Source of the DNA: an uncultured Alphaproteobacteria bacterium | GTDB lineage: Bacteria > Pseudomonadota > Alphaproteobacteria > Micropepsales > Micropepsaceae | Reading direction: 5' to 3' | Assembly (NCBI GenBank): GCA_902826695.1 | Contig: CADEFU010000002.1 | Location: 62,001 to 126,000, forward strand | Length of the DNA stretch: 64,000 nt | Shown here: piece after piece, positions 1-64,000 of the stretch | Layout of the letters: the number at the start of each line of letters is the position of its first letter | Numbering within the stretch: the stretch's first letter is position 1 | Position numbers and translations under genes: made by a program | Notes under the pieces: model-generated | What the model saw: only the letters and a program-made list of their open reading frames with translations | Told to the model about the DNA's origin: nothing | Databases searched by the model: none

Positions 1-174
1 GACTACGCGCTGTGGGCTTTGCAGCACTTGATGGCGGACAAGCGGTTTCGCTGGACGGCGACGTGCGCGGCGGATTGGCGCGTGCGGCCTGCCGATTGGC
101 CGGCGACCCGTTATGAACAGAAGGCCATTAAGGCCGGGCGGGCCTGCGTTTACCTGCGATTTCTTCGCCTTTGA
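1..174 (+). CDS. trmB: tRNA (guanine-N7)-methyltransferase, C-terminal fragment
   Basis: The first 57 codons are open from the window edge and end in TGA. The peptide carries the C-terminal signature of TrmB: a DW pair, then RPADWP, then TRYEQKAIKAGR and a final YLRF segment. TrmB forms m7G46 in the variable loop of tRNA using SAM. The rest of the gene lies upstream of the window. In alphaproteobacteria trmB commonly sits just before rimP, as here. The identification rests on this short C-terminal motif and on gene order. Confidence 0.8.
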   Translation, partial: DYALWALQHLMADKRFRWTATCAADWRVRPADWPATRYEQKAIKAGRACVYLRFLRL

Positions 175-188
175 CGCCTGATTTGGCC

Positions 189-217
189 TTGGCGGGGTCG
201 GCGGCCAAGGCTATATA
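189..217 (+). promoter_or_regulatory. candidate promoter of the rimP operon
   Basis: A TTGGCG hexamer (189-194) is followed after 17 bases by TATATA (212-217), about 70 bases before the rimP start. The same stretch contains TTGGCC and GGCCAA arms that could pair, so it might also help end trmB transcription. Only the spacing and hexamer match support it. Confidence 0.4.
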
Positions 218-288
218 GGCCGCATTCTCGGACAAGAAAGACTGCTTGTTCGCTGGTTGGGTCACCTCAACCGGGCGCGAGAGGCTTT

Positions 289-825
289 GTGAACGCACGT
301 GTGACTGAGCTTGAGCCCTTGATTGCTCCCATCGCGGAAGCGCTGGGGTATGCGCTCGTGCGCGTGCGCGTCACCGGCGCGCAGCGGCCCACGGTGCAAG
401 TGATGGCGGAGAAGCCGGACGGCACGATGGATGTCGATGACTGCGCGCGTCTGAGCCATGCGATCTCGACGGCTTTCGAGGCCGACGACCCGATCGAGGG
501 CGAGTACGTGCTTGAGGTGTCGTCGCCGGGGATCGACCGGCCGCTGACGCGGCGGCGCGATTTCGAGACTTACGCCGGGCATGATGCGCGGCTCGATCTC
601 AAGTTTCCGCTCGATGGGCGCAAGCGCGTGCGCGGGACATTGAAAGGATTGCGGGGCGAGGATGTCGTCTTGGAGACGGAACTCGGACCCGAGAAGGGGC
701 GCGGCGAACTTGCGGTGCCCTACACGTCGATCGGCGAGGCGAAGTTGGTTCTGACCGACGAGCTTATCGCCCATGATTTGAAACGCAGAAAGGACGCCGG
801 CAAACGCGCGGCGCAATCGGAGTGA
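289..825 (+). CDS. rimP: ribosome maturation factor RimP
   Basis: This 178-residue protein matches RimP in length and pattern: an N-terminal alpha/beta domain (about residues 1-90) with the segment VDDCARLSHAIS and the characteristic EVSSPGIDRPLT, then an SH3-like C-terminal barrel containing GTLKGL. RimP binds the free 30S subunit and is needed for late small-subunit assembly. The start chosen is GTG at 289, which gives the usual N-terminus. nusA begins 6 bases after the stop, the conserved rimP-nusA arrangement. A charged Lys/Arg tail follows the barrel. Confidence 0.95.
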   Translation: MNARVTELEPLIAPIAEALGYALVRVRVTGAQRPTVQVMAEKPDGTMDVDDCARLSHAISTAFEADDPIEGEYVLEVSSPGIDRPLTRRRDFETYAGHDARLDLKFPLDGRKRVRGTLKGLRGEDVVLETELGPEKGRGELAVPYTSIGEAKLVLTDELIAHDLKRRKDAGKRAAQSE

Positions 826-831
826 AGACCA

Positions 832-2427
832 ATGGCCGTCAGTGCAAATAGGCTCGAACTGCTGCAGATCGCCGATGCAGTCGCGCGCGAGAAGTCGATC
901 GACAAGCAGGTCGTGATCTCGGCGATGGAAGAGGCGGTGCAGAAGGCCGCGAAGTCGCGCTATGGCCAAGACAACGAAATCAAGGCCGAGATCGATCCGA
1001 AGACCGGCGAGACGCGCCTGCACCGTTTGCGCCTTGTCGTTGACAAGATCGAGAACGAAGCGACCGAGATCACGCTGGACGAAGCGCAGATCCGCAACCC
1101 CGCCGCCCAGACGGGCGACTTGATCGCCGAGCCGCTGCCGCCGATCGACTTTGGCCGTATCGCGGCGCAAGCAGCCAAGCAGGTGATTTTCCAGAAGGTG
1201 CGCGACGCCGAGCGCGAGAAGCAGTTCGACGAGTACAAGGACCGTATGGGCGAGATCGTGCACGGCACGGTGAAGCGCGTCGAGTACGGCAACGTGGTCG
1301 TTGACTTGGGCCGTGGCGAAGCGTTCGTGCGGCGCGACGAGTTGCTGCCACGCGAGACGTTCCGCACGGGCGACCGGGTGCGCGCCTATATCTACGATGT
1401 GCGGCGCGAGGCGCGTGGCCCGCAGATCTTCTTGTCGCGCACGCATCCGCAATTTATGGCGAAGCTGTTCGCGCAGGAAGTGCCGGAAATCTACGACGGA
1501 ATTATCGAAATCCGCTCGGTGGCGCGCGATCCGGGGTCGCGGGCGAAAATTGCGGTTATCTCGAAGGACTCTTCGATCGATCCGGTGGGCGCGTGCGTCG
1601 GTATGCGTGGCAGCCGCGTGCAGGCGGTCGTGCAGGAACTGCAGGGCGAGAAGATCGACATCATTCCCTGGTCGATCGATCCGGCGAACTTCGTCGTCAA
1701 CGCTTTGGCGCCGGCGGAAGTCGCGAAGGTCGTGCTCGATGAAGATGCGCGGCGTATCGAGGTTGTTGTCGGCGAGGATCAGCTGTCGCTGGCGATCGGG
1801 CGGCGTGGGCAGAACGTTCGTCTCGCCTCGCAACTGACGGGATGGCAGATCGACATTTTGACGGAAGCCGAGGAGTCCGAGCGGCGCCAAGAGCAGTTCC
1901 GCAAGCGCACGGAGCTTTTCATGAATGCGCTCGACGTGGACGAGACGCTGGCGCAGCTGCTGGCTTCGGAAAATTTCTCGCAGGTCGAAGACTTGGCGTA
2001 TGTCGTGCCGGAAGAGTTGGCTGAGATTCAGGGCATCGGCGAGGAGACGGCGGGCGAGCTGCAGCGCCGTGCACAAGAGTATCTCGAGAGGCAGAACGCG
2101 ATCTTTGACGAGAAGCGGCGCGAGCTGGGCGTTGAGGACGATCTGATGTCGGTTGAGGGCGTTACGCCGGCGATGTCGGTGGCGCTGGGTGAGAACGGCG
2201 TGAAATCGCTTGAGGATCTTGCGGGCTGCGCGACGGACGACCTTCTCGGCTGGACTGAGACGGTGAACGGCGAGCGCAAGCGGCAGACCGGGTATCTCGA
2301 AAGCTTCGGGCTGAACGCCGAAGACGCGAATGCCATCATCATGGCGGCGCGCGTTGCGGCGGGCTGGATCGAAGCGCCGAAGGAAGAGGAAGCGGCGGCG
2401 CCGCAAGAGGAAGAGCCTGCCGAGTGA
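832..2427 (+). CDS. nusA: transcription termination/antitermination factor NusA
   Basis: This 531-residue NusA binds RNA polymerase and RNA and modulates pausing, termination and antitermination. Domains in order are an N-terminal polymerase-binding domain (about 1-125), an S1 domain (about 135-200, with HGTVKRVEYGNVVVDLG), and two KH domains (GMRGSRVQAVV and IGRRGQNVRLASQL both show the GxxG turn). Two helix-hairpin-helix type acidic repeats lie towards the C-terminus (about 360-510), followed by a Glu/Ala-rich tail. The stop overlaps the start of the ylxR-like gene by four bases (GTGA), which indicates translational coupling. Confidence 0.97.
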   Translation: MAVSANRLELLQIADAVAREKSIDKQVVISAMEEAVQKAAKSRYGQDNEIKAEIDPKTGETRLHRLRLVVDKIENEATEITLDEAQIRNPAAQTGDLIAEPLPPIDFGRIAAQAAKQVIFQKVRDAEREKQFDEYKDRMGEIVHGTVKRVEYGNVVVDLGRGEAFVRRDELLPRETFRTGDRVRAYIYDVRREARGPQIFLSRTHPQFMAKLFAQEVPEIYDGIIEIRSVARDPGSRAKIAVISKDSSIDPVGACVGMRGSRVQAVVQELQGEKIDIIPWSIDPANFVVNALAPAEVAKVVLDEDARRIEVVVGEDQLSLAIGRRGQNVRLASQLTGWQIDILTEAEESERRQEQFRKRTELFMNALDVDETLAQLLASENFSQVEDLAYVVPEELAEIQGIGEETAGELQRRAQEYLERQNAIFDEKRRELGVEDDLMSVEGVTPAMSVALGENGVKSLEDLAGCATDDLLGWTETVNGERKRQTGYLESFGLNAEDANAIIMAARVAAGWIEAPKEEEAAAPQEEEPAE

Positions 2428-3068
2428 CGCGCGGGCGACCACAAAAGCTTCAAGACGACGGCGCCGAAGGTTCACTTCGGCGCTGTATCGTTTTAGGCGA
2501 GGCCTTGTCGCCGGAGCGCATGGTGCGCTTTGTCGTCGGGCCTGACGACGTTGTCGTGCCCGACGTTGCGCAAAAGCTGCCGGGGCGTGGGTGCTGGGTG
2601 ACGTCCGACAGAGCGGCGGTTACGAAGGCGGCGGAGAAGGGTCTGTTCGCGAAGTCGTTCAAGGCGTCGGTGAAAGCGTCGCCCGATTTGGCGGCGCAGG
2701 TTGAAGCCCTGCTGGTCAAGCGATGCATCGAGCATTTGGGGCTCGCGCGGCGGGCGGGTCTCGCGATCATCGGCTTCGCCCAGGTTGAGGAAGCCTTCCG
2801 TGCGCGCGACGGACGTATAGCCGCACTCGTCGAGGCTTCGGAGTCAGGGCCTGCGGACCGCGGAAAGCTTGTCAAATATGCAAGGATTTCGGGCGATGTT
2901 CCGGTGGTTGGATGCTTCTCTTCGGCGGAAATCGGCTTGGCATTTGGGCGCGAAAGTGTGGTACATGCTGCTCTCACGTCAGGCGCGCTCTCGGCCCGGT
3001 TTTTAGTTGAGGCTGGGCGGCTTGGTGGTTTCCGCGTTTTGTGTCCGCCGGAATGGGGCGCGGCTTGA
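2424..3068 (+). CDS. YlxR (DUF448) and L7Ae-like RNA-binding protein
   Basis: A 214-residue two-domain protein. The N-terminal half (about 15-95) has the YlxR/DUF448 pattern, including RRCIVLGE, MVRFVVGPD and LPGRGCWV. The C-terminal half (about 100-205) resembles the ribosomal L7Ae/L30e fold, with CIEHLGLARRAGLAIIGF and a closing AARFL-like helix. Alphaproteobacteria often carry this fusion between nusA and infB. It is presumed to bind RNA in the ribosome-maturation operon, but its exact role is not established. Translation starts at GTG within the nusA stop (GTGA overlap). Confidence 0.85.
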   Translation: MTRGRPQKLQDDGAEGSLRRCIVLGEALSPERMVRFVVGPDDVVVPDVAQKLPGRGCWVTSDRAAVTKAAEKGLFAKSFKASVKASPDLAAQVEALLVKRCIEHLGLARRAGLAIIGFAQVEEAFRARDGRIAALVEASESGPADRGKLVKYARISGDVPVVGCFSSAEIGLAFGRESVVHAALTSGALSARFLVEAGRLGGFRVLCPPEWGAA

Positions 3069-3125
3069 TGACCGCGACTGACCGGCGTTCGTCGAATGAA
3101 GTGTTTGAAGGATTGAAAGGTACGC

Positions 3126-5873
3126 ATGACTGACGGCAAGACCCCGGATGGCGAAAAGACGCTGCACGCGTCCGGCGGTGGAAGAACTTTGAGCGTGAAG
3201 CGCCCGGAGACGGGCGTGGTGCGCCAGGCGTTCAGTCATGGCCGATCCAAAGCGGTTGTTGTCGAGAAGAAGCGGACGACCGTCACGCGCCCCGGCGCGA
3301 AGCCCGAGATAACGAAAGCTCCCGAACCGGCGAAGGAAGCGACGGCGAAGGCGCCTGTTGCTCCGGCAAAGCCGGGGAAGGCTCCGCCCGTGCAGCCGAA
3401 GTCCGGCGGCATGGTGCTCAGGACGCTGACCGAGGGCGAGAAAGAGGCGCGCTCGCGTGCGTTGTCTGACGCGCGGGTTGCCGAAGAGGAAGAGCGCCGT
3501 CGCGCTCAAGAAGAAGCCAAGCGGCGGGCGGAAGAGGACGAGCGTCTTGCGAAAGAGCGCGAGGCGGCCTCGAAGCGCAAGCTCGAAGAAGATGCGCGGC
3601 GAATTCTTGAAGATGATGCGCGCCGTCGCACCGACGACGAAGCACGGCGCCGTGCGCCTGAAACACCCGAAGAGCGTGCGGCAGCACCTGCGCCTCGTCC
3701 TGCGGGCCGGCCGCAAGGTGGTCCGAGTGCGCGTCCAGGAGGCGGTCCAGGCGCGCGTCCGGGTGGTCCGGGAGCGCGACCGGGCGGTGCTGGTGCGCCG
3801 GCGGCGCGCGGTCCTGGGGCTGGTCCCTCGGCGCGGCCGCCAGTTGGCGGGCCTGGTCCGGGTGCGCCCGGCCGGCGCGGTGGCGACGACGATGACGGTC
3901 GTGCGCGCAGGCGTACCGGTCCCGGCGGTCCTGGCCCCGGTGCCAAGCCGCCCACGCAGCCGCGCAAGGTTGCGGACGACGGGCGGCGCTCGAAGCTCAG
4001 CGTGGTGACGGCGCTTGATGAGAACGAACGCGTTCGCTCGATCGCGTCGTACAAGCGTCATGTGCAGCGCGCGCATCGCGCCCAAATGGGCGTGAAAGAC
4101 GAAGCGCCCCAGAAGATTGTGCGCGACGTGGTCATCCCTGAGGCGATCACGGTGCAGGAACTGGCGAACCGTATGGCGACGCGCAGTGTCGACATCATCA
4201 AGAACCTGATGAAGCAGGGGCAGATGGTGACGATCAACACGACGCTCGACGCGGATACGGCGCAGCTGATCGCGGAAGAATTCGGTCACACGGTGAAGCG
4301 CGTCGCGGAATCGGACGTGCTTGAAGGTCTGGCGGGTGAGGTGGACGCGGATGAGGCGTTGATGCCGCGCGCGCCGGTCGTGACGATTATGGGCCATGTG
4401 GACCACGGCAAGACGTCGTTGCTCGACGCATTGCGTTTGACCGACGTGGCCGCGGGCGAAGCCGGCGGCATCACGCAGCATATCGGCGCCTATCAGGTGA
4501 AGCTGCCGTCAGGGCAGAAGATCACGTTCCTCGACACACCGGGCCACGCGGCCTTTACCGCGATGCGCGCACGTGGCGCGAAGGTGACGGACATCGTCGT
4601 ACTCGTTGTGGCGGCTGACGACGGCGTCATGCCTCAGACGATCGAAGCCATCAATCACGCGAAGGCGGCGAAGGTGCCGCTGATCGTTGCGATCAACAAG
4701 ATCGACAAGCCCGGCGCGACGCCCGACCGGGTGCGCACGGAACTGCTCACCCACGAGATCGTGGTCGAGTCGATGGGCGGCGAGACGCAGGCCATCGAAG
4801 TGTCGGCGACGAAGAAGATGAACCTCGACAAGCTCGAGGAAGCGATTTTGCTACAAGCGGAAGTGTTGGACCTCAAGGCCAACCCGAACCGTCCGGCGTC
4901 GGGCAATGTCGTCGAAGCGAAGCTCGACAAGGGACGCGGTCCGGTTGCGACCGTGCTTGTCGCGCGGGGCACGATCAAGGTGGGCGACATCGTCGTCGCC
5001 GGCGGCGAATGGGGCCGCGTGCGTGCGCTGGTGAACGAGCGCGGCGAACAGGTGCCAAGCGCCGGGCCGTCGGAGCCGGTCGAGATTTTGGGTCTCTCAG
5101 CGCCGCCGGAAGCGGGCGATGATTTCTCTGTCGTCGAAAACGATGCGCGGGCGCGCGAAGTTGCCGACTTCCGGGCGCGCAAGAAGAAAGAGGCGCGGTC
5201 GCGCGCCGGTGCGCGGGCGTCGCTGGATCAGGTTCTGGCTGCGAAGGGCGTGGGCGAGGCGAAGATCTTGCCGCTCGTCGTGAAGTCGGACGTGCAGGGC
5301 TCGGTTGAGGCGATCTCTGCGGCGCTCGCGGGGCTGTCGACGGCTGAGGTCAAGGCGCAGGTCTTGCATGCCGGCGTCGGCGGTGTCACGCAAAGCGACA
5401 TCATTCTGGCCCGTGCTTCGGGGGCGCCGATCATTGCGTTCAACGTGCGCGCCAGTGCGGAAGCGCGGGAGCTTGCCAAGCGCGACGGCGTCGAGATCCG
5501 CTATTACTCGATCATCTACAACATCATCGACGACGTGAAGGCGGCGATGTCGGGGCTCTTGCCGCCGACGTTGCGCGAGAACTTCTTGGGCTACGCCGAG
5601 ATTCTCGAGGTGTTCAACATCACGAAGGTCGGCAAGGTTGCGGGCTGCCGCATCACCGAAGGCAAGGTCTTGCGCGGCAACAAGGTGCGTCTGCTGCGTG
5701 ACAACGTGGTCATCCACGAAGGCACGCTTTCGACCTTGAAACGTTTCAAGGACGAGGTGAAGGAAGTCGTGGTCGGTCAAGAATGCGGTATGGCGTTCGA
5801 CAACTACCAAGACATCCAAAAAGGCGACCAGATCGAGTGCTTCGAGGTCGAGACGATCAAGCGGACGCTCTGA
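3126..5873 (+). CDS. infB: translation initiation factor IF-2
   Basis: This 915-residue IF-2 is a GTPase that delivers initiator tRNA to the 30S subunit. An N-terminal IF2_N-like segment and a charged Glu/Arg coiled region (about 95-180) precede a low-complexity stretch of Gly, Pro, Ala and Arg (about 185-280), probably disordered. The conserved core follows: a second IF2_N domain (about 340-390), the G domain with GHVDHGKTS (about 421), DTPGHAAF and NKID, then domains II to IV. The start is ATG at 3126. Transcription probably ends at the hairpin immediately downstream, so rbfA is not in the same transcript unless there is read-through. Confidence 0.97.
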
Positions 5874-5905
5874 AGTTCGCCTTCATCAAGGTTCAAGCTA
5901 GATTT

Positions 5906-5936
5906 GTGGCCCGCGAAAGCGGGCCACATTGCTTTT
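5906..5936. terminator. bidirectional Rho-independent terminator between infB and a citrate synthase
   Basis: A perfect 9-bp stem (GTGGCCCGC at 5906-5914, GCGGGCCAC at 5919-5927) with a GAAA tetraloop is followed by a T-rich stretch (CTTTT). It lies between the converging ends of infB and the minus-strand citrate synthase and could serve both. Confidence 0.85.
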
Positions 5937-7002
5937 AGGCGGCCTTCACGGGCCATGGTCCCACGTAGCGCGACTGGGGGCGAATGAGGCGGCCGCCGGC
6001 TTCTTGCTCGCGGATGTGGGCGATCCAGCCTGCGGTGCGCGCAAGGGCGAAGACGGGCGTGAAGGCTTCGCGGGGGATCGCGAGCGCTTCCAGTAGCAGC
6101 GCCGTGTAGAACTCGACGTTCGTGTCGAGACGGCGCTCGGATTTGAAGTCCTTGAGGGCGCGCAGGGCTGCTGCTTCGATGGCTTCGGCGAAGGCGATGC
6201 GGTTGGCGCGGCCCTTGAGCCTGGCGACGGCTGCTTTCAGGACGCTCGCGCGCGGATCGCGCACGCGATAGACCCGGTGACCGAAGCCCATCAGCCGCTC
6301 GCCTCGTTTCAGGGCGTCGGCGATCCAGGCGTCGGCGTTCGCGGGGGTCGCAATGGCGTCGAACATGTCGAGCACTGGGCCGGGTGCACCGCCGTGGAGC
6401 GGGCCTTTCAAGGCGCACAGCGCCGCGACGACGGCGGAAGGCAGGCCAGCAGCGGTCGAGGCGACGACACGGGCGGCGAAGGTCGAGGCGTTCAAGCCGT
6501 GATCGATGACGGTGACGAGGTAGGTCTCGAACGCGTGGACTTCGTCCGCGTCGCCAGGGGCCCCGCGCACCATCCGCAGGATGTCGGCGGCGTGGGAGAG
6601 GTTCGTGTCGGGCGCGAGAACGGTGTGGCCCGACGTCAGGCGAGCGGCCAACGCGGCCGCGACGCCTGCGGCGGCCAGGCTGTTCACCGGTTCCTTGCTG
6701 CGGTCGTCATCCGGCAGGCTTGAGAGCAGGAGGCGCATCGCTTCGACGGCGGTGAGCCGGGCTGCTTGATCCGTGAGCGGCTTGAAGTGCTCGAAGGCGC
6801 GGACGCGGGCTTCAGCCAGCTCGCTGCGCAGGTTTGCTGTCGGCGCAAAGCCGGCCCACAGCAGCGCGGTCGCATCTTCGTAGGCGATGTGACCTGCGAG
6901 ATCTTCAAGGTCGTGGCCGCGGATGATGAGGCGGCCGGCCTCACCATCGACGTGGCTCAAGATGGTTTCGGCGGCGATGACGTTGTCGAGACCCGGACGC
7001 AT
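5935..7002 (-). CDS. citrate synthase / methylcitrate synthase family protein
   Basis: A 355-residue short-form citrate synthase. It starts MRPGLDNVIAAET after a GAGGAG ribosome site about 8 bases upstream, which favours this ATG over an upstream alternative near 7062. The active-site histidines are H203 in GPLHGGA and H242 in GFGHRVY, and a late RxxGWIAH segment is present. At the position of the catalytic Asp of the E. coli enzyme (NVDFY) this protein has Glu (E297 in NVEFY). I believe this is common in this alphaproteobacterial subfamily. Substrate choice (oxaloacetate plus acetyl- or propionyl-CoA) cannot be told from sequence. It is divergent from, and about 80 bases away from, an HTH-bearing paralogue. 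Confidence 0.88.
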   Translation of the reverse strand: MRPGLDNVIAAETILSHVDGEAGRLIIRGHDLEDLAGHIAYEDATALLWAGFAPTANLRSELAEARVRAFEHFKPLTDQAARLTAVEAMRLLLSSLPDDDRSKEPVNSLAAAGVAAALAARLTSGHTVLAPDTNLSHAADILRMVRGAPGDADEVHAFETYLVTVIDHGLNASTFAARVVASTAAGLPSAVVAALCALKGPLHGGAPGPVLDMFDAIATPANADAWIADALKRGERLMGFGHRVYRVRDPRASVLKAAVARLKGRANRIAFAEAIEAAALRALKDFKSERRLDTNVEFYTALLLEALAIPREAFTPVFALARTAGWIAHIREQEAGGRLIRPQSRYVGPWPVKAA

Positions 7003-7068
7003 AGGGCAACTCCTCACTTGCAATCTGATGCGAAAGGTGGATGCTCCGTCATCTGTGGTCAATCTTGA

Positions 7069-7084
7069 ATCAATATATCAATAT
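7069..7084. promoter_or_regulatory. tandem 8-bp direct repeat at the start of the HTH-citrate synthase gene
   Basis: ATCAATAT occurs twice in direct succession (7069-7076 and 7077-7084) and runs into the ATG at 7083. It lies in the only intergenic space shared by the two divergent citrate synthase genes. It could be an operator, possibly for the HTH domain encoded next to it; this is inference. Confidence 0.3.
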
Positions 7085-8297
7085 GAACACGAATTCAGCG
7101 AAACGGCCGGTTCCCAAGCGTCCCGATGCGCTCATCGATGCGGCGACGGCGACGAAGATGCTCGGGGTCAGCCGGAATACGCTTTACGCATATGTGAGCC
7201 GCGGGCTTGTGCGATCGACGGAGCATCCGACGATCGCGAAGGCGAGTCTCTACGTCGCGGCGGATGTGCAAACGCTGGTTCAGCGCAAGACGAAGATGCG
7301 CAGGCCCCGTGCGGCCGCAGCGACGGCACTCGACTTTGGGTTGCCGGTGTTGAAGACGCGGCTCACGCATTTCGAGGACGACCGGCTCTTTTATCGCTCG
7401 GAGGATGCGATCGCGTTTTCGCGGCGTGCCACGCTTGAGGATACGGCGCGACTGCTTTGGGACGTCGGCGACGGCGATCCGTTTGGTGGCATCGTGTTCG
7501 ACCCGGCAAAGATTGTTGGGTGGGTCGAGATCGCGTCGCGCTATGCGCCGGCGCGGGCCACCGATCGCGCAAGCATGTTGTTGCCGCTGCTGACATCGCA
7601 GGAGGCGCCGACCGCCGGCAAGGCCGGTGCGCATGCTTTTGGCGCGGCGGCGCGGCTTGTGCTTGCGGTCGCGGCGGCGGTTGCGCCTGTCAGCGGGCCG
7701 GTCGCGTCGCCGATCCATCGTGCGGTGGCGCAATCGTGGGGAAAGCCCAAGGCGTCGGAGGCGATCCGGCGTGCGCTCGTGCTGCTCGCGGATCATGAGT
7801 TGAATGCGTCCACGTTCGCAGTGCGCGTTGTTGCGTCAACGGGTGCGCGTCATACGCATTGCGTGCTTGCTGGGATCGCGGCGCTGAGCGGTCCGCTGCA
7901 TGGCGCCGCGACCGAGAGGACACGGGCGTTCCTCAACGGAATTGAGCGGCCTGGTGACGCGGCGGAGGCGGTTGCGACCAAGCTGCAGCACGGCGAGTTG
8001 CTGCCGGGGTTTGGGCACTTCCTCTATCGCGAGGGCGATCCCAGGGCGGCTGAACTGTTGGAGCAGATTAAGCTCGATCCGGTATCAGCGGCGGTCGTCT
8101 CAGCGGGGCGCGCGATGGGCGGGGTTGAGCCTAACGTCGATTTTGCGCTGGTGGCGCTGGAGCGGAGTTTCGACTTGCCGCCGGGGGCGGCGCTGGCGCT
8201 CTTTGCGATCGGGCGGTCGGTGGGGTGGCTCGCGCATGTGTTCGAGCAGCGGGCGAGCGGGCGGTTAATCAGGCCCAGGGCTGAGTTTGTCGAGTGA
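7083..8297 (+). CDS. citrate synthase-like protein with N-terminal helix-turn-helix domain
   Basis: A 404-residue fusion. Residues about 16-65 form a MerR/excisionase-type winged helix (AATATKMLGVSRNTLYAYV), and residues about 85-400 are a divergent citrate synthase. H273 (GPLHGAA) and H312 (GFGHFLY) are kept, and D353 sits in PNVDFA, but the usual Arg and Tyr next to these (GFGHRVY, NVDFY) are replaced by Phe and Ala, so activity may be altered. A subfamily of HTH-citrate synthases is known from protein domain collections, but I know of no established function. The ATG at 7083 has no clear ribosome site; an upstream in-frame start at 7041 would overlap the divergent promoter. Confidence 0.8.
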   Translation: MNTNSAKRPVPKRPDALIDAATATKMLGVSRNTLYAYVSRGLVRSTEHPTIAKASLYVAADVQTLVQRKTKMRRPRAAAATALDFGLPVLKTRLTHFEDDRLFYRSEDAIAFSRRATLEDTARLLWDVGDGDPFGGIVFDPAKIVGWVEIASRYAPARATDRASMLLPLLTSQEAPTAGKAGAHAFGAAARLVLAVAAAVAPVSGPVASPIHRAVAQSWGKPKASEAIRRALVLLADHELNASTFAVRVVASTGARHTHCVLAGIAALSGPLHGAATERTRAFLNGIERPGDAAEAVATKLQHGELLPGFGHFLYREGDPRAAELLEQIKLDPVSAAVVSAGRAMGGVEPNVDFALVALERSFDLPPGAALALFAIGRSVGWLAHVFEQRASGRLIRPRAEFVE

Positions 8298-8397
8298 TCC
8301 GCGGGCATTGCGTGCGCTTGAGCCGCCGATTGCGGCGTTTGCGCGTGCCCTAGGGGCTTGGACTTGCCGGGCAAAGGGCTTAGAAGCCCGCCTTCAA

Positions 8398-8808
8398 ATG
8401 AAACGCAAAACCTCACAAACAACGACCGGACCGAGCCAGCGGCAGCTGCGCGTCGCGGAGGAGATACGCCATATCTTGGCGCGGTTGCTCATGCGCGGCG
8501 ATCTGCATGAGCCGGCGGTTGCGGGCGTGTCGATCACGGTGTCGGAGGTGCGCATCAGCCCTGACCTCAAGAATGCGACCGTGTTCGCGATGCCGCTCAG
8601 CGGTAAGGGCGTGGAAGAGGTTTTAAAGGGCCTCAATCGCTCGGCGCCGTATTTGCGGAGCCAGGTCGCGCAGGAGATTCAGCTGCGTTATGCGCCGACG
8701 CTCAAGTTCGTCCAGGACAAGTCGTTCGACGAGGCGCATCACATCGAAGAGATTTTGCGGTCCGAGCGCGTGCGGCGCGATTTGAAGTCGGACGATGGCG
8801 AAGCGTAA
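8398..8808 (+). CDS. rbfA: ribosome-binding factor A
   Basis: RbfA (136 residues) binds the 30S subunit during late 16S rRNA 5' processing and cold adaptation. The single KH-like domain is recognisable from QLRVAEEIRHILARLL, then ITVSEVRISPDLKNATVF and LRSQVAQEIQLRYAPTL. The start is ATG at 8398, giving MKRKTSQ; the open frame continues upstream to 8287, but that part has no family similarity. The 3' end overlaps truB by 14 bases. The usual infB-rbfA junction is broken here by the two citrate synthase genes. Confidence 0.93.
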   Translation: MKRKTSQTTTGPSQRQLRVAEEIRHILARLLMRGDLHEPAVAGVSITVSEVRISPDLKNATVFAMPLSGKGVEEVLKGLNRSAPYLRSQVAQEIQLRYAPTLKFVQDKSFDEAHHIEEILRSERVRRDLKSDDGEA

Positions 8809-9736
8809 AGGCGACCCGGTTCACGGGTGGCTGGTGCTCGACAAGCCGGTTGGGATGACCTCCACAAAGGCGCTCGCGATTGCGCGGCGGCTGCTCAATG
8901 CTTCGAAGGCGGGGCATGCTGGCACGCTCGACCCGCTGGCCAGTGGCGTGTTGCCGCTCGCGTTCGGTGAGGCGACGAAGACGGTTCCTTACTTGGTCGA
9001 CGCCCGCAAAGCGTATCGCTTCACCGTGACGTGGGGCGCAGAGACGTCTACCGACGACAGCGAGGGGCCGGTCACGCGCGAGAGCGCTGCACGGCCAACG
9101 ACGGATCAGATCGTTCGTGCGCTGCCGCAGTTTGTGGGCGAGATCATGCAGGTGCCGCCGGCGTTCTCCGCGATCAAGGTCGACGGCGAACGGGCTTACG
9201 ATCTGGCTCGCGAGGGCGAGGTCGTGGAACTAAAGGCGCGGCTCACGCACATCCACCGGTTGGAGCTGGTTGAGGAGACGCCCGGTGCCGCGGTGTTCGA
9301 GATGAGCTGCGGCAAAGGGACATACGTGCGCGCCTTTGCCCGGGATTTCGGGCGGGTTTTGGGGTGTCTGGGGCATGTGACCGCCTTAACGCGGCTCTCG
9401 GTCGGGCCCTTTGACCTCAAGGGCGCAATTTCGCTGGAAAACCTAGAGAAATCTGGTACAGACACGCCGCCCAAGCGCTTTCTCATGCCGCTTGCGACCG
9501 CCCTGGACGACATCCCGGGGCTGGCCGTGACGGATCAGGAAGCCGCCCAGCTTCGGTTGGGTCAGGCGATTCTCGCGCGAGGCCGAGTCTCTCTCCGTGC
9601 AGAGGCTGCAGTGGCGGACGGTGACGCTCCAGGCGTTCCCGTCTATTGCCGCAGCCGCGGTGGCGATCCAGTTGCGATCGGCACTTTCGAACGGGGCGAA
9701 ATTAGGCCTACGCGGGTGTTTAACTTCTCACATTGA
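8795..9736 (+). CDS. truB: tRNA pseudouridine-55 synthase
   Basis: TruB (313 residues) makes pseudouridine 55 in the T loop of tRNAs. The N-terminal [13 protein letters not shown] and the catalytic block [20 protein letters not shown], containing the active-site Asp, are both clear. KRKGDP precedes the domain, and a C-terminal PUA-like region (about 240-313) follows. The start overlaps the end of rbfA, showing tight coupling. rpsO follows 11 bases after the stop. Confidence 0.96.
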
Positions 9737-9747
9737 AAGGAACCCCG

Positions 9748-10017
9748 ATGTCGCTGAATGCAGAACGCAAGAACGAGATCGTCAAGCAGAACGCCACGAA
9801 GCCGGGCGACACCGGTTCGCCGGAAGTGCAAATCGCCATTCTTTCGGAGCGCATCAACACGCTGACCGATCATTTCAAGGCGCACGTGAAGGACAACCAC
9901 TCACGCCGCGGCCTGCTCAAGATGGTGTCGACGCGCCGTAGCCTGCTCGACTACCTCAAGAACAAGGACAAGAAGCGTTACGACGCTATCATTTCGAAGC
10001 TCGGCCTGCGCCGGTAA
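9748..10017 (+). CDS. rpsO: 30S ribosomal protein S15
   Basis: The 89-residue S15 binds the central domain of 16S rRNA and bridges to the 50S subunit. The protein begins [12 protein letters not shown] and contains the signature [20 protein letters not shown] and [15 protein letters not shown]. An AAAGGA-type ribosome site precedes the ATG at 9748; the in-frame ATG at 9733 lies before that site and is not used. A small dyad (TGAGGC at 10026, GCCTCA at 10035) lies just downstream, before pnp. Confidence 0.97.
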
Positions 10018-10187
10018 CGGTCGCATGAGGCTGAGCCTCACTCACTGCACGACATCACGAGCGGGAGCGCGCGCTGGCCAAGCGCGCGGCCGCGGTGGCG
10101 CGTGCGTAACAACCAAGTTTCCCTGCAAGCAATGAGCAGCGAATGGCCTTCCGCAATCCGGCGGGGGCAAACGAAGGACGAATGAGA

Positions 10188-12317
10188 ATGTTTGACATAC
10201 AACGCGAGGAAATCGATTGGGGCGGGCGCAAGCTGACGCTGGAAACCGGGCGCATCGCGCGCCAGGCGGACGGCGCCGTGCTCGCGACCCTCGGCGAGAC
10301 CACGGTGATCGCGACGGTCGTCTCCGCAAAGACGCCGCGCGCGGGCGTGGATTTCCTGCCGCTTACGGTGGACTACCAGGAAAAGACGTTTGCCGCGGGC
10401 CGCATTCCCGGCGGTTACTTCAAGCGCGAAGGCCGGCCCACGGAACGCGAGACGCTGATCTCGCGGCTTATAGACCGGCCGATCCGGCCGCTGTTTGTGG
10501 AAGGCTATCGCTGCGAGACGCAGGTGATTGCGACGGTTCTCAGCCACGATCTTGAGAACGATCCGGACATTCTGGCGATGGTTGCGGTGTCGGCGGCTTT
10601 GACGCTGTCGGGCGCGCCGTTTCGCGGGCCGATCGGTGCGGCGCGCGTCGGCTACATCAACGGCGAATACGTGCTGAACACGTCGATCGAGAAGATGCCG
10701 GAGTCGAGCCTGGACCTCGTGGTCGCGGGCACGGACGACGCGGTGATGATGGTTGAATCGGAAGCGAAAGAGCTTTCGGAAGACATCATGTTGGGTGCGG
10801 TGATGTTCGGTCATCGCGCGATGCAGCCGGTGATTCAGGCGATCATCAACCTGGCCAACAAGGCGGCGAAGGAGCCGCGCGACCATGTCGTTCCCGACAA
10901 TGACGCGTTGCTGGCGAAGATCAAATCGGTCGCCGAGAGCGATCTGCGCGCGGCGTATCGCGAGCGGGTAAAGCAGGCGCGCCATGGCAAGATCGATGCC
11001 GTCAAGAAGCGCGTCGTCGAAGAGTTCGCGGGCGAGGGTAAGGCCGATCCGTTGCTGGTGACCGGCCTCTTCAAGGAGCTTGAGGCCGGGATCGTGCGCA
11101 ACGACATCCTGGACACGGGCAAGCGTATCGACGGGCGCGACACGAAGACCGTGCGTCCGATCATGTGCGAAGTCGGCGTTCTGCCGCGCACGCACGGCTC
11201 GGCGCTGTTCACGCGCGGCGAGACGCAGGCACTGGTCGTCACCACGCTGGGCACCGGCGAGGACGAGCAGTATGTCGACTCGCTTGAAGGTACATACAAG
11301 CAGCACTTCATGCTGCACTATAACTTCCCTCCGTTCTCGGTCGGCGAGACCGGCCGCTTGGGCGGTCCGCGCCGGCGTGACATCGGCCATGGCAAGCTTG
11401 CCTGGCGCGCGATGCATCCGGTGATGCCGCCGAAGGAATCGTTCCCCTACACGGTTCGCATCGTGTCGGAGATCACGGAATCGAATGGCTCGTCGTCGAT
11501 GGCGACGGTGTGCGGTTCGTCGCTTTCGCTGATGGACGCGGGCGTGCCGCTGAAGAGCGCATGCGCGGGCATCGCGATGGGTCTGATCAAGGAAGGCGAG
11601 CGCTTCGCCGTTCTGTCGGACATTCTGGGTGATGAAGATCATCTGGGCGACATGGACTTCAAAGTGGCGGGGACGTCTTCGGGCGTGACGTCGCTGCAGA
11701 TGGACATCAAGATCGCGGGCATCACCGAAGAGATCATGCGCGTGGCGCTGAACCAGGCGAAGGACGGGCGGTTGCACATCCTTGGCGAGATGGCGAAGGC
11801 GCTCACCGGTGCGCGTAGCGAGCTCGGCGAGCATGCGCCGCGCATCGAAGTGATCAACATTCCGACCGACAAGATCCGCGAAGTGATCGGGCAGGGCGGC
11901 AAGGTGATCCGCGAGATCGTCGAGAAGACGGGTGCGAAGATCGACATCCAAGACGACGGCGTGGTGAAGGTCGCCTCGGCGAACGGCGAATCCATCCGCG
12001 CGGCGCTGAAGTGGATCAAGTCGATCGTGGCGGAGCCGGAAGTCGGCGAGATCTACGAAGGCAAGGTCGTCAAGACCATGGACTTCGGCGCGTTCGTGAA
12101 CTTCTTCGGCGCGCGCGACGGCCTCGTGCACATCTCGCAACTCGCCCGCAAGAAGGTCGCCAAGACCACCGACGTCGTCAAGGAAGGCGACAAGGTGTTC
12201 GTGAAGCTGCTCGGCTTCGACGACCGCGGCAAGGTGCGCCTCTCGATGCGTATCGTCGACCAGACGACCGGCAAGGAAATCGCCGACGACGGCAAGGATC
12301 AGGCGGCGGAGGGGTAA
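10188..12317 (+). CDS. pnp: polyribonucleotide nucleotidyltransferase (PNPase)
   Basis: The 709-residue PNPase is a 3'-5' phosphorolytic exoribonuclease and a component of RNA decay. Two RNase PH domains (about 10-225 and 310-540) flank an all-helical linker. A KH domain follows ([17 protein letters not shown], about 565), then an S1 domain ([16 protein letters not shown], about 625-695). The ATG at 10188 lies 9 bases from an AAGGA site and gives [13 protein letters not shown], the usual N-terminus; upstream ATGs at 10143 and 10182 are less well placed. The 170-base rpsO-pnp spacer is typical of this operon, where pnp mRNA is often regulated, but no specific site can be proven. Confidence 0.97.
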
Positions 12318-12347
12318 ACTCCCTTTTGCAGCTTACAATAGCAGCGA

Positions 12348-12375
12348 AGCTCGGGACTTGTTCCCGGGCTTTTTT
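12348..12375 (+). terminator. Rho-independent terminator after pnp
   Basis: AGCTCGGGA (12348-12356) pairs with TCCCGGGCT (12362-12370) across a 5-base loop, with one G-T pair. TTTTT follows (12371-12375), 31 bases after the pnp stop. Confidence 0.9.
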
Positions 12376-12410
12376 GTTGCCCCGGGATGGGGGGCGCGCG
12401 GCGGCGCTTT

Positions 12411-12553
12411 GGGGGAATGGGTGCGCAGCGTAGCTGCTGCACCCCGAGGAGGCTGCGCTGAAGTTGAGGTTGGCTTGCGAGTCCGGGTCGCCCCCCTCCC
12501 GCGCAGCCGCTTCGCGCGCACGTACTCCCCCCGAGCTTTGCTCGGGGGAGACA
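12411..12553. repeat. composite palindromic repeat, family I, locus A (two inverted units)
   Basis: Unit A1 (12411-12460, plus) reads GGGGGAATGGGTGCGC, a small hairpin AGCGTAGCT, then CTGCACCCC, GAGGAGG and CTGCGCTG. Unit A2 (12487-12553, minus) has the same parts in reverse: GCCCCCCTCCCGCGCAG, a hairpin CGCTTCGCG, CACGTACTCCCCC, a hairpin CGAGCTTTGCTCG and GGGGGAGACA. The latter hairpin ends 7 bases before the fabI stop codon. The two units face each other. Related pairs occur at 38535-38705 and 44544-44743. Confidence 0.85.
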
Positions 12554-12559
12554 GTGTCA

Positions 12560-13381
12560 TCAATCGCCGTCGCTGCCGCCCATCAGGGCTTTCACGTCGG
12601 GCGCTGAGGGCATGCCCATGACGGTGAAGCCGGCGTCGATGTGGTGGATTTCGCCGGTGACGCCGGCCGACAGGTCGCTGAGGAAGTATAAGGCCGCGCC
12701 GCCGACATGTTGGAGTTCGACCGTCTTCTTCAGGGGCGAATAGTTTTTGTACCACTTGAAGACGTTGCGGCTGTCGCCGACGACGGAGCCTGCGAGCGTG
12801 CGCATGGGGCCGGGCGAGAGGGCGTTGACGCGGATGCCGTCGCGGCCGAGGTCGGCGGCGAGGTAGCGGACGGAGGCTTCGAGGGCCGCTTTGGCGACGC
12901 CCATGACGTTGTAGCTCGGCATCACGCGGGTCGAGCCCGCATAGGTCAGCGTGATCATGGCGCCGCCGTTCTTCATCAGGTGACTCGCGCGGCGCGCGAC
13001 GTCGGTGAACGAGAAGCAGGAGATGTCCATCGACTGCAGGAAGTTGCCGCGGGTCGTGTCGACGTAACGCCCTTTGAGCTCGTTCTTGTCGGAATAGGCG
13101 ATCGCGTGGACGAGGAAGTCGAGGCCGCCCCATTGGCGTTCGATTTCGCCGAAGGCGCGCTCCAGCGATTGGTCGTTTTGGACGTCGGCTTGGACGATGA
13201 GCTTCGCGCCGATGCTGTCGACCAGCGGCTTCACGCGCTTGCCGAACGCTTCGGTCTGGTAAGTGAACGCCATCTCGGCGCCGTGTTCGTGCAGCGTCTT
13301 GGCAATGCCCCAAGCGATGGAGTGGTCGTTGGCCACCCCCATGATCAGGCCGCGCTTGCCGGCCATCAGTTTCGTGGTCAT
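12560..13381 (-). CDS. fabI: enoyl-[acyl-carrier-protein] reductase (NADH)
   Basis: FabI (273 residues) reduces trans-2-enoyl-ACP in the last step of fatty acid elongation. It has the short-chain dehydrogenase fold with the FabI-specific nucleotide loop GLIMGVANDHSIAWGIAK and the active-site set Y147, Y157 and K164 in TYAGSTRVMPSYNVMGVAK. It ends with GGSDGD, slightly longer than the E. coli protein. The gene is directly downstream of fabB (1 base apart), in the order fabA-fabB-fabI. Confidence 0.96.
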   Translation of the reverse strand: MTTKLMAGKRGLIMGVANDHSIAWGIAKTLHEHGAEMAFTYQTEAFGKRVKPLVDSIGAKLIVQADVQNDQSLERAFGEIERQWGGLDFLVHAIAYSDKNELKGRYVDTTRGNFLQSMDISCFSFTDVARRASHLMKNGGAMITLTYAGSTRVMPSYNVMGVAKAALEASVRYLAADLGRDGIRVNALSPGPMRTLAGSVVGDSRNVFKWYKNYSPLKKTVELQHVGGAALYFLSDLSAGVTGEIHHIDAGFTVMGMPSAPDVKALMGGSDGD

Positions 13382-13382
13382 G

Positions 13383-14600
13383 TCAGTTCATACGTTGGAA
13401 GACGAGGCAGGCGTTCGTGCCGCCGAAGCCGAAGGAGTTGGAAAGCACGGTGTCGATCTTTGCGTTGTCGATGCGTTTTCTGATGATGTTCGCGTCGGAG
13501 ACTTCGGGGTCGAGTTCTTCGATGTTCGCGCTTTCGCAGATGAATTTGTTTTGCATCATGAGGATCGAGTAGATCGCCTCGTGCACGCCGGCGGCGCCTT
13601 GGCTGTGACCGGAGAGCGACTTCGTCGCGCTGATGGGCGGCATGTTCTTGCCGAAGACTTCCTTGATCGCCCGGATCTCCGGGATGTCGCCAACCGGCGT
13701 CGAGGTTGCGTGTGGGTTGATGTAGTCGATCGGCGCCTTTGCCGTTTCGATCGCCATGCGCATGCAGCGCACGGCGCCTTCGCCCGAGGGGGCAACCATG
13801 TCGGCACCGTCGGCGGTCGCGCCATAGCCCTTGATCTCGCAGTAGATCTTCGCGCCGCGCGCCTTGGCGTGCTCCAGCTCCTCGAGGATCAGGATGCCGC
13901 CGCCGCCGGAGATCACAAAGCCGTCGCGGTTCTTGTCGTAGGCGCGGCTCGCCTTCTCAGGGGTCGCGTTGTACTTGGACGACATCGCGCCCATGGCGTC
14001 GAAGAGGCAGGACAGCGTCCAGTCGAGTTCTTCGCCGCCGCCTGCGAACATCACGTCCTGCTTGCCCCACTGGATCATCTCGTAGGCGTTGCCGATGCAG
14101 TTCGCCGAGGTCGAGCAGGCCGACGAGATTGAGTAGTTCACGCCCTTGGTCTTGAACCAGGTCGAGAGGTTCGCCGACAGCGTCGACGACATGCCCTTTG
14201 GTACTGCAAATGGGCCGATTTTCTTGGGGCTCTTCGTTTCGCGCGTGATGTCGGCGGCGGCGACGATCGCCTTCGTCGATGGGCCCCCGGAGCCCACGAT
14301 CAGACCCGTGCGCTCGTTCGAGACGTCTTTCGTCTCAAGGCCCGCGTCTGCGATCGCCTGGTTCATCGCGATCCAGGCGTAGGCGGCGCCATCGCCCATG
14401 AAGCGTTTGGCGCGGCGGTCGACGGCGGTGTCGAGGTCAATCTTCAAGCTGCCGTGGATTTGGCTGCGGAAGCCCATGCGCTCCTGGTCGTCGGATTTGA
14501 CGATGCCCGATTTTGCACCGTGGAGCGATGCGATGACTTCCTGTGCGTTGTTGCCGAGCGAGCAAACGACACCAAGGCCTGTGACGACGACGCGTCTCAT
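13383..14600 (-). CDS. fabB: 3-oxoacyl-[acyl-carrier-protein] synthase I
   Basis: FabB (405 residues) is the condensing enzyme needed for unsaturated fatty acid synthesis. The Cys-His-His triad is visible as C162 ([12 protein letters not shown]), H297 ([11 protein letters not shown]) and H332 ([11 protein letters not shown]), matching the E. coli numbering within one residue. It lies 57 bases downstream of fabA and one base upstream of fabI, so the three genes probably share a transcript. The pairing with fabA supports KAS I rather than FabF. Confidence 0.96.
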
Positions 14601-14657
14601 AGGGCGATCCTTCTATCTAATTCTTGTCGCGCGAGCGGGGGCGCTCGCGTCGCTAGT

Positions 14658-15212
14658 TCAAGCTGCGGCGGGTGCGTCCGGTGCGAGGAGGACGCGCAGG
14701 TCCTTCGCCTCGTAGGCAACTCTGCCGTCGATCTTCATGACGCCGTCCGCAATGCCCAGCACCAGCTTGCGCGTGATCACGCGCTTCAAGTCGATGACGT
14801 AGGTAATGAGCTTCGCGTCGGGCAGGACCATGTCGGAGAACTTGACTTCACCCACGCCGGCGGCGCGGCCGCGGCCCTTTCCGCCGACCCAACCCAAGAA
14901 GAAGCCGACCATCTGCCACATGGCGTCGAGGCCGAGGCAGCCGGGCATCACGGGGTCGGACTCGAAATGGCACTTGAAGAACCAGAGGTCCGGTTTCACG
15001 TCGAGTTCGGCCACGATCTGACCCTTGTCGTTCGCGCCGCCCTTGTCCGAGATGTGGGTGATACGGTCGAACATCAGCATCGGCGGAAGCGGCAGGCGGG
15101 CATTGCCCGGGCCGAAGAGTTTGCCGTGCCCGCAATCGAGCAGCGCCTGAAAGTCGAATGCGCTCAAGTGTTTGACCGCGCTCGTCACCGTTTCCGAAGC
15201 TGCACTTGACAT
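14658..15212 (-). CDS. fabA: 3-hydroxydecanoyl-ACP dehydratase/isomerase
   Basis: FabA (184 residues) dehydrates 3-hydroxydecanoyl-ACP and isomerises trans-2 to cis-3-decenoyl-ACP, the entry to unsaturated fatty acids. The hot-dog fold active site is H82 in [18 protein letters not shown] and D96 in the same block. The gene is the first of the minus-strand fab operon. An Irr-box-like dyad lies 35-51 bases upstream (15247-15263), between fabA and the divergent irr. Confidence 0.96.
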
Positions 15213-15246
15213 AGAGGGTTAATGCTCCGAGTTCCCTTCCGCGCAG

Positions 15247-15263
15247 TTTTGAGTTATTCAAAA
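15247..15263. promoter_or_regulatory. ICE-like (Irr box) dyad between fabA and irr
   Basis: TTTTGAGTTATTCAAAA matches the perfect ICE at 15816 in 14 of 17 positions and has dyad symmetry. It lies between divergent fabA (start 35 bases away) and irr (start 97 bases away), so it could mediate irr autoregulation, control fabA, or both. Confidence 0.6.
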
Positions 15264-15359
15264 GTGCGTACGGAGGGCCGTGAAATTATTGACCCTTCGA
15301 CATTATGCGGTGAGGGAGGGTGTTTCAACCTCCCGGCTTAGAGGATTGCGGTACCAGGC

Positions 15360-15800
15360 ATGCGTTCCACAGGATCGAAAACGGCGGCATCAAAGGCGTC
15401 GGCGGGGTTGGCCCAACGGCTCCGAGAGGCAGGATTGCGCCCTACGCGCCAGCGCGTTGCGCTTGGGCGTTTGCTGTTCACGAACGGTGATCGGCATGTC
15501 ACCGCCGAAGGATTACATCTGGAAGCTGCAAAGTCGGGGGCGGAGCTCTCGCTGGCGACCGTCTACAACACGCTGCATCAGTTCACATCGGCTGGATTGT
15601 TGCGCCAGGTCATTGTCGACGGCGAGAAGACCTACTTCGATACGAATATCGGCGACCACCATCACTTCTACGCCAAAGATCGCGAGATGCTGATGGATAT
15701 CCCGGGCGATGGCGTTTCCATCGACGGGCTGCCGAAAGCGCCCGCGGGGATGGAAATCGAGCGGGTGGAGGTCGTCGTTCGCCTGAAATCCCGCGCATAG
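15360..15800 (+). CDS. irr: iron response regulator Irr (Fur family)
   Basis: This 146-residue Fur-superfamily repressor has the winged-helix N-terminus (RLREAGLRPTRQRVALGRLL, then LSLATVYNTLHQF) and the Irr hallmark histidine cluster H100-H102 in GDHHHFY. It lacks the CxxC zinc motifs of typical Fur. In alphaproteobacteria Irr senses haem status and binds ICE motifs under iron limitation. Three ICE-like sites lie within 3 kb: upstream of irr/fabA, katG and rubrerythrin. The location next to fabA is common in the class. The ATG at 15360 has only a weak ribosome site. Confidence 0.9.
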   Translation: MRSTGSKTAASKASAGLAQRLREAGLRPTRQRVALGRLLFTNGDRHVTAEGLHLEAAKSGAELSLATVYNTLHQFTSAGLLRQVIVDGEKTYFDTNIGDHHHFYAKDREMLMDIPGDGVSIDGLPKAPAGMEIERVEVVVRLKSRA

Positions 15801-15815
15801 GGCAATAATTCTATT

Positions 15816-18070
<2,255 letters not shown>

Positions 18071-18076
18071 GAATGG

Positions 18077-18106
18077 GCGAGGTTTGAGAGCGGTTCTCAA
18101 CCTCGC
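18077..18106 (+). terminator. hairpin after katG
   Basis: GCGAGGTTTGAGA (18077-18089) pairs with TCTCAACCTCGC (18095-18106) with one bulged base. The following TTAGAATTGTT is only partly T-rich and overlaps the ICE-like site of the next gene. It probably ends katG transcription. Confidence 0.6.
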
Positions 18107-18153
18107 TTAGAATTGTTCCAATCTATTGACTCGGGAAGGCCGGGCGCTATGTT
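18106..18153 (+). promoter_or_regulatory. ICE-like site and promoter of the rubrerythrin operon
   Basis: CTTAGAATTGTTCCAAT (18106-18122) matches the katG ICE at 13 of 17 positions. It is followed by TTGACT (18126-18131), a 16-base spacer and TATGTT (18148-18153). The distances from dyad to -35 and from -35 to -10 are identical to those at katG, and the -10 is followed by CCG in both. Confidence 0.7.
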
Positions 18154-18191
18154 CCGGCCGGATTGCAGCGTTCCTTGAAGGAGAAACACGT

Positions 18192-18611
18192 ATGGCGAAG
18201 CTTGCAGGTACGAAGACGTTCGACAATCTGAAGGCCGCTTTCGCGGGCGAAAGCCAGGCGAACCGGCGCTATCTCTATTTTGCGCAGAAGGCCGACGTCG
18301 AAGGCTACAACGACGTTGCCGCCGTGTTCCGCTCGACGGCGGAAGGCGAGACCGGTCACGCGCACGGCCACCTTGAGTTCATGGAAGCCGTCGGCGATCC
18401 GGCGACGGGTCTGAAGATCGGCGGCACGTCGGACAATCTGAAGGCGTCGATTGCGGGCGAAACGCACGAATACACCGACATGTATCCGGGCATGGCCAAG
18501 ACCGCGCGCCAGGAAGGTTTCGACGAAATCGCCGACTGGTTCGAGACTCTGGCGAAAGCCGAGAAGAGCCACGCCGGGCGCTTCCAGAAGGCGCTGGATA
18601 CGCTGGGCTAA
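18192..18611 (+). CDS. rubrerythrin-like diiron protein without rubredoxin domain
   Basis: A 139-residue ferritin-like four-helix protein. Diiron ligands are seen in the pairs [13 protein letters not shown] / ExxH ([10 protein letters not shown]) and [11 protein letters not shown] / ExxH (AEKSHAGRF). There is no C-terminal rubredoxin-type Cys4 site, so it belongs to the short sulerythrin-like group and needs an external electron donor. Rubrerythrins reduce hydrogen peroxide in the cytoplasm. The ATG at 18192 follows a GAAGGAG ribosome site. Two downstream genes encode an Fe-S protein and a DUF3501 protein, which may supply electrons. The promoter has an ICE-like box. Confidence 0.93.
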
Positions 18612-18615
18612 ACTG

Positions 18616-18716
18616 CCTGGGAGCGCCGGCTTCCGGCCGGCTCTCCCGCTCTCTTTCTTGTTCTTCTCTTCAATTTCATACGCACAAAGGGCCGGCTAGA
18701 AACCGGCGCTCCCAGG
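18616..18716. repeat. REP-like repeat, family II, two inverted copies
   Basis: Copy a (18616-18644, minus orientation) and copy b (18687-18716, plus orientation) share an AG-GCCGGC arm, a GAA loop and CCGGCGCTCCCAGG. They agree at about 25 of 29 positions after reversing copy a. Together they form a large inverted repeat between rubrerythrin and the Fe-S gene. Further copies lie at 31807, 38959, 42215 and 42284. Confidence 0.8.
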
Positions 18717-18719
18717 CCC

Positions 18720-20060
18720 ATGCGCGAAGGCAGTCTTGAAGCCCCGAAGCGGCATCCGCTGAATTGGCAGGATCCGGATTTCACCGATCCCAAGAAGCTC
18801 GACGAGGAAATGCGGCGGGTGTTCGACATCTGTCACGGATGCCGGCGTTGCTTCAATTTGTGCGACTCGTTTCCGCGGTTGTTCGACTTGGTCGATGCGT
18901 CGCCGGACGAGCTGCATGGCGTAAAGTCCGAGGACTTCGCACCGGTCGTCGAGGCCTGCACGCTTTGCGACATGTGCTTCATGACGAAGTGCCCGTATGT
19001 GCCGCCGCACGAGTTCAATCTCGACTTCCCGCATTTAATGCTGCGCTACCGCTACGCGGAGGCTGAGGCCGGCAAGAAGCATTTCGTGGCGCGCCAGATG
19101 GCTGAGATGGACCGCAACGGCACGCTGGCCGCGCCGGTTTCGGCGATCGTCAACTGGGGCTCGAAGACGTCGAACAAAGCGGCGCGCAAGTTCGCCGAAG
19201 GCGTTGCGGGGATCGACGCGCGCGCGGACCTGCCGAAGTTTCATTCGCGCACGTTTACGATGGCGGCGCGGCAGGAGCCCCTTACCGTCAACGACCAGGC
19301 GCCGGCGTTCGGTAAGCGCAAGGCGCTGATGTTTGCGACCTGCTTCGTGAACTACAACAAGCCGTCGACGGGCCTTGCCGCGCGGCGCCTGTTGAACCAT
19401 CTGGGCGTTGAGACGATCGCGGATTATCCGGGCTGCTGCGGCATGCCGTTCTTGGAGCAGGCCGACCTGAAGCGTGTGGCCGAGCAGGCGGAGAAGGTTT
19501 CGGCGGCGCTGATGCCCTATGTCGAGAAGGGCTACGACATCATCGCGATGACCGCGAGCTGCGGGCTGATGTTCAAGTTCGAGTGGCCGCTGATCGTGCC
19601 GGGGCATGAGAACGTGAAGAAGCTCTCGGCGGCGACGTTCGACATCGACGAGTACGTCGTCGATATCGCGAAGAAGCATGGGCTTCCCCCCGGCATGACG
19701 CCGATCGACGGCGGGGTGAGCGTGCATCTGGCCTGCCACGCGCGGGCGCAGAACATGGGGCCGAAGGCGGCGGAGATGCTGAAGCTGATCCCGCAGACCA
19801 AGGTCGACGTGATCGAGCGGTGCTCGGGGCACGGCGGTACGTTCGGGGTGCTGAAGCCCACGTTCGAGGTCGCGATGAAGGTGGGCAAGCCCGCGGCGCG
19901 CACGGCGAACACCCAAGCCAATGCGCATGTCGTGTCGGATTGTCCGCTGGCAGCGAAGCATTTGAAGCAGGGCATGCGGGCGCTCGACGAGACGGCGTCG
20001 CCGTCGGAGATCGCGCATCCTGTCGAGTTGATGGCGAAGGCCTACGGGCTGGTGGAGTGA
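18720..20060 (+). CDS. Fe-S oxidoreductase related to GlpC / heterodisulfide reductase subunits
   Basis: A 446-residue protein. The N-terminal part carries two Cys motifs typical of [4Fe-4S] ferredoxin domains: CHGCRRCFNLC (about 38-48) and CTLCDMCFMTKC (about 80-91). Two CCG-type domains follow (DYPGCCGMPF about 240, and HLACHARAQNMG about 340 with CSGHGG further on), as in GlpC and HdrB/D, where they bind Fe-S clusters. No membrane segment is seen. Alphaproteobacteria frequently carry this gene after rubrerythrin and before DUF3501, so an electron-transfer role to rubrerythrin is a reasonable inference. ATG 18720 lies 4 bases after a family II repeat, without a clear ribosome site. Confidence 0.85.
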   Translation: MREGSLEAPKRHPLNWQDPDFTDPKKLDEEMRRVFDICHGCRRCFNLCDSFPRLFDLVDASPDELHGVKSEDFAPVVEACTLCDMCFMTKCPYVPPHEFNLDFPHLMLRYRYAEAEAGKKHFVARQMAEMDRNGTLAAPVSAIVNWGSKTSNKAARKFAEGVAGIDARADLPKFHSRTFTMAARQEPLTVNDQAPAFGKRKALMFATCFVNYNKPSTGLAARRLLNHLGVETIADYPGCCGMPFLEQADLKRVAEQAEKVSAALMPYVEKGYDIIAMTASCGLMFKFEWPLIVPGHENVKKLSAATFDIDEYVVDIAKKHGLPPGMTPIDGGVSVHLACHARAQNMGPKAAEMLKLIPQTKVDVIERCSGHGGTFGVLKPTFEVAMKVGKPAARTANTQANAHVVSDCPLAAKHLKQGMRALDETASPSEIAHPVELMAKAYGLVE

Positions 20061-20062
20061 CG

Positions 20063-20659
20063 ATGATGTCTGCGGCGGAACGCAAGATCACGCGGAGCGA
20101 CCTGATCGATCTCACGCGCTACGGCAAGGAACGGGCGGAGCGGCGCAAGGCCATGCTGCCGGTGAAGCGCTTGCGCCGCGTCGAAGTCGGGCCGCACGCG
20201 ACGTTCTATTTCGAATGCTACGACACGATGTGGCTGCAGGTGCACGAGATGCTCTACATCGAGCGCGGCGGCGAAGAGCAGATCGCGGACGAGTTGCGCG
20301 CCTACAATCCGTTGATCCCGCAAAAGGGCGAGCTGGTCGCGACCGTGATGTTCGAGATCGTCGATCCCGATCAGCGCGCGCGGATCTTGCGGCAGCTCAC
20401 GAATATCGAGGAGACGGCGTTTTTGGATGTGAGCGGCGAGCGGATCAAGGCGTCGTTCGAAACAGACGTGGACCGCACGGCGGAAGACGGAAAGACATCG
20501 TCGGTGCACTTTTTGAAGTTCAACCTGAGCCCCGCGCAAGTCGCGAAGTTTCGCGACGGCGCTGTCCCGGTGATGCTGGGCTTCACCCACTCGAACTACG
20601 GGCATATCGCGGTGCTGCAGGCGGACACGCGTGCGGAATTGGTGAAGGATTTGGGGTAG
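20063..20659 (+). CDS. DUF3501 family protein
   Basis: A 198-residue protein of unknown function, matching the DUF3501 pattern (ITRSDLIDLTRYGKERAERR, HATFYFECYDTMWLQVHEML, YNPLIPQKGELVATVMFEI). There is no signal peptide or membrane segment. It starts two bases after the Fe-S gene stop (two adjacent ATGs, 20063 and 20066), so it is translationally linked to it. The constant association with rubrerythrin and the GlpC-like protein suggests a joint function in peroxide or iron handling, but this is not proven. Confidence 0.85.
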   Translation: MMSAAERKITRSDLIDLTRYGKERAERRKAMLPVKRLRRVEVGPHATFYFECYDTMWLQVHEMLYIERGGEEQIADELRAYNPLIPQKGELVATVMFEIVDPDQRARILRQLTNIEETAFLDVSGERIKASFETDVDRTAEDGKTSSVHFLKFNLSPAQVAKFRDGAVPVMLGFTHSNYGHIAVLQADTRAELVKDLG

Positions 20660-20670
20660 CTTTCTCGCGC

Positions 20671-20808
20671 TCAAGAAGTCGTGGGTGGTCCGCCTTCGCG
20701 GGCCATGACAGAAGTGTTGCCTTTCTGGGTTTCGGCCATGCGACGCATCAGGCCGCCTGTCATCCCGATGTAAAGCGTGCCGTTCGCCCGGTTCGTTAGG
20801 ACTCTCAC
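20671..20808 (-). pseudogene. remnant of a GIY-YIG endonuclease-like gene
   Basis: A 45-codon minus-strand frame beginning with GTG in the stop of the upstream hydrolase (GTGA overlap) reads VLTNRANGTLYIGMTGGLMRRMAE, the first strands and helix of a GIY-YIG domain. Full-length members run to about 90 residues and continue with a Trp/His segment and a conserved Glu. Here the frame runs instead into the family III repeat and stops, so it is probably inactive. Confidence 0.55.
20676..20710. repeat. 35-bp repeat, family III, copy 1
   Basis: Starts AAGTCGTGGGTGGTCC and ends with CCATGACA, with a GGTCCGC / GCGGGCC stem around CTTC. Copy 2 at 21912-21946 is identical at 33 of 35 positions and in the same orientation. 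The pair flanks the serine hydrolase gene. Confidence 0.8.
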
Positions 20809-21857
20809 GCTTTGAAGCAGGCGGCGAGTTTTCCGACCCACGCTTTCAATTCGTCCTTCATTGCCAGCGGCGTTGCGCCGTGCCGCACGATGATCAAATC
20901 GCGATCCGGTGCGACTATCGTGAACTGCCCTTCGTAGCCGTTCGCCGAGAACGACCCAGGCCCGCCGAAATCCAACCACCAATGCGCGCCATAGCGGTTG
21001 GCGTCGACACCGACCTGCTGAAAGGTGGGCGTTCGCGCGTAGTCGACCCAGCCCTCCGGCAGTAAGCGTCGTCCCTCCCATACGCCGTCGCGCAGATAGA
21101 GCATCCCAAAGCGGGCAAAGTCGCGCGCTGTCATAAAGCAGAAACTTGAACCGATGAAAACGCCTGCGGCGTCGAACTTCGGGATGGCGGAGCGAATGCC
21201 CAGCGGTTCGAACAGCCGCGGTCGCATGAACTGCTCGAAGTCGGGCCCATAGGCGTTCAACGTTCGCGAGGCGATGCGGCTCACGATATTCGTCGTGCCG
21301 CTCGCGTAGGACCAAAACGTGTCGGGCTGATGCTCCAACGGTTGCGCTGCCGCATAGGCGGCGACGTTGTCCTTCCCCTCCTGGAACAGCATCGCGATCA
21401 CATCGGACGGCCTGCCGCCCGGCGCGTAGTCTTCGATGAACTTCAGTCCGCTCGACATCCGCAGGAGTTGATCGAGTGTGATGGCGCGACGCACATCGCC
21501 GGCCCATTCGGGCACATCCGCCGGTGCGGAGACATCAAGCTTGCCGTCTTTCACCAACAGTCCGATCAGCGCGTGGGTGATGCTTTTCGCCTTCGACCAG
21601 GAATGGTGCGTGCTCGACGCGTCAAAGCCTTCGCCGTAGCGCTCAAACGCGATCCGTCCGCCTTGCACGACCAATAGCGCATGGGTCTCGCCCAGCGTGG
21701 GTGTGGATTTCGCGGCGAAGGCCTCGCCGACCAAGGTGTCGAACACCGCGCGATCGACATCACGCAATGGAGCGCTTTGCCACTCCTGCGTTGGCCACGG
21801 CGTGTCATGGGGTTGAGGCGGAAGCGGCAGAAGGGGCTGTACTTCGCGGCGGTTCAT
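20805..21857 (-). CDS. serine hydrolase of the beta-lactamase / NylB-like family
   Basis: A 350-residue cytoplasmic-looking protein (no signal peptide) with the class C beta-lactamase fold. The SxxK motif is in HSWSKAKSITH (about 95), the Tyr motif in SYASGTTN (about 185), and the C-terminal segment GYEGQFTIVAPDRDLIIVRHG resembles the KTG-region strand. The pattern is closest to esterase or 6-aminohexanoate-oligomer hydrolase members rather than true beta-lactamases. The substrate is unknown. ATG 21857 follows an AGGGAA site. It is framed by two family III repeats and followed by a GIY-YIG remnant, so it may have been acquired. Confidence 0.8.
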   Translation of the reverse strand: MNRREVQPLLPLPPQPHDTPWPTQEWQSAPLRDVDRAVFDTLVGEAFAAKSTPTLGETHALLVVQGGRIAFERYGEGFDASSTHHSWSKAKSITHALIGLLVKDGKLDVSAPADVPEWAGDVRRAITLDQLLRMSSGLKFIEDYAPGGRPSDVIAMLFQEGKDNVAAYAAAQPLEHQPDTFWSYASGTTNIVSRIASRTLNAYGPDFEQFMRPRLFEPLGIRSAIPKFDAAGVFIGSSFCFMTARDFARFGMLYLRDGVWEGRRLLPEGWVDYARTPTFQQVGVDANRYGAHWWLDFGGPGSFSANGYEGQFTIVAPDRDLIIVRHGATPLAMKDELKAWVGKLAACFKA

Positions 21858-21911
21858 GTCGGTTCCCTTCGTGCGAGTGGTCGAGCGTACGCAGCGTTTC
21901 GTGTTCGAGGC

Positions 21912-21946
21912 AAGTCGTGGGTGGTCCGGCTTCGCGGACCATGACA
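21912..21946. repeat. 35-bp repeat, family III, copy 2
   Basis: Same orientation as copy 1 at 20676, differing at two positions. Its core GGTCCGG / GCGGACC arms can pair around CTTC. It lies between the divergent hydrolase and MoeB/ThiF genes. Confidence 0.8.
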
Positions 21947-21965
21947 ATTGGGGTATTGTCCCGCC

Positions 21966-22793
21966 ATGGCCCTTACCGACGACCAACTCGAACGCTATGC
22001 GCGGCACATCATCCTTCGGGAGGTGGGTGGTGTGGGGCAGGCGCGGTTGCGCGATGCGCGGGTGCTTGTGATCGGTGCGGGCGGGCTGGGGTCGCCGGCT
22101 TTGCTTTATCTTTCGGCGGCGGGCGTGGGCACGATCGGCGTTGTCGACGACGACGAGGTGTCGTTGTCGAATTTGCAGCGGCAGATCGCGCACCGCACGA
22201 TCGACATAGGGCGGCTCAAGGTCGAGAGCGCATCCGACAGTGCGCGGGCGATCAATCCGGATACGCATGTGAACCGGCATGCGACGCGGCTCAATACGCA
22301 CAATGCGCTTGAGCTTGTGAAGAATTACGAGATCGTGCTCGACGGGTCGGACAATTTTGCGACGCGGTTTCTGGTGAACGACGCGTGCTACTTGGCCGGG
22401 CGTACATTGGTGTCGGCGGCGGTCGGGCAATTCGACGGGCAGCTTGCGACGTTCAAGGCGCACGAGCGGCCGCACGGGAAGCGCGCGTACCCCTGCTATC
22501 GCTGTCTTTATCCCGAAGCGCCGCCGCCGGGGACCGTGCCGTCGTGTACGGAGGCGGGCATTCTTGGTGCGCTTGCGGGTGTGATGGGGACGCTGCAGGC
22601 GCTTGAGGCGATTAAGGAAATCCTCGGTATCGGCGACACGATGGCGGGGCGACTCACGCTCTACGATGGGCTGGGCGGTACGTTCCGGACGGTCAAGGTG
22701 AAACCGGACCCCGCGTGCGCGCTCTGCGGGCCGGAGGCGACTTTGCGTGATCTGTCGCACCATTCTGAGCCGCAGGCGGCCTGCACCCCCTAG
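21966..22793 (+). CDS. MoeB/ThiF-family adenylyltransferase (HesA/MoeB/ThiF)
   Basis: A 275-residue E1-like enzyme that adenylates the C-terminus of a MoaD/ThiS-type sulphur carrier for molybdopterin or thiamine synthesis. The nucleotide loop is VLVIGAGGLGSPALLYLSAAG. RQIAHRTIDIG, the acidic DGSDNFATRFLVNDAC and the zinc Cys pairs CYRCLYP and CALCG follow, with the candidate thioester Cys in VPSCTEAGILG. MoeB and ThiF cannot be separated without a partner gene, and none is next to it. The start is ATG at 21966. Confidence 0.88.
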   Translation: MALTDDQLERYARHIILREVGGVGQARLRDARVLVIGAGGLGSPALLYLSAAGVGTIGVVDDDEVSLSNLQRQIAHRTIDIGRLKVESASDSARAINPDTHVNRHATRLNTHNALELVKNYEIVLDGSDNFATRFLVNDACYLAGRTLVSAAVGQFDGQLATFKAHERPHGKRAYPCYRCLYPEAPPPGTVPSCTEAGILGALAGVMGTLQALEAIKEILGIGDTMAGRLTLYDGLGGTFRTVKVKPDPACALCGPEATLRDLSHHSEPQAACTP

Positions 22794-22796
22794 CGC

Positions 22797-22835
22797 GGGC
22801 GGGCGACGGGGCGTATTCCTCGCGGCCCTTTTTTT
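22797..22835 (+). terminator. terminator after the MoeB/ThiF gene
   Basis: GGGC-GG-GCGA (22797-22806) pairs with TCGC-G-GCCC (22820-22828) with a small internal bulge, followed by seven T residues (22829-22835). It lies four bases after the MoeB/ThiF stop. Confidence 0.65.
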
Positions 22836-22851
22836 GAGAACCGGTGGTGTC

Positions 22852-24720
22852 ATGACTGCGCCCTTATCTGGACGCAAGATGAGGCCTCGCTTCGCTGAGC
22901 GGCTGCTCACGCACGAAAGCGAGACCGAGCCTTTGCCTGAGGTGGCGCGGTCCATGCGCGTGCCGGGGACGCCGTTCGGGTTCTTGGCCTTTCTCGTATC
23001 GCGGCACTATCGGGGCCGGCTTGCGGCGTTCGTGTTCCTGGCCGGCTTGTCGGCCGCCATCGATGCGATGATCCCCTATGTGCTTCGCGGCATTATCGAC
23101 ACGCTGACGGCGGCGGTCGCGAGCGGCCGCCAGGACTGGGAGGCGGTCACACTTTATCTCGTGCTGTTTGCCGCGGTTTGGTATGTGCCTGCCGTGATCG
23201 TGCGCTCGGTGGAAGCGATCGACATTTACATGAGCCCGCGGATGCGAGCGCTCGCGCAGAAGTATCTGTTCGCGTACCTGATGGGGCACAGCCCGCGGTA
23301 CTTTCAGGAGAATTTCGCCGGCAAGCTTGGGCAGAAGGTGAAGCAGGCGGGACAGGCGACTGTGTCGCTGCTCAGCATCGTTGCCTTCGACGGCGTGCGC
23401 ATCGTCGTGCTGCTTGCCGTGGGCGGCGTGTTGCTGGCGCTGCAGAGCGGGTACTACGCGTTGCTGCTGTTCGTTTGGGTGGCGTTCTATCTGGTCGTCG
23501 TGACATGGCTGGCGCGACGGTGCGTTATGCTGTCGAAAGCCTTTTCGGACGAAGTCTCCACGTCCACCGGGCGGCTGATCGATGCGATCGCGAATGCGGA
23601 CCTCGTGCGCGCGTTTGCGCGAGCGGCGTTCGAGCGGCGGTTCCTGTCGCGCTTTCTGGCGGACGAGATGAACGCGTCGCAGTCGCTGCGCTGGTTCCTT
23701 GTCGTCATGCGGATTTTCATGTCGACGGCGATGCTCGTTCTGTTGATCGGGCTCATCGTTCTGGCGATGCGCGATACGCTCAGCGGGGCGATCACGGTCG
23801 GTACGTTTACTATGGTCTTCTTCCTCGGCACGATGATCTCGCGGTCGGTGCAGGAATTGTCGTTCCGGATGCTCGATTTCTTCGAGCAGCTGGGCACGCT
23901 GGCCGAGGCGCTGGAGCTTGTGACCCAGAAGCATGAGATCGTCGATAAGCCCGGCGCAAAGCCGCTTGCCGTTGGCGCGGGCGAGATCGTGTTCGAGAGC
24001 ATCGCGTTCTCACATGCTGACGGGCATCCGGTGTTCCAGGGGCTGAATCTCAAGATCAAGGCCGGCGAGAAGGTGGGCTTGGTCGGCAAGTCTGGGGCAG
24101 GCAAGTCGACGCTCGTGAAGCTGCTGAGGCGCCAGTTCGAACCGCAGGGTGGGCGCATCCTGATCGACGGACAGGACGTTGCCGACGTGACGTGGGATTC
24201 GGTGAACGAGGCAATCGCCGAAGTGCAGCAGATGCCCGGCGTGTTCCATCGTCCGGTGCGCGACAATATCCGCTACTCGAAGCCTGAGGCCGAGGAGCAG
24301 ATCGTCGTGTCGGCGGCGAAGGATGCGCACGCGCATGACTTCATCACGAACCGCGAGGCGGGTTATGACACGATCGTGGGCGAGCAGGGGATCAAGCTTT
24401 CGGGCGGCGAGAGGCAGCGAGTCGCGATCGCGCGCGCGCTGGTCAAGGATGCGCGGATTCTGGTGCTCGACGAGGCGACATCCTCACTCGATTCCGAGAG
24501 CGAGCATCTGATCCAAGAGGCGCTGTTCGAGCTGATGAAGGGGCGCACGGTCATCGCCATTGCGCACCGGCTGTCGACGATCGTGGGCATGGACCGGATC
24601 GTCTATCTCGAGAACGGGCGCATCGTCGAGCAGGGTAATCACGGCGAGTTGCTTGCGCGTGGCGGGCCTTATGCGCAGCTTTGGAATCGGCAGGTCGGCG
24701 GGTTTATCGACGCGGCTTGA
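22852..24720 (+). CDS. ABC transporter, fused permease and ATP-binding protein
   Basis: A 622-residue exporter half-transporter of the MsbA/HlyB type. An N-terminal ABC transmembrane domain (six predicted segments, about 60-345) is followed by the ATPase: Walker A GKSGAGKST (about 425), signature LSGGERQR and Walker B ILVLDEATSSLDSE, with an H-loop IAHRLST. Such proteins act as homo- or heterodimers in the inner membrane; the substrate is unknown. ATG 22852 was chosen because upstream codons run through the terminator; MRPRFAE at 22879 is a possible alternative. The 3' end overlaps the convergent M48 gene by 17 bases. Confidence 0.9.
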   Translation: MTAPLSGRKMRPRFAERLLTHESETEPLPEVARSMRVPGTPFGFLAFLVSRHYRGRLAAFVFLAGLSAAIDAMIPYVLRGIIDTLTAAVASGRQDWEAVTLYLVLFAAVWYVPAVIVRSVEAIDIYMSPRMRALAQKYLFAYLMGHSPRYFQENFAGKLGQKVKQAGQATVSLLSIVAFDGVRIVVLLAVGGVLLALQSGYYALLLFVWVAFYLVVVTWLARRCVMLSKAFSDEVSTSTGRLIDAIANADLVRAFARAAFERRFLSRFLADEMNASQSLRWFLVVMRIFMSTAMLVLLIGLIVLAMRDTLSGAITVGTFTMVFFLGTMISRSVQELSFRMLDFFEQLGTLAEALELVTQKHEIVDKPGAKPLAVGAGEIVFESIAFSHADGHPVFQGLNLKIKAGEKVGLVGKSGAGKSTLVKLLRRQFEPQGGRILIDGQDVADVTWDSVNEAIAEVQQMPGVFHRPVRDNIRYSKPEAEEQIVVSAAKDAHAHDFITNREAGYDTIVGEQGIKLSGGERQRVAIARALVKDARILVLDEATSSLDSESEHLIQEALFELMKGRTVIAIAHRLSTIVGMDRIVYLENGRIVEQGNHGELLARGGPYAQLWNRQVGGFIDAA

Positions 24721-25732
24721 GCGTCAACGGTTCGCCCTTTTTTTGCTTTGCTTTGATTTCGGCGGTGGTGGCTTCGATCGCGCGGAGGCGCTCGGGGCCG
24801 GTTGGGTGCGTCGCGGCGACGGACTTTGCTTTCAGCGTTTCGTTCAGGCGCTTCCAGAAAGGGCTGGCTGCGTCGATGCTGTAGCCGGCGCGTGCCATGA
24901 AATAGAGGCCGACGCGATCAGCCTCCTTTTCGTACGGGATCGAGAACGGGCGATTGACGGTGGCGGCGACCGCGGTGCCGATTGTGGATTTGGCGAAAGC
25001 GTCGAGCAGACTGCCGGGCGCGGGCTTTGCGGTTTTGACGAGTTCCAGGTGGCGCAGGACGTTGTGCGCGAGCTCGTGGCCTAGGATGAGCGCAATCTCG
25101 TCGTCAGAGTTGGTGTGCCTGAGCAGGCCCGATGTGATCGCGAGGACGGTGCCGTCTGCGGCGGCGTTCTCGTCGTCGCTGCGCACAAGGAGCGTCGGGA
25201 ACTCGCAGACCGTGTCAGGCGGTACGGTGACGTCGTTGCCGCCCTTGAGTTTGAGGCGGACGGGGCCTTGCTTTGCGGCGATGGCGGCGCGGGCGATGTA
25301 GCGTTCGGTGGCGCCTTTGCCTTCGCCGACGGCGTCGCCGTTCACGTGTGTGATGATTGCGCCGTTCGCGATGCCTGCTGAAGCGGCCGGCGCGCCGTCG
25401 ACGGCGAGCGCGACGGTGACGGCGTCGGTGAGGGCGAAGTCGCTTTGTAGGCGCATGCGATCTTGCGCGTTCTGGAAGTTCGCGAGCGACCAGACAATGA
25501 GACCGATGTCTTGCTTGGTTTGCTTGCGCTCGGCGCAGTCGGCGGCTGCGGCTTTGCGCAGGCGAAAGCCTACGCGTTCAACGCGCGCGCGTTGCTCCAT
25601 GTATGTCGCGAGGCCGCCGGTGACGCTGGCTGTAGGCCGTTGCGTGACGGGTGTTTCGGGCGACGGCGACGGCGTTGAGACGCAAGCCGTCAGGGCGATG
25701 GCGATGACGGCGGGCAGAAGATGGCGCAACAT
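24704..25732 (-). CDS. M48 family peptidase, predicted lipoprotein
   Basis: A 342-residue secreted protease. A signal peptide with a lipobox (IAIALTAC, Cys17) predicts a lipid-anchored periplasmic protein. Residues about 85-180 resemble a PDZ-like region, and the metallopeptidase follows with HELAH (219-223) and the third zinc ligand E270 in YEKEADRVG. This resembles BepA/LoiP-type proteins that handle outer-membrane proteins. It is the last gene of a minus-strand set with the RlmI-like methyltransferase (8 bases upstream) and the hydroxyacid dehydrogenase. Confidence 0.88.
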   Translation of the reverse strand: MLRHLLPAVIAIALTACVSTPSPSPETPVTQRPTASVTGGLATYMEQRARVERVGFRLRKAAAADCAERKQTKQDIGLIVWSLANFQNAQDRMRLQSDFALTDAVTVALAVDGAPAASAGIANGAIITHVNGDAVGEGKGATERYIARAAIAAKQGPVRLKLKGGNDVTVPPDTVCEFPTLLVRSDDENAAADGTVLAITSGLLRHTNSDDEIALILGHELAHNVLRHLELVKTAKPAPGSLLDAFAKSTIGTAVAATVNRPFSIPYEKEADRVGLYFMARAGYSIDAASPFWKRLNETLKAKSVAATHPTGPERLRAIEATTAEIKAKQKKGEPLTLKPRR

Positions 25733-25740
25733 TGTGATGC

Positions 25741-26922
25741 TCAATCGAGTTGAAACGTCAGCGATTTCAGATACGCGGTTTCGGGCAGTTGAGGGTGCAC
25801 AGGATGATCGGGCGCGGCACCTGCCGATCTGATCAGGCGTGCGGTGCGATTTGCGCGCGAGATGCCGACGGCACATTCGGTTTGGAAGCGGTCCAGCGGG
25901 ATTGCGTGGCTGCAGGAGGCGAGGGTGAGGAAGCCGCCGGGCGCGACCAAGGGTGCGGCGAGGCGGGTGAGTTTGCGGTAGCCGCGTGCGCCGGATTCCA
26001 AGTCTTTCTTCGAGCGCACAAACGGCGGTGGGTCGCACGAGACGATGTCGAAGCGTTCGCCCGAGGGTGCAAGTTCTTCGAGTTCTTCCATCACGTCGCA
26101 ACGGCGAAATTCGGCGTCGAGCTTCTCGGCGCGGGCTGTTGCGGCGGCGGCGTCTAGAGCGGATTGCGAGGAGTCGAGCAGGACGGCCGATTTGGCACCG
26201 GCTTTGAGTGCGCCCAAGGCCAGTGCGCCGAGGTAGCTGAAGGCGTCGAGAATCGTCGCGCCCTGGCTAAGGGAGATCAGGAACGCACGGTTCTCGCGCT
26301 GGTCGAAATACCAGCCCGTCTTCTGGCCGTTGATCGGGTCGATCGCGTGGCGGATGCCAGCCTCTTCTACCACCACGCCCTGGTCGAGGTTGCCGTACGC
26401 GATGCGGGCGTCGTCTTTGAGGCCTTCGTGGGCGCGCGCGGGGCTCTCGCTTTTGATGACGATGGCGCGGGGTTTGAATTCGCTTGTGAGCGCCTCAAGC
26501 CAGTGCGGTTCGAGTGCGTCCATGCCGGCGGTGCCGGACTGAACGACAAAGACATCGTCGAAGCGGTCGACGATGAGGCCGGGGCAAGCGTCGGCTTCGG
26601 CGTGGATCAAGCGGTAGTAGGGCTTGGCGAACAGTTTCGAGCGCAGCGTCTTGGCGCGATCGAAGCGGTCGCGGAAGAAATCCGCGTCGATCTTGGCGCC
26701 GCTCTCGCGCGCGAGGACGCGCGCGGCGATCAGGCTGTGCGGGTTGAAGTAGGCGGTGCCGAGGGGCACGTCCTTTGCGTCGACGAGTTCGACGAGGCTG
26801 CCGGGTTTGAGCGCCTTCGCGGCGGCACTCATCGCAATTTCGTTCGAGTACGCCCACGGCGCGCCGGATCTCAGGCGTGCGTCGTGTTTCGGTTGGAGGC
26901 GGACCTTCGGGCGGGCCGTCAC
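25741..26922 (-). CDS. class I rRNA methyltransferase, RlmI-like
   Basis: A 393-residue protein with an N-terminal PUA domain (about 1-80) and a SAM-dependent methyltransferase (about 180-390). The linker segment has YRLIHAEADACPGLIVDRF and DPINGQKTGWYFDQRENR, strongly conserved in the RlmI/YccW group, which makes m5C in 23S rRNA. SAM loop ILDAFSYLGALALGALKAGA and the catalytic-region motifs SCDPPPFVRSKKD and LASCSH are present. It starts with GTG inside the stop of the dehydrogenase gene (GTGA overlap), so the two are coupled. Confidence 0.88.
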   Translation of the reverse strand: MTARPKVRLQPKHDARLRSGAPWAYSNEIAMSAAAKALKPGSLVELVDAKDVPLGTAYFNPHSLIAARVLARESGAKIDADFFRDRFDRAKTLRSKLFAKPYYRLIHAEADACPGLIVDRFDDVFVVQSGTAGMDALEPHWLEALTSEFKPRAIVIKSESPARAHEGLKDDARIAYGNLDQGVVVEEAGIRHAIDPINGQKTGWYFDQRENRAFLISLSQGATILDAFSYLGALALGALKAGAKSAVLLDSSQSALDAAAATARAEKLDAEFRRCDVMEELEELAPSGERFDIVSCDPPPFVRSKKDLESGARGYRKLTRLAAPLVAPGGFLTLASCSHAIPLDRFQTECAVGISRANRTARLIRSAGAAPDHPVHPQLPETAYLKSLTFQLD

Positions 26923-27905
26923 AGCATTGCCGCGAGCACGCGGTCCGGCGGCTTATGGCCGTCGGCGAAGGTCTTGATGTTGATGATGACCTTTTCGCCC
27001 ATGTCGACGCGGCCTTCCATCGTGGCCGATCCCATGTGCGGGAGCAGCACGACGTTCTTGAGCTTTAGGAGCTTTGGGTTGACCGCCGGTTCGTGTTCGA
27101 AGACGTCGAGGCCGGCGCCCGCCAACTCGCCCGCTTCCAGCATGCGCGCCAGTGCATTTTCGTCGATCACTTCGCCGCGTGCGGTGTTCACGATGAAGGC
27201 CGATGGTTTCATCATCTTGAGGCGGCGCGCGGACAAGAGGTGATAGGTCGCGGGCGTGTGCGGACAGTTGACGGAGACGATGTCCATGCGGGCCAGCATC
27301 TGGTCGAGGCTGTCCCAGTAGGTGGCTTCCAACTCTTCTTCCACCGGCTTTGGGACGGGCTTGCGATTGTTGTAGTGGATCTGCAAGCCGAAAGCCTTGG
27401 CGCGGCGCGCAACGGCTTGGCCGATGCGGCCCATGCCGATGATGCCGAGCCGCTTGCCCGTAATGCGGTGGCCAAGCATCCATGTTGGCGACCAGCCCTT
27501 GAAGTCGCCCTTCTGGAGCACGCTTGCGCCTTCGACGATGCGGCGCGGCACGGCCAAGATCAGCGCCATTGCAATGTCGGCTGTGTCGTCGGTTAGCACG
27601 CCCGGCGTGTTCGTCACGGTGATGCCGCGTGCACGGGCGCTTTCGAGGTCGATGTTGTCCACGCCCGCGCCGAAGTTTGCGATCAGGCGCAAGCGTTCGC
27701 CGGCGCGCGCGAGGACGCGGGAGTCGAGGCGGTCGGTCACGGTGGGCACGAGCACGTCGGCTTGTTGTACGGCCTCGGTCAGCTGCTCGCGCGACATCGG
27801 CGTGTCGTCCACGTTGAGGCGCGTGTCGAACAGTTCGCGCATCCGGGTTTCGATGGCGTCGGGCAGCTTGCGGGTGACGATAACGAGGGGCTTTTTGGTC
27901 GGCAT
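26919..27905 (-). CDS. D-isomer-specific 2-hydroxyacid dehydrogenase (glyoxylate reductase-like)
   Basis: A 328-residue NAD(P)-dependent dehydrogenase. It has the nucleotide loop GKRLGIIGMGRIGQAVARRA, the substrate-binding NFGAGVDNID and the catalytic Arg/Glu/His set in NTARGEVIDENAL, LDVFEHEP and LPHMGSAT. It probably interconverts glyoxylate or hydroxypyruvate and the D-hydroxy acids. The start is unsure: ATG 27905 gives the usual MPTKKPLVIVTRK, but an in-frame TTG at 27917 is four codons longer. Neither has a clear ribosome site. Confidence 0.9.
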   Translation of the reverse strand: MPTKKPLVIVTRKLPDAIETRMRELFDTRLNVDDTPMSREQLTEAVQQADVLVPTVTDRLDSRVLARAGERLRLIANFGAGVDNIDLESARARGITVTNTPGVLTDDTADIAMALILAVPRRIVEGASVLQKGDFKGWSPTWMLGHRITGKRLGIIGMGRIGQAVARRAKAFGLQIHYNNRKPVPKPVEEELEATYWDSLDQMLARMDIVSVNCPHTPATYHLLSARRLKMMKPSAFIVNTARGEVIDENALARMLEAGELAGAGLDVFEHEPAVNPKLLKLKNVVLLPHMGSATMEGRVDMGEKVIINIKTFADGHKPPDRVLAAML

Positions 27906-28096
27906 TTTGTCGTTCAAAACGGGGTTGCGGTTCTTCCTAGCAGGGGCGGGGGTGAGTTCCTAGGCCTTCTGAGGCTTGTCGATTTATCTTCACGCGGTAA
28001 GGCAATGTTAAGCGTGAGAGCGCTGATATTGCTCATCTATTTTTACATGTGGACGGGGTCCGGCAGGCGACAAAGCCGCCGGGGGAAAGGCCAGCT

Positions 28097-28651
28097 TTGC
28101 GCATCTTGGCGACATTCATCGCGGTTTTGGTCGTGCTTGCCTATGCGGCTGCGGAGGCCGCGATTCCGGAGCCGCGCGCAAAGCCTGCTACGGAAACCGT
28201 TCTGGATGGCGCGGTGCCGCCGCCGATCGTCGCGACCGGCATGCCGGTGCCGCGCTGGGTCACGATCAAGGCGCGGCGGGTTAACGTCCGGCGTGGGCCG
28301 TCGCTCGAGCACGACGTCCTGTGGACGTATGTGATGCCGGGCCTGCCGGTCGAAATTACGGCGGAGTACGAGAGTTGGCGGCGGATCCGCGACGTCAATG
28401 GCGAGGTCGGCTGGGTGAAGTCCGTGATGCTGGATAACCGGCGCCGGGTGATGTTTACCGGGCGCGTAAACACGGCGATTCTGAGCGAGCCGAGCGCCGA
28501 GGCGCAGGCGGTGGCGCTGGCGGCGCCGGGGCTTGTCGCCGATCTTTCGGGGTGCGAGGGCGAGTGGTGCGAGGTTTCCGCGCGGGGCTATGACGGGTTC
28601 GTGCCGCGCGACAGGCTTTGGGGTGTGCGCCCTATCGACAACGGACGTTAG
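28097..28651 (+). CDS. exported SH3-domain protein
   Basis: A protein of about 184 residues with an N-terminal signal peptide (LRILATFIAVLVVLAYAAAEA) and two bacterial SH3-like repeats: VNVRRGPSLEHDVLWTYVMPGLPVEI and a second around WCEVSARGYDGFVPRDRLWG. It is probably periplasmic and binds peptidoglycan or another ligand. The TTG at 28097 lies six bases after GGGAAAGG; an upstream GTG at 28049 would add 16 residues before the signal peptide. It is divergent from the 2-hydroxyacid dehydrogenase, a pairing I recall from other alphaproteobacteria. Confidence 0.8.
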   Translation: MRILATFIAVLVVLAYAAAEAAIPEPRAKPATETVLDGAVPPPIVATGMPVPRWVTIKARRVNVRRGPSLEHDVLWTYVMPGLPVEITAEYESWRRIRDVNGEVGWVKSVMLDNRRRVMFTGRVNTAILSEPSAEAQAVALAAPGLVADLSGCEGEWCEVSARGYDGFVPRDRLWGVRPIDNGR

Positions 28652-28721
28652 CGCTGCATGCGGCATCTGAAGAGCGCGGGGATACACACAGTAATTAGAG
28701 CTGGGGATTCAGGTATCGCTT

Positions 28722-29264
28722 GTGTCTACCGGGCCGCGCACGTTTGAACTTCAAGAGTGGTCCGAAGACCATCGGGATGCCTTTGCCGAGATGCAGCGCG
28801 ATCCCGTCGTCATGGCCGACTTGGGTGGGCCATTTGATCGCGTCGCGAGCGATGCGAAGTTCGATCGCTATCGTGACGCGTGGCATGCCGACGGCATTTC
28901 GCGATGGGCGGTTGTTGTTCGCACAGGCAGCTTTGCCGGTTATGCGGGAGTCATGAGGCGCAGCGATGCGGGTCATCCGCTTGGTCCGCACTATGAGATC
29001 GGCTGGCGGTTCCGGCGCGAGGTTTGGGGCCAGGGCTATGCCACGGAGAGCGCGCGGCGCGCGTTGGATCATGCGTGGCGGGCTCTCGATGTGCCGGCGA
29101 TCTTATCTTACACCGCGGCCGACAATCTGCGGTCGCAGCGCGTTATGGCGCGGCTTGGTCTTCGGCGGGATGCGGCGCGCGATTTCGTTGCGCGCTATCC
29201 TAGAGGCGAGTGGGCCGGTCTCGTGTGGGTCGCGGATCGACCGGCTACAATTCCAATGCGCTGA
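28722..29264 (+). CDS. GNAT family N-acetyltransferase (RimJ/RimL type)
   Basis: A 180-residue acetyltransferase starting at GTG. Motifs A and B are seen as YEIGWRFRREVWGQGYATESARRALDHAW and YTAADNLRSQRVMARLGLRRD. Members acetylate ribosomal protein N-termini or small amines; the substrate here is unknown. The end overlaps the convergent SDR gene by 20 bases. Confidence 0.88.
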   Translation: MSTGPRTFELQEWSEDHRDAFAEMQRDPVVMADLGGPFDRVASDAKFDRYRDAWHADGISRWAVVVRTGSFAGYAGVMRRSDAGHPLGPHYEIGWRFRREVWGQGYATESARRALDHAWRALDVPAILSYTAADNLRSQRVMARLGLRRDAARDFVARYPRGEWAGLVWVADRPATIPMR

Positions 29265-30027
29265 CCGACGTGCGCATTGCGTTCATGCGGGGCTGCATGT
29301 CGTCGAGCAGGTGGCGTTGGGTTGGGATGTAGAAGAGCCCTAAGTCCATGCCTTTGAGCGCAATCTCGGCGCAGCGCGCTGGCATGATGAGATTCAGCGC
29401 AGGCGGTGCCATCGCGGGATCGGGCAGGTTCTTTGCGACGAGCGGCGTATAGACGGCGCCGGGCAGCAGCACGTGGAGGTCGATCGGCGCGTCACGGGTT
29501 TCGTCGCGTAGCCATTCGAGCATGATCAGCAGCGCGTGCTTCGTTGCGGCATAGAGGCCGAGGCCCCGGCCCTTCACGGCGGCGGGCAGGCTTAACGAGT
29601 TCTCCGAGGCCGTGAACAGCATGCGGCCGCGAGCGTTCGCGGCTGTGAGCGTTGCGACATAGCTTTGCGCAAGGCGCAGGCCTGCGAACAGGTTCACGTT
29701 GAACAGGCGCTCGGCGTTTTCGTCGATTGCCTGTTTTAGAAGGCGCTTGTTCTGGCCTATGCCCGCGTTCGAGCAGACGAAGTCGAGCCGGCCCGTGATC
29801 GCGAATGCCTCTTCGATGAGGCGCTGTGGGGCATCCGGGCGTGCGAGATCGCAGCGAAGCGTATGGGTGCCCGTGCCCAATTCCGCGGCGGCAGCAGCCA
29901 AGGTGTCCTCGTTGATGTCGGCGAGGATGACCGTGGCGCCGCGCGCCTTTAGCGCGGCGGCGATTGCCTTGCCTATGCCGGAGGCGCCGCCGGTGACGAG
30001 GGCTGTGGTTCCGCGATAGTCGATCAT
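29245..30027 (-). CDS. short-chain dehydrogenase/reductase
   Basis: A 260-residue SDR with the classical cofactor loop TGGASGIG, the acidic DINE after strand 2 (suggesting NAD(H)), NAG in CSNAGIG and the active site YAATK. Substrate unknown. It begins one base after the stop of the cytochrome b561 gene, so the two are co-translated. Confidence 0.9.
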   Translation of the reverse strand: MIDYRGTTALVTGGASGIGKAIAAALKARGATVILADINEDTLAAAAAELGTGTHTLRCDLARPDAPQRLIEEAFAITGRLDFVCSNAGIGQNKRLLKQAIDENAERLFNVNLFAGLRLAQSYVATLTAANARGRMLFTASENSLSLPAAVKGRGLGLYAATKHALLIMLEWLRDETRDAPIDLHVLLPGAVYTPLVAKNLPDPAMAPPALNLIMPARCAEIALKGMDLGLFYIPTQRHLLDDMQPRMNAMRTSVSALEL

Positions 30028-30028
30028 G

Positions 30029-30571
30029 TCAGACCTTCCGCTTGCCGAAGAACATCCGGCGGAACAGCGAGTCCTTCAGCACGAACTGGTGATAGAGCGC
30101 GGCGGCGACGTGCAGCGCGAGCAAAGCCGCGATGGCAGCTGCGATGTAGCCGTGGGCGATGCGGGTCGGGAAGGTGAGGAACGTCTCGGGCAGCGGGTCG
30201 CCCGAATTGCCGAACACGATCGCAGGCAGTCCTGCGGCGAGCGCGGTTGCGAAGCCCGTGCCCGCCATCAGAACGACCAAGATATAGAAGCCGTAGTGGG
30301 TCAGCGGGGCGAAGCGATCGAGCGCGGCGTTGCCGGTGGTCGCCTGCGGCGGGTGGCTTGTCATCCAGCGGACAACGAAACGGAGAACCATCAGCGCCAA
30401 AATCAGCATGCCGCCCGCCATGTGACCGCGCAGCATCTCGAGCTTTTCGGGCGCGCTGTTCGGCGTTTGCGACATAACGAAATAGCCCATAGCCAGCGCC
30501 ATGATGATGAAGAAGGCGAGCAGCCAGTGCAGGATGACAAGGATCGGGTGATAGCGCGTGACCTGGCTCAT
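30029..30571 (-). CDS. cytochrome b561 family membrane protein
   Basis: A 180-residue four-helix membrane cytochrome b of the bacterial b561 type. Segments with haem-ligand histidines are ILHWLLAFFIIMALAMGYF, RGHMAGGMLILALMVLRF, THYGFYILVVLMAG and ARIAHGYIAAAIAALLALHVAAALYHQF. It transfers electrons from quinol. The ATG at 30571 follows a GGAAGG site. The upstream reading frame to 30733 has no family similarity. Confidence 0.92.
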   Translation of the reverse strand: MSQVTRYHPILVILHWLLAFFIIMALAMGYFVMSQTPNSAPEKLEMLRGHMAGGMLILALMVLRFVVRWMTSHPPQATTGNAALDRFAPLTHYGFYILVVLMAGTGFATALAAGLPAIVFGNSGDPLPETFLTFPTRIAHGYIAAAIAALLALHVAAALYHQFVLKDSLFRRMFFGKRKV

Positions 30572-30750
30572 GGGTGTTTCCTTCCTGTGGCGCTGGTCAT
30601 CATGCCGACAATTCAGTGGTCGAGGAAGTGCGCGCGCATCTTTGCGCCCTGGATGCAGATCGCACTGCCGTACGCCCAGCTGCAAAGAAATGGGACCTGA
30701 GGCCCACGAATCGGGTATGCACGCGGTGTCCAATTCCGCCGGAGAATGTC

Positions 30751-31188
30751 ATGAAGACGCCTTTGATCGTACTGCTCGCTGCGGCGGCCGCTCTCTTTCC
30801 CGCTCATGCGGATTCCGACGGCGATATGCTGCGCAAGCTCGATTTGCTTGGGACTTGGGCGTTCGATTGTTCGCAGCCGTCCGGCGACGACAATGCGGTT
30901 CTCGTCTATTCGGCACCGTCGGCGGACGCGCCGCCGCTCGAACACATTATGATGGGGCAACTTGATCGCGTCACGCCGGTCACCAACGTCGTGCTGCTGA
31001 AAGACGGCAAGGTTCAGTGGACGCAGGACGTGGAATCCGGACGGCTCACGATCGTGAACTTGATCGAGAGCGGCCGGCTCAAGACCTGGAGCTCAAAGAG
31101 CGCTACCGGCGAAGTGTTCATCGCCAACGGCAAGTTCGCGGCCGGCGACGAAGCGCCCTGGTTCAACCGGTGCGACTCGCGGCGGTAG
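30751..31188 (+). CDS. predicted periplasmic protein of unknown function
   Basis: A 145-residue protein with a typical Sec signal peptide (MKTPLIVLLAAAAALFPAHA) and a short mature domain with two Cys (FDCSQPSG near the start and FNRCDSRR at the end) that could form a disulphide. The mature part reads as a small beta-rich fold (LLGTWAFDC, then VVLLKDGKVQWTQDVES). I do not recognise a named family. ATG 30751 is preceded by GGAG at six bases. Confidence 0.7.
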   Translation: MKTPLIVLLAAAAALFPAHADSDGDMLRKLDLLGTWAFDCSQPSGDDNAVLVYSAPSADAPPLEHIMMGQLDRVTPVTNVVLLKDGKVQWTQDVESGRLTIVNLIESGRLKTWSSKSATGEVFIANGKFAAGDEAPWFNRCDSRR

Positions 31189-31247
31189 GACCGGGATGGC
31201 GCTGGGTGACTTCGCCGCCACTTCTGGGTGCCGGGGCGTTGGTGTTG

Positions 31248-31718
31248 TCAGTCGATTTCAGTTCCGTCACCCAAGTGAATCTGACCTTGTCGGACGGTGA
31301 ACCATCGAGCGGGTCGATTCCGTCGATCCACCAAATGCCATTGAGGTTGTCCGTCAGTTGTCGAGAAGGTTGTGATTCGCAACCCGCTATCGGTCGTGAC
31401 AGCTACTTCTGGCAAGACTCCAAATAGTTCGCATCGTGCGATGCGCGCTTGCTGCAGCAGTTCGAACGCGGGCTGCCAAAGAGCTTCATCACTCCAGCTG
31501 CCGCAAACAATCGAGCGGGCGCTCTCGACGCGCCAACTCCATTCAACTCCAAGCGATACGCGACCTTTGGCGTTGCCTGGTGTTCCGTCGCGTTGACGTG
31601 TCGCGGTCAGATCCCCAAGCTCAAAGAACACGGCTGAGCCGTATCCTCTCCATATATGGCTGATCGGCAATCCGACCAGACTGGCGCAAAACAGCTCGAA
31701 AGCTTCATTTGTACCCAT
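31248..31718 (-). CDS. conserved hypothetical protein
   Basis: A 156-residue soluble protein with the pattern FELFCASLVGLPISHIWRGYGSAVFFELG and VSLGVEWSWRVESARSIVCGSWSD. I recall similar uncharacterised proteins in other alphaproteobacteria, often with no fixed neighbours. No catalytic motif, signal or membrane segment is seen. The start is ATG 31718, without a good ribosome site. Confidence 0.6.
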   Translation of the reverse strand: MGTNEAFELFCASLVGLPISHIWRGYGSAVFFELGDLTATRQRDGTPGNAKGRVSLGVEWSWRVESARSIVCGSWSDEALWQPAFELLQQARIARCELFGVLPEVAVTTDSGLRITTFSTTDGQPQWHLVDRRNRPARWFTVRQGQIHLGDGTEID

Positions 31719-31806
31719 GAGCGAAATTTAGCGCGAAGAGTTATGGCTTGTCACCTATAGAGAGCTCCGATTGTACCGATGCTCTTGCGCGTTTGAGCGT
31801 CAGCCA

Positions 31807-31835
31807 AGAGCGGACAGGATGTCCGCGCTCCCGGG
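31807..31835 (+). repeat. REP-like repeat, family II, copy c
   Basis: AGAGCGGACAGGATGTCCGC followed by GCTCCCGGG. The stem CGGAC/GTCCG differs from the CCGGC/GCCGG of other copies but keeps pairing, and the GCTCCC(A/G)GG tail is constant. It ends nine bases before the stop of the convergent amidohydrolase. Confidence 0.75.
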
Positions 31836-31844
31836 TCAGGCCAA

Positions 31845-33311
31845 CTACGAACGGCGGAGTGCGCGACCGGCACGTGCCGTCGTCGACTTGCCGTCTTGCA
31901 CGGTCAATGCGCCGTTCGTGTAGACGGCCTTGACGCCGAGCGGCGTTTTCTTCGGGTCTTCGAATGTGCCGGCGTCGATGATCTTCTTCGGGTCGAAGAG
32001 GACGAGGTCGGCGGCCAGGCCGGGAGCGATCACACCACGGTCTGCCAAGCCGAATTTCTTGGCGGAGAAGCCGGTCATGCGGTGGATCGCTTCTTCCATC
32101 GCGAAGAGTTTTTCATCGCGGGCGTAGTGGCCGATGACGCGGGCGAAGGTGCCGTAGAGGCGCGGGTGCGGCTTGCCGTCGAGCGTCGGGATGCCGTCGG
32201 AGCCGATCATCGTGCTTTTGTGGCGCATCACCGTGCGCACATCTTCTTCGCGCATCATGTGGATGATGATCGTCGTGCTGGGGATTTCCTGTAAAACTTG
32301 CGTGGCAGCTTCCGTTGCGCTGCAGCCCATTGCGGCTGCGAGTTGCGCGATCGAACGGCCTTCCCATTCGCTGCGTCCGCGCGCGGCGGCGATGACGATG
32401 TTCTTGGGGTCCGTCTCGCGGCCTGGGCCGCCGAAGGCGCCGTCGCGGAAGACGGCACCGAGCGAGGTTGAGCCCGCTGTGTAGGGGTATTGGTCGGCGT
32501 GGACGTTTTGGCCCTTCGCCTGAGCGTCCTCGATGAGCTTTAGCGATTGAGTGACGAGGCCCCATGCGCGTTCGCCGGAGGCTTTGTGGTGTGAGATCTG
32601 AACGGGCACGCCCGCGCGCTCACCGATTTCGATCGCCTCGGCAACGGATGAGAGGAGGCCTACGCCTTCGTCGCGCATGTGGGTGGCGTAGAGCGCGCCT
32701 GTGCCTCGCATGAGGTTTGCCAGTTCGACGAGTTCGTCGGTTCGCGCGTGGCGACCGGGATCGTAGATCAGCCCTGAGGACATGCCGACGCAGCCCGCTT
32801 CAAGGCCTTCGGCCACGATCTCCTTCATCGCGGCCATCTCCGCGCCGCTAGGCTCGCGCGCTTCAAGGCCCATGACGGCGTGGCGCGCGGTGCCGTGGCC
32901 GATCAGCGTCGCCACGTTTACGGCTGGCGGGTTCTGTTCCAGTGTTTGCATGTAGCCGCGATAGCCCTCCCATTGCGGCAGAGGGCGCGGGTCGACGGTT
33001 GCTGCGAAGCGCGAGGCGGGCTTCCACGGCGCGGGGCCGAAGCCGCAATTGCCGACGACGACCGTGGTGACGCCGCCCAACGTTTTGAACGCCATGTCGG
33101 GGTGGAGCACGACCGCGAAGTCGTCGTGCGTGTGGACGTCGATGAAGCCGGGGCTGATGGCGAGGCCCTTCGCATCGACTGTTTCTCGCGCCGAGCCTGT
33201 GAAAGTAGCGAGCGCCGCAATCTTGCCGTCGTCGACCGCGACGTCGCCGCGGACGGGTCGCGCGCCGGTGCCGTCGAAGATCTCTGCATCACGGATGATG
33301 AGGTCGTGCAT
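31845..33311 (-). CDS. D-aminoacylase / N-acyl-D-amino acid amidohydrolase
   Basis: A 488-residue amidohydrolase. Metal and substrate motifs match D-aminoacylases: PGFIDVHTHDD, the metal-bridging Cys in VVGNCGFGPAP, SSGLIYDPGRHART, ATHMRDEG, ISHHKASG and the catalytic-type GSDGIP. It deacylates N-acyl-D-amino acids or related substrates in the cytoplasm (no signal peptide). ATG 33311 follows GGAGA. Extra in-frame codons to 33401 have no family similarity. Confidence 0.9.
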   Translation of the reverse strand: MHDLIIRDAEIFDGTGARPVRGDVAVDDGKIAALATFTGSARETVDAKGLAISPGFIDVHTHDDFAVVLHPDMAFKTLGGVTTVVVGNCGFGPAPWKPASRFAATVDPRPLPQWEGYRGYMQTLEQNPPAVNVATLIGHGTARHAVMGLEAREPSGAEMAAMKEIVAEGLEAGCVGMSSGLIYDPGRHARTDELVELANLMRGTGALYATHMRDEGVGLLSSVAEAIEIGERAGVPVQISHHKASGERAWGLVTQSLKLIEDAQAKGQNVHADQYPYTAGSTSLGAVFRDGAFGGPGRETDPKNIVIAAARGRSEWEGRSIAQLAAAMGCSATEAATQVLQEIPSTTIIIHMMREEDVRTVMRHKSTMIGSDGIPTLDGKPHPRLYGTFARVIGHYARDEKLFAMEEAIHRMTGFSAKKFGLADRGVIAPGLAADLVLFDPKKIIDAGTFEDPKKTPLGVKAVYTNGALTVQDGKSTTARAGRALRRS

Positions 33312-33495
33312 CGGATCGTCTCCGCAGGTGTTGCGCGACAGTATCAGAGCTTCGATGTCAGGCGAAAAATGGTGAGACGTTTCCCCTGACGGCGACGGCA
33401 AGCGGCGTAAAACTCTTTGTCAATTGGACGTTTTGCGAATTGCTCGCGTGCGCGGTTGCGGTTATCTCATTCGTCGGGTGGGGGCGTATCGGCGT

Positions 33496-34680
33496 ATGGG
33501 TCAGAAGACAGGTCAGTTTTCGATTCTGACGGCGCGCGTGCACCCGGTGCCGGAGAGCGAACTCTCCTCCTCAAAGAAAATTGACGCGGTTCTTCGCGCG
33601 CGGCGCGAAGACTATGCGGAATTGTGGGCGCTGACCGATAAGGCGCGCGCGCTTCGGCTCGTGCATCCGTCTTGGATCGCAGAGAAGGCCGCGCCGAATG
33701 GGCGGCGGTTCGGGCTTGGTTACTGGCAGAAGCGGCGCTTGATGGAGCGCTACCTCGAGGGCAAGCCGGGCTTGTCGGCGCCGTTCGTCACCCGGCGTTG
33801 GGCCGGTGAGTTGAAGGCGGCGCTTTTGAGCTCCGGGATTGCGGAAACCGGGTTTCCCGTTGCCGATCTGGCGGGGCTGCAGAGGGGGCTTGGGATCGAG
33901 CCAGCGGTATCCGAGACGCCGCCTGCGCCGGTTGCGGTGCTCGAGCCGACGCCGCCTCCGCCTCCAGCGCCTGAGCCGGTCGAGACCTTCTCGTCTCAGA
34001 TCCAGCAGATTTTCTATGGCTCCGGGCCGGGGCGGGCGCGTCGGCTCGACGAACTGGCGAAGCAGTATTGCGGCGTGTACGACGTCGTTTGCCGCGAACA
34101 GAACGACGCGGGCGACCCGAAGGGCGGGTTTGCGACGCGCTCGCTGTTGGTGGTGCATGAGGTTGAGGGCGATGGCGGCCCCGAGCATGTTGTGTGCGAG
34201 CTCGTCGCGCATCTGCCACCGGGCGCGGTGGCGCGTTCGTACTTCATGCGCGCGGGTTATGCGTTCCGGCTGGCCGACGCGTGTGTGTGCTTGCTGTTCG
34301 ATGCGGCGTACATGCCGGGGTTCATCACGACCGACGACGGCAAGGCGTTGAACGTCGTGCCGCGGGCGGGCGGCGGGCCGGGGTTCAAGACGGTGTTTCT
34401 CAGCGGGTTCGGTGGCGGGTCGCAGCTTACGCGCTTGACGCATCAGACGGCGCAAGCGGCCGGTGTCGGTGTCGCGCGGCGGCGTTCGCGGGCAGCGGAG
34501 ACGGCGGCCGTGCGTTTGGGGCGCGAAGATCTGCGCGCGCTGCGCCGGTTCCGCATGAGCGATGAGAGCGCCGATCCGGCGGAGAACGAACTCATCCAGA
34601 TCGCGCGGCAGTATCCGATGCTGCACGCCTCGCCGGAAGAGGCAGCGGCGTTCCCGAAGTTTGCGGGGCTGAAGCGGTAG
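33496..34680 (+). CDS. hypothetical protein with a proline-rich linker
   Basis: About 394 residues, divided into an N-terminal helical domain (about 20-130), a Pro-rich linker (about 140-175) and a C-terminal domain (about 180-394) with a mixed hydrophobic core (VVHEVEGDGGPEHVVCELVAHLP, ACVCLLFDAAYMPGF). No signal peptide or known motif is recognised. The start is uncertain: ATG 33496 is the first ATG, but in-frame TTG 33424 and GTG 33448 are also open, and none has a good ribosome site. The end is two bases from the convergent HAD gene. Confidence 0.55.
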   Translation: MGQKTGQFSILTARVHPVPESELSSSKKIDAVLRARREDYAELWALTDKARALRLVHPSWIAEKAAPNGRRFGLGYWQKRRLMERYLEGKPGLSAPFVTRRWAGELKAALLSSGIAETGFPVADLAGLQRGLGIEPAVSETPPAPVAVLEPTPPPPPAPEPVETFSSQIQQIFYGSGPGRARRLDELAKQYCGVYDVVCREQNDAGDPKGGFATRSLLVVHEVEGDGGPEHVVCELVAHLPPGAVARSYFMRAGYAFRLADACVCLLFDAAYMPGFITTDDGKALNVVPRAGGGPGFKTVFLSGFGGGSQLTRLTHQTAQAAGVGVARRRSRAAETAAVRLGREDLRALRRFRMSDESADPAENELIQIARQYPMLHASPEEAAAFPKFAGLKR

Positions 34681-34681
34681 C

Positions 34682-35326
34682 TTAGGCGAGCTTGCGAAGC
34701 ACATTCGGCAAGTCGTCCAGTGTGGTCAGCCTTGCATGTGCCAGTGCGGCTTGCGGCCATGCCGCATGTGCTTGCCCCCATGGCCCACGGATGAGGAAGA
34801 TCGCCTTCATGCCTGCTTCGCTTGCGGGAATGACGTCGTTGTCGACGCGGTCGCCGACGTAGGCGATTTCGTTCGGGGCGCAGCCGGCTTCCGCGATGAC
34901 GTGGGCGAAGAAGGTGGGGCTTGGTTTCTCGATGCCCCAGCGTGCGCTTGAGGCGACGATGTCGGCCGGGACGTTCATTGCGTGGAGTGCTGCTTCGGCG
35001 GCTTCGGGTTGGTTGCCGGCGAGTCCGATGAGATAACCGAGGCGCTTCAGTTCGCTGAGGCAAGGGAGCGCGTCGGTGTACAGATCGGTCGCGTCGAACG
35101 TGTCGGCTTTGCCTGCTTCCTTGCGGGCGGCGCGCGCGGCGGCGAGGTCGAAGCCGGGCTGCAGGATTTCGAAGACGCGGGTGTGATGTTCGCCCCGGGC
35201 GATCACTTCGCGGAGGGTGGCGTCGAACTTTTCAAAGGGCACGCGCAGGTGTTCGGCCCACGCGCGCCACTGGCGGGTTTCGTCGATCAGTGTGTAACCG
35301 ACGTCGAAGAAGACGGCTTTGATCAC
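34682..35326 (-). CDS. HAD superfamily hydrolase, subfamily IA
   Basis: A 214-residue protein with motif [11 protein letters not shown] (nucleophile D8, with Gly where most phosphatases have the acid/base Asp), motif II GLAGN, and motif [24 protein letters not shown]. The missing second Asp is seen in some eukaryote-like and REG-2-type HADs, so a phosphatase role is likely but not certain. The GTG start overlaps the cysK stop by four bases (GTGA). Confidence 0.82.
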
Positions 35327-36276
35327 AAGCCGTCGAACAGCGCCGTCGAGAGGTAGCGTTCGGCGAAGGAGGGGATGATCGCGACGATCGTTTTGCCGGC
35401 CATGTCTTTGCGGGTGGCGACTTCCAAGGCCGCGGCTGTTGCTGCGCCCGACGAGATGCCGACCGGGATGCCTTCGAGCTTGGCGATTTTGCGCGCGGTG
35501 GCGAAGGCGGTTTCGTTGCCGATCGTGATGATCTCGTCGATCACGTCGCGATTCAGTATGCCGGGTATGAAGCCGGCGCCGATGCCTTGGATCTTGTGCG
35601 GGCCGGGCGGGCGGCCAGAGAGGATGGCACTGTCTTCCGGTTCAACGGCGACCATGCGCAGGCTTGGCTTCTTCTTCTTCAGGACTTCGCCGATGCCGGT
35701 GATCGTGCCGCCGGTGCCGATGCCGGAGACAACAACGTCAACCTTGCCTTGGGTGTCGTTCCAGATTTCCTCCGCCGTCGTGCGGCGGTGGATTGCGGGG
35801 TTCGAGGGGTTTTCGAATTGCTGAGGGATGATGGAGTTCGGCGTTTCCTTCTGCAGCTCCGTCGCGCGGGCGACGGCGCCACGCATGCCTTGGGCGGCCG
35901 GCGTCAGTTCGAGCTTCGCGCCGAGGATCAGCAGCATCTTGCGGCGTTCGACCGACATGGATTCTGGCATCACGAGGATGAGCGGGTAGCCTTTTGCGGC
36001 GGCGACGAAGGCGAGCGCGATGCCGGTGTTTCCGGACGTGGGCTCGATCAGCGTGGTGCCCGGCTTGATGTGACCCTTGGCTTCCAGGTCTTCGATCATC
36101 GAGACGCCGATGCGATCTTTGACGCTTGCCATCGGGTTGAAGAACTCGAGCTTGAGCAGAACATCGGCGACGGCGCCTGCTTCTTTCGCCATGCGGTTCA
36201 GGCGCACGAGCGGGGTGTCACCGATCGTCTGGGTGATCGAGTCATAGATGCGGCCGCGGCCGGGGAGCTTTGTCAT
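35323..36276 (-). CDS. cysK: cysteine synthase A (O-acetylserine sulphhydrylase)
   Basis: A 317-residue PLP enzyme that makes cysteine from O-acetylserine and sulphide. The Schiff-base Lys53 is in [11 protein letters not shown], the phosphate-binding TSGNTGIAL and [10 protein letters not shown] follow, and the C-terminal [14 protein letters not shown] is present. It is in an operon after an Rrf2-type regulator (16 bases), an arrangement that recalls CymR-CysK control of cysteine metabolism in Gram-positives. Confidence 0.95.
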
Positions 36277-36292
36277 TGTTCTTGTCCTTTCA

Positions 36293-36745
36293 TTAGATCG
36301 CGAAGTCGGCGCGGACGCCCGGTGGTTCGGCCAATCCTTTTTCTTCGGCGCGGCGGCAGAGATCTTCGACAGTGATGGAATCGAGTTGGCGGAGCAATTC
36401 GATGTGGATTGCTTCGACCGCGGGGCGCACGACAGCCTCGCCGATCGGGGAGGAGCCGTTCAAGGGCGGTTCATCGGCGATTTCAAGCTGGGCCACGATG
36501 CGCACGATTTCGCCCGCGGTGATGCGGCGGCGTTCGCGGGCGAGGCGGTACCCGCCGCGTGGGCCGCGCACGCCCTTGAGCACGCCTGAGCGCACCAGCG
36601 CCTGCATCACCTGCTCGAGATAGCGGTGCGGCACGTTTTGGCGGCGCGTGATTTCCTTCGACTGCACGGGCTCGGGCCGCGAGTTGCAGGCGATGTCGAC
36701 GACGGCCTCAAGCGCCAAGATCGACTTGCGGGAGAGGCGAAGCAT
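36293..36745 (-). CDS. Rrf2 family transcriptional regulator
   Basis: A 150-residue winged-helix regulator ([53 protein letters not shown]). The region that in IscR and NsrR holds three Cys for an Fe-S cluster has none here, so it is a cluster-free member like CymR. Its position directly upstream of cysK suggests regulation of sulphur assimilation. It starts six bases after dut. Confidence 0.88.
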
Positions 36746-36751
36746 TGGCGG

Positions 36752-37204
36752 TTAAACTCCTTTGACGCCGGTCGAGCCGAAGCCGCCCGACCCGCGCGCG
36801 GTGTCGGTCAAAGCTTCGACCCGGTCGAAACGGGTGGATGTGACGGGGGCGACGACGAGCTGCGCGATGCGGTCGCCACGTGCGATGCGAAACGGTTCTC
36901 GGCCGTGATTGATCAAGATCACTTTCACTTCGCCGCGGTAGTCGGCGTCGATCGTGCCGGGCGCGTTCAAGACGGTGACGCCGTGCTTCAGCGCGAGGCC
37001 GGAGCGCGGGCGGACCTGGCCCTCGTAGCCCTCGGGGAGCGCGATCGCGATGCCGGTTGCGACCGCGTGCACTTGGCCGGGCGCGATCGTTGTCTCTTCC
37101 GCCGAGACGAGGTCGGCACCGGCGGCGCCTGCGGTCGCGCGCACGGGCAGGTTCAGGCCGCGGCCGTGGGGCAGGGTCAGGACTTCGATGGCGACTTCGC
37201 TCAC
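36752..37204 (-). CDS. dut: dUTP pyrophosphatase
   Basis: A 150-residue trimeric dUTPase. The five motifs are [29 protein letters not shown] and the C-terminal [10 protein letters not shown] arm. It hydrolyses dUTP to dUMP, limiting uracil in DNA. The GTG start at 37204 overlaps the coaBC stop (GTGA). coaBC-dut is a conserved pair. Confidence 0.96.
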
Positions 37205-38409
37205 GCGCGCGCTCCTTTGAGGTGGGCGGCGATCTTGGCGGCGAGACGGTGCGCGACCTCGCCCTTCGCGAGCTTCGGCCAGGTGTCGGTCGTGGATGCG
37301 GAGATGATGTGCACTGTGTTGTCGTCGCCGCCCATCACGCCGGTTTCGGGCGAGACGTCGTTCGCCACGATCCAGTCGCAGCCCTTTTTCGCGCGTTTGG
37401 CCTTTGCGTGCTCGATGACCTTTTCGGTTTCGGCGGCGAAGCCCACGACGAGGCGCGGGCGCCCGCTCGCGCGCGATGAGAGCGTCGCCAGAATGTCTGG
37501 GTTTTCGACGAGGTTCAGCGCGGGCAAGCCGCCGGCGCCCTTCTTGATCTTCTGGTTCGCGGCATGATCGACGCGCCAGTCGGCGACGGCGGCAGCGCAG
37601 ACGGCAACGTCGGCGGGCAATGCGCTTTCGCAGGCGGCGAGCATTTGGTGCGCGGTCTCGACCTTCACGAATTTCACGCCGCGCGGGGCGGCCAAGTTCG
37701 TCGGGCCGGAGACGAGTGTCGTCGTCGCGCCGAGATCGGCGAGGGCGCCCGCGATTGCGTAGCCTTGCTTGCCGGACGAGCGGTTCGCGATGTAGCGCAC
37801 GGGGTCGATCGGCTCGTGCGTGGGGCCTGCGGTGACGAGTGCGTGGAGTCCTTTGAGCTCTTGGCTGCGCGAAAAATGGGCTTCGACGCTGGCCAGGATT
37901 TCGGCGGGTTCCGCCATGCGGCCGGGGCCGAACTCGCCACACGCCATGTCGCCGTCATTCGGGCCGATTGTGGTGACACCATCGGCTTTCAGCTGCGCGA
38001 GGTTTCGCTGCGTCGCGGCGTGCAGCCACATGCGCACGTTCATCGCGGGCGCGATCAGCACGGGCTTGTCGGTGGCGAGCAGCGCGGTGGAGGCCAGATC
38101 GTCGGCGCGGCCGGACGCCATCTTCGCCATCAGATCGGCGGTCGCCGGCGCGACGACGAGCAGGTCCGCGTCGCGCGAGAGTTGGATGTGGCCCATGTCG
38201 GCTTCGTCGGTCAGGCTGAAGAGGTCTTGGTACACCTTGTCGCCGGAGAGGCTCGCGACGGAGAGCGGGGTCACGAATTCGGTGCCCGCCTTCGTCACGA
38301 TCGCGCGCACCTTCGCGCCGCGTTGCGCCAAGCGGCGGATCAGTTCGAGGCTCTTGTAGGCGGCGATGCCGCCGCCGATGACGAGTAGGATGCGTTTGCC
38401 GGTGAGCAC
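37201..38409 (-). CDS. coaBC: bifunctional phosphopantothenoylcysteine decarboxylase / phosphopantothenate-cysteine ligase
   Basis: A 402-residue two-domain enzyme of coenzyme A synthesis. The flavin-binding CoaC half (about 1-185) has [31 protein letters not shown], the substrate-binding APAMN and Cys in [13 protein letters not shown]. The CoaB half (about 190-402) starts [25 protein letters not shown] and has CAAAVADWR. In related alphaproteobacteria coaBC usually neighbours ubiB; here a 6.3-kb block separates them. Confidence 0.96.
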
Positions 38410-38534
38410 GCGGGGGCTCCGATTTGTGCAGAGAATATGGAAATTACCTCAAACTACGACAAGGGGCGTAGAAATTTATTGTGATGGTGAGGATGGGGGT
38501 AATTGGCTGAATTTGTTGAGTTTCTCTTGAGACG

Positions 38535-38705
38535 TCGGCGCAGCCCCCTCCCGTGCAGCCCTGCTTCGCTAAGCTTCGCAGGGCACACGTACTCCCCCAA
38601 CGCTTCGCATTGGGGGAGACAAGTCGTGTTTCTTGTCTCCCCAAAACTTCGTTTTGGGGGAGTACGTGCGCCGCGAAGCGGCTGCACGGGAGGGGGGCGG
38701 CGCAA
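38535..38705. repeat. composite palindromic repeat, family I, locus B (two diverging units)
   Basis: Unit B1 (38535-38622, minus) and unit B2 (38632-38705, plus) are arranged back to back around CGTGTTT. B2 reads TTGTCTCCCC, stem AAAAC/GTTTT, GGGGGAGTACGTGCGC, stem CCGC/GCGG, CTGCACGGGAGGGGGG. B1 has stems AACGC.../...ATT and CCCTGC/GCAGGG in the same places. Stem sequences differ but pairing is preserved, and flanking blocks are nearly identical. Orientation of the pair is the reverse of loci A and C. Confidence 0.85.
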
Positions 38706-38888
38706 GCGCCTCAGAAAGTGCGCCACCGTGAAGCCCGTGCGGCCGGGGAGGGGGTCCCCCGGCACATTTTGAGCGAACAACCCCATGTACCCGAGAGTTA
38801 GGGGTCGAAAATGAGGGTGCGTGGCCTAACCCGCCGCCGGTCATCGCAAAGCCCGTGCTCTTACGTTCGCATAAGTCCACGAAATATA

Positions 38889-38903
38889 GAACATATCAAG
38901 AAC
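38889..38903. promoter_or_regulatory. possible LexA (SOS) box
   Basis: GAACATATCAAGAAC fits the alphaproteobacterial LexA pattern GAAC-N7-GAAC and lies in an A+T-richer patch. No gene begins right next to it; reading on the minus strand the nearest gene start is coaBC, 480 bases away. One or two chance matches are expected in 64 kb, so support is modest. Confidence 0.35.
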
Positions 38904-38958
38904 TCAAGCAAGACGGGAACAAGCCGAGAGCGTGACGGACTTGACGGAGAGGCGCTTG

Positions 38959-38988
38959 CCCTGGGAGCGCCGGCGTCCCGCCGGCTCT
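38959..38988 (-). repeat. REP-like repeat, family II, copy d
   Basis: On the minus strand it reads AGAGCCGGCGGGACGCCGGC followed by GCTCCCAGGG. Its first bases overlap the TAG stop of the DUF5615 gene (38987-38989). Confidence 0.78.
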
Positions 38989-39313
38989 AGGGTTCCGGGA
39001 ACGACAGTTCGGTGTATGTGCCCGGCGTTAGAGTTGCCACCGATTGGGCGACCGCATCTGTGTGATTGCGAATCTTCCGCCAATCGGTCGTTGGCAAGAC
39101 CAAGATCGCGAGCGTGCGGCCGTCGAGATTCTGTTGGTGGCGGATGTGGCGGTCCGTGGTGATGAGCGCCTCGAACCCGGCCGCTTCGGCGGCTGTTAGC
39201 AGTTCGCCGTTCCGCAACGTCTGCCATCCGCGCTCGAACGTGGTGGCAACTTCATGCGCGCCCAAGGCATTTCGAAGCGGAACGGGCGTGCCTTGGTCGA
39301 ACAGAATCTTCAC
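38987..39313 (-). CDS. DUF5615 PIN-like protein, probable toxin
   Basis: A 108-residue protein matching the DUF5615 (Mut7-C/PIN-like) pattern: KILFDQGTPVPLRNAL, then ALITTDRHIRHQQNL and ILVLPTTDW. The conserved Asp residues (in FDQG and TTDR) are those expected for a PIN-like nuclease site. It starts at GTG 39313, seven bases after a DUF433 gene. The pair is a predicted toxin-antitoxin system, and the toxin probably cleaves RNA. The stop codon lies within a family II repeat, suggesting the repeat was inserted there or the gene end was reshaped. Confidence 0.8.
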   Translation of the reverse strand: MKILFDQGTPVPLRNALGAHEVATTFERGWQTLRNGELLTAAEAAGFEALITTDRHIRHQQNLDGRTLAILVLPTTDWRKIRNHTDAVAQSVATLTPGTYTELSFPEP

Positions 39314-39320
39314 GCGGGCT

Positions 39321-39539
39321 TCACGCGAGTTCAAGACTGCGTTGAGCGTGCTCGAGCACGGCATCGACTTGGGCATGCTCGACGCCTGGAAACCAGGCCA
39401 GAAACTCATCGACCGTTGCGCCGCCTTCGATGTTCTCGAACAGGGCCTTCACCGGCACGCGCGTTCCTTTGAAAAGCCAGGCGCCGCCGACTTTTCCGGG
39501 AATCCGCTCGACCGCGGGACACTGCGACCAGTCGATCAT
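39321..39539 (-). CDS. DUF433 domain protein, probable antitoxin
   Basis: A 72-residue protein with the DUF433 core: WSQCPAVERIPGKVGGAWLFKGTRVPVKALFENIEG in shortened form CPAVERIPGKVGG ... KGTRVPV, and a VDEFLAWFPGV helix-turn-helix-like end. DUF433 proteins commonly precede DUF5615 toxins and probably bind DNA. MIDWSQ at 39539 fits the family start; a longer frame to 39575 exists. No clear ribosome site. Confidence 0.78.
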   Translation of the reverse strand: MIDWSQCPAVERIPGKVGGAWLFKGTRVPVKALFENIEGGATVDEFLAWFPGVEHAQVDAVLEHAQRSLELA

Positions 39540-39589
39540 GCGGGTTAAGGTGGTGCGATTGCCGCGGAAATGCAAGCGGCCGTCACGGT

Positions 39590-39841
39590 TTAAGAGGGGC
39601 GAGTTCCAGGTTCCGGCCGCTGTCGCTCGCCCGCGAAAGCCTTAAACGTCAGAAACAAGGCAACAGCGAGCAGTGCGGCTTCCGTTGCGAACGCGATTGC
39701 CTCTTCACTCTCGGTCACGAAATAGCCTGCGCTTACTATGGTGACGTCGTCGGCCTGTATTGCCGGAATGAACCCGCCAGGATTGACCGCCTTGAGCTCT
39801 TTGTTGTGCTCAGCACTGACAAGCAAATCTGCCGGTTGCAC
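39590..39841 (-). CDS. possible small membrane-associated protein
   Basis: An open frame of 83 codons starting with GTG, with one hydrophobic stretch near its end (AALLAVALFLTFKAFAG). Codon use does not look clearly unlike its neighbours, but there is no ribosome site and no family I recognise. It may not be a gene. Confidence 0.3.
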   Translation of the reverse strand: MQPADLLVSAEHNKELKAVNPGGFIPAIQADDVTIVSAGYFVTESEEAIAFATEAALLAVALFLTFKAFAGERQRPEPGTRPS

Positions 39842-39904
39842 CGGTGCGAGCCGGGATCTTCAAATCCTCTTCCCTCAGTAAGCTTGTGGCGCGCAAGTGA
39901 TGGA

Positions 39905-40336
39905 TCATCCGCCGCCCAGTTGACGGACGCGAGCAACGCCTAGCATAGCGAATCCAAACAGCGCGACACCGAGCGGAATGTGGACCCACATGAGGTTGGC
40001 GCCCTCTGTCGAGGACTTGCCTACTGCCGTCTGGATGACGAGCACCACCCCCAGCGACAACAGCGTGAAACCAAGTTTCGGTCCGTTCGGGACGCGGCGT
40101 AGAGAGACGAGGGCGGAGAGGCCCGCGGCGAGCGTCGACGCGATCAGAACAAAGGCATTCAGCGAGTGCGCCCTGTGACCCCAATCGACGCCGGGCAACA
40201 TGAGACCGGCGAACACTGCCTGCGCGAATATAGCGGTGGCCAGCACTCCGGCGATGATGCTCCACCTTAGCCGCAAGCTGCGAGCGGGCTTGCTGGGTTC
40301 CGTTGCCGAGTCCGAGTGGACGGTTGCGGTACTCAT
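39905..40336 (-). CDS. four-segment membrane protein of unknown function
   Basis: A 143-residue protein with four predicted transmembrane segments (IIAGVLATAIFAQAVFAGLML, AFVLIASTLAAGLSALVSL, LGFTLLSLGVVLVIQTAVG and IPLGVALFGFAMLGVARV). HRAHSLNAF between segments 1 and 2 and MWVHIPLG before segment 4 carry conserved-looking histidines, as in DUF6220-like or haem-binding small membrane proteins. I cannot assign a function. It is 232 bases downstream of the VOC gene; that gap shows no feature. Confidence 0.65.
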   Translation of the reverse strand: MSTATVHSDSATEPSKPARSLRLRWSIIAGVLATAIFAQAVFAGLMLPGVDWGHRAHSLNAFVLIASTLAAGLSALVSLRRVPNGPKLGFTLLSLGVVLVIQTAVGKSSTEGANLMWVHIPLGVALFGFAMLGVARVRQLGGG

Positions 40337-40568
40337 CTTCGCCCTTTCCGCAGCCGACTCTTTCGACCTATCGGCTCCCTTGAACTGGTGCCCTCTGGCC
40401 TGCGGGCGACCCTGTGGCCTTCTCCTCCTCTGGCTTCATCGTTGCGGACCTGCGGTCGCGGCAGGTCGAGCAACGCTGCGATGACGTTCCATCGGTCGCG
40501 ACTCGACGGCGTTGCGTCCGCGCAGACAACGACATCGCGCTCGTCGGTTCTCATCCTCACCTTTCCTC

Positions 40569-40961
40569 TCACCTGAAGGCCGCGGGTTGGAAAAGTTCGA
40601 CAACGTTGCCCGAAGGATCTTGGAGTAGGATCTGCTTGCCGCCGGGGCCTTCGAGGATATCGTTTCGAAACCGCGCGCCGGCGGCGCGAAGGCGGGCGAC
40701 TTCGGCATGGATGTCGTCGACGATGAGGTGAATGCGGTTCCAACCGCCGGGCCCGGGTTTCGCGCCGTCCGGCATAGGCCGCCCGGCGGAGCTGGCCGGT
40801 CCGCTCAGCAGCAGCCGCAACTTGCCGCGCGCAACGTCGGCGAAGGCGGGCGGAAAGTTGGTCAAAACGTCAAAGCCAAGAATTTTCGTGTAGAAGGCGA
40901 CCGCCTTCTCAACGTCGTCGACCATGTAGCGGACGCTCACCATATCACTGTGCTTGGTCAT
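40569..40961 (-). CDS. VOC family protein (glyoxalase-like)
   Basis: A 130-residue vicinal-oxygen-chelate fold protein with two beta-alpha-beta-beta-beta modules (VRYMVDDVEKAVAFYTKILGFDV and IHLIVDDIHAEVARLRAAGARF ... LLQDPSGNVVELFQPA). The terminal Glu (VVEL) is a typical metal ligand. It has no Cys, which excludes the ArsI C-As lyase type despite the arsenic context. ATG 40961 follows GGGAGAG. It is the third gene after the ArsR-ArsC fusion. Confidence 0.85.
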   Translation of the reverse strand: MTKHSDMVSVRYMVDDVEKAVAFYTKILGFDVLTNFPPAFADVARGKLRLLLSGPASSAGRPMPDGAKPGPGGWNRIHLIVDDIHAEVARLRAAGARFRNDILEGPGGKQILLQDPSGNVVELFQPAAFR

Positions 40962-40984
40962 GGACTCTCCCGTGCAGCGGATGT

Positions 40985-41365
40985 TCAGTCGCGGATCGCG
41001 TGCGCCAGCGCGATCACAAAAGTATGGCTGCCCCCGGTGACGATGACCGTCCCTCCCTGGTTCACCACGGTGAGCTGCTGCTTGGTAAGCACCACATCGT
41101 GTGCGTGAAACAGGGCGCTCGTTGACAGGAGCTTCACGCCTCGTGGTGGCGGGACATGCAGAACCGCATAGGGAATCAGAAGCTCATGCGTATGGGGTAC
41201 GAATCCGTGACCTGAGCGGATGGCTAGGCTTGCGGCGCTTGGCACGCCTCCCGATGCGTGCGCCATCGAAGACAAACTCTGAACGGTCAGGAGTGCGCCG
41301 CCGACGCCCTTGATGAACCCTCTTCGGTCCGTTTTGATCTCGCTGTGGTGGTCGCGCATGTTCAT
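40985..41365 (-). CDS. Tat-exported protein with paired histidine motifs
   Basis: A 126-residue protein with a twin-arginine signal (TDRRGFIKGVGGALL, cleavage near AHA37). The mature part has HTH (58-60), HAH (87-89) and SHTF (about 113), each preceded by hydrophobic strands, so a metal-binding role is plausible. I recall similar short proteins with repeated GHxH-type motifs but no established function. It lies 13 bases after the ArsR-ArsC fusion and 23 bases before the VOC gene, so all three probably share a transcript. Confidence 0.7.
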   Translation of the reverse strand: MNMRDHHSEIKTDRRGFIKGVGGALLTVQSLSSMAHASGGVPSAASLAIRSGHGFVPHTHELLIPYAVLHVPPPRGVKLLSTSALFHAHDVVLTKQQLTVVNQGGTVIVTGGSHTFVIALAHAIRD

Positions 41366-41378
41366 ACCCTGGTTCCCA

Positions 41379-42149
41379 TCAGGTGGACGGTTGATCGCTA
41401 AGCCCAGCGAGCAAGAACTCGATGCGCGTCGCCAGTTCGGCGGCCGTTTGCCGGAACAGCTTGTAGGTGATGCGGTCGGATTCGCCGGTCGCGGGGTTCG
41501 CGATGCTCCAGTGGATGACCTCGGGGCGGCCGGGGAATTCGGGGCACACCTCGCGCACCCGATCGCACAAGCTGATCACCCAGTCGAAGCGCTGGTCAGC
41601 GAACACGTCCATGTGCTTGGACCCATGACCGCTAAGGTCGAGGCCGTATTCGTCTCGCATCACCCGCACGGCATTGGGGTGCAGTGGCTTGGGGTCGCTG
41701 CCGGCGCTCACCGCTTCGATGGCGCCACCCGATCGTGCCTTGATGAGCACCTCGGCCATTTGCGAGCGCGCGCTGTTGCCAGTGCAAAGGAACAGAATCT
41801 TCATCGGGCTGATCCGGGAGTGGTCACGCGAGGTAGGCTTGAGGCGGAGAGCAGGGTGCAATGCCCCCCCGGCGGCTGAGAGCTCTGCACCGATACGCGC
41901 CAGATCTGCTGTGTAGTAAGCATCCCGCCGATCGGCGGAACTCTGCCGCGCGGAAACCAGGCCGCCATCACGCAGCTTGCCAAGGTGATACGAGACGAGG
42001 TTCTGCGGTTCGCCGACCAACTCGGTCAACTCGTGCACGATGCGATCGCTCCGCGCGAGTTCACTCAGGAGGCGCCATCGCACCGGGTGCCCGGCTAGCT
42101 GCAGGAACTCAAACGGAGCGACTGTGCTGGCAGGATGATGTGGTCCCAT
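41379..42149 (-). CDS. ArsR-family regulator fused to ArsC-type arsenate reductase / LMW phosphatase
   Basis: A 256-residue fusion. Residues 1-100 form a winged-helix ArsR domain (AGHPVRWRLLSELARSDRIVHELTELV, QNLVSYHLGKLRDGGLVSARQ), and residues 116-250 a low-molecular-weight phosphatase fold with the P-loop FLCTGNSARSQ (C122) and a late Asp in GRPEVIHWSIANPA. Such fusions are known. The ArsR part contains no Cys, so it cannot bind arsenite through a Cys triad as classical ArsR does. The ATG lies where a leaderless transcript could begin, just after a candidate -10. Confidence 0.88.
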   Translation of the reverse strand: MGPHHPASTVAPFEFLQLAGHPVRWRLLSELARSDRIVHELTELVGEPQNLVSYHLGKLRDGGLVSARQSSADRRDAYYTADLARIGAELSAAGGALHPALRLKPTSRDHSRISPMKILFLCTGNSARSQMAEVLIKARSGGAIEAVSAGSDPKPLHPNAVRVMRDEYGLDLSGHGSKHMDVFADQRFDWVISLCDRVREVCPEFPGRPEVIHWSIANPATGESDRITYKLFRQTAAELATRIEFLLAGLSDQPST

Positions 42150-42162
42150 GTCGGACTACATA

Positions 42163-42198
42163 CATCAAATTCATTAGATACGTCAATATCATTTGATG
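42163..42198 (-). promoter_or_regulatory. dyad and promoter upstream of the ArsR-ArsC fusion
   Basis: CATCAAAT (42163-42170) and ATTTGATG (42191-42198) form a perfect 8-bp inverted repeat around a 20-base spacer. On the minus strand the spacer holds TTGACG as a -35, and TATGTA follows about 18 bases later, about ten bases before the ATG. The dyad therefore brackets the promoter, as expected of an autoregulated repressor site. Confidence 0.55.
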
Positions 42199-42214
42199 AA
42201 TAATATCACAGCGA

Positions 42215-42313
42215 AAGGGCGGGCTGGAAGCCCGCGCTCCCGGGATTTGGTTGGCTTAGGCGGTGCGTCGGTGTTGCGTCCGCAAGGGCCGGCTGGGAAG
42301 CCGGCGCTCCCAG
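42215..42313 (+). repeat. REP-like repeat, family II, copies e and f (tandem)
   Basis: Copy e (42215-42244) reads AAGGGCGGGCTGGAAGCCCG plus CGCTCCCGGG; copy f (42284-42313) reads AAGGGCCGGCTGGGAAGCCG plus GCGCTCCCAGG. Both are in the same orientation, 40 bases apart. The stems differ (GGGC/GCCC and CCGGC/GCCGG) but both pair. Confidence 0.8.
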
Positions 42314-42635
42314 GCGATTCGGTCATGCGTTCTTGTGGCGTGGTTTGTGGCGTTCTACTTGGCTGGGGGGTGAAACTTTGGGCGGGTTTTCGCCGGGCTT
42401 CGTTAACCGATCCGGCTTTTCCTGCATGGCAGGTTTGCGCGGCGGGCATTGGTGCTGCCGTATTTGCTGCCCATATTTGCGCGCCAGAAGCGGCACGTGG
42501 GCCATCGCTCGCGCCGGTTCTTTAGAGGGGCATCACGCTCGTTCTCACGCCCGCGTTTTCGGGGCCACGCGCCGCTTGTTCTTGCGGCCTCCATGACCTT
42601 TCCCGACGTTTGGGCTTTTTCCAACAGAGGTCACA
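42314..42635 (+). other. long leader region of kup without a recognised gene
   Basis: About 320 bases separate the family II repeats from the kup start. Open frames on both strands are short and unlike any known protein. No riboswitch class I know fits. The stretch could be a transcribed leader with regulatory structure, or simply decayed sequence. Confidence 0.4.
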
Positions 42636-44531
42636 ATGACTGCGGTTCAAACCGTTTCTGCGGGGCGTAGCCCCGTGGCTTTGCTTGCGCTTGGCGCGCT
42701 CGGCGTCGTTTACGGCGACATCGGTACCAGTCCGCTCTATGCGGTGAAGGAGTCGCTTGCGGCCGCCAAGGCGTCGGGCGCGGATTTGCAGACGGTCGTC
42801 TACGGCGTTCTCTCGCTCGTGTTTTGGGCGGTGACGATCGTCGTGTCGGCGAAGTACGTGCTGTTCATTATGCAGGCTGACAACCGGGGCGAAGGCGGCG
42901 TGCTGGCGCTGATGGCCAAGGCGCTACAGGTAAAGCCCGAAGATCGCGTGCGGCGCGGCATCATCGTGGCGGCGGCCATGGCGGGTGCGGCGCTGTTCTA
43001 TGGCGATGCGATGATTACGCCCGCGATCTCCGTTTTGTCCGCGGTCGAAGGTTTGGAGGTGCTTGCGCCGCAGCTTGAGACGATCGTCGTGCCGATTGCG
43101 CTGATCATTCTGATCGGGCTCTTTGCCATCCAATCGCGCGGTACGGGTGCGATCGGCTTGATCGCGGGGCCGATCACCGGGGTCTATTTTTTGTCGATCG
43201 CGGCGCTTGGGGTCGTGCAGATCCTCGATCGTCCCGACGTGGTGCTTGCCGCGCTCAATCCGCTGAACGGTGCGGCGTTTGTCGCCGCGCATCCGCATGT
43301 CGGGTTCGTGACGCTGGGCGTTGTCTTTTTGGCGGTGACGGGTGCGGAGGCGATCTATGCCGATATGGGCCATTTCGGGGCGAAGCCGATCCGGTGGGCT
43401 TGGTTCTTGCTCGTCTTTCCGGCGCTGTTCCTGAACTACGCGGGGCAGGGCGCGCTCGTTCTTCTGCATCCGGAGAAGGCCGAGAACCCGTTCTATCTGA
43501 TGGTGCCGGGTTGGGCGCTCGTGCCGATGATCATTCTGGCGACGTTGGCGACAATCATCGCTTCGCAGGCCGTGATCTCGGGCGCGTTTTCGATCACGCG
43601 GCAGGCAATTCAGCTGGGGCTTTTGCCGCGCATGCGCGTGTTGCACACGTCGGACCGCGAGAGCGGGCAGATCTATATGCCGGCGGTGAACTGGCTGCTG
43701 CTTGCGGCGGTCGCCTGGCTTGTGCTCGCGTTCAAGTCGTCGTCGGCGCTTGCAAACGCTTACGGCATCGCCGTGACGGGCACGATGGTTGCGACCAGCG
43801 TCATCGCGTTCTTCGTGATGCGCGACGTTTGGCATTGGCGGGCTTGGCAGGCGGCGGCGGTGACGCTGGTTTTCCTGGCGATCGACGTGACGTTTCTTTC
43901 GGCGAATATGCTGAAGTTCGTCGAAGGCGGGTGGCTGCCGGTTGCGACCGGGCTTGCTTTGGTGTTGGCGATTTGGACGTGGCGCGAGGGGCGGGAGATT
44001 CTCTTCGCGTTGCGCACCAAGGGGTCGATTCCGCTCGACGACTTTATCGGCACGCTGAACGTCGGCTCCGTGCAGCGCGTCGGCGGTACGGCCGTTTACA
44101 TGACGCCGGTGACCGATGCGGTGCCCAGCGCGTTGCTGCACAACCTCAAGCACAATCGCGTGCTGCATGAGCGGGTCGTCATGCTCACCGTGCGAACGGA
44201 GGAAATTCCGCATGTCGAGGAGAGCCAGCGCGTGACGGTGGAGGCGCTGCCGAAGAAGTTCTATCGGGTGATCTTGCGCTATGGCTTTATGGAAAAGCCT
44301 GACGTGACTGACGGCCTTTCGCGCTGCGACCCGTTGGGTCTTCCCATCGACATGATGCAGACGTCGTTCTTCCTCGGGCGCGAGAATCTGGTGCCCTCGG
44401 TGCATCCGCGCATGGCGCTGTGGCGCGAGAATTTGTTCATCGCGCTTAACAAGCTGTCGCAAAGCGCGCCGGACTTCTTTCGTATTCCGGCCGATCGCGT
44501 GATCGAGGTGGGCACGAAGGTGGAGATTTAG
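42636..44531 (+). CDS. kup: KUP family potassium uptake protein
   Basis: A 631-residue potassium transporter with about 12 transmembrane segments (up to about residue 455) and a cytoplasmic C-terminal domain (about 460-631). The hallmark GVVYGDIGTSPLYAVKE is near the N-terminus, and GDAMITPAISVLSAVEGLEV follows. KUP proteins import K+ with protons. ATG 42636 is used; AACAGAGGTCACA upstream provides a GAGG ribosome site. It is the last gene before ubiB and is transcribed towards it, with a family I repeat between the two. Confidence 0.95.
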   Translation: MTAVQTVSAGRSPVALLALGALGVVYGDIGTSPLYAVKESLAAAKASGADLQTVVYGVLSLVFWAVTIVVSAKYVLFIMQADNRGEGGVLALMAKALQVKPEDRVRRGIIVAAAMAGAALFYGDAMITPAISVLSAVEGLEVLAPQLETIVVPIALIILIGLFAIQSRGTGAIGLIAGPITGVYFLSIAALGVVQILDRPDVVLAALNPLNGAAFVAAHPHVGFVTLGVVFLAVTGAEAIYADMGHFGAKPIRWAWFLLVFPALFLNYAGQGALVLLHPEKAENPFYLMVPGWALVPMIILATLATIIASQAVISGAFSITRQAIQLGLLPRMRVLHTSDRESGQIYMPAVNWLLLAAVAWLVLAFKSSSALANAYGIAVTGTMVATSVIAFFVMRDVWHWRAWQAAAVTLVFLAIDVTFLSANMLKFVEGGWLPVATGLALVLAIWTWREGREILFALRTKGSIPLDDFIGTLNVGSVQRVGGTAVYMTPVTDAVPSALLHNLKHNRVLHERVVMLTVRTEEIPHVEESQRVTVEALPKKFYRVILRYGFMEKPDVTDGLSRCDPLGLPIDMMQTSFFLGRENLVPSVHPRMALWRENLFIALNKLSQSAPDFFRIPADRVIEVGTKVEI

Positions 44532-44543
44532 TCTGTGCGGGTA

Positions 44544-44743
44544 TCTCCCCCGAGCAAGGCTCGGGGGAGTGGGTGCGCAACGAAGTTGCTGCACCCGAGG
44601 GGGGCTGCGCTGAACTCGAAGAACTGGGCTCAAATCTGATTGGGGGCTTGTCACCACCGCTCAGCTGCCCCCCCTCGGGTGCAGCACACCTTCGCTACGC
44701 TACGGCGTGCGTACCCACTCCCCCAACGAAGTTGGAGGAGACA
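44544..44743. repeat. composite palindromic repeat, family I, locus C (two inverted units)
   Basis: Unit C1 (44544-44612, plus) reads TCTCCCCC, stem GAGC/GCTC, GGGGGAGTGGGTGCGC, stem AAC/GTT, CTGCACCCGAGGGGGG, CTGCGCTG. Unit C2 (44661-44743, minus) is the reverse arrangement with stems AAC/GTT and CGT.../...ACG. Faces inward like locus A. It lies between the convergent ends of kup and ubiB and could act as a transcription barrier. Confidence 0.85.
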
Positions 44744-44754
44744 GCGTTTGTGAT

Positions 44755-46326
44755 TCAGAACTGCGCGATGGCCAGCGCGGCCAATGCCAGTGCGCCGATC
44801 CAAATCGCGACGCGGGCGTGGGCGGTTTGGCGGGTTTGGGCGTCGGCGATGGCGCGGGTGGAGTCGGGGTGGAGTTTGACGCCGCCTTGCGAGAGTTGGG
44901 CGGCGATTTGTTCGGCGTTCTTCAGGACTTCGGGGAATGCGGCGATGGCGCGGCCCAAGGTCGACATGCCTTCGGCGGCTTGGTTTAGGCGGGCTTGCGG
45001 GCCGACCTGGTCGATCATCCATTGTTCGACGACGGGTTTGGCCGAGTCCCAGATCGAGTGTTGCGGGTCGAGTTGGCGGGCGACGCCTTCGACGACGACC
45101 ATCGTCTTTTGCAGCATCGCGAGTTGCGGCTGCATTTGCATGTCGAACATGCGCGTCACTTCGAACAGCTGCGTGAGCAGGCGCGCCATCGACATGTTGC
45201 TGGCGGGGCGGCCGAAGATTGGTTCGCCGATGGCGCGGAGCGCTTGCGCGAAGTCTTCGACGCTGTGGCGCGGGGGGACGAAGCCTACGGCCAGGTGGAT
45301 GTCGGCGACGCGGCGGTAGTCGCGGCTTAAGAAGCCCGCCAGCGTTTCGGCCATGAAGCGGCGCGAGAGCGTGTCGAGGCGGCCCATGATGCCGAAGTCG
45401 ACGGCGACGAGGTTGCCTTTCGCATCCACGAACAGGTTTCCGGGGTGCATGTCGGCGTGGAAGAAGCCGTCGCGCAACGCGTGGCGCAGGAAACTTTGGA
45501 TGACGTTCGTCGCGATGCGCTTTAGGTCGTGGCCTTTGGCGCGCAGCGTTTCGATGTCTTTGAGCGGTGTTGCGTCGATCCACTCGGTGGCGAGGATGCG
45601 GCGGGTTGTGAGGTCCCAGTCGACTTCGGGGACGCGGAAGTCCGGGTCGTTCTTGATGTTGCCGGCGAACTCCGCGGCGGCTGCCGCTTCCAGGCGCAGG
45701 TCCATTTCGATGGCAACGGAGCGGGCGAGCGTGTCGACGCCCGCAGTCGGCTTCATGCGGCGGCCTTCCTCGCCGCCGAAATATTCGGCTTGGCGGGCGG
45801 CCCAGGCAAAGGCTTCGAGTTCGCGGGCGAAGTCGCGCTCGATGTTGGGGCGTAGGATTTTGATGGCGCGGAATCGTTTCGGCTCACCGTCGTTGGTGCG
45901 CAGTTCGACCTTGTGAACTTGCGCGATCGAAGCGGCGGCGATTGCTTCGCCGATGTCGCCAAGGCGCTGCACGTTGTCGCCGAGTTCCGCGCTAAGAATT
46001 GCGCGCGCTTGGTCGGCGGGGAACGGCGGCAGGCGATCTTGCAGTTCCGACATGTCGCGCGCGATGTCGGTGCCGATGACGTCGGGGCGGGTCGCAAGGA
46101 ATTGACCCATCTTGATGTAAGAGGGGCCGAGCTTACCGAGCGCGCGGGCGAGGCGTTCGCCGCTGCGGCCGCGGGCTTCGGCCTTCGATCGCGGGAAGAT
46201 GAATTTCAGCAGCTTCGCTTGCGGTGGGGCGAGGTCTTCCCACTCCGGCGGCGGTAGCACGCCATGGCTGCCCAGTACGCGGCCTGCGCGCATCAGGCGG
46301 CCGATCATGGCGAGTGAGCGGAACAT
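44755..46326 (-). CDS. ubiB: UbiB, ubiquinone biosynthesis ABC1/ADCK-type kinase-like protein
   Basis: A 523-residue atypical kinase needed for ubiquinone biosynthesis. The KxGQ motif typical of the family is in LGPSYIKMGQFLATRPD (about 70), the Ala-rich loop is AAASIAQVHK, and the catalytic HADMHPGNLFV and DFGIMGRLD are visible. The C-terminus ends with a hydrophobic segment (VAIWIGALALAALAIAQF) that anchors it to the membrane. It follows ubiE after a 198-base gap that contains a long inverted repeat. Confidence 0.95.
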   Translation of the reverse strand: MFRSLAMIGRLMRAGRVLGSHGVLPPPEWEDLAPPQAKLLKFIFPRSKAEARGRSGERLARALGKLGPSYIKMGQFLATRPDVIGTDIARDMSELQDRLPPFPADQARAILSAELGDNVQRLGDIGEAIAAASIAQVHKVELRTNDGEPKRFRAIKILRPNIERDFARELEAFAWAARQAEYFGGEEGRRMKPTAGVDTLARSVAIEMDLRLEAAAAAEFAGNIKNDPDFRVPEVDWDLTTRRILATEWIDATPLKDIETLRAKGHDLKRIATNVIQSFLRHALRDGFFHADMHPGNLFVDAKGNLVAVDFGIMGRLDTLSRRFMAETLAGFLSRDYRRVADIHLAVGFVPPRHSVEDFAQALRAIGEPIFGRPASNMSMARLLTQLFEVTRMFDMQMQPQLAMLQKTMVVVEGVARQLDPQHSIWDSAKPVVEQWMIDQVGPQARLNQAAEGMSTLGRAIAAFPEVLKNAEQIAAQLSQGGVKLHPDSTRAIADAQTRQTAHARVAIWIGALALAALAIAQF

Positions 46327-46357
46327 TACGTGCTGCTCCGCTGCTGAATAAGAAGGG

Positions 46358-46509
46358 TTTCACGCGAAGCCGCGAAAACAAGGAAAGACGCGAACAGTTG
46401 TGCGTCTCCTTCTCGCGCGAAGCGCAATCCGAGATTCATCGCGCCTGCAGCGCAAGAGGAGAGCGCACTCTCTTCGCGTCTTTCCTTGTTTTCGCGGCTT
46501 CGCGTGAAA
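46358..46509. repeat. 152-bp element with perfect 37-bp terminal inverted repeats
   Basis: The arms 46358-46394 and 46473-46509 are exact reverse complements over 37 bases (left arm begins TTTCACGCGAAGCCGCG). The 78-base centre also pairs partly (GTGCG...CGCGC near 46401 with GCGCAAGAG...GCGCAC near 46450-46468). It contains no gene and is too short for a transposase. It lies between ubiE and ubiB, transcribed in the same direction, and in RNA would form one long hairpin. Confidence 0.9.
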
Positions 46510-46524
46510 TTCTCTTGCATAGTG

Positions 46525-47304
46525 CTAGCGCTTCCAGCCCGAATGCATCGCGACGATGCCGCCGGTCATGTCGCGCCACTTCACTTGGCTGAAGCCGGCG
46601 GCCGTGATCATGTCGGCGAATTGTTGTTGGGGCGGGAAGCGGCGGATGCTTTCGACGAGATATTGGTATGACGCGCGATCGTTCGTGACGGCTTGGCCGA
46701 TGAGCGGGATCGCGTTGAACGACCAGAGATCGTAGAGCCGGCTCAAAATCGGGTTGTCGACTTTCGAGAACTCGAGGCAGAGGAAGTGGCCGCCGGGTTT
46801 GAGCACGCGGTATGCCTCGGCGAGCGCTTTGTCGATGTGGGTAACGTTTCTGATGCCGAAGGCGATCGTATAGGCGTCGAAGCTTGCGTCCGGCATCGGC
46901 AGCTTTTCGGCGTCGCCGCAAGAAAAGGTGATGCGCTCGCCAAAGCCGCGGTCGCGCGCGCGTTCGCGGCCGACGGCCAGCATGTCCGGATTGATGTCGC
47001 AGACGACGGCTTCGCCGGGTTTGCTGCCTAAGCGCTCCAGGAAGCGGAAGGCGATGTCGGCGGTGCCGCCGGCGACGTCGAGCAGGCGCATGCCGGGCTC
47101 CGGCGAGAGCCAGTCGATCAGCTCGTCTTTCCAAAGACGGTGCACGCCCATCGACATCAGGTCGTTCATGACGTCGTAACGGCGGGCGACGCTGGTGAAC
47201 ACTTCGCCGACCAGGCGCGATTTCTCGTCCTCCGCCACAGTGCGGAAGCCGAAGGAAACGGTGGGCTTTTCGTCGGCTGTCATTTGTCGTCTTTGGGGGC
47301 TCAC
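46525..47304 (-). CDS. ubiE: ubiquinone/menaquinone biosynthesis C-methyltransferase
   Basis: A 259-residue SAM-dependent methyltransferase acting on the benzoquinol ring in ubiquinone synthesis. The SAM loop [16 protein letters not shown], the UbiE patterns [18 protein letters not shown] and [24 protein letters not shown], and the closing [21 protein letters not shown] are all present. It is divergent from mutM, with 48 bases between the start codons. Confidence 0.97.
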
Positions 47305-47352
47305 CGTTACATAGTGCTCGTAAATTCCTTGAGCTAGGTTACACAGCGTCCC

Positions 47353-48204
47353 ATGCCGGAATTGCCCGAAGTCGAAACCGTGCGCCAGGGGCTCGTCCCC
47401 GTGCTTGAAGGGCGCAAATTCGCCCGCGTGATCCAGCGGCGTGGCGATTTGCGCTTCCCGCTGCCGGCGAAGTTTGCCGAACGGTTAACAGGGCGGCGGG
47501 TCGAGAAGCTGACGCGGCGGGCGAAATACATCCTCGCGCATCTCGACGGCGGTGAGGTTCTGATCATGCATCTGGGCATGTCGGGGCGGTTCTCGATCGA
47601 GGGCGCGAAGGTCGGGCGCTTCGTTCATGCAACGCCGGAGCCCGGCAAGCACGATCACATCGTGTTCGAGACGGACAAGGGCGCGCGCGTGACGTTTACG
47701 GATCACCGGCGTTTCGGGATGATGGATCTGTTCAAGGCTTCGGACGAGGCGACCTACAAGTATTTGGCCGCGCTTGGGCCGGAGCCGCTGTCGCGTGCGT
47801 TTTCACCGGCGACATTGGACGCGGCGCTTGCGGGTAAGCGTACGCCGATCAAGGCCGCTTTGCTCGATCAGCGCGTGGTGGCGGGGCTTGGCAACATTTA
47901 TGTGTGCGAGGCGCTGTTTCGTGCCGGGATTTCGCCGAAGCGGCTTGCGTCCTCCGTCGTGGGCGAGCCCTCGCGAAAGCTGGTGCCCGAGATAAAGGCG
48001 GTGCTGCGCGCGGCGATCAAAGCCGGTGGGTCGACTTTGCGCGACTACAAGCAGACGAGCGGTGAGCTTGGCTATTTCCAGCATAACTTCCTGGTTTACG
48101 ATCGCGAGGAAGAGCCGTGTTTGAAGAAGGGCTGCAGCGGTGTCGTGCGGCGGATCGTGCAATCGGGGCGATCGACGTTCTTTTGTCCGACGTGTCAGCG
48201 TTAG
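47353..48204 (+). CDS. mutM: formamidopyrimidine-DNA glycosylase (Fpg)
   Basis: A 283-residue base-excision repair enzyme that removes 8-oxoguanine. It begins with the catalytic PELPEVETV (Pro2 and Glu3), keeps the Lys in GRKFARVI-type loop and the RRAKYI region, and ends in a zinc finger with four Cys (CLKKGCSG ... FCPTCQR). The TAG overlaps the TAA of the convergent aquaporin gene by four bases. Confidence 0.96.
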
Positions 48205-48845
48205 CGGTCGCTCAGCAGCTTTGTTGCTCCAATCGCAAGGACAAGGCCGATCAATTGTGCGGCGAGAAAGCCCGGGACCGACGCGGGCGCGATCCCTGAG
48301 AAGGTGTCGGTTACCGAACGTGCCAGCGTGACGGCCGGGTTCGCGAAGGACGTCGATGACGTGAACCAGTACGCGCCAACGATGTAGGCGGCCACTGTCG
48401 TGGGGACGGCCTCGGGTCTTGTGCGCGCGGTGCCCCAGATCGTGAGGAGCAAGCCGGTCGTGGCGACGATCTCGCCGATGAGTTCACCGGTGCTGGCACG
48501 CACATGTTGCGATGCCTGCACGATCGGGAGCGCGAACATCGCGTGGGCGACGACGACACCGGTGATGGCGCCTGCGATGTGGGCGGGAACATAGAGGATC
48601 ATGTCGCGCCATGGCGTTCGGCCTGACATGCACTCGAAGAGCGTGACCGCGGGGTTGAAGTGTGCGCCGGAGATCGGCGCGAAGATCGTGATCAAGGCGA
48701 TCAGTGCGCCTCCGGTCGCCACGGCGTTCGCGAGCAGCGCCACGGCGTCGTTTCCTTGCGCGAGGCGCTCGGCCATGATGCCGGAGCCGACAACGGCAAT
48801 CAAAAGAAACGCGGTGCCGAGAGCTTCGGCGAAGGCGCGGCGCAT
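48201..48845 (-). CDS. MIP-family aquaporin/glycerol facilitator, probable arsenite channel
   Basis: A 214-residue channel with six membrane segments and the two NPA motifs ([11 protein letters not shown] and [10 protein letters not shown]). Its position as third gene of an arsR-arsC operon, with its ATG overlapping the arsC stop (TAATG), matches AqpS-type channels that let arsenite leave the cell after ArsC reduces arsenate. No ArsB/Acr3 pump is next to it, which makes the channel the only visible exit route in this operon. Confidence 0.88.
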
Positions 48846-49330
48846 TAGACGGGTCCAATCTCGCTGATGCGTTCGGCTAGGTTCGATGTGCCGGCCGGGA
48901 GTGCGATCAAACGATCAATCGCTTGGCGAATGTCGGCAAAGATATCCATGAACGCTTTGCGCCGCTCGGCCTCGCTGCCTTGTGCGGCGGCTGGGTCGGG
49001 GAAGCTCCAGTGCGCCTTCACCGGCGCGCCGGGCCAGATGGGGCAAGACTCGGCCGCAGCGTTGTCGCAAACGGTGATCACGATATCCATGCGCGGGGCG
49101 CCCGGCGCCGCGAACTCGTCCCAGCTCTTGGAGCGCGCGCCGGCGATCGGGATGCCTGCAGCGCGCAAGGTTTCGAGCGAGAGCGGGTGGACTTCGCCCT
49201 TTGGGATGCTGCCAGCGCTGAACGCACGAAAGCGGCCCTGCGCGGAATGGTTCAAATACATCTCTGCCAAAATGGAGCGTGCCGAGTTGCCGGTGCAGAG
49301 GAACAGCACGTTTTGCGTGGAAGTGGCCAT
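48845..49330 (-). CDS. arsC: arsenate reductase, LMW phosphatase type
   Basis: A 161-residue ArsC with the P-loop VLFLCTGNSARS (C12) and the late catalytic Asp in HWSFPDPAAAQG. It reduces arsenate to arsenite using thiol donors. It lies 29 bases after arsR and overlaps the aquaporin start. It is clearly distinct from the ArsC half of the fusion at 41379, so the window encodes two arsenate reductase modules. Confidence 0.9.
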   Translation of the reverse strand: MATSTQNVLFLCTGNSARSILAEMYLNHSAQGRFRAFSAGSIPKGEVHPLSLETLRAAGIPIAGARSKSWDEFAAPGAPRMDIVITVCDNAAAESCPIWPGAPVKAHWSFPDPAAAQGSEAERRKAFMDIFADIRQAIDRLIALPAGTSNLAERISEIGPV

Positions 49331-49359
49331 TTCACGCCTATCGGCTAGACGGATTTGGG

Positions 49360-49713
49360 CTAGGCGCGGCGACGTGCGCGGGCAGTCGGTTCACTGGATT
49401 TCTCCTTGGGTTTGGTTACGGCACATGATCCGCCTGCGCAGCAGTTCTGGGTCAGGAAGTCGATGACGGCCCGCATGACGTCGTAGTTGGCGGTGTAGGT
49501 CAGCGAGCGGCCGTCGCGGGTCGCGGCGACGAGGCCCGCATGCTTCAGCTGAGCGAGATGGAACGAGAGCGTGGGAGCGGGGAGGCCGAGCTTGTCGCCC
49601 AAGTACGTGGGCGTCAGGCCGCCACGGCCCGCCTGAATAAGGGCGCGGAAGACCGCGAGGCGATGGTCCTGGGCGAGCGCTTCTAAAGCGACGATCACAC
49701 TCTTTGATTCCAT
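49360..49713 (-). CDS. arsR: ArsR family arsenic-responsive repressor
   Basis: A 117-residue winged-helix repressor (ALAQDHRLAVFRALIQAGRGG, PAPTLSFHLAQLKHAGLV). Its tail has a Cys cluster CCAGGSC (about 90-97) like those that bind arsenite in some proteobacterial ArsR proteins. A perfect dyad lies three bases upstream of ATG 49713. A longer open frame to 49875 crosses the promoter and is not used. Confidence 0.92.
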   Translation of the reverse strand: MESKSVIVALEALAQDHRLAVFRALIQAGRGGLTPTYLGDKLGLPAPTLSFHLAQLKHAGLVAATRDGRSLTYTANYDVMRAVIDFLTQNCCAGGSCAVTKPKEKSSEPTARARRRA

Positions 49714-49715
49714 AG

Positions 49716-49748
49716 TTCCATAAATATGGAAGTATCTTAGCCTGTCAA
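49716..49748 (-). promoter_or_regulatory. ars promoter with ArsR operator
   Basis: The dyad TTCCAT-AAAT-ATGGAA (49716-49731) overlaps the -10 region (about 49720-49726). A consensus -35 TTGACA, as TGTCAA on this strand, lies at 49743-49748 with 16-17 bases between. The start codon is only 6-7 bases beyond the -10, so the transcript is probably leaderless. Confidence 0.7.
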
Positions 49749-49868
49749 GTTCGCGTTGTGCGGTGTCGGGGGAGCTTGCGCGTGGCATGGGCGCATCCCT
49801 GCGCTTGGCCACTGGTGCCGGGCCGGTGCTTGAGCTAAACCGCTCGCGAAATTTGAGGCGGTGCTTCC

Positions 49869-50645
49869 ATGACATTCGAAACGATCAAGACCGAGATGCG
49901 CGGCGCGGTGTTGCTGATCACACTGAACCGGCCACAGGCGCTAAATGCGTTGAACGCGCACCTGGTCGGAGAACTGGCGAAGGCGCTTGAGCAAGCCGAG
50001 GCGAATGCCGGCGTGCGCGCGGTGGTGCTGACCGGATCGGAGAAGGCGTTTGCGGCCGGCGCGGACATCAAGGAGATGCAGCCGAAGAGCTATGCGCAGA
50101 CTTACAGCGAAGATCTCTTTGGCGGGTTTCACGACCGATTCACGGCGTTTCGCAAGCCGGTGATCGCTGCCGTGTCGGGCTTTGCGCTGGGCGGCGGGTG
50201 CGAGCTTGCGATGATGTGCGATTTCATTATCGCCGCCGACAACGCAAAGTTCGGGCAACCTGAGATCAAGTTGGGCGTTATGCCCGGCATTGGCGGCACG
50301 CAGCGGCTCACGCGCTTTGTCGGCAAATCGAAGGCGATGGAAATGTGCCTGACCGGGCGTTTTATGGATGCCGCTGAGGCAGAACGCTCGGGGCTTGTGA
50401 GCCGGGTGGTGCCGCTCGCCGAATTGGTGAACGAGGCGATGAAGGCTGCCGAGACAATCGCAGAGATGTCTTTGCCCATCGTGATGATGACGAAAGAAAC
50501 GATCAACCGCGCTTACGAGACCACCCTTGCTGAAGGTGTCAGGTTCGAGCGGCGGCTTTTCCACTCAATGTTTGCGACCGCCGACCAGAAGGAAGGCATG
50601 AACGCGTTTGTCGAGAAGCGGAAAGCCAAGTTTGAGCACCGGTGA
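49869..50645 (+). CDS. enoyl-CoA hydratase/isomerase family protein
   Basis: A 258-residue crotonase-fold enzyme. AFAAGADIKEM forms the first oxyanion-hole segment, followed by GFALGGGCELAMMCDFIIA and KLGVMPGIGGTQRL; these contain the usual catalytic Glu positions. It is the fourth gene of the conserved ubiB-ubiE-mutM-echA-rpsT order and probably acts in short-chain beta-oxidation. The ars operon is inserted before it. Confidence 0.92.
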   Translation: MTFETIKTEMRGAVLLITLNRPQALNALNAHLVGELAKALEQAEANAGVRAVVLTGSEKAFAAGADIKEMQPKSYAQTYSEDLFGGFHDRFTAFRKPVIAAVSGFALGGGCELAMMCDFIIAADNAKFGQPEIKLGVMPGIGGTQRLTRFVGKSKAMEMCLTGRFMDAAEAERSGLVSRVVPLAELVNEAMKAAETIAEMSLPIVMMTKETINRAYETTLAEGVRFERRLFHSMFATADQKEGMNAFVEKRKAKFEHR

Positions 50646-50672
50646 GCGCGTTGTGACGCAGCTTTTTGCGGG

Positions 50673-50702
50673 TTGACGGTCGCGGAAAGGGCCGTCTATA
50701 AC
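50673..50702 (+). promoter_or_regulatory. promoter of rpsT
   Basis: TTGACG (50673-50678), an 18-base spacer and TATAAC (50697-50702), 47 bases before the rpsT start. Both hexamers are near consensus. Confidence 0.7.
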
Positions 50703-50740
50703 CCGCGTCCCCTGGGCCACAGGGCAAGCACTCGAAGGGT

Positions 50741-50749
50741 TTATCCACA
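50741..50749 (+). promoter_or_regulatory. perfect DnaA-box sequence overlapping the rpsT start
   Basis: TTATCCACA occupies 50741-50749 and its last base is the A of the rpsT ATG. It matches the strict nine-base DnaA consensus. It could regulate rpsT through DnaA or be part of a nearby origin, or be chance. Confidence 0.45.
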
Positions 50750-51015
50750 TGGCGAATATCCGCTCGGCAGCCAAAGCAGCGCGCAAAGGAAAGCGCCGTG
50801 AGGCCGTCAATACTGCGCGGAAGAGCCGTGTTCGTTCCTTCGTGCGCAAGGTCGAAGAGGCTATTACCAAGGGCGACGCCAAGGCGGCGCAAGAAGCCCT
50901 TCGCGCGGCGCAGCCGGAGATCGTGCGTGGCGCCAATAAGCGCATCCTTCATAAGCGCGCTGCGGCGCGCAAAGTGTCGCGTCTGACGAAGCGCGTGAAG
51001 GCGCTGTCGAAGTAA
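50749..51015 (+). CDS. rpsT: 30S ribosomal protein S20
   Basis: The 88-residue S20 binds the 5' domain of 16S rRNA. The start [19 protein letters not shown], the middle [19 protein letters not shown] and the closing [23 protein letters not shown] are all as expected. rpsT next to dnaA is a frequent arrangement in alphaproteobacteria. Confidence 0.97.
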
Positions 51016-51645
51016 AAGCGTACGCGTTCTAGTACCCCTGACAGCGTTCCCTTGAGCCTGCGCGACGCGCCGGGCCGTTATTCTATTCTCCATTCAGGTT
51101 TTACTTATCCAACGGAATCGCGCGTGGCGGGATTCCCTGTGCACGACGTGCGCCTTGCTGTTTTTCGCGCGTTACCATGCAGCGTTTTGGACAGCGATCA
51201 TCCGTATACAGATCATCATCGGAATTGCCACATTGACGCGATGTGGTGATCGTCATATTTCGTAGGAAATTCCTGGTGTTTCTTGCGATACGCGTGTGAC
51301 CGTGTTTCACGAAAATATCTCGGAGTTTGTCGAACGCATTACGGCCTTGTGACGCTGATTTAATGGTTCGATGACATGTTCATGCATTGATCCTCTTTCG
51401 CCGTTCAAACGGTTGTTGTATGGTTAAGGGGCGATGAAGATTGGGGCTACGACAATGAAGATTACAATGGAGAAGGCGTCCAAGACGCTCCGTCGTAGTG
51501 TAGGCGATCTGAAAGCCGTTAAGTCTTAAGTTCCGGGTCCGTCCTCGGACTCTGGTCTTCACAGTTCTTAATTTGTGCGTTGGGTTCCGCGGGCTTTCCT
51601 GCGGGGGCGATGGATTTTTGCGTTTTTGGGAGCGCTTTCGACCTC
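51016..51645 (+). other. A+T-richer intergenic region upstream of dnaA, candidate origin or ncRNA locus
   Basis: This 630-base region has no recognised protein gene. By hand count 51241-51360 is about 46% G+C, well below the neighbouring genes. It contains TTATCCAAC (51105, two mismatches to a DnaA box), the dyad CCACAT-TGACGCG-ATGTGG (51228-51246), and a short open frame at 51434. Origins in this class lie at various places, often at hemE, so an oriC role is only a possibility. Confidence 0.4.
51434..51529 (+). CDS. possible 31-residue basic peptide
   Basis: An ATG after GGTTAAGGGG opens 31 codons ending KASKTLRRSVGDLKAVKS, with two further in-frame ATGs (51455, 51467). The ribosome site is closer than usual to the first ATG. 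A weak hairpin (GGTCCG / CGGACT near 51536-51550) follows. Coding potential cannot be judged from length alone. Confidence 0.25.
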   Translation: MKIGATTMKITMEKASKTLRRSVGDLKAVKS

Positions 51646-52074
51646 ATGGGGTACGCTGGGGACATCGATCCAAAGGAAGCCTGGGCGCTCTTGCAGAGCG
51701 ATCCCAAGGCCCAGCTTGTCGATGTGCGCTCGGCGGCCGAATGGACGTTCGTGGGCGTGCCAGACCTTTCCCCGCTCGCCCGTAAGGCGATCCTCGTGGA
51801 ATGGCAGGTCTATCCCGACATGGGCAAGAATCCGGCGTTCGAGCAAACGGTGATGGCACGCCTTACCGCGGCTGGCGGAGCGATGGTGTCGCCGGTGTTT
51901 TTTCTGTGCCGGTCAGGTGCGCGCAGCCGTGCGGCGGCGATCGCGATGACGGCGAAGGGTTTTGCAAGGTGTTTCAATGTTGCCGGCGGCTTCGAAGGGG
52001 ATGTCGATGCCGAGCGGCACCGGGGAAACACAAATGGTTGGAAGGCCGATGGTCTTCCGTGGGTGCAAACCTAA
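51646..52074 (+). CDS. rhodanese-like sulphurtransferase domain protein
   Basis: A 142-residue single rhodanese domain: IDPKEAWALLQSDPKAQLVDVRSAAEW in shortened form DPKEAW ... LVDVRSAAEW, and the active-site loop FFLCRSGARSRAA with the persulphide-forming Cys. Upstream in-frame starts (TTG 51580, ATG 51610) exist, but MGYAGDID fits relatives best. It lies between rpsT and dnaA, unusual but not unknown. The partner sulphur acceptor is unknown. Confidence 0.82.
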   Translation: MGYAGDIDPKEAWALLQSDPKAQLVDVRSAAEWTFVGVPDLSPLARKAILVEWQVYPDMGKNPAFEQTVMARLTAAGGAMVSPVFFLCRSGARSRAAAIAMTAKGFARCFNVAGGFEGDVDAERHRGNTNGWKADGLPWVQT

Positions 52075-52314
52075 CGCGAGACGCCAGGGTGGGTGTCTTG
52101 CGGGAGGAAGTTCGTGGGGCGTTGGCGGTGCGTGATTTTTCGCACTGTCTTCCAAAGTAGAAGATGACATCAGGCGTGGAACGGATTCTAACTCCGTCAG
52201 AGGGGCGCTGCTTGATGAGAACTATGACGTGCAGACGCCGTCGCATGACAGGTTGAGGAAGAACAACCGGCACGCGGCGGTCTGGGGTAGCAAGGCAAAA
52301 AAGGGAAAAGAACA

Positions 52315-53784
52315 GTGACCTCTCAAGAAGCAAAACCCGCAATTGAAGCGATCTGGAACCGCGTAACTGAGCGGTTGAAGATCGAGTTGGGACCGAAGTT
52401 TCAGTATTGGGTGTCGCCTTTGCGCGTCCTCTCGGCCGAAGGCGACCGCGTCGTCATCGCGTGCCCGAGCCGGTTCGACCGCGATAAGGTTGTAGAAAGC
52501 CACGGCGAGCGCATCGCCAATTTGATCTGCGAGTTCGGGCCGGAATTCGTGCATGTCGATTTCGTGGTCGATTCACGGCCGCGCGCCGTGCAGCCGCAGG
52601 CAGCCGTCAGCGCGCGCGCGACGACCATCGACAGCCTGGGCGCAGCGCCTCTTGAGCCAACGTTGGTTCAAGGCTCGATCCCGCTCAACAAGGGCCACAC
52701 GTTCGACACGTTCGTGACCGGCAAATCGAACCAGATCGCCTTCAACGAAGCCAAGCGGACGGCGGAAAGCGATACGCCCATTCACAATCCGCTGTTCCTT
52801 TACGGCGGGACCGGCCTGGGCAAGTCGCATCTGATGCATGCGATCGCGTGGCGCAAGCTGCAGCGCAATCCGAACCTGCGCGTGATGTTCGTAACGGCCG
52901 AGACCTTTATGCGGCTCTTCGTGACGGCGCTGAAGGCGAACGACACGATGACGTTCAAGAATTTGGTGCGTAACGTCGACTTGCTTCTTGTCGACGACTT
53001 GCACTTTGTCTTGGGCAAAGAGGCGACGCAGGAAGAATTGCTCGCGGCGTTTGACTGGCTCAGCGACAATCAGAAGCAGATCGTCGTCTCCGCCGACCGC
53101 TCGCCGTCGTTGTTCGAGGGCTTGTCGGAGCGTGCGCGGTCGCGGCTGCTCAAGGGCGCATCGATCGAGATCCAGCCGACGGATTTCGAGTTGCGTCTGG
53201 CCATTCTGGAGGCGAAGGCACGGCAGATCTCGCGCGAGCGTCAGGGCAACTTCACGCTCAACACGCAGGCGGCGCACTTTATGGCGCAGCGCATCAACTC
53301 CAACACGCGCGAGCTCGAAGGCGCGCTCAATCGCGTGGTGATGCAAAGCGAAGGCAACAAGCCGATCACGATCGAGAATCTAAACGTGTGGCTTGCGGAT
53401 TTCTTGCGGTCGTACGATCGCCGGGTGACGATCGATGAGATCAAGAAGAAGGTCGCCGAACACTACGGGCTCAAGACGGCCGATTTGGAGTCTCCGAACC
53501 GGTCGCGTTCGATCGTGCGTCCGCGCCAAATTGCGATGTTCCTCGGGCGCTTGCTCACACCGCGCTCGTACCCGGAGATCGGGCGCCGGTTCGGAAATCG
53601 CGATCATACGACTGTGATGCACGCTGTGGAGACCATCCAACGCTTGACCGGCATGGATCCGGCGTTCGCCGACGAGGTGGAGCAGCTTCGTCTCTCCATC
53701 CGCAACTGGCCGGTGGACGCCTCGTCCGGCAACTTGCGGCCGGGGGTTTCCACAGAGGGCGAGCAAGCTCAAAGTCAGAGCTAA
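52315..53784 (+). CDS. dnaA: chromosomal replication initiator DnaA
   Basis: A 489-residue AAA+ initiator. Domain I (about 5-85) includes FQYWVSPLRVLS, a Pro/Ala linker follows, and the ATPase has Walker A GGTGLGKSHL (about 163), Walker B LLVDDLHF and sensor II. Domain IV has the DnaA signature GNRDHTTVMHAVETIQRL. The start is GTG at 52315 after AAAAAGGGAAAAG. The 240 bases before it show only a small GTGCG/CGCAC hairpin. Confidence 0.97.
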   Translation: MTSQEAKPAIEAIWNRVTERLKIELGPKFQYWVSPLRVLSAEGDRVVIACPSRFDRDKVVESHGERIANLICEFGPEFVHVDFVVDSRPRAVQPQAAVSARATTIDSLGAAPLEPTLVQGSIPLNKGHTFDTFVTGKSNQIAFNEAKRTAESDTPIHNPLFLYGGTGLGKSHLMHAIAWRKLQRNPNLRVMFVTAETFMRLFVTALKANDTMTFKNLVRNVDLLLVDDLHFVLGKEATQEELLAAFDWLSDNQKQIVVSADRSPSLFEGLSERARSRLLKGASIEIQPTDFELRLAILEAKARQISRERQGNFTLNTQAAHFMAQRINSNTRELEGALNRVVMQSEGNKPITIENLNVWLADFLRSYDRRVTIDEIKKKVAEHYGLKTADLESPNRSRSIVRPRQIAMFLGRLLTPRSYPEIGRRFGNRDHTTVMHAVETIQRLTGMDPAFADEVEQLRLSIRNWPVDASSGNLRPGVSTEGEQAQSQS

Positions 53785-53812
53785 AACACCCTTCTAAATC
53801 AAACAGTTAGAT

Positions 53813-53851
53813 ACGGCGTCCCAGGGCGAATTCCCTTCCCTGGGGCGCCGT
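53813..53851 (+). terminator. hairpin downstream of dnaA
   Basis: ACGGCGTCCCAGGG (53813-53826) pairs with CCCTGGGGCGCCGT (53838-53851) over 14 positions with one G-T pair. There is only a weak T run after it. Confidence 0.6.
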
Positions 53852-53877
53852 CTCACATTATACTGAATTTCTCAGTT

Positions 53878-53905
53878 GCCGCGCCCTTTTTGGCGCGGCG
53901 CTTTT
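53878..53905 (+). terminator. second terminator between dnaA and dnaN
   Basis: GCCGCGCC (53878-53885) and GGCGCGGC (53892-53899) form a perfect 8-bp stem with loop CTTTTT, followed by GCTTTTG. It ends about 35 bases before dnaN, so dnaN probably has its own promoter or depends on read-through. Confidence 0.7.
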
Positions 53906-53939
53906 GTCTTCACACCCCACGTTCCAACCGGACATACGC

Positions 53940-55058
53940 ATGCGGATCACCATTGAACGGGCGAGCTTCCTCAAAGCGCTGACACATGTGCAGAGCGTCG
54001 TTGAGCGACGGAATACGATCCCGATCCTCTCGAACGTTTTGTTGCATGCGGAGAAGGGAAAGCTGTCGCTGACGGCGACCGATCTCGACATCGAGGTGGT
54101 TGAGACGGCGGCCGCCGATGTGGTGAGAGCCGGTGCGACGACAGCGTCGGCGCACACGTTGTTCGACATCGTGCGCAAATTGCCCGAGGGCGCGCAGGTG
54201 GAGCTTCAGACGAACGAGAGCGACGGGCGCGTGACGCTGTCGGCCGGGCGGTCGAAGTTTCAGCTGCAGGCGCTGCCGCGCGAGGACTTTCCGGCGATGT
54301 CGGCGGGGACGTTGCCGCACAAGTTTTCGCTGCCGGCCAAAGACTTGGCTGAGATGATCGACAAGACGCGGTTCGCCGTTTCGACGGAAGAGACGCGGTA
54401 TTACCTGAACGGCATCTATTTCCATGCTCATCAGGAAAAGAGCAAAACCTATTTGCGCGCGGTGGCGACGGACGGGCACAGGCTGGCGCGCTACGAGTTG
54501 AACGCGCCGAAGGGTGCCGTCGAAATGCCGGGCATTATCGTGCCGCGCAAAACGATCAACGAAGTGCGCAAGCTGATCGAGGATACCGAGGAAGCGGTCG
54601 AAATCTCGGTGTCGGAGACGAAGATCAAGTTCAATCTGGGAAGCGTGACGCTGACCTCGAAGCTGATCGACGGAACGTTCCCGGAGTATCAGCGGGTTAT
54701 TCCGGCGGGCAACGACAAGATGCTTGAGGTGGTCTGCGACGACCTGAAGGAAGCCGTCGATCGCGTGTCCACGGTTTCGACGGAGAAGTCTCGGGCGGTG
54801 AAGCTGAACCTCGAGAAGGGGAAGCTGACGCTGAGCGTGGTGAGCCCGGAAGCCGGGACGGCGACCGAGGAATTGCTCATCGATTACAAGGCGTCGCCGA
54901 TCGAGATCGGTTTCAACGCGCGCTACATCATGGACATTTTGGAGCGCGTGGATGGGGCGAAGGCGGTGTTCGCATTCTCCGACGCCGGTTCGCCGACGCT
55001 GGTGCGCGAAAGCGAAGGCGATGCGGCGCTCTATGTTTTGATGCCGATGCGGGTTTGA
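53940..55058 (+). CDS. dnaN: DNA polymerase III beta sliding clamp
   Basis: The 372-residue clamp encircles DNA and tethers the polymerase. All three clamp domains are present: MRITIERASFLKALTHVQSVVERRNTIPIL at the N-terminus in shortened form MRITIERASF ... RRNTIPIL, a middle domain with VATDGHRLA, and the closing YVLMPMRV. ATG 53940 gives the family N-terminus; an upstream in-frame start lies at the previous hairpin. Confidence 0.97.
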   Translation: MRITIERASFLKALTHVQSVVERRNTIPILSNVLLHAEKGKLSLTATDLDIEVVETAAADVVRAGATTASAHTLFDIVRKLPEGAQVELQTNESDGRVTLSAGRSKFQLQALPREDFPAMSAGTLPHKFSLPAKDLAEMIDKTRFAVSTEETRYYLNGIYFHAHQEKSKTYLRAVATDGHRLARYELNAPKGAVEMPGIIVPRKTINEVRKLIEDTEEAVEISVSETKIKFNLGSVTLTSKLIDGTFPEYQRVIPAGNDKMLEVVCDDLKEAVDRVSTVSTEKSRAVKLNLEKGKLTLSVVSPEAGTATEELLIDYKASPIEIGFNARYIMDILERVDGAKAVFAFSDAGSPTLVRESEGDAALYVLMPMRV

Positions 55059-55069
55059 GTAGTTGAACC

Positions 55070-58769
<3,700 letters not shown>

Positions 58770-58926
58770 CGCTGCGCAACTCAAGGCGGCGTCGGCGCGA
58801 TAGCCGACGTCGGGCGACGCCTCACCGGCCAGCGGTGCGCCGTAGCGTCAACCGTCTAAGCTCGACGAATGGGTCACCCATGCTTAGGTTCGCTGCCAAC
58901 ACTATCGTTTGGCAGGGGCCCCCATC

Positions 58927-59598
58927 ATGAACGTTTCCGACGCAATCAACTCCCGCATCACCACGCGTGCGTTTCTCGATAAGCCGGTTTCCGGCGAGGT
59001 TTTGCGCGCCATTCTTGAGACCGCAAAGCGGGCGCCGTCGGGCGGGAATTTACAGCCTTGGCACGTGTGGGTGCTCGGCGGCGACGAGATGGTCCGCTTT
59101 AAGGCGATCATCAAGGAGAAGTTGGCGGTTAGCCCGCGCGGGGAAGGGACGGAGTATCAGATCTATCCGCCGGAGTTGAAGGAGCCGTACAAGGCGCGGC
59201 GCTTCAAGTGCGGAGAAGATATGTATGCGACGATCAATGTGGGACGCGAGGACAAGTTCGGGCGGCTTTTGAACTTTGCGCGGAACTTCGAGTTCTTCGG
59301 TGCGCCGGCGGCCTACTTCTTTGCGATCGACCGGCAGATGCAGCAGGGGCAGTGGGCGGACCTTGGTATGTTCATGCAGTCGATCATGTTGCTCGCGCGC
59401 GAGCATGGGCTGCACACGTGTCCGCAAGAGGCGTGGGCGATTTGGCACAAGACGGTGGGAGAGTTCTTCTCCATTCCAAGCGAGCTGATGCTCTTTTGCG
59501 GGATGGGGATCGGGCACATCGATGAGACGCACCCGATCAACACGCTTCGGACGGATCGCGCGCCGCTCGGCGAATTCGCGACCTTCGTCGGGGTCTAG
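58927..59598 (+). CDS. nitroreductase family FMN enzyme
   Basis: A 223-residue flavoprotein with the family start SDAINSRITTRAFLDKPV, the FMN-binding APSGGNLQPWHVWV, and the C-terminal GMGIGHIDETHPINTLRTDRAPL. It probably reduces nitroaromatics or quinones with NAD(P)H. The start is ATG 58927. A GTCGGC/GCCGAC dyad lies in the 157-base gap after gyrB. The 3' end overlaps the convergent TerB-like gene by four bases. Confidence 0.9.
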   Translation: MNVSDAINSRITTRAFLDKPVSGEVLRAILETAKRAPSGGNLQPWHVWVLGGDEMVRFKAIIKEKLAVSPRGEGTEYQIYPPELKEPYKARRFKCGEDMYATINVGREDKFGRLLNFARNFEFFGAPAAYFFAIDRQMQQGQWADLGMFMQSIMLLAREHGLHTCPQEAWAIWHKTVGEFFSIPSELMLFCGMGIGHIDETHPINTLRTDRAPLGEFATFVGV

Positions 59599-60053
59599 TC
59601 TTTCATCTTGGCCAGTGCGGCGGCCTTGGCGGCGGCGGTTTCGGCGACGGTGAGCCCCAGCTCGGTCGCGACGCGATCAACCAGCATATTCTCGAGGCGA
59701 TCGAGCTGGCCGTCGATAAGGCAAACTTCCCAGATGTTCTTCACGATCTCCTTACGCTCGTCCATCGAGTAGCCTTTGCGGACGGCGTTCGAAAAGATCC
59801 AGTCGTCATAGGTGTTCGCCTGCCTGACCTCGGCGAGCGACAGCAGCGTGCGCGCTTGGTCGGCCGGAAGGTTCAACGTTTCCTTGAGAAGCCGCACGAC
59901 CGTCCCTTGCTCGACGGGATCGTAGTGCCCGTCAAGGCGAGAGGCTTCGATAAGAAGCGAGGCGACGGCGACTTGGCGGCGCTCGAACGGGTCCGGGTTG
60001 ATCGCATTGTCTTCCATGCGCTTTTCGAGATAGGCGACGATCTTGTCGAACAT
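59595..60053 (-). CDS. TerB family protein
   Basis: A 152-residue all-helical protein of the TerB (COG4103) type: VAVASLLIEASRLDGHYDPVEQ and IVKNIWEVCLIDGQLDRLENMLV show the two acidic, probably metal-binding helical repeats. The function is unknown; in tellurite clusters TerB is a cytoplasmic metal-binding protein, but no ter genes are nearby. ATG 60053 lies eight bases after AAGG; a GTG six bases upstream is also in frame. A perfect palindrome lies just before it (60067-60091). Confidence 0.85.
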   Translation of the reverse strand: MFDKIVAYLEKRMEDNAINPDPFERRQVAVASLLIEASRLDGHYDPVEQGTVVRLLKETLNLPADQARTLLSLAEVRQANTYDDWIFSNAVRKGYSMDERKEIVKNIWEVCLIDGQLDRLENMLVDRVATELGLTVAETAAAKAAALAKMKD

Positions 60054-60066
60054 CGGCACAACCTTT

Positions 60067-60091
60067 CAGATTGGGTGATTTGCCCAATCTG
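60067..60091. promoter_or_regulatory. perfect 9-bp dyad upstream of the TerB-like gene
   Basis: CAGATTGGG (60067-60075) and CCCAATCTG (60083-60091) around a 7-base loop. There is no T run, and it ends only 14 bases before the start codon, so an operator or a leader hairpin fits better than a terminator. Confidence 0.5.
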
Positions 60092-60129
60092 GCAGATGCG
60101 GCCCAGAACGAAAAGGGTTGGCGATCAAC

Positions 60130-62874
60130 CTATTGCCAATGACCTCCGGGTTCCGGACCCGCGTAGGGCAGTTTCTTACGCGGAATCAGCGTGTCGATCA
60201 CCACGGCAAGGCCGGGCAGGGCGGTTAGCGCCATGACCATGTTCACCATGAACATAAACGTCATGAGGAGCCCCATGTCGGCTTGGAACTTCAGCGGCGA
60301 GAACGACCAGGTCGACACGCCGATTGCGAAGTTCAAGGCGGTGAAGAACACGCCGTTGCCGGTTTCGAGCACGGCTTCCGAATAGGCGTCGGAGATGTTC
60401 GCGCCGCGGGACAGGTGGTACTGCAGGCGGTTGTATATGTAGTAGGCGTAGTCGATGCCTAGGCCGACGACGAGCACGATCACCGGCAGCGTCGACACCT
60501 TCAAGCCGATGTCCAGCACGAGCATGAAGTAGTAACCGAAGAACGTCGCGTAGGTCAGCGGCAGACAGCAGCCTACGCAAGCGCGCCAGTCGAAGTAGGT
60601 GATGTAGGTCAGGAAGATCACGATCACATAGACGATCAACACCGACGGCAGTTCATAGGCCGTAATCGTCTCGTTGACTGCGGCCGTCACGCCGGAGTTG
60701 CCGGAGGCGAGTCGGATCGTGAAAGAGTCCGGTACGCCCTCCAAGAGCAGGATCTGGGCGTTCGCGAACTCGGGCTTTGCGAAGACGGATTGCAGATCGA
60801 CCTGGGCTTTGCCGTCCGGGCCTGGCTTGACGTCAAGCGTCGTCTCCGCGCCGGGGACTGGCGCGCCAATGATCTTGGTGAGCTCCTCACCCACCGGCGG
60901 GTTGGTGAAGCCCTTGATCGTGAAGGTCGCCGGTTGATCCTTGATCGCTTCCGGCGTCGTGTAGGTGACAGGTCCCGCTGCCTGCTCGCGGGTGAAAGTC
61001 CACACACTTGTCGATTTCGCCGGTTCGCGCCGCGGCTTGCCGTCGGCGAGGTACTCGGGCGGCATGATGAGGTCGCCGTAGTTGCGGCCCGCGCTGAGTA
61101 CCGGTGGGAAGCCGCGTGCTTCAATCCAATCCTTCGCAGCCTTAACGACCTTATTGATCGTCGTCGCTTTGCCATCGACCAAGAAGACTTGAACCGGCAG
61201 AAGTGTGCAGTCGGAGTCGATCAAACCGGATGACGAGGGAATCGGGCCAACCGCCTGGACGAGGGCGTACTGGTTGCGTGGCAGGGCCTTCCATTTCAGG
61301 TTGCCTTCGTTCCAGCCGGCGGCGATCTGCTTGGCGGTGAACGGCGTGCTTTGCACATCGCGCACGCCTTCGACGTTGCGCATGTACCAGCTGAACTCGT
61401 TCAGATAGTTCATCGAGCCGTAGTTGATACAGGCGCCCGGGGGGGTCTCAACCACAATCGTGAAGAGATCGAGGCCGATCGAAAACTTGTCCGAAATCGT
61501 ACGTGCGTCGACGTTGTAGCGAGAGTCCGGCCGCAATTCCGGCGAGCCAGCGTGCAGGTCGCCGACGTGGCGATCCATGCTCTTTACCGCGGTGAAAACG
61601 AACGCGGCGAAGAAGAGAATCGAAACCGGGAAAGCGACCGAGGGTTTCCCAAAGACCCTTAGAAGCTTCATCCATTTCAAGCGCTTGTCGCGCGCGCGCG
61701 TGACGCGCTCGCGGTAGTCGCTCGGGAACGTCATGTAGGTGACCATCACGGGCAACATGATCAGGTTCGTGACGATCTTGAGAATCGTACCGATGGCCGC
61801 CGTGATCGCAAGCTCTTGAATCTGCGGGATCGGCACGATGTACAGTGCGGCGAAGCCTACCGCGTCCGTCAAAATCGAGATGGTGCCGGGGACCAGCAAG
61901 CCACGAAAGCTCGACCGGCCCGCTTTCTCGGCGTTTGAGCCGTGTGCAAGCTCAGCGGTGATCATGTTCAGCTGCTGAACGCCGTGGCTCGTGCCGATGG
62001 CGAAGACCAGGAAGGGCACCAAGATGGCCAAGGGATCGAGGCCGAAGCCCAAGATCGTGATCAGGCCGAACTGCCAGACGACCGACGTTGCCGAACAGAA
62101 GACGGTGAGCCACGTCAGCTTCCAGTCGCGGCAATAGAAGTAGAGCGACAGGACTGTCAGGATGAACGCCAAGGCGAAGAACGGCGGCGCGGAGGTGATG
62201 CCACCTTTCGCGATGTCGGAGATGTTCTTAGCAAAGCCGATGATGTGGACCTCAAGGCCGTCCTTCTCGAACTTCTTGCGGATCTTCTCTTCGAGTTGCG
62301 TGCCGAGGTCGATGTAGTCGAGCTTCTGCTGTGTGCCGGGGTCATATTCGAGCAGTTCGGTGACGATCAGCGATGCTGTGAAGTCGTTCGAAACGAGGCG
62401 GCCGACGAGATTGCCTTTAAGGACGTCGTTCTTGAGCTGTTTGATCGCGATGCCTTCCATCTCGTCCGGCGTGATCTTGCCGGGGATGACGTCGCGGGCC
62501 GAGATGCCGTCTTCGGTGATTTCGAGAATACGGGTGTTCGGCGTCCAGAGGCTTGTGACCGTGCGGCGGTCGACGCCGGGCAGGTAGAAGATGTCTTGCG
62601 TGATATCGTTCAGCGTTGTCAGGAATTGTTTGTTCCAGATGTCGCCTTTGGTATTGCGCAGTACGATGATGACGCGGTTCGCGCCGAACAGACGGTCTTG
62701 ATAGTCGCGGAACGTTTCGATGTAGGGATGGTGCGAGGGAAGCCCTTTGAAGAAGCCCGCATCCATGCGCAGCTTCGAGGCCTCATAACCCATCCAGATC
62801 GTGAAGATGGCAAGGCTCGCGAGCAGCAGTACGCGGCCGCGAAAAAAAAGCGCCTCAAGAAACGAGATAATCAC
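60130..62874 (-). CDS. RND superfamily exporter (MMPL/COG1033 type)
   Basis: A 914-residue inner-membrane transporter with two RND halves: one transmembrane segment at about 15-32, a large periplasmic loop, five segments at about 225-400; then one at about 420-440, a second long loop (about 445-740) and five segments at about 745-900. LLASLAIFTIW, GTSHGVQQLNM and GIDYAYYIYNRLQYH are typical of the family. It starts with GTG after GGGGGAAG. Members export lipids, hopanoids or toxic compounds; the substrate here is unknown. A close paralogue lies directly upstream. Confidence 0.88.
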   Translation of the reverse strand: MIISFLEALFFRGRVLLLASLAIFTIWMGYEASKLRMDAGFFKGLPSHHPYIETFRDYQDRLFGANRVIIVLRNTKGDIWNKQFLTTLNDITQDIFYLPGVDRRTVTSLWTPNTRILEITEDGISARDVIPGKITPDEMEGIAIKQLKNDVLKGNLVGRLVSNDFTASLIVTELLEYDPGTQQKLDYIDLGTQLEEKIRKKFEKDGLEVHIIGFAKNISDIAKGGITSAPPFFALAFILTVLSLYFYCRDWKLTWLTVFCSATSVVWQFGLITILGFGLDPLAILVPFLVFAIGTSHGVQQLNMITAELAHGSNAEKAGRSSFRGLLVPGTISILTDAVGFAALYIVPIPQIQELAITAAIGTILKIVTNLIMLPVMVTYMTFPSDYRERVTRARDKRLKWMKLLRVFGKPSVAFPVSILFFAAFVFTAVKSMDRHVGDLHAGSPELRPDSRYNVDARTISDKFSIGLDLFTIVVETPPGACINYGSMNYLNEFSWYMRNVEGVRDVQSTPFTAKQIAAGWNEGNLKWKALPRNQYALVQAVGPIPSSSGLIDSDCTLLPVQVFLVDGKATTINKVVKAAKDWIEARGFPPVLSAGRNYGDLIMPPEYLADGKPRREPAKSTSVWTFTREQAAGPVTYTTPEAIKDQPATFTIKGFTNPPVGEELTKIIGAPVPGAETTLDVKPGPDGKAQVDLQSVFAKPEFANAQILLLEGVPDSFTIRLASGNSGVTAAVNETITAYELPSVLIVYVIVIFLTYITYFDWRACVGCCLPLTYATFFGYYFMLVLDIGLKVSTLPVIVLVVGLGIDYAYYIYNRLQYHLSRGANISDAYSEAVLETGNGVFFTALNFAIGVSTWSFSPLKFQADMGLLMTFMFMVNMVMALTALPGLAVVIDTLIPRKKLPYAGPEPGGHWQ

Positions 62875-63019
62875 GAGCTTCCCCCGAACTCAGACACCGC
62901 ACCGGCTTTTGGTGCACGGTCGAAACTGCCAAACGTCGTCGGTTTTGTCTTCGGGGCCGCCAAACATCAATCGATACTGTGTCGCGGTGGCGATGGATAT
63001 TTCACACAGCGTGTTTGGT

Positions 63020-63048
63020 AAAAAAAGGGGCCGCAGAATTGCGGCCCC
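63020..63048 (-). terminator. Rho-independent terminator of the upstream RND gene
   Basis: GGGGCCGCA (63027-63035) and TGCGGCCCC (63040-63048) form a perfect 9-bp stem. Seven A residues at 63020-63026 give a T run on the minus strand. It lies 21 bases beyond the stop of the edge-cut RND gene. Confidence 0.9.
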
Positions 63049-63069
63049 TTTCCTGACGCATGTGCGTGC

Positions 63070-64000
63070 TTAGTGCCAGTGACCTCCCGGTTCGGGACCG
63101 GGGTAAGGCAACTTCTTGCGCGGTATCAGCGTGTCGATCACGACGGCAATGCCCGGCAACGCGGTGAGCGCCATGACCATGTTCGTGAAGAACATGAAGG
63201 TCAGAAGGATGCCCATGTCGGCTTGGAACTTCAGCGGCGACCACGACCAGGTCGAGACGCCGAGCGCGAAGTTCAACGCGGTGAAGAACACGCCGTTGCC
63301 GGTCTCGAGGATCGTTTCCCTGTACGAGTCGGTGACGTTGTTGCCTTGGCTTAGGTGGTACTGCAGTCGATTGTATATGTAGTAGGCGTAGTCAACGCCG
63401 ACACCCACCACGAGCACGATCACCGGCAGCGTCGAGACCTTCAAGCCGATGTCGAGCACCAGCATGAAGTAGTAGCCGAAGAACGTCGAGAACAAGAGCG
63501 GCAACATACAGCCGACAGCCGCGCGCCAATCGAAGTAGGTGATGTAGGTCAGGAACAACACCATCGCATAAACGATCAGCGTCGAAGGTTGTTCGTACCA
63601 TTCGATTGTCTCGTTCACGGCTGCGGTCACGCCGGAGTTGCCGGACGCGAGTCGGATCGTGAATGAGTCGGGTACGCCGTCGAGCACGAACAGAGTCGCT
63701 TTGGCGAACTCAGGCTTGGCAATCAGCGCGGCCAGGTCAACTTTGGCCTTGCCGTCTGGGCCAGGCTTCACCTCAAGTGTGCCGGTCGCGCCCTCGACCG
63801 CTTTGCCGACGAGACCGAAGTATTCGATCTTGTCGGGCGGCGGCTCATAGCCCGTCACGGTGAAGGACTGCACCTGATCCTTAAGCTGCTCCGGCGACGT
63901 GTAGATGAGGCCTGTCGCCTGCTCGCGGGTCAACGTCCAGCTTGAGGTCGGCTTCGCCGGTTCGCGCCGCGGCTTGCCGTCCGACAAGAACTCCGGCGGC
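63070..64000 (-). CDS. RND superfamily exporter, paralogue of the next gene, cut by the window edge
   Basis: The last 309 codons of a gene running in from the right edge; the start is outside. The segment matches the C-terminal third of the RND protein at 60130-62874 throughout: DGKPRREPAK, VPDSFTIRLASGNSGVTAAVNET, FDWRA.VGC.LPL, VDYAYYIYNRLQYHLS, and the ending IPRKKLPY.GPEPGGHW. Tandem duplication is clear. It has its own terminator, so it is transcribed separately. Confidence 0.88.
   Translation of the reverse strand, partial: PPEFLSDGKPRREPAKPTSSWTLTREQATGLIYTSPEQLKDQVQSFTVTGYEPPPDKIEYFGLVGKAVEGATGTLEVKPGPDGKAKVDLAALIAKPEFAKATLFVLDGVPDSFTIRLASGNSGVTAAVNETIEWYEQPSTLIVYAMVLFLTYITYFDWRAAVGCMLPLLFSTFFGYYFMLVLDIGLKVSTLPVIVLVVGVGVDYAYYIYNRLQYHLSQGNNVTDSYRETILETGNGVFFTALNFALGVSTWSWSPLKFQADMGILLTFMFFTNMVMALTALPGIAVVIDTLIPRKKLPYPGPEPGGHWH

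Follow-up and report, generated by a model that had tools for sequence, protein, structure and literature searches.

An ArsR-ArsC fusion linked to a VOC gene, with a cysteine-free regulator half and a candidate sensor in its ArsC half

Arsenite-sensing ArsR repressors build their As(III) site from two or three cysteines in the regulator domain, and a repressor of this type that has none raises the question of how its signal is perceived. The question is posed here by a gene within a 64,000-nucleotide stretch of contig CADEFU010000002.1 (the window), from an uncultured alphaproteobacterium of the Micropepsaceae, in which an ArsR-type winged-helix half is fused to an ArsC half (Table 1). A sequence-only reading had noted that the first 115 residues of the fusion contain no cysteine, and this is borne out with a slightly longer stretch: the only cysteines of the protein are C122, C195, and C202, all within the ArsC half, and the first 121 residues are therefore cysteine-free. 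The window protein thus lacks the cysteine site of arsenite-sensing ArsR, having no cysteine at all in its regulator half; by contrast, the stand-alone ArsR encoded in the window carries C145, C146, and C151. The same reading had offered the ArsC half as the possible sensor, and the analysis supports that half as a candidate, since it is conserved and thiol-bearing while no thiol site of the arsenite type exists in the regulator half. Judging from the alignments described below, the ArsC half is probably the sensor, and its ligand is perhaps arsenate or a similar oxyanion, which is put forward as one ligand candidate beside phosphate, phosphotyrosine, and electrophiles.

Both halves of the fusion are recognizable. 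The regulator half matches the Pfam families HTH_5 (residues 22-66, 31.1 bits against a cut-off of 22) and HTH_20 (residues 20-65, 29.8 bits against a cut-off of 27), which identifies an ArsR/SmtB-type winged helix-turn-helix by Pfam, and its NCBIfam match to HTH_metalloreg (residues 14-71, 43.7 bits) lies under the curated cut-off of 55. In the ArsC half, residues 118-225 match Pfam LMWPc and residues 118-244 match NCBIfam arsC_pI258_fam at 85.9 bits, under the equivalog cut-off of 174.3. In the structure model, confidence is high over the ArsC half (pLDDT 89-97 across ten-residue blocks 111-240) and low over the regulator half (block pLDDT 35-59). The top solved matches of the model are Deinococcus indicus ArsC2 (8p5n/8p6m), Bacillus subtilis ArsC (1jl3), and pI258 ArsC; no tyrosine phosphatase ranks above 13th. 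With these thioredoxin-coupled enzymes the window ArsC half shares the fold and the C10/C82/C89 triad; it differs in being fused to a repressor, in the Asp-to-Asn replacement of its branch, and in scoring below the NCBIfam equivalog cut-off. The range given in the sequence-only reading was 41379-42198, of which the reading frame takes the part up to its ATG and the remaining 42150-42198 is promoter. A frameshift or a chance reading frame is ruled out as the origin of the fusion by orthologues 50-77% identical to it, including those of Parvibaculum, Nonomuraea, and Microlunatus.

Table 1. Features of the fusion locus and of its surroundings, in window coordinates.
Feature	Position	Strand	Basis or remark
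ArsR-ArsC (LMW-phosphatase fold) fusion protein, 256 aa	41379..42149	-	ORF, ATG at 42149; Pfam, NCBIfam, orthologues
ArsR-type winged-helix DNA-binding half, residues 14-84, Cys-free	41898..42110	-	Pfam, NCBIfam, Cys positions
ArsC half, residues 116-248, thioredoxin-coupled ArsC fold	41406..41804	-	Pfam LMWPc, structure matches, model
C122 codon, P-loop nucleophile (CTGNSARS)	41784..41786	-	kept in 47/47 family domains
C195 codon, equivalent to ArsC C82	41565..41567	-	present in 48/48 loci
C202 codon, equivalent to ArsC C89	41544..41546	-	lost in 7/48 loci
N218 codon at conserved Asp position	41496..41498	-	Asn in 6/6 window-branch members
Distal operator dyad (predicted) ATTCATCAAATGATATTGACGTAT, 1 mismatch	42178..42201	-	pattern match, orthologue motif
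Proximal operator dyad (predicted) ACGTATCTAATGAATTTGATGTAT, 3 mismatches, right arm perfect	42160..42183	-	pattern match
-35 candidate TTGACG, within distal dyad	42181..42186	-	by eye, orthologue promoter comparison
-10 candidate TATGTA, 7 bases before ATG	42157..42162	-	orthologue promoter comparison
126-aa ORF between fusion and VOC	40985..41365	-	twin-arginine-type start DRRGFIKG, by eye
VOC (glyoxalase/bleomycin-resistance) protein, 130 aa, conserved partner	40569..40961	-	Pfam, orthologous loci
Small membrane-type protein	39905..40336	-	by eye; no Pfam match
Stand-alone arsenic-type set	48201-49875	-	~6 kb from fusion
Stand-alone ArsR	49360-49875	-	
Stand-alone ArsC	48845-49330	-	
Stand-alone MIP channel	48201-48845	-	

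A scan of the genome collection yielded three full-length orthologues, from a Parvibaculum MAG (77% identity), Nonomuraea (54%), and Microlunatus (50%), and a search of 61 related genomes returned three more in addition to the window's own fusion. With a seven-row alignment as query and matches accepted at E 1e-40 or better, the window's class then gave the fusion in 4 of 385 genomes, the window genome counted; it was present in 11 of 396 genomes of the phylum of Nonomuraea, and in 30 of 120 genomes of its family, the Nonomuraea genome being counted in both of the latter tallies; one further locus was taken from a Nonomuraea gerenzanensis record. The resulting set comprises 48 loci; the cut locus L128 has neither regulator half nor P-loop, which leaves 47 ArsC domains. 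Six loci form the alphaproteobacterial branch of the window (the window itself, L001, L060, L061, L062, and L083). The Parvibaculum locus (G355, the same place as G419) was assigned to the window's class by the class search, and genomes reached through G417 are treated as Actinomycetota from the lineage of the N. gerenzanensis record search.

The alignment of fusions for cysteine content, as proposed by the sequence-only reading, gives a divided answer. Adjacent cysteines in the regulator half, as in the classical arsenite site, occur in none of the 48 orthologous loci, and where two cysteines precede the P-loop (6/48) they are never neighbors. A single cysteine is nevertheless common: the column of window residue 86 holds one in 37 of the 48 loci, all from the actinobacterial sets, and is without it in 11, namely the six branch loci, L097, L104, L106, L127, and the cut L128. 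Within the branch, L001 has a cysteine two residues past this column. A regulator half devoid of cysteine is accordingly true of the window protein and is a trait of its branch, the general trait being the lack of an adjacent pair.

The active site of the ArsC half is better preserved. Alignment equates C122, C195, and C202 with C10, C82, and C89 of thioredoxin-coupled ArsC, so that the window protein has the CX5R P-loop (C122, R128) and the complete cysteine triad of pI258-type ArsC; the earlier remark that the ArsC half keeps C122 was correct and left out the other two. In such enzymes, arsenate is attacked covalently by C10, and the reaction passes on to C82 and C89 while the structure changes (PMC6193951); an arsenite complex of C15A pI258 ArsC is among the solved structures (1lju), and the fusion has alanine at the position corresponding to C15. 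Across the family, C122, N125, R128, and C195 are kept in 47/47 domains, and N125, R128, S129, and the HW motif do not vary, while C202 is missing from L002, L003, L096, L099, L125, L126, and L129. The conserved aspartate of pI258-type ArsC is absent from the window fusion, which has N218 at a position that corresponds by alignment to D105 of pI258. The aspartate at this position serves as general acid, and its loss gives substrate trapping in the phosphatase family. It is present in 53 of 54 stand-alone ArsC domains, the remaining one having a gap, and in 29/29 other fusions from the alphaproteobacterial search.

Upstream of the gene, the orthologues share the motif ATnCATCAA-N6-TTGATGTAT, found shortly 5' of the start codon with at least 14 of 18 positions matched at 44 of the 48 loci. 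Mononucleotide shuffles reach maxima of only 10-13 (200 shuffles per region), and the predicted operator is therefore more than chance; at this threshold it was not found upstream of the fusion in L125, L126, L127, and the cut L128. In 31 of the 44 loci, the distance from the start of the best dyad to the start codon used is 33-34 bases, and in the others it is 18-55. All six window-branch loci have two dyads 18 bases apart, and L092, L106, and L110 also look tandem by eye; the proximal dyad of the window lies where most other members have their single dyad. The 8-bp dyad that had been described around the -35 box is real and lies where it was placed, CATCAAAT (42191-42198) and ATTTGATG (42163-42170) bracketing TTGACG with a 20-bp spacer, yet it is not an element of its own: the repeat consists of the left arm of the distal dyad and the right arm of the proximal one, that is, the outer arms of tandem operators. 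ArsR/SmtB regulators bind a dyad overlapping their own promoter, and the dyad conserved upstream of the fusion gene is a putative site of this kind. The -10 candidate of the window is a poor match, and a consensus promoter scan reported no minus-strand promoter at the fusion; L001, by contrast, has a perfect TATAAT whose end is six bases from the ATG, which makes a leaderless transcript likely. With its candidate 7 bases before the start codon, the window transcript would be leaderless or nearly so.

The full operator pattern is sparse. When it was searched in 10 genomes with up to three mismatches allowed, every match with two or fewer lay at a fusion promoter, Microlunatus (G418) having a match with three mismatches only. 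The inner 12-base pattern is found in five places of the window genome at up to one mismatch, including its one exact copy at C16:57655, away from the fusion, and three other one-mismatch places elsewhere; the reversed control gives one place. That the fusion also controls the stand-alone ars set about 6 kb off is unsupported, as the full pattern has no match there at two mismatches or fewer.

The gene that accompanies the fusion, to which the sequence-only reading made no reference, encodes a VOC protein; this gene adjoins the fusion in 40 of the 48 loci, 39 times downstream on the same strand and once divergently (L003). The VOC gene is absent from eight loci at E 1e-3 (nine at E 1e-6), and two of the eight, L103 and L127, have fewer than 400 bases of downstream sequence. 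With its start extrapolated from the alignment, it overlaps the end of the fusion in 28 of the 39 loci, in 23 by four bases; in the window, the two are separated by 418 bases occupied by a 126-aa reading frame that contains several histidines and found no match among 40 related genomes. In alignments spanning 100 residues or more, the VOC proteins of 37 other loci are 58-86% identical to that of the window. As operator matches with two or fewer mismatches lie only at the fusion promoter in the 10 genomes searched and the VOC gene is present in 40/48 loci, fusion and VOC appear to make up a unit of two genes that represses itself and has a single target. L001 and L061 likewise encode homologues of the small membrane-type protein behind their VOC genes. 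Separately, four of the eight VOC-less loci (L096, L099, L125, and L126) are also without C202, and L125 and L126 lack VOC, C202, and operator alike; these four are possibly a diverged or decaying branch. Elsewhere in the window (38987-39575, minus strand), a DUF433 protein (39321-39575, Pfam) overlaps a 140-aa frame without Pfam match, and we take the two to resemble a toxin-antitoxin-type pair.

VOC metal sites follow a 2-His-1-Glu pattern, to which ArsI/CadI-type lyases add a cysteine pair. The window VOC has no cysteine, and by eye its residues at the metal-ligand positions are S9, R76, and E122, so that both marks of such a lyase are missing. Glyoxalases (CadI) are included in Frankia ars operons, according to PMC4531530, but the cysteine-less window protein looks to be of a different type. 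The VOC structure model, made with four sequences, has a mean pLDDT of 68.8. By eye, no efflux or methylation gene was seen among the reading frames at six orthologous loci or beside the window fusion, and the unit at these loci thus appears to lack what would make it a canonical ars operon.

The fusions closest to the VOC-linked family are found in a different setting. In a FastTree phylogeny of 132 ArsC domains, rooted at the midpoint, all 47 VOC-type domains cluster together (support 0.781), and the cluster is sister to fusions of Rathayibacter (L133) and Arthrobacter (L157), with a joint support of 0.916. These two were plasmid matches, as were those of Sphingobium and Shinella, which are not annotated as fused. 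Like the window protein, the sister fusions have no cysteine before the P-loop (by eye for Arthrobacter), but they are shorter (222 and 224 aa), and both have leucine at the C89 equivalent, where the window protein has C202. A divergent aquaporin gene is adjacent, among ArsR-, ArsC-, or LMW-phosphatase-type genes, and their compact dyad, ACTCAGTCAA..TTGAGT, differs from the window operator. It stands directly before the ATG, between fusion and aquaporin genes (L133 4881-4955, L157 4381-4450).

A further 29 fusions are placed elsewhere in the tree among ArsC domains that stand alone; the group, 50 domains in all, is weakly supported (0.533). As the VOC-type fusions and these 29 lie apart, at least two fusion events are suggested. 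Fusions head gapdh-arsJ operons, which handle arsenate itself, at 22 loci or more: seven on named plasmids and 15 in genomes, the latter being among the best 30 matches of the class search. The full-length matches G372:C23, G280:C38, and G216:C1 fall outside this count, as does L196, where gapdh and arsJ accompany an unfused 110-aa ArsR frame; since the L131 and L187 proteins are identical, the 22 loci give 21 distinct proteins. These fusions, from Cereibacter, Tistrella, Paracoccus, and others, resemble the window's in joining ArsR to ArsC and differ in their arsenate-type operon and in their place in the ArsC tree. Among the matches listed, the regulator-half CC pair is missing from 8 of the 22 (7 of 21 distinct) and kept in 14, from which it follows that fusion does not require the loss of arsenite sensing, and a general rule that fusions lose the arsenite site is ruled out. 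The 29 ArsC domains of the gapdh-arsJ search set (the 22 and seven others) keep all three cysteines and the aspartate. Eight gapdh-arsJ fusions and L202 have the P-loop motif CT[HRQ]NSARS, with neither Gly nor Ala in third position. The operon heads of L205-L212 have both the regulator-half CC pair and the ArsC triad, and may possibly be reduce-to-sense regulators.

It can be hypothesized from these features that the fusion is an autoregulated ArsR-type repressor whose ArsC half receives the signal, a mechanism to which, taken as a whole, we give a probability of about 0.48. Its points of departure are read from sequence, namely the fusion, the cysteine inventory, the intact P-loop and triad, the operator with few close copies elsewhere, and the VOC linkage; what we infer from there is that the protein represses and dimerizes, which ligand it binds, that this ligand is trapped, and that binding is coupled to release from DNA. 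In the absence of signal, the repressor, probably dimeric, would occupy the tandem dyads over the -35 and -10 elements through its cysteine-free winged-helix half, silencing both the fusion's promoter and the downstream VOC gene. C122 would attack whatever enters the ArsC pocket and reacts with the P-loop thiolate, be it an arsenate-like oxyanion or some other group, after which a C122-C195(-C202) relay would rearrange the ArsC half and take the repressor off the DNA. In the window branch, the Asp-to-Asn replacement would make turnover slower and prolong the bound state, much as in phosphatases that trap their substrates. DNA release would be coupled through either the disulfide relay or trapping.

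Several observations favor this mechanism. The ArsC triad provides the sole thiols of the window protein, and across the family the ArsC residues are more constant (C122, N125, and R128 in 47/47, C195 in 48/48) than the best regulator-half cysteine column (37/48). The setting of cysteine-free sister fusions among arsenic-type genes, together with the intact P-loop, argues for arsenate as the signal, and a seemingly separate fusion lineage heads gapdh-arsJ operons. Against it, the VOC partner is not an arsenic gene and does not itself point to arsenic, arguing instead for a toxic small molecule as the signal; the window already has its stand-alone arsR-arsC-MIP set; the column-86 cysteine of the other members could, in a dimer, supply two thiols; C202 is lost in seven loci; the regulator half is modeled with low confidence; and an exact copy of the 12-base pattern lies elsewhere in the genome.

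The VOC partner leads to the alternative that survives best, although we hold it unlikely: the ArsC half would no longer be related to arsenic and would act as a thiol-redox or electrophile switch through a C122/C195 disulfide or adduct, with the VOC protein binding or detoxifying the compound. The window VOC profile is nearest to Rv0577, to several glyoxalase/bleomycin-resistance entries, and to bleomycin- and mitomycin-binding proteins, relatives of known structure that fit such a role. A VOC match was present in 25 of 296 sampled actinobacterial genomes (27 places), with the fusion also at 7 of the 27, and the fusion-free relatives have, by eye, a TetR-like (L163), PadR-like (L165), or MarR-like (L169) neighbor or none; no ars gene was seen beside them among seven loci inspected by eye. 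That no efflux gene was noticed in the conserved unit, and that C122 and C195 are retained where C202 is lost, would likewise suit a thiol switch. The invariance of N125, R128, S129, and the HW motif over 47 domains, however, goes beyond what a bare thiol switch needs, and the sister fusions are situated among arsenic-type genes.

It is also conceivable, though we consider it distinctly improbable, that the two halves function independently, the ArsC half as an ordinary arsenate reductase and the ArsR half as a sensor of some other ligand at a non-thiol site. Cysteine-free regulators are common in the ArsR family, and 90% or more of the aligned rows share H98 and P99 in the regulator half. Outside the window branch, moreover, the D105 position is Asp in 37 of 41 members (Asn in three, Glu in one) and C202 is retained by 34 of 41; yet the aspartate is replaced in all six members of the branch itself, and a reductase without efflux would raise arsenite, with no exporter seen by eye in the unit. 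Least probable of all, and very doubtful, is classical arsenite sensing through a hybrid site drawn from ArsC cysteines, Cys86, or both, with arsenate acting only after reduction, which the column-86 cysteine of 37/48 loci and the CC-keeping gapdh-arsJ fusions (these could read arsenite made by their own ArsC half) would accommodate, but which meets no such cysteine in the six window-branch loci and a single cysteine per chain that is weak for As(III).

Signal reception by the ArsC half, the reading we prefer, can be placed beside known systems. ArsR-ArsC fusions have been described from Leptospirillum ferriphilum, Microbacterium, and Sinorhizobium (PMC6205960), and the actinobacterial ArsC clusters C4 and C7 include such fusions (PMC6514093). 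In the available portions of both accounts, they are presented as arsenic resistance genes, unlike the VOC-linked unit of the window, and regulator-half cysteines, an operator, or a VOC partner are not mentioned. The ArsR of Vibrio cholerae (VC1068) acts at an arsenate-inducible gapdh-arsJ (var) operon, and its authors propose As(V) sensing (PMC9601151); the available portion describes a repressor with an altered arsenite site, as an ArsR and not as a fusion. By analogy, VC1068 supports arsenate sensing in gapdh-arsJ-type operons, without being proof for the window clade. A literature search, mainly of freely accessible papers, led us to recognize no account of the VOC-linked fusion unit, its operator, or its cysteine pattern, and no description of a cysteine-free ArsR-ArsC sensor. 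Fusions of this kind are thus already known, and what appears to be new is the VOC-linked unit with its operator and cysteine pattern.

A bolder version of the preferred reading, which we regard as rather unlikely, could be speculated: the window protein would be a one-component sensor of arsenate, a repressor devoid of arsenite thiol sensing in which the fused reductase has become a substrate trap through the Asp-to-Asn change and reads the oxyanion directly, with one VOC resistance gene as target, and the turn from enzyme to sensor would have been taken in at least two fusion lineages. In relatives with both pockets, the fused reductase would make arsenite and the regulator half would read it. 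Cysteines are what the classical arsenic repressors of bacteria use to read arsenite, and a repressor that reads arsenate through a recruited reductase domain would differ from them. If true, this would explain how arsenate-export operons could be controlled without making arsenite, would offer a ready-made arsenate biosensor, and would present a change from enzyme to sensor with visible intermediates, in which the CC pair is kept, one cysteine is left, or none. The VOC unit, with its very few operator copies, would provide a small, testable, self-regulated system.
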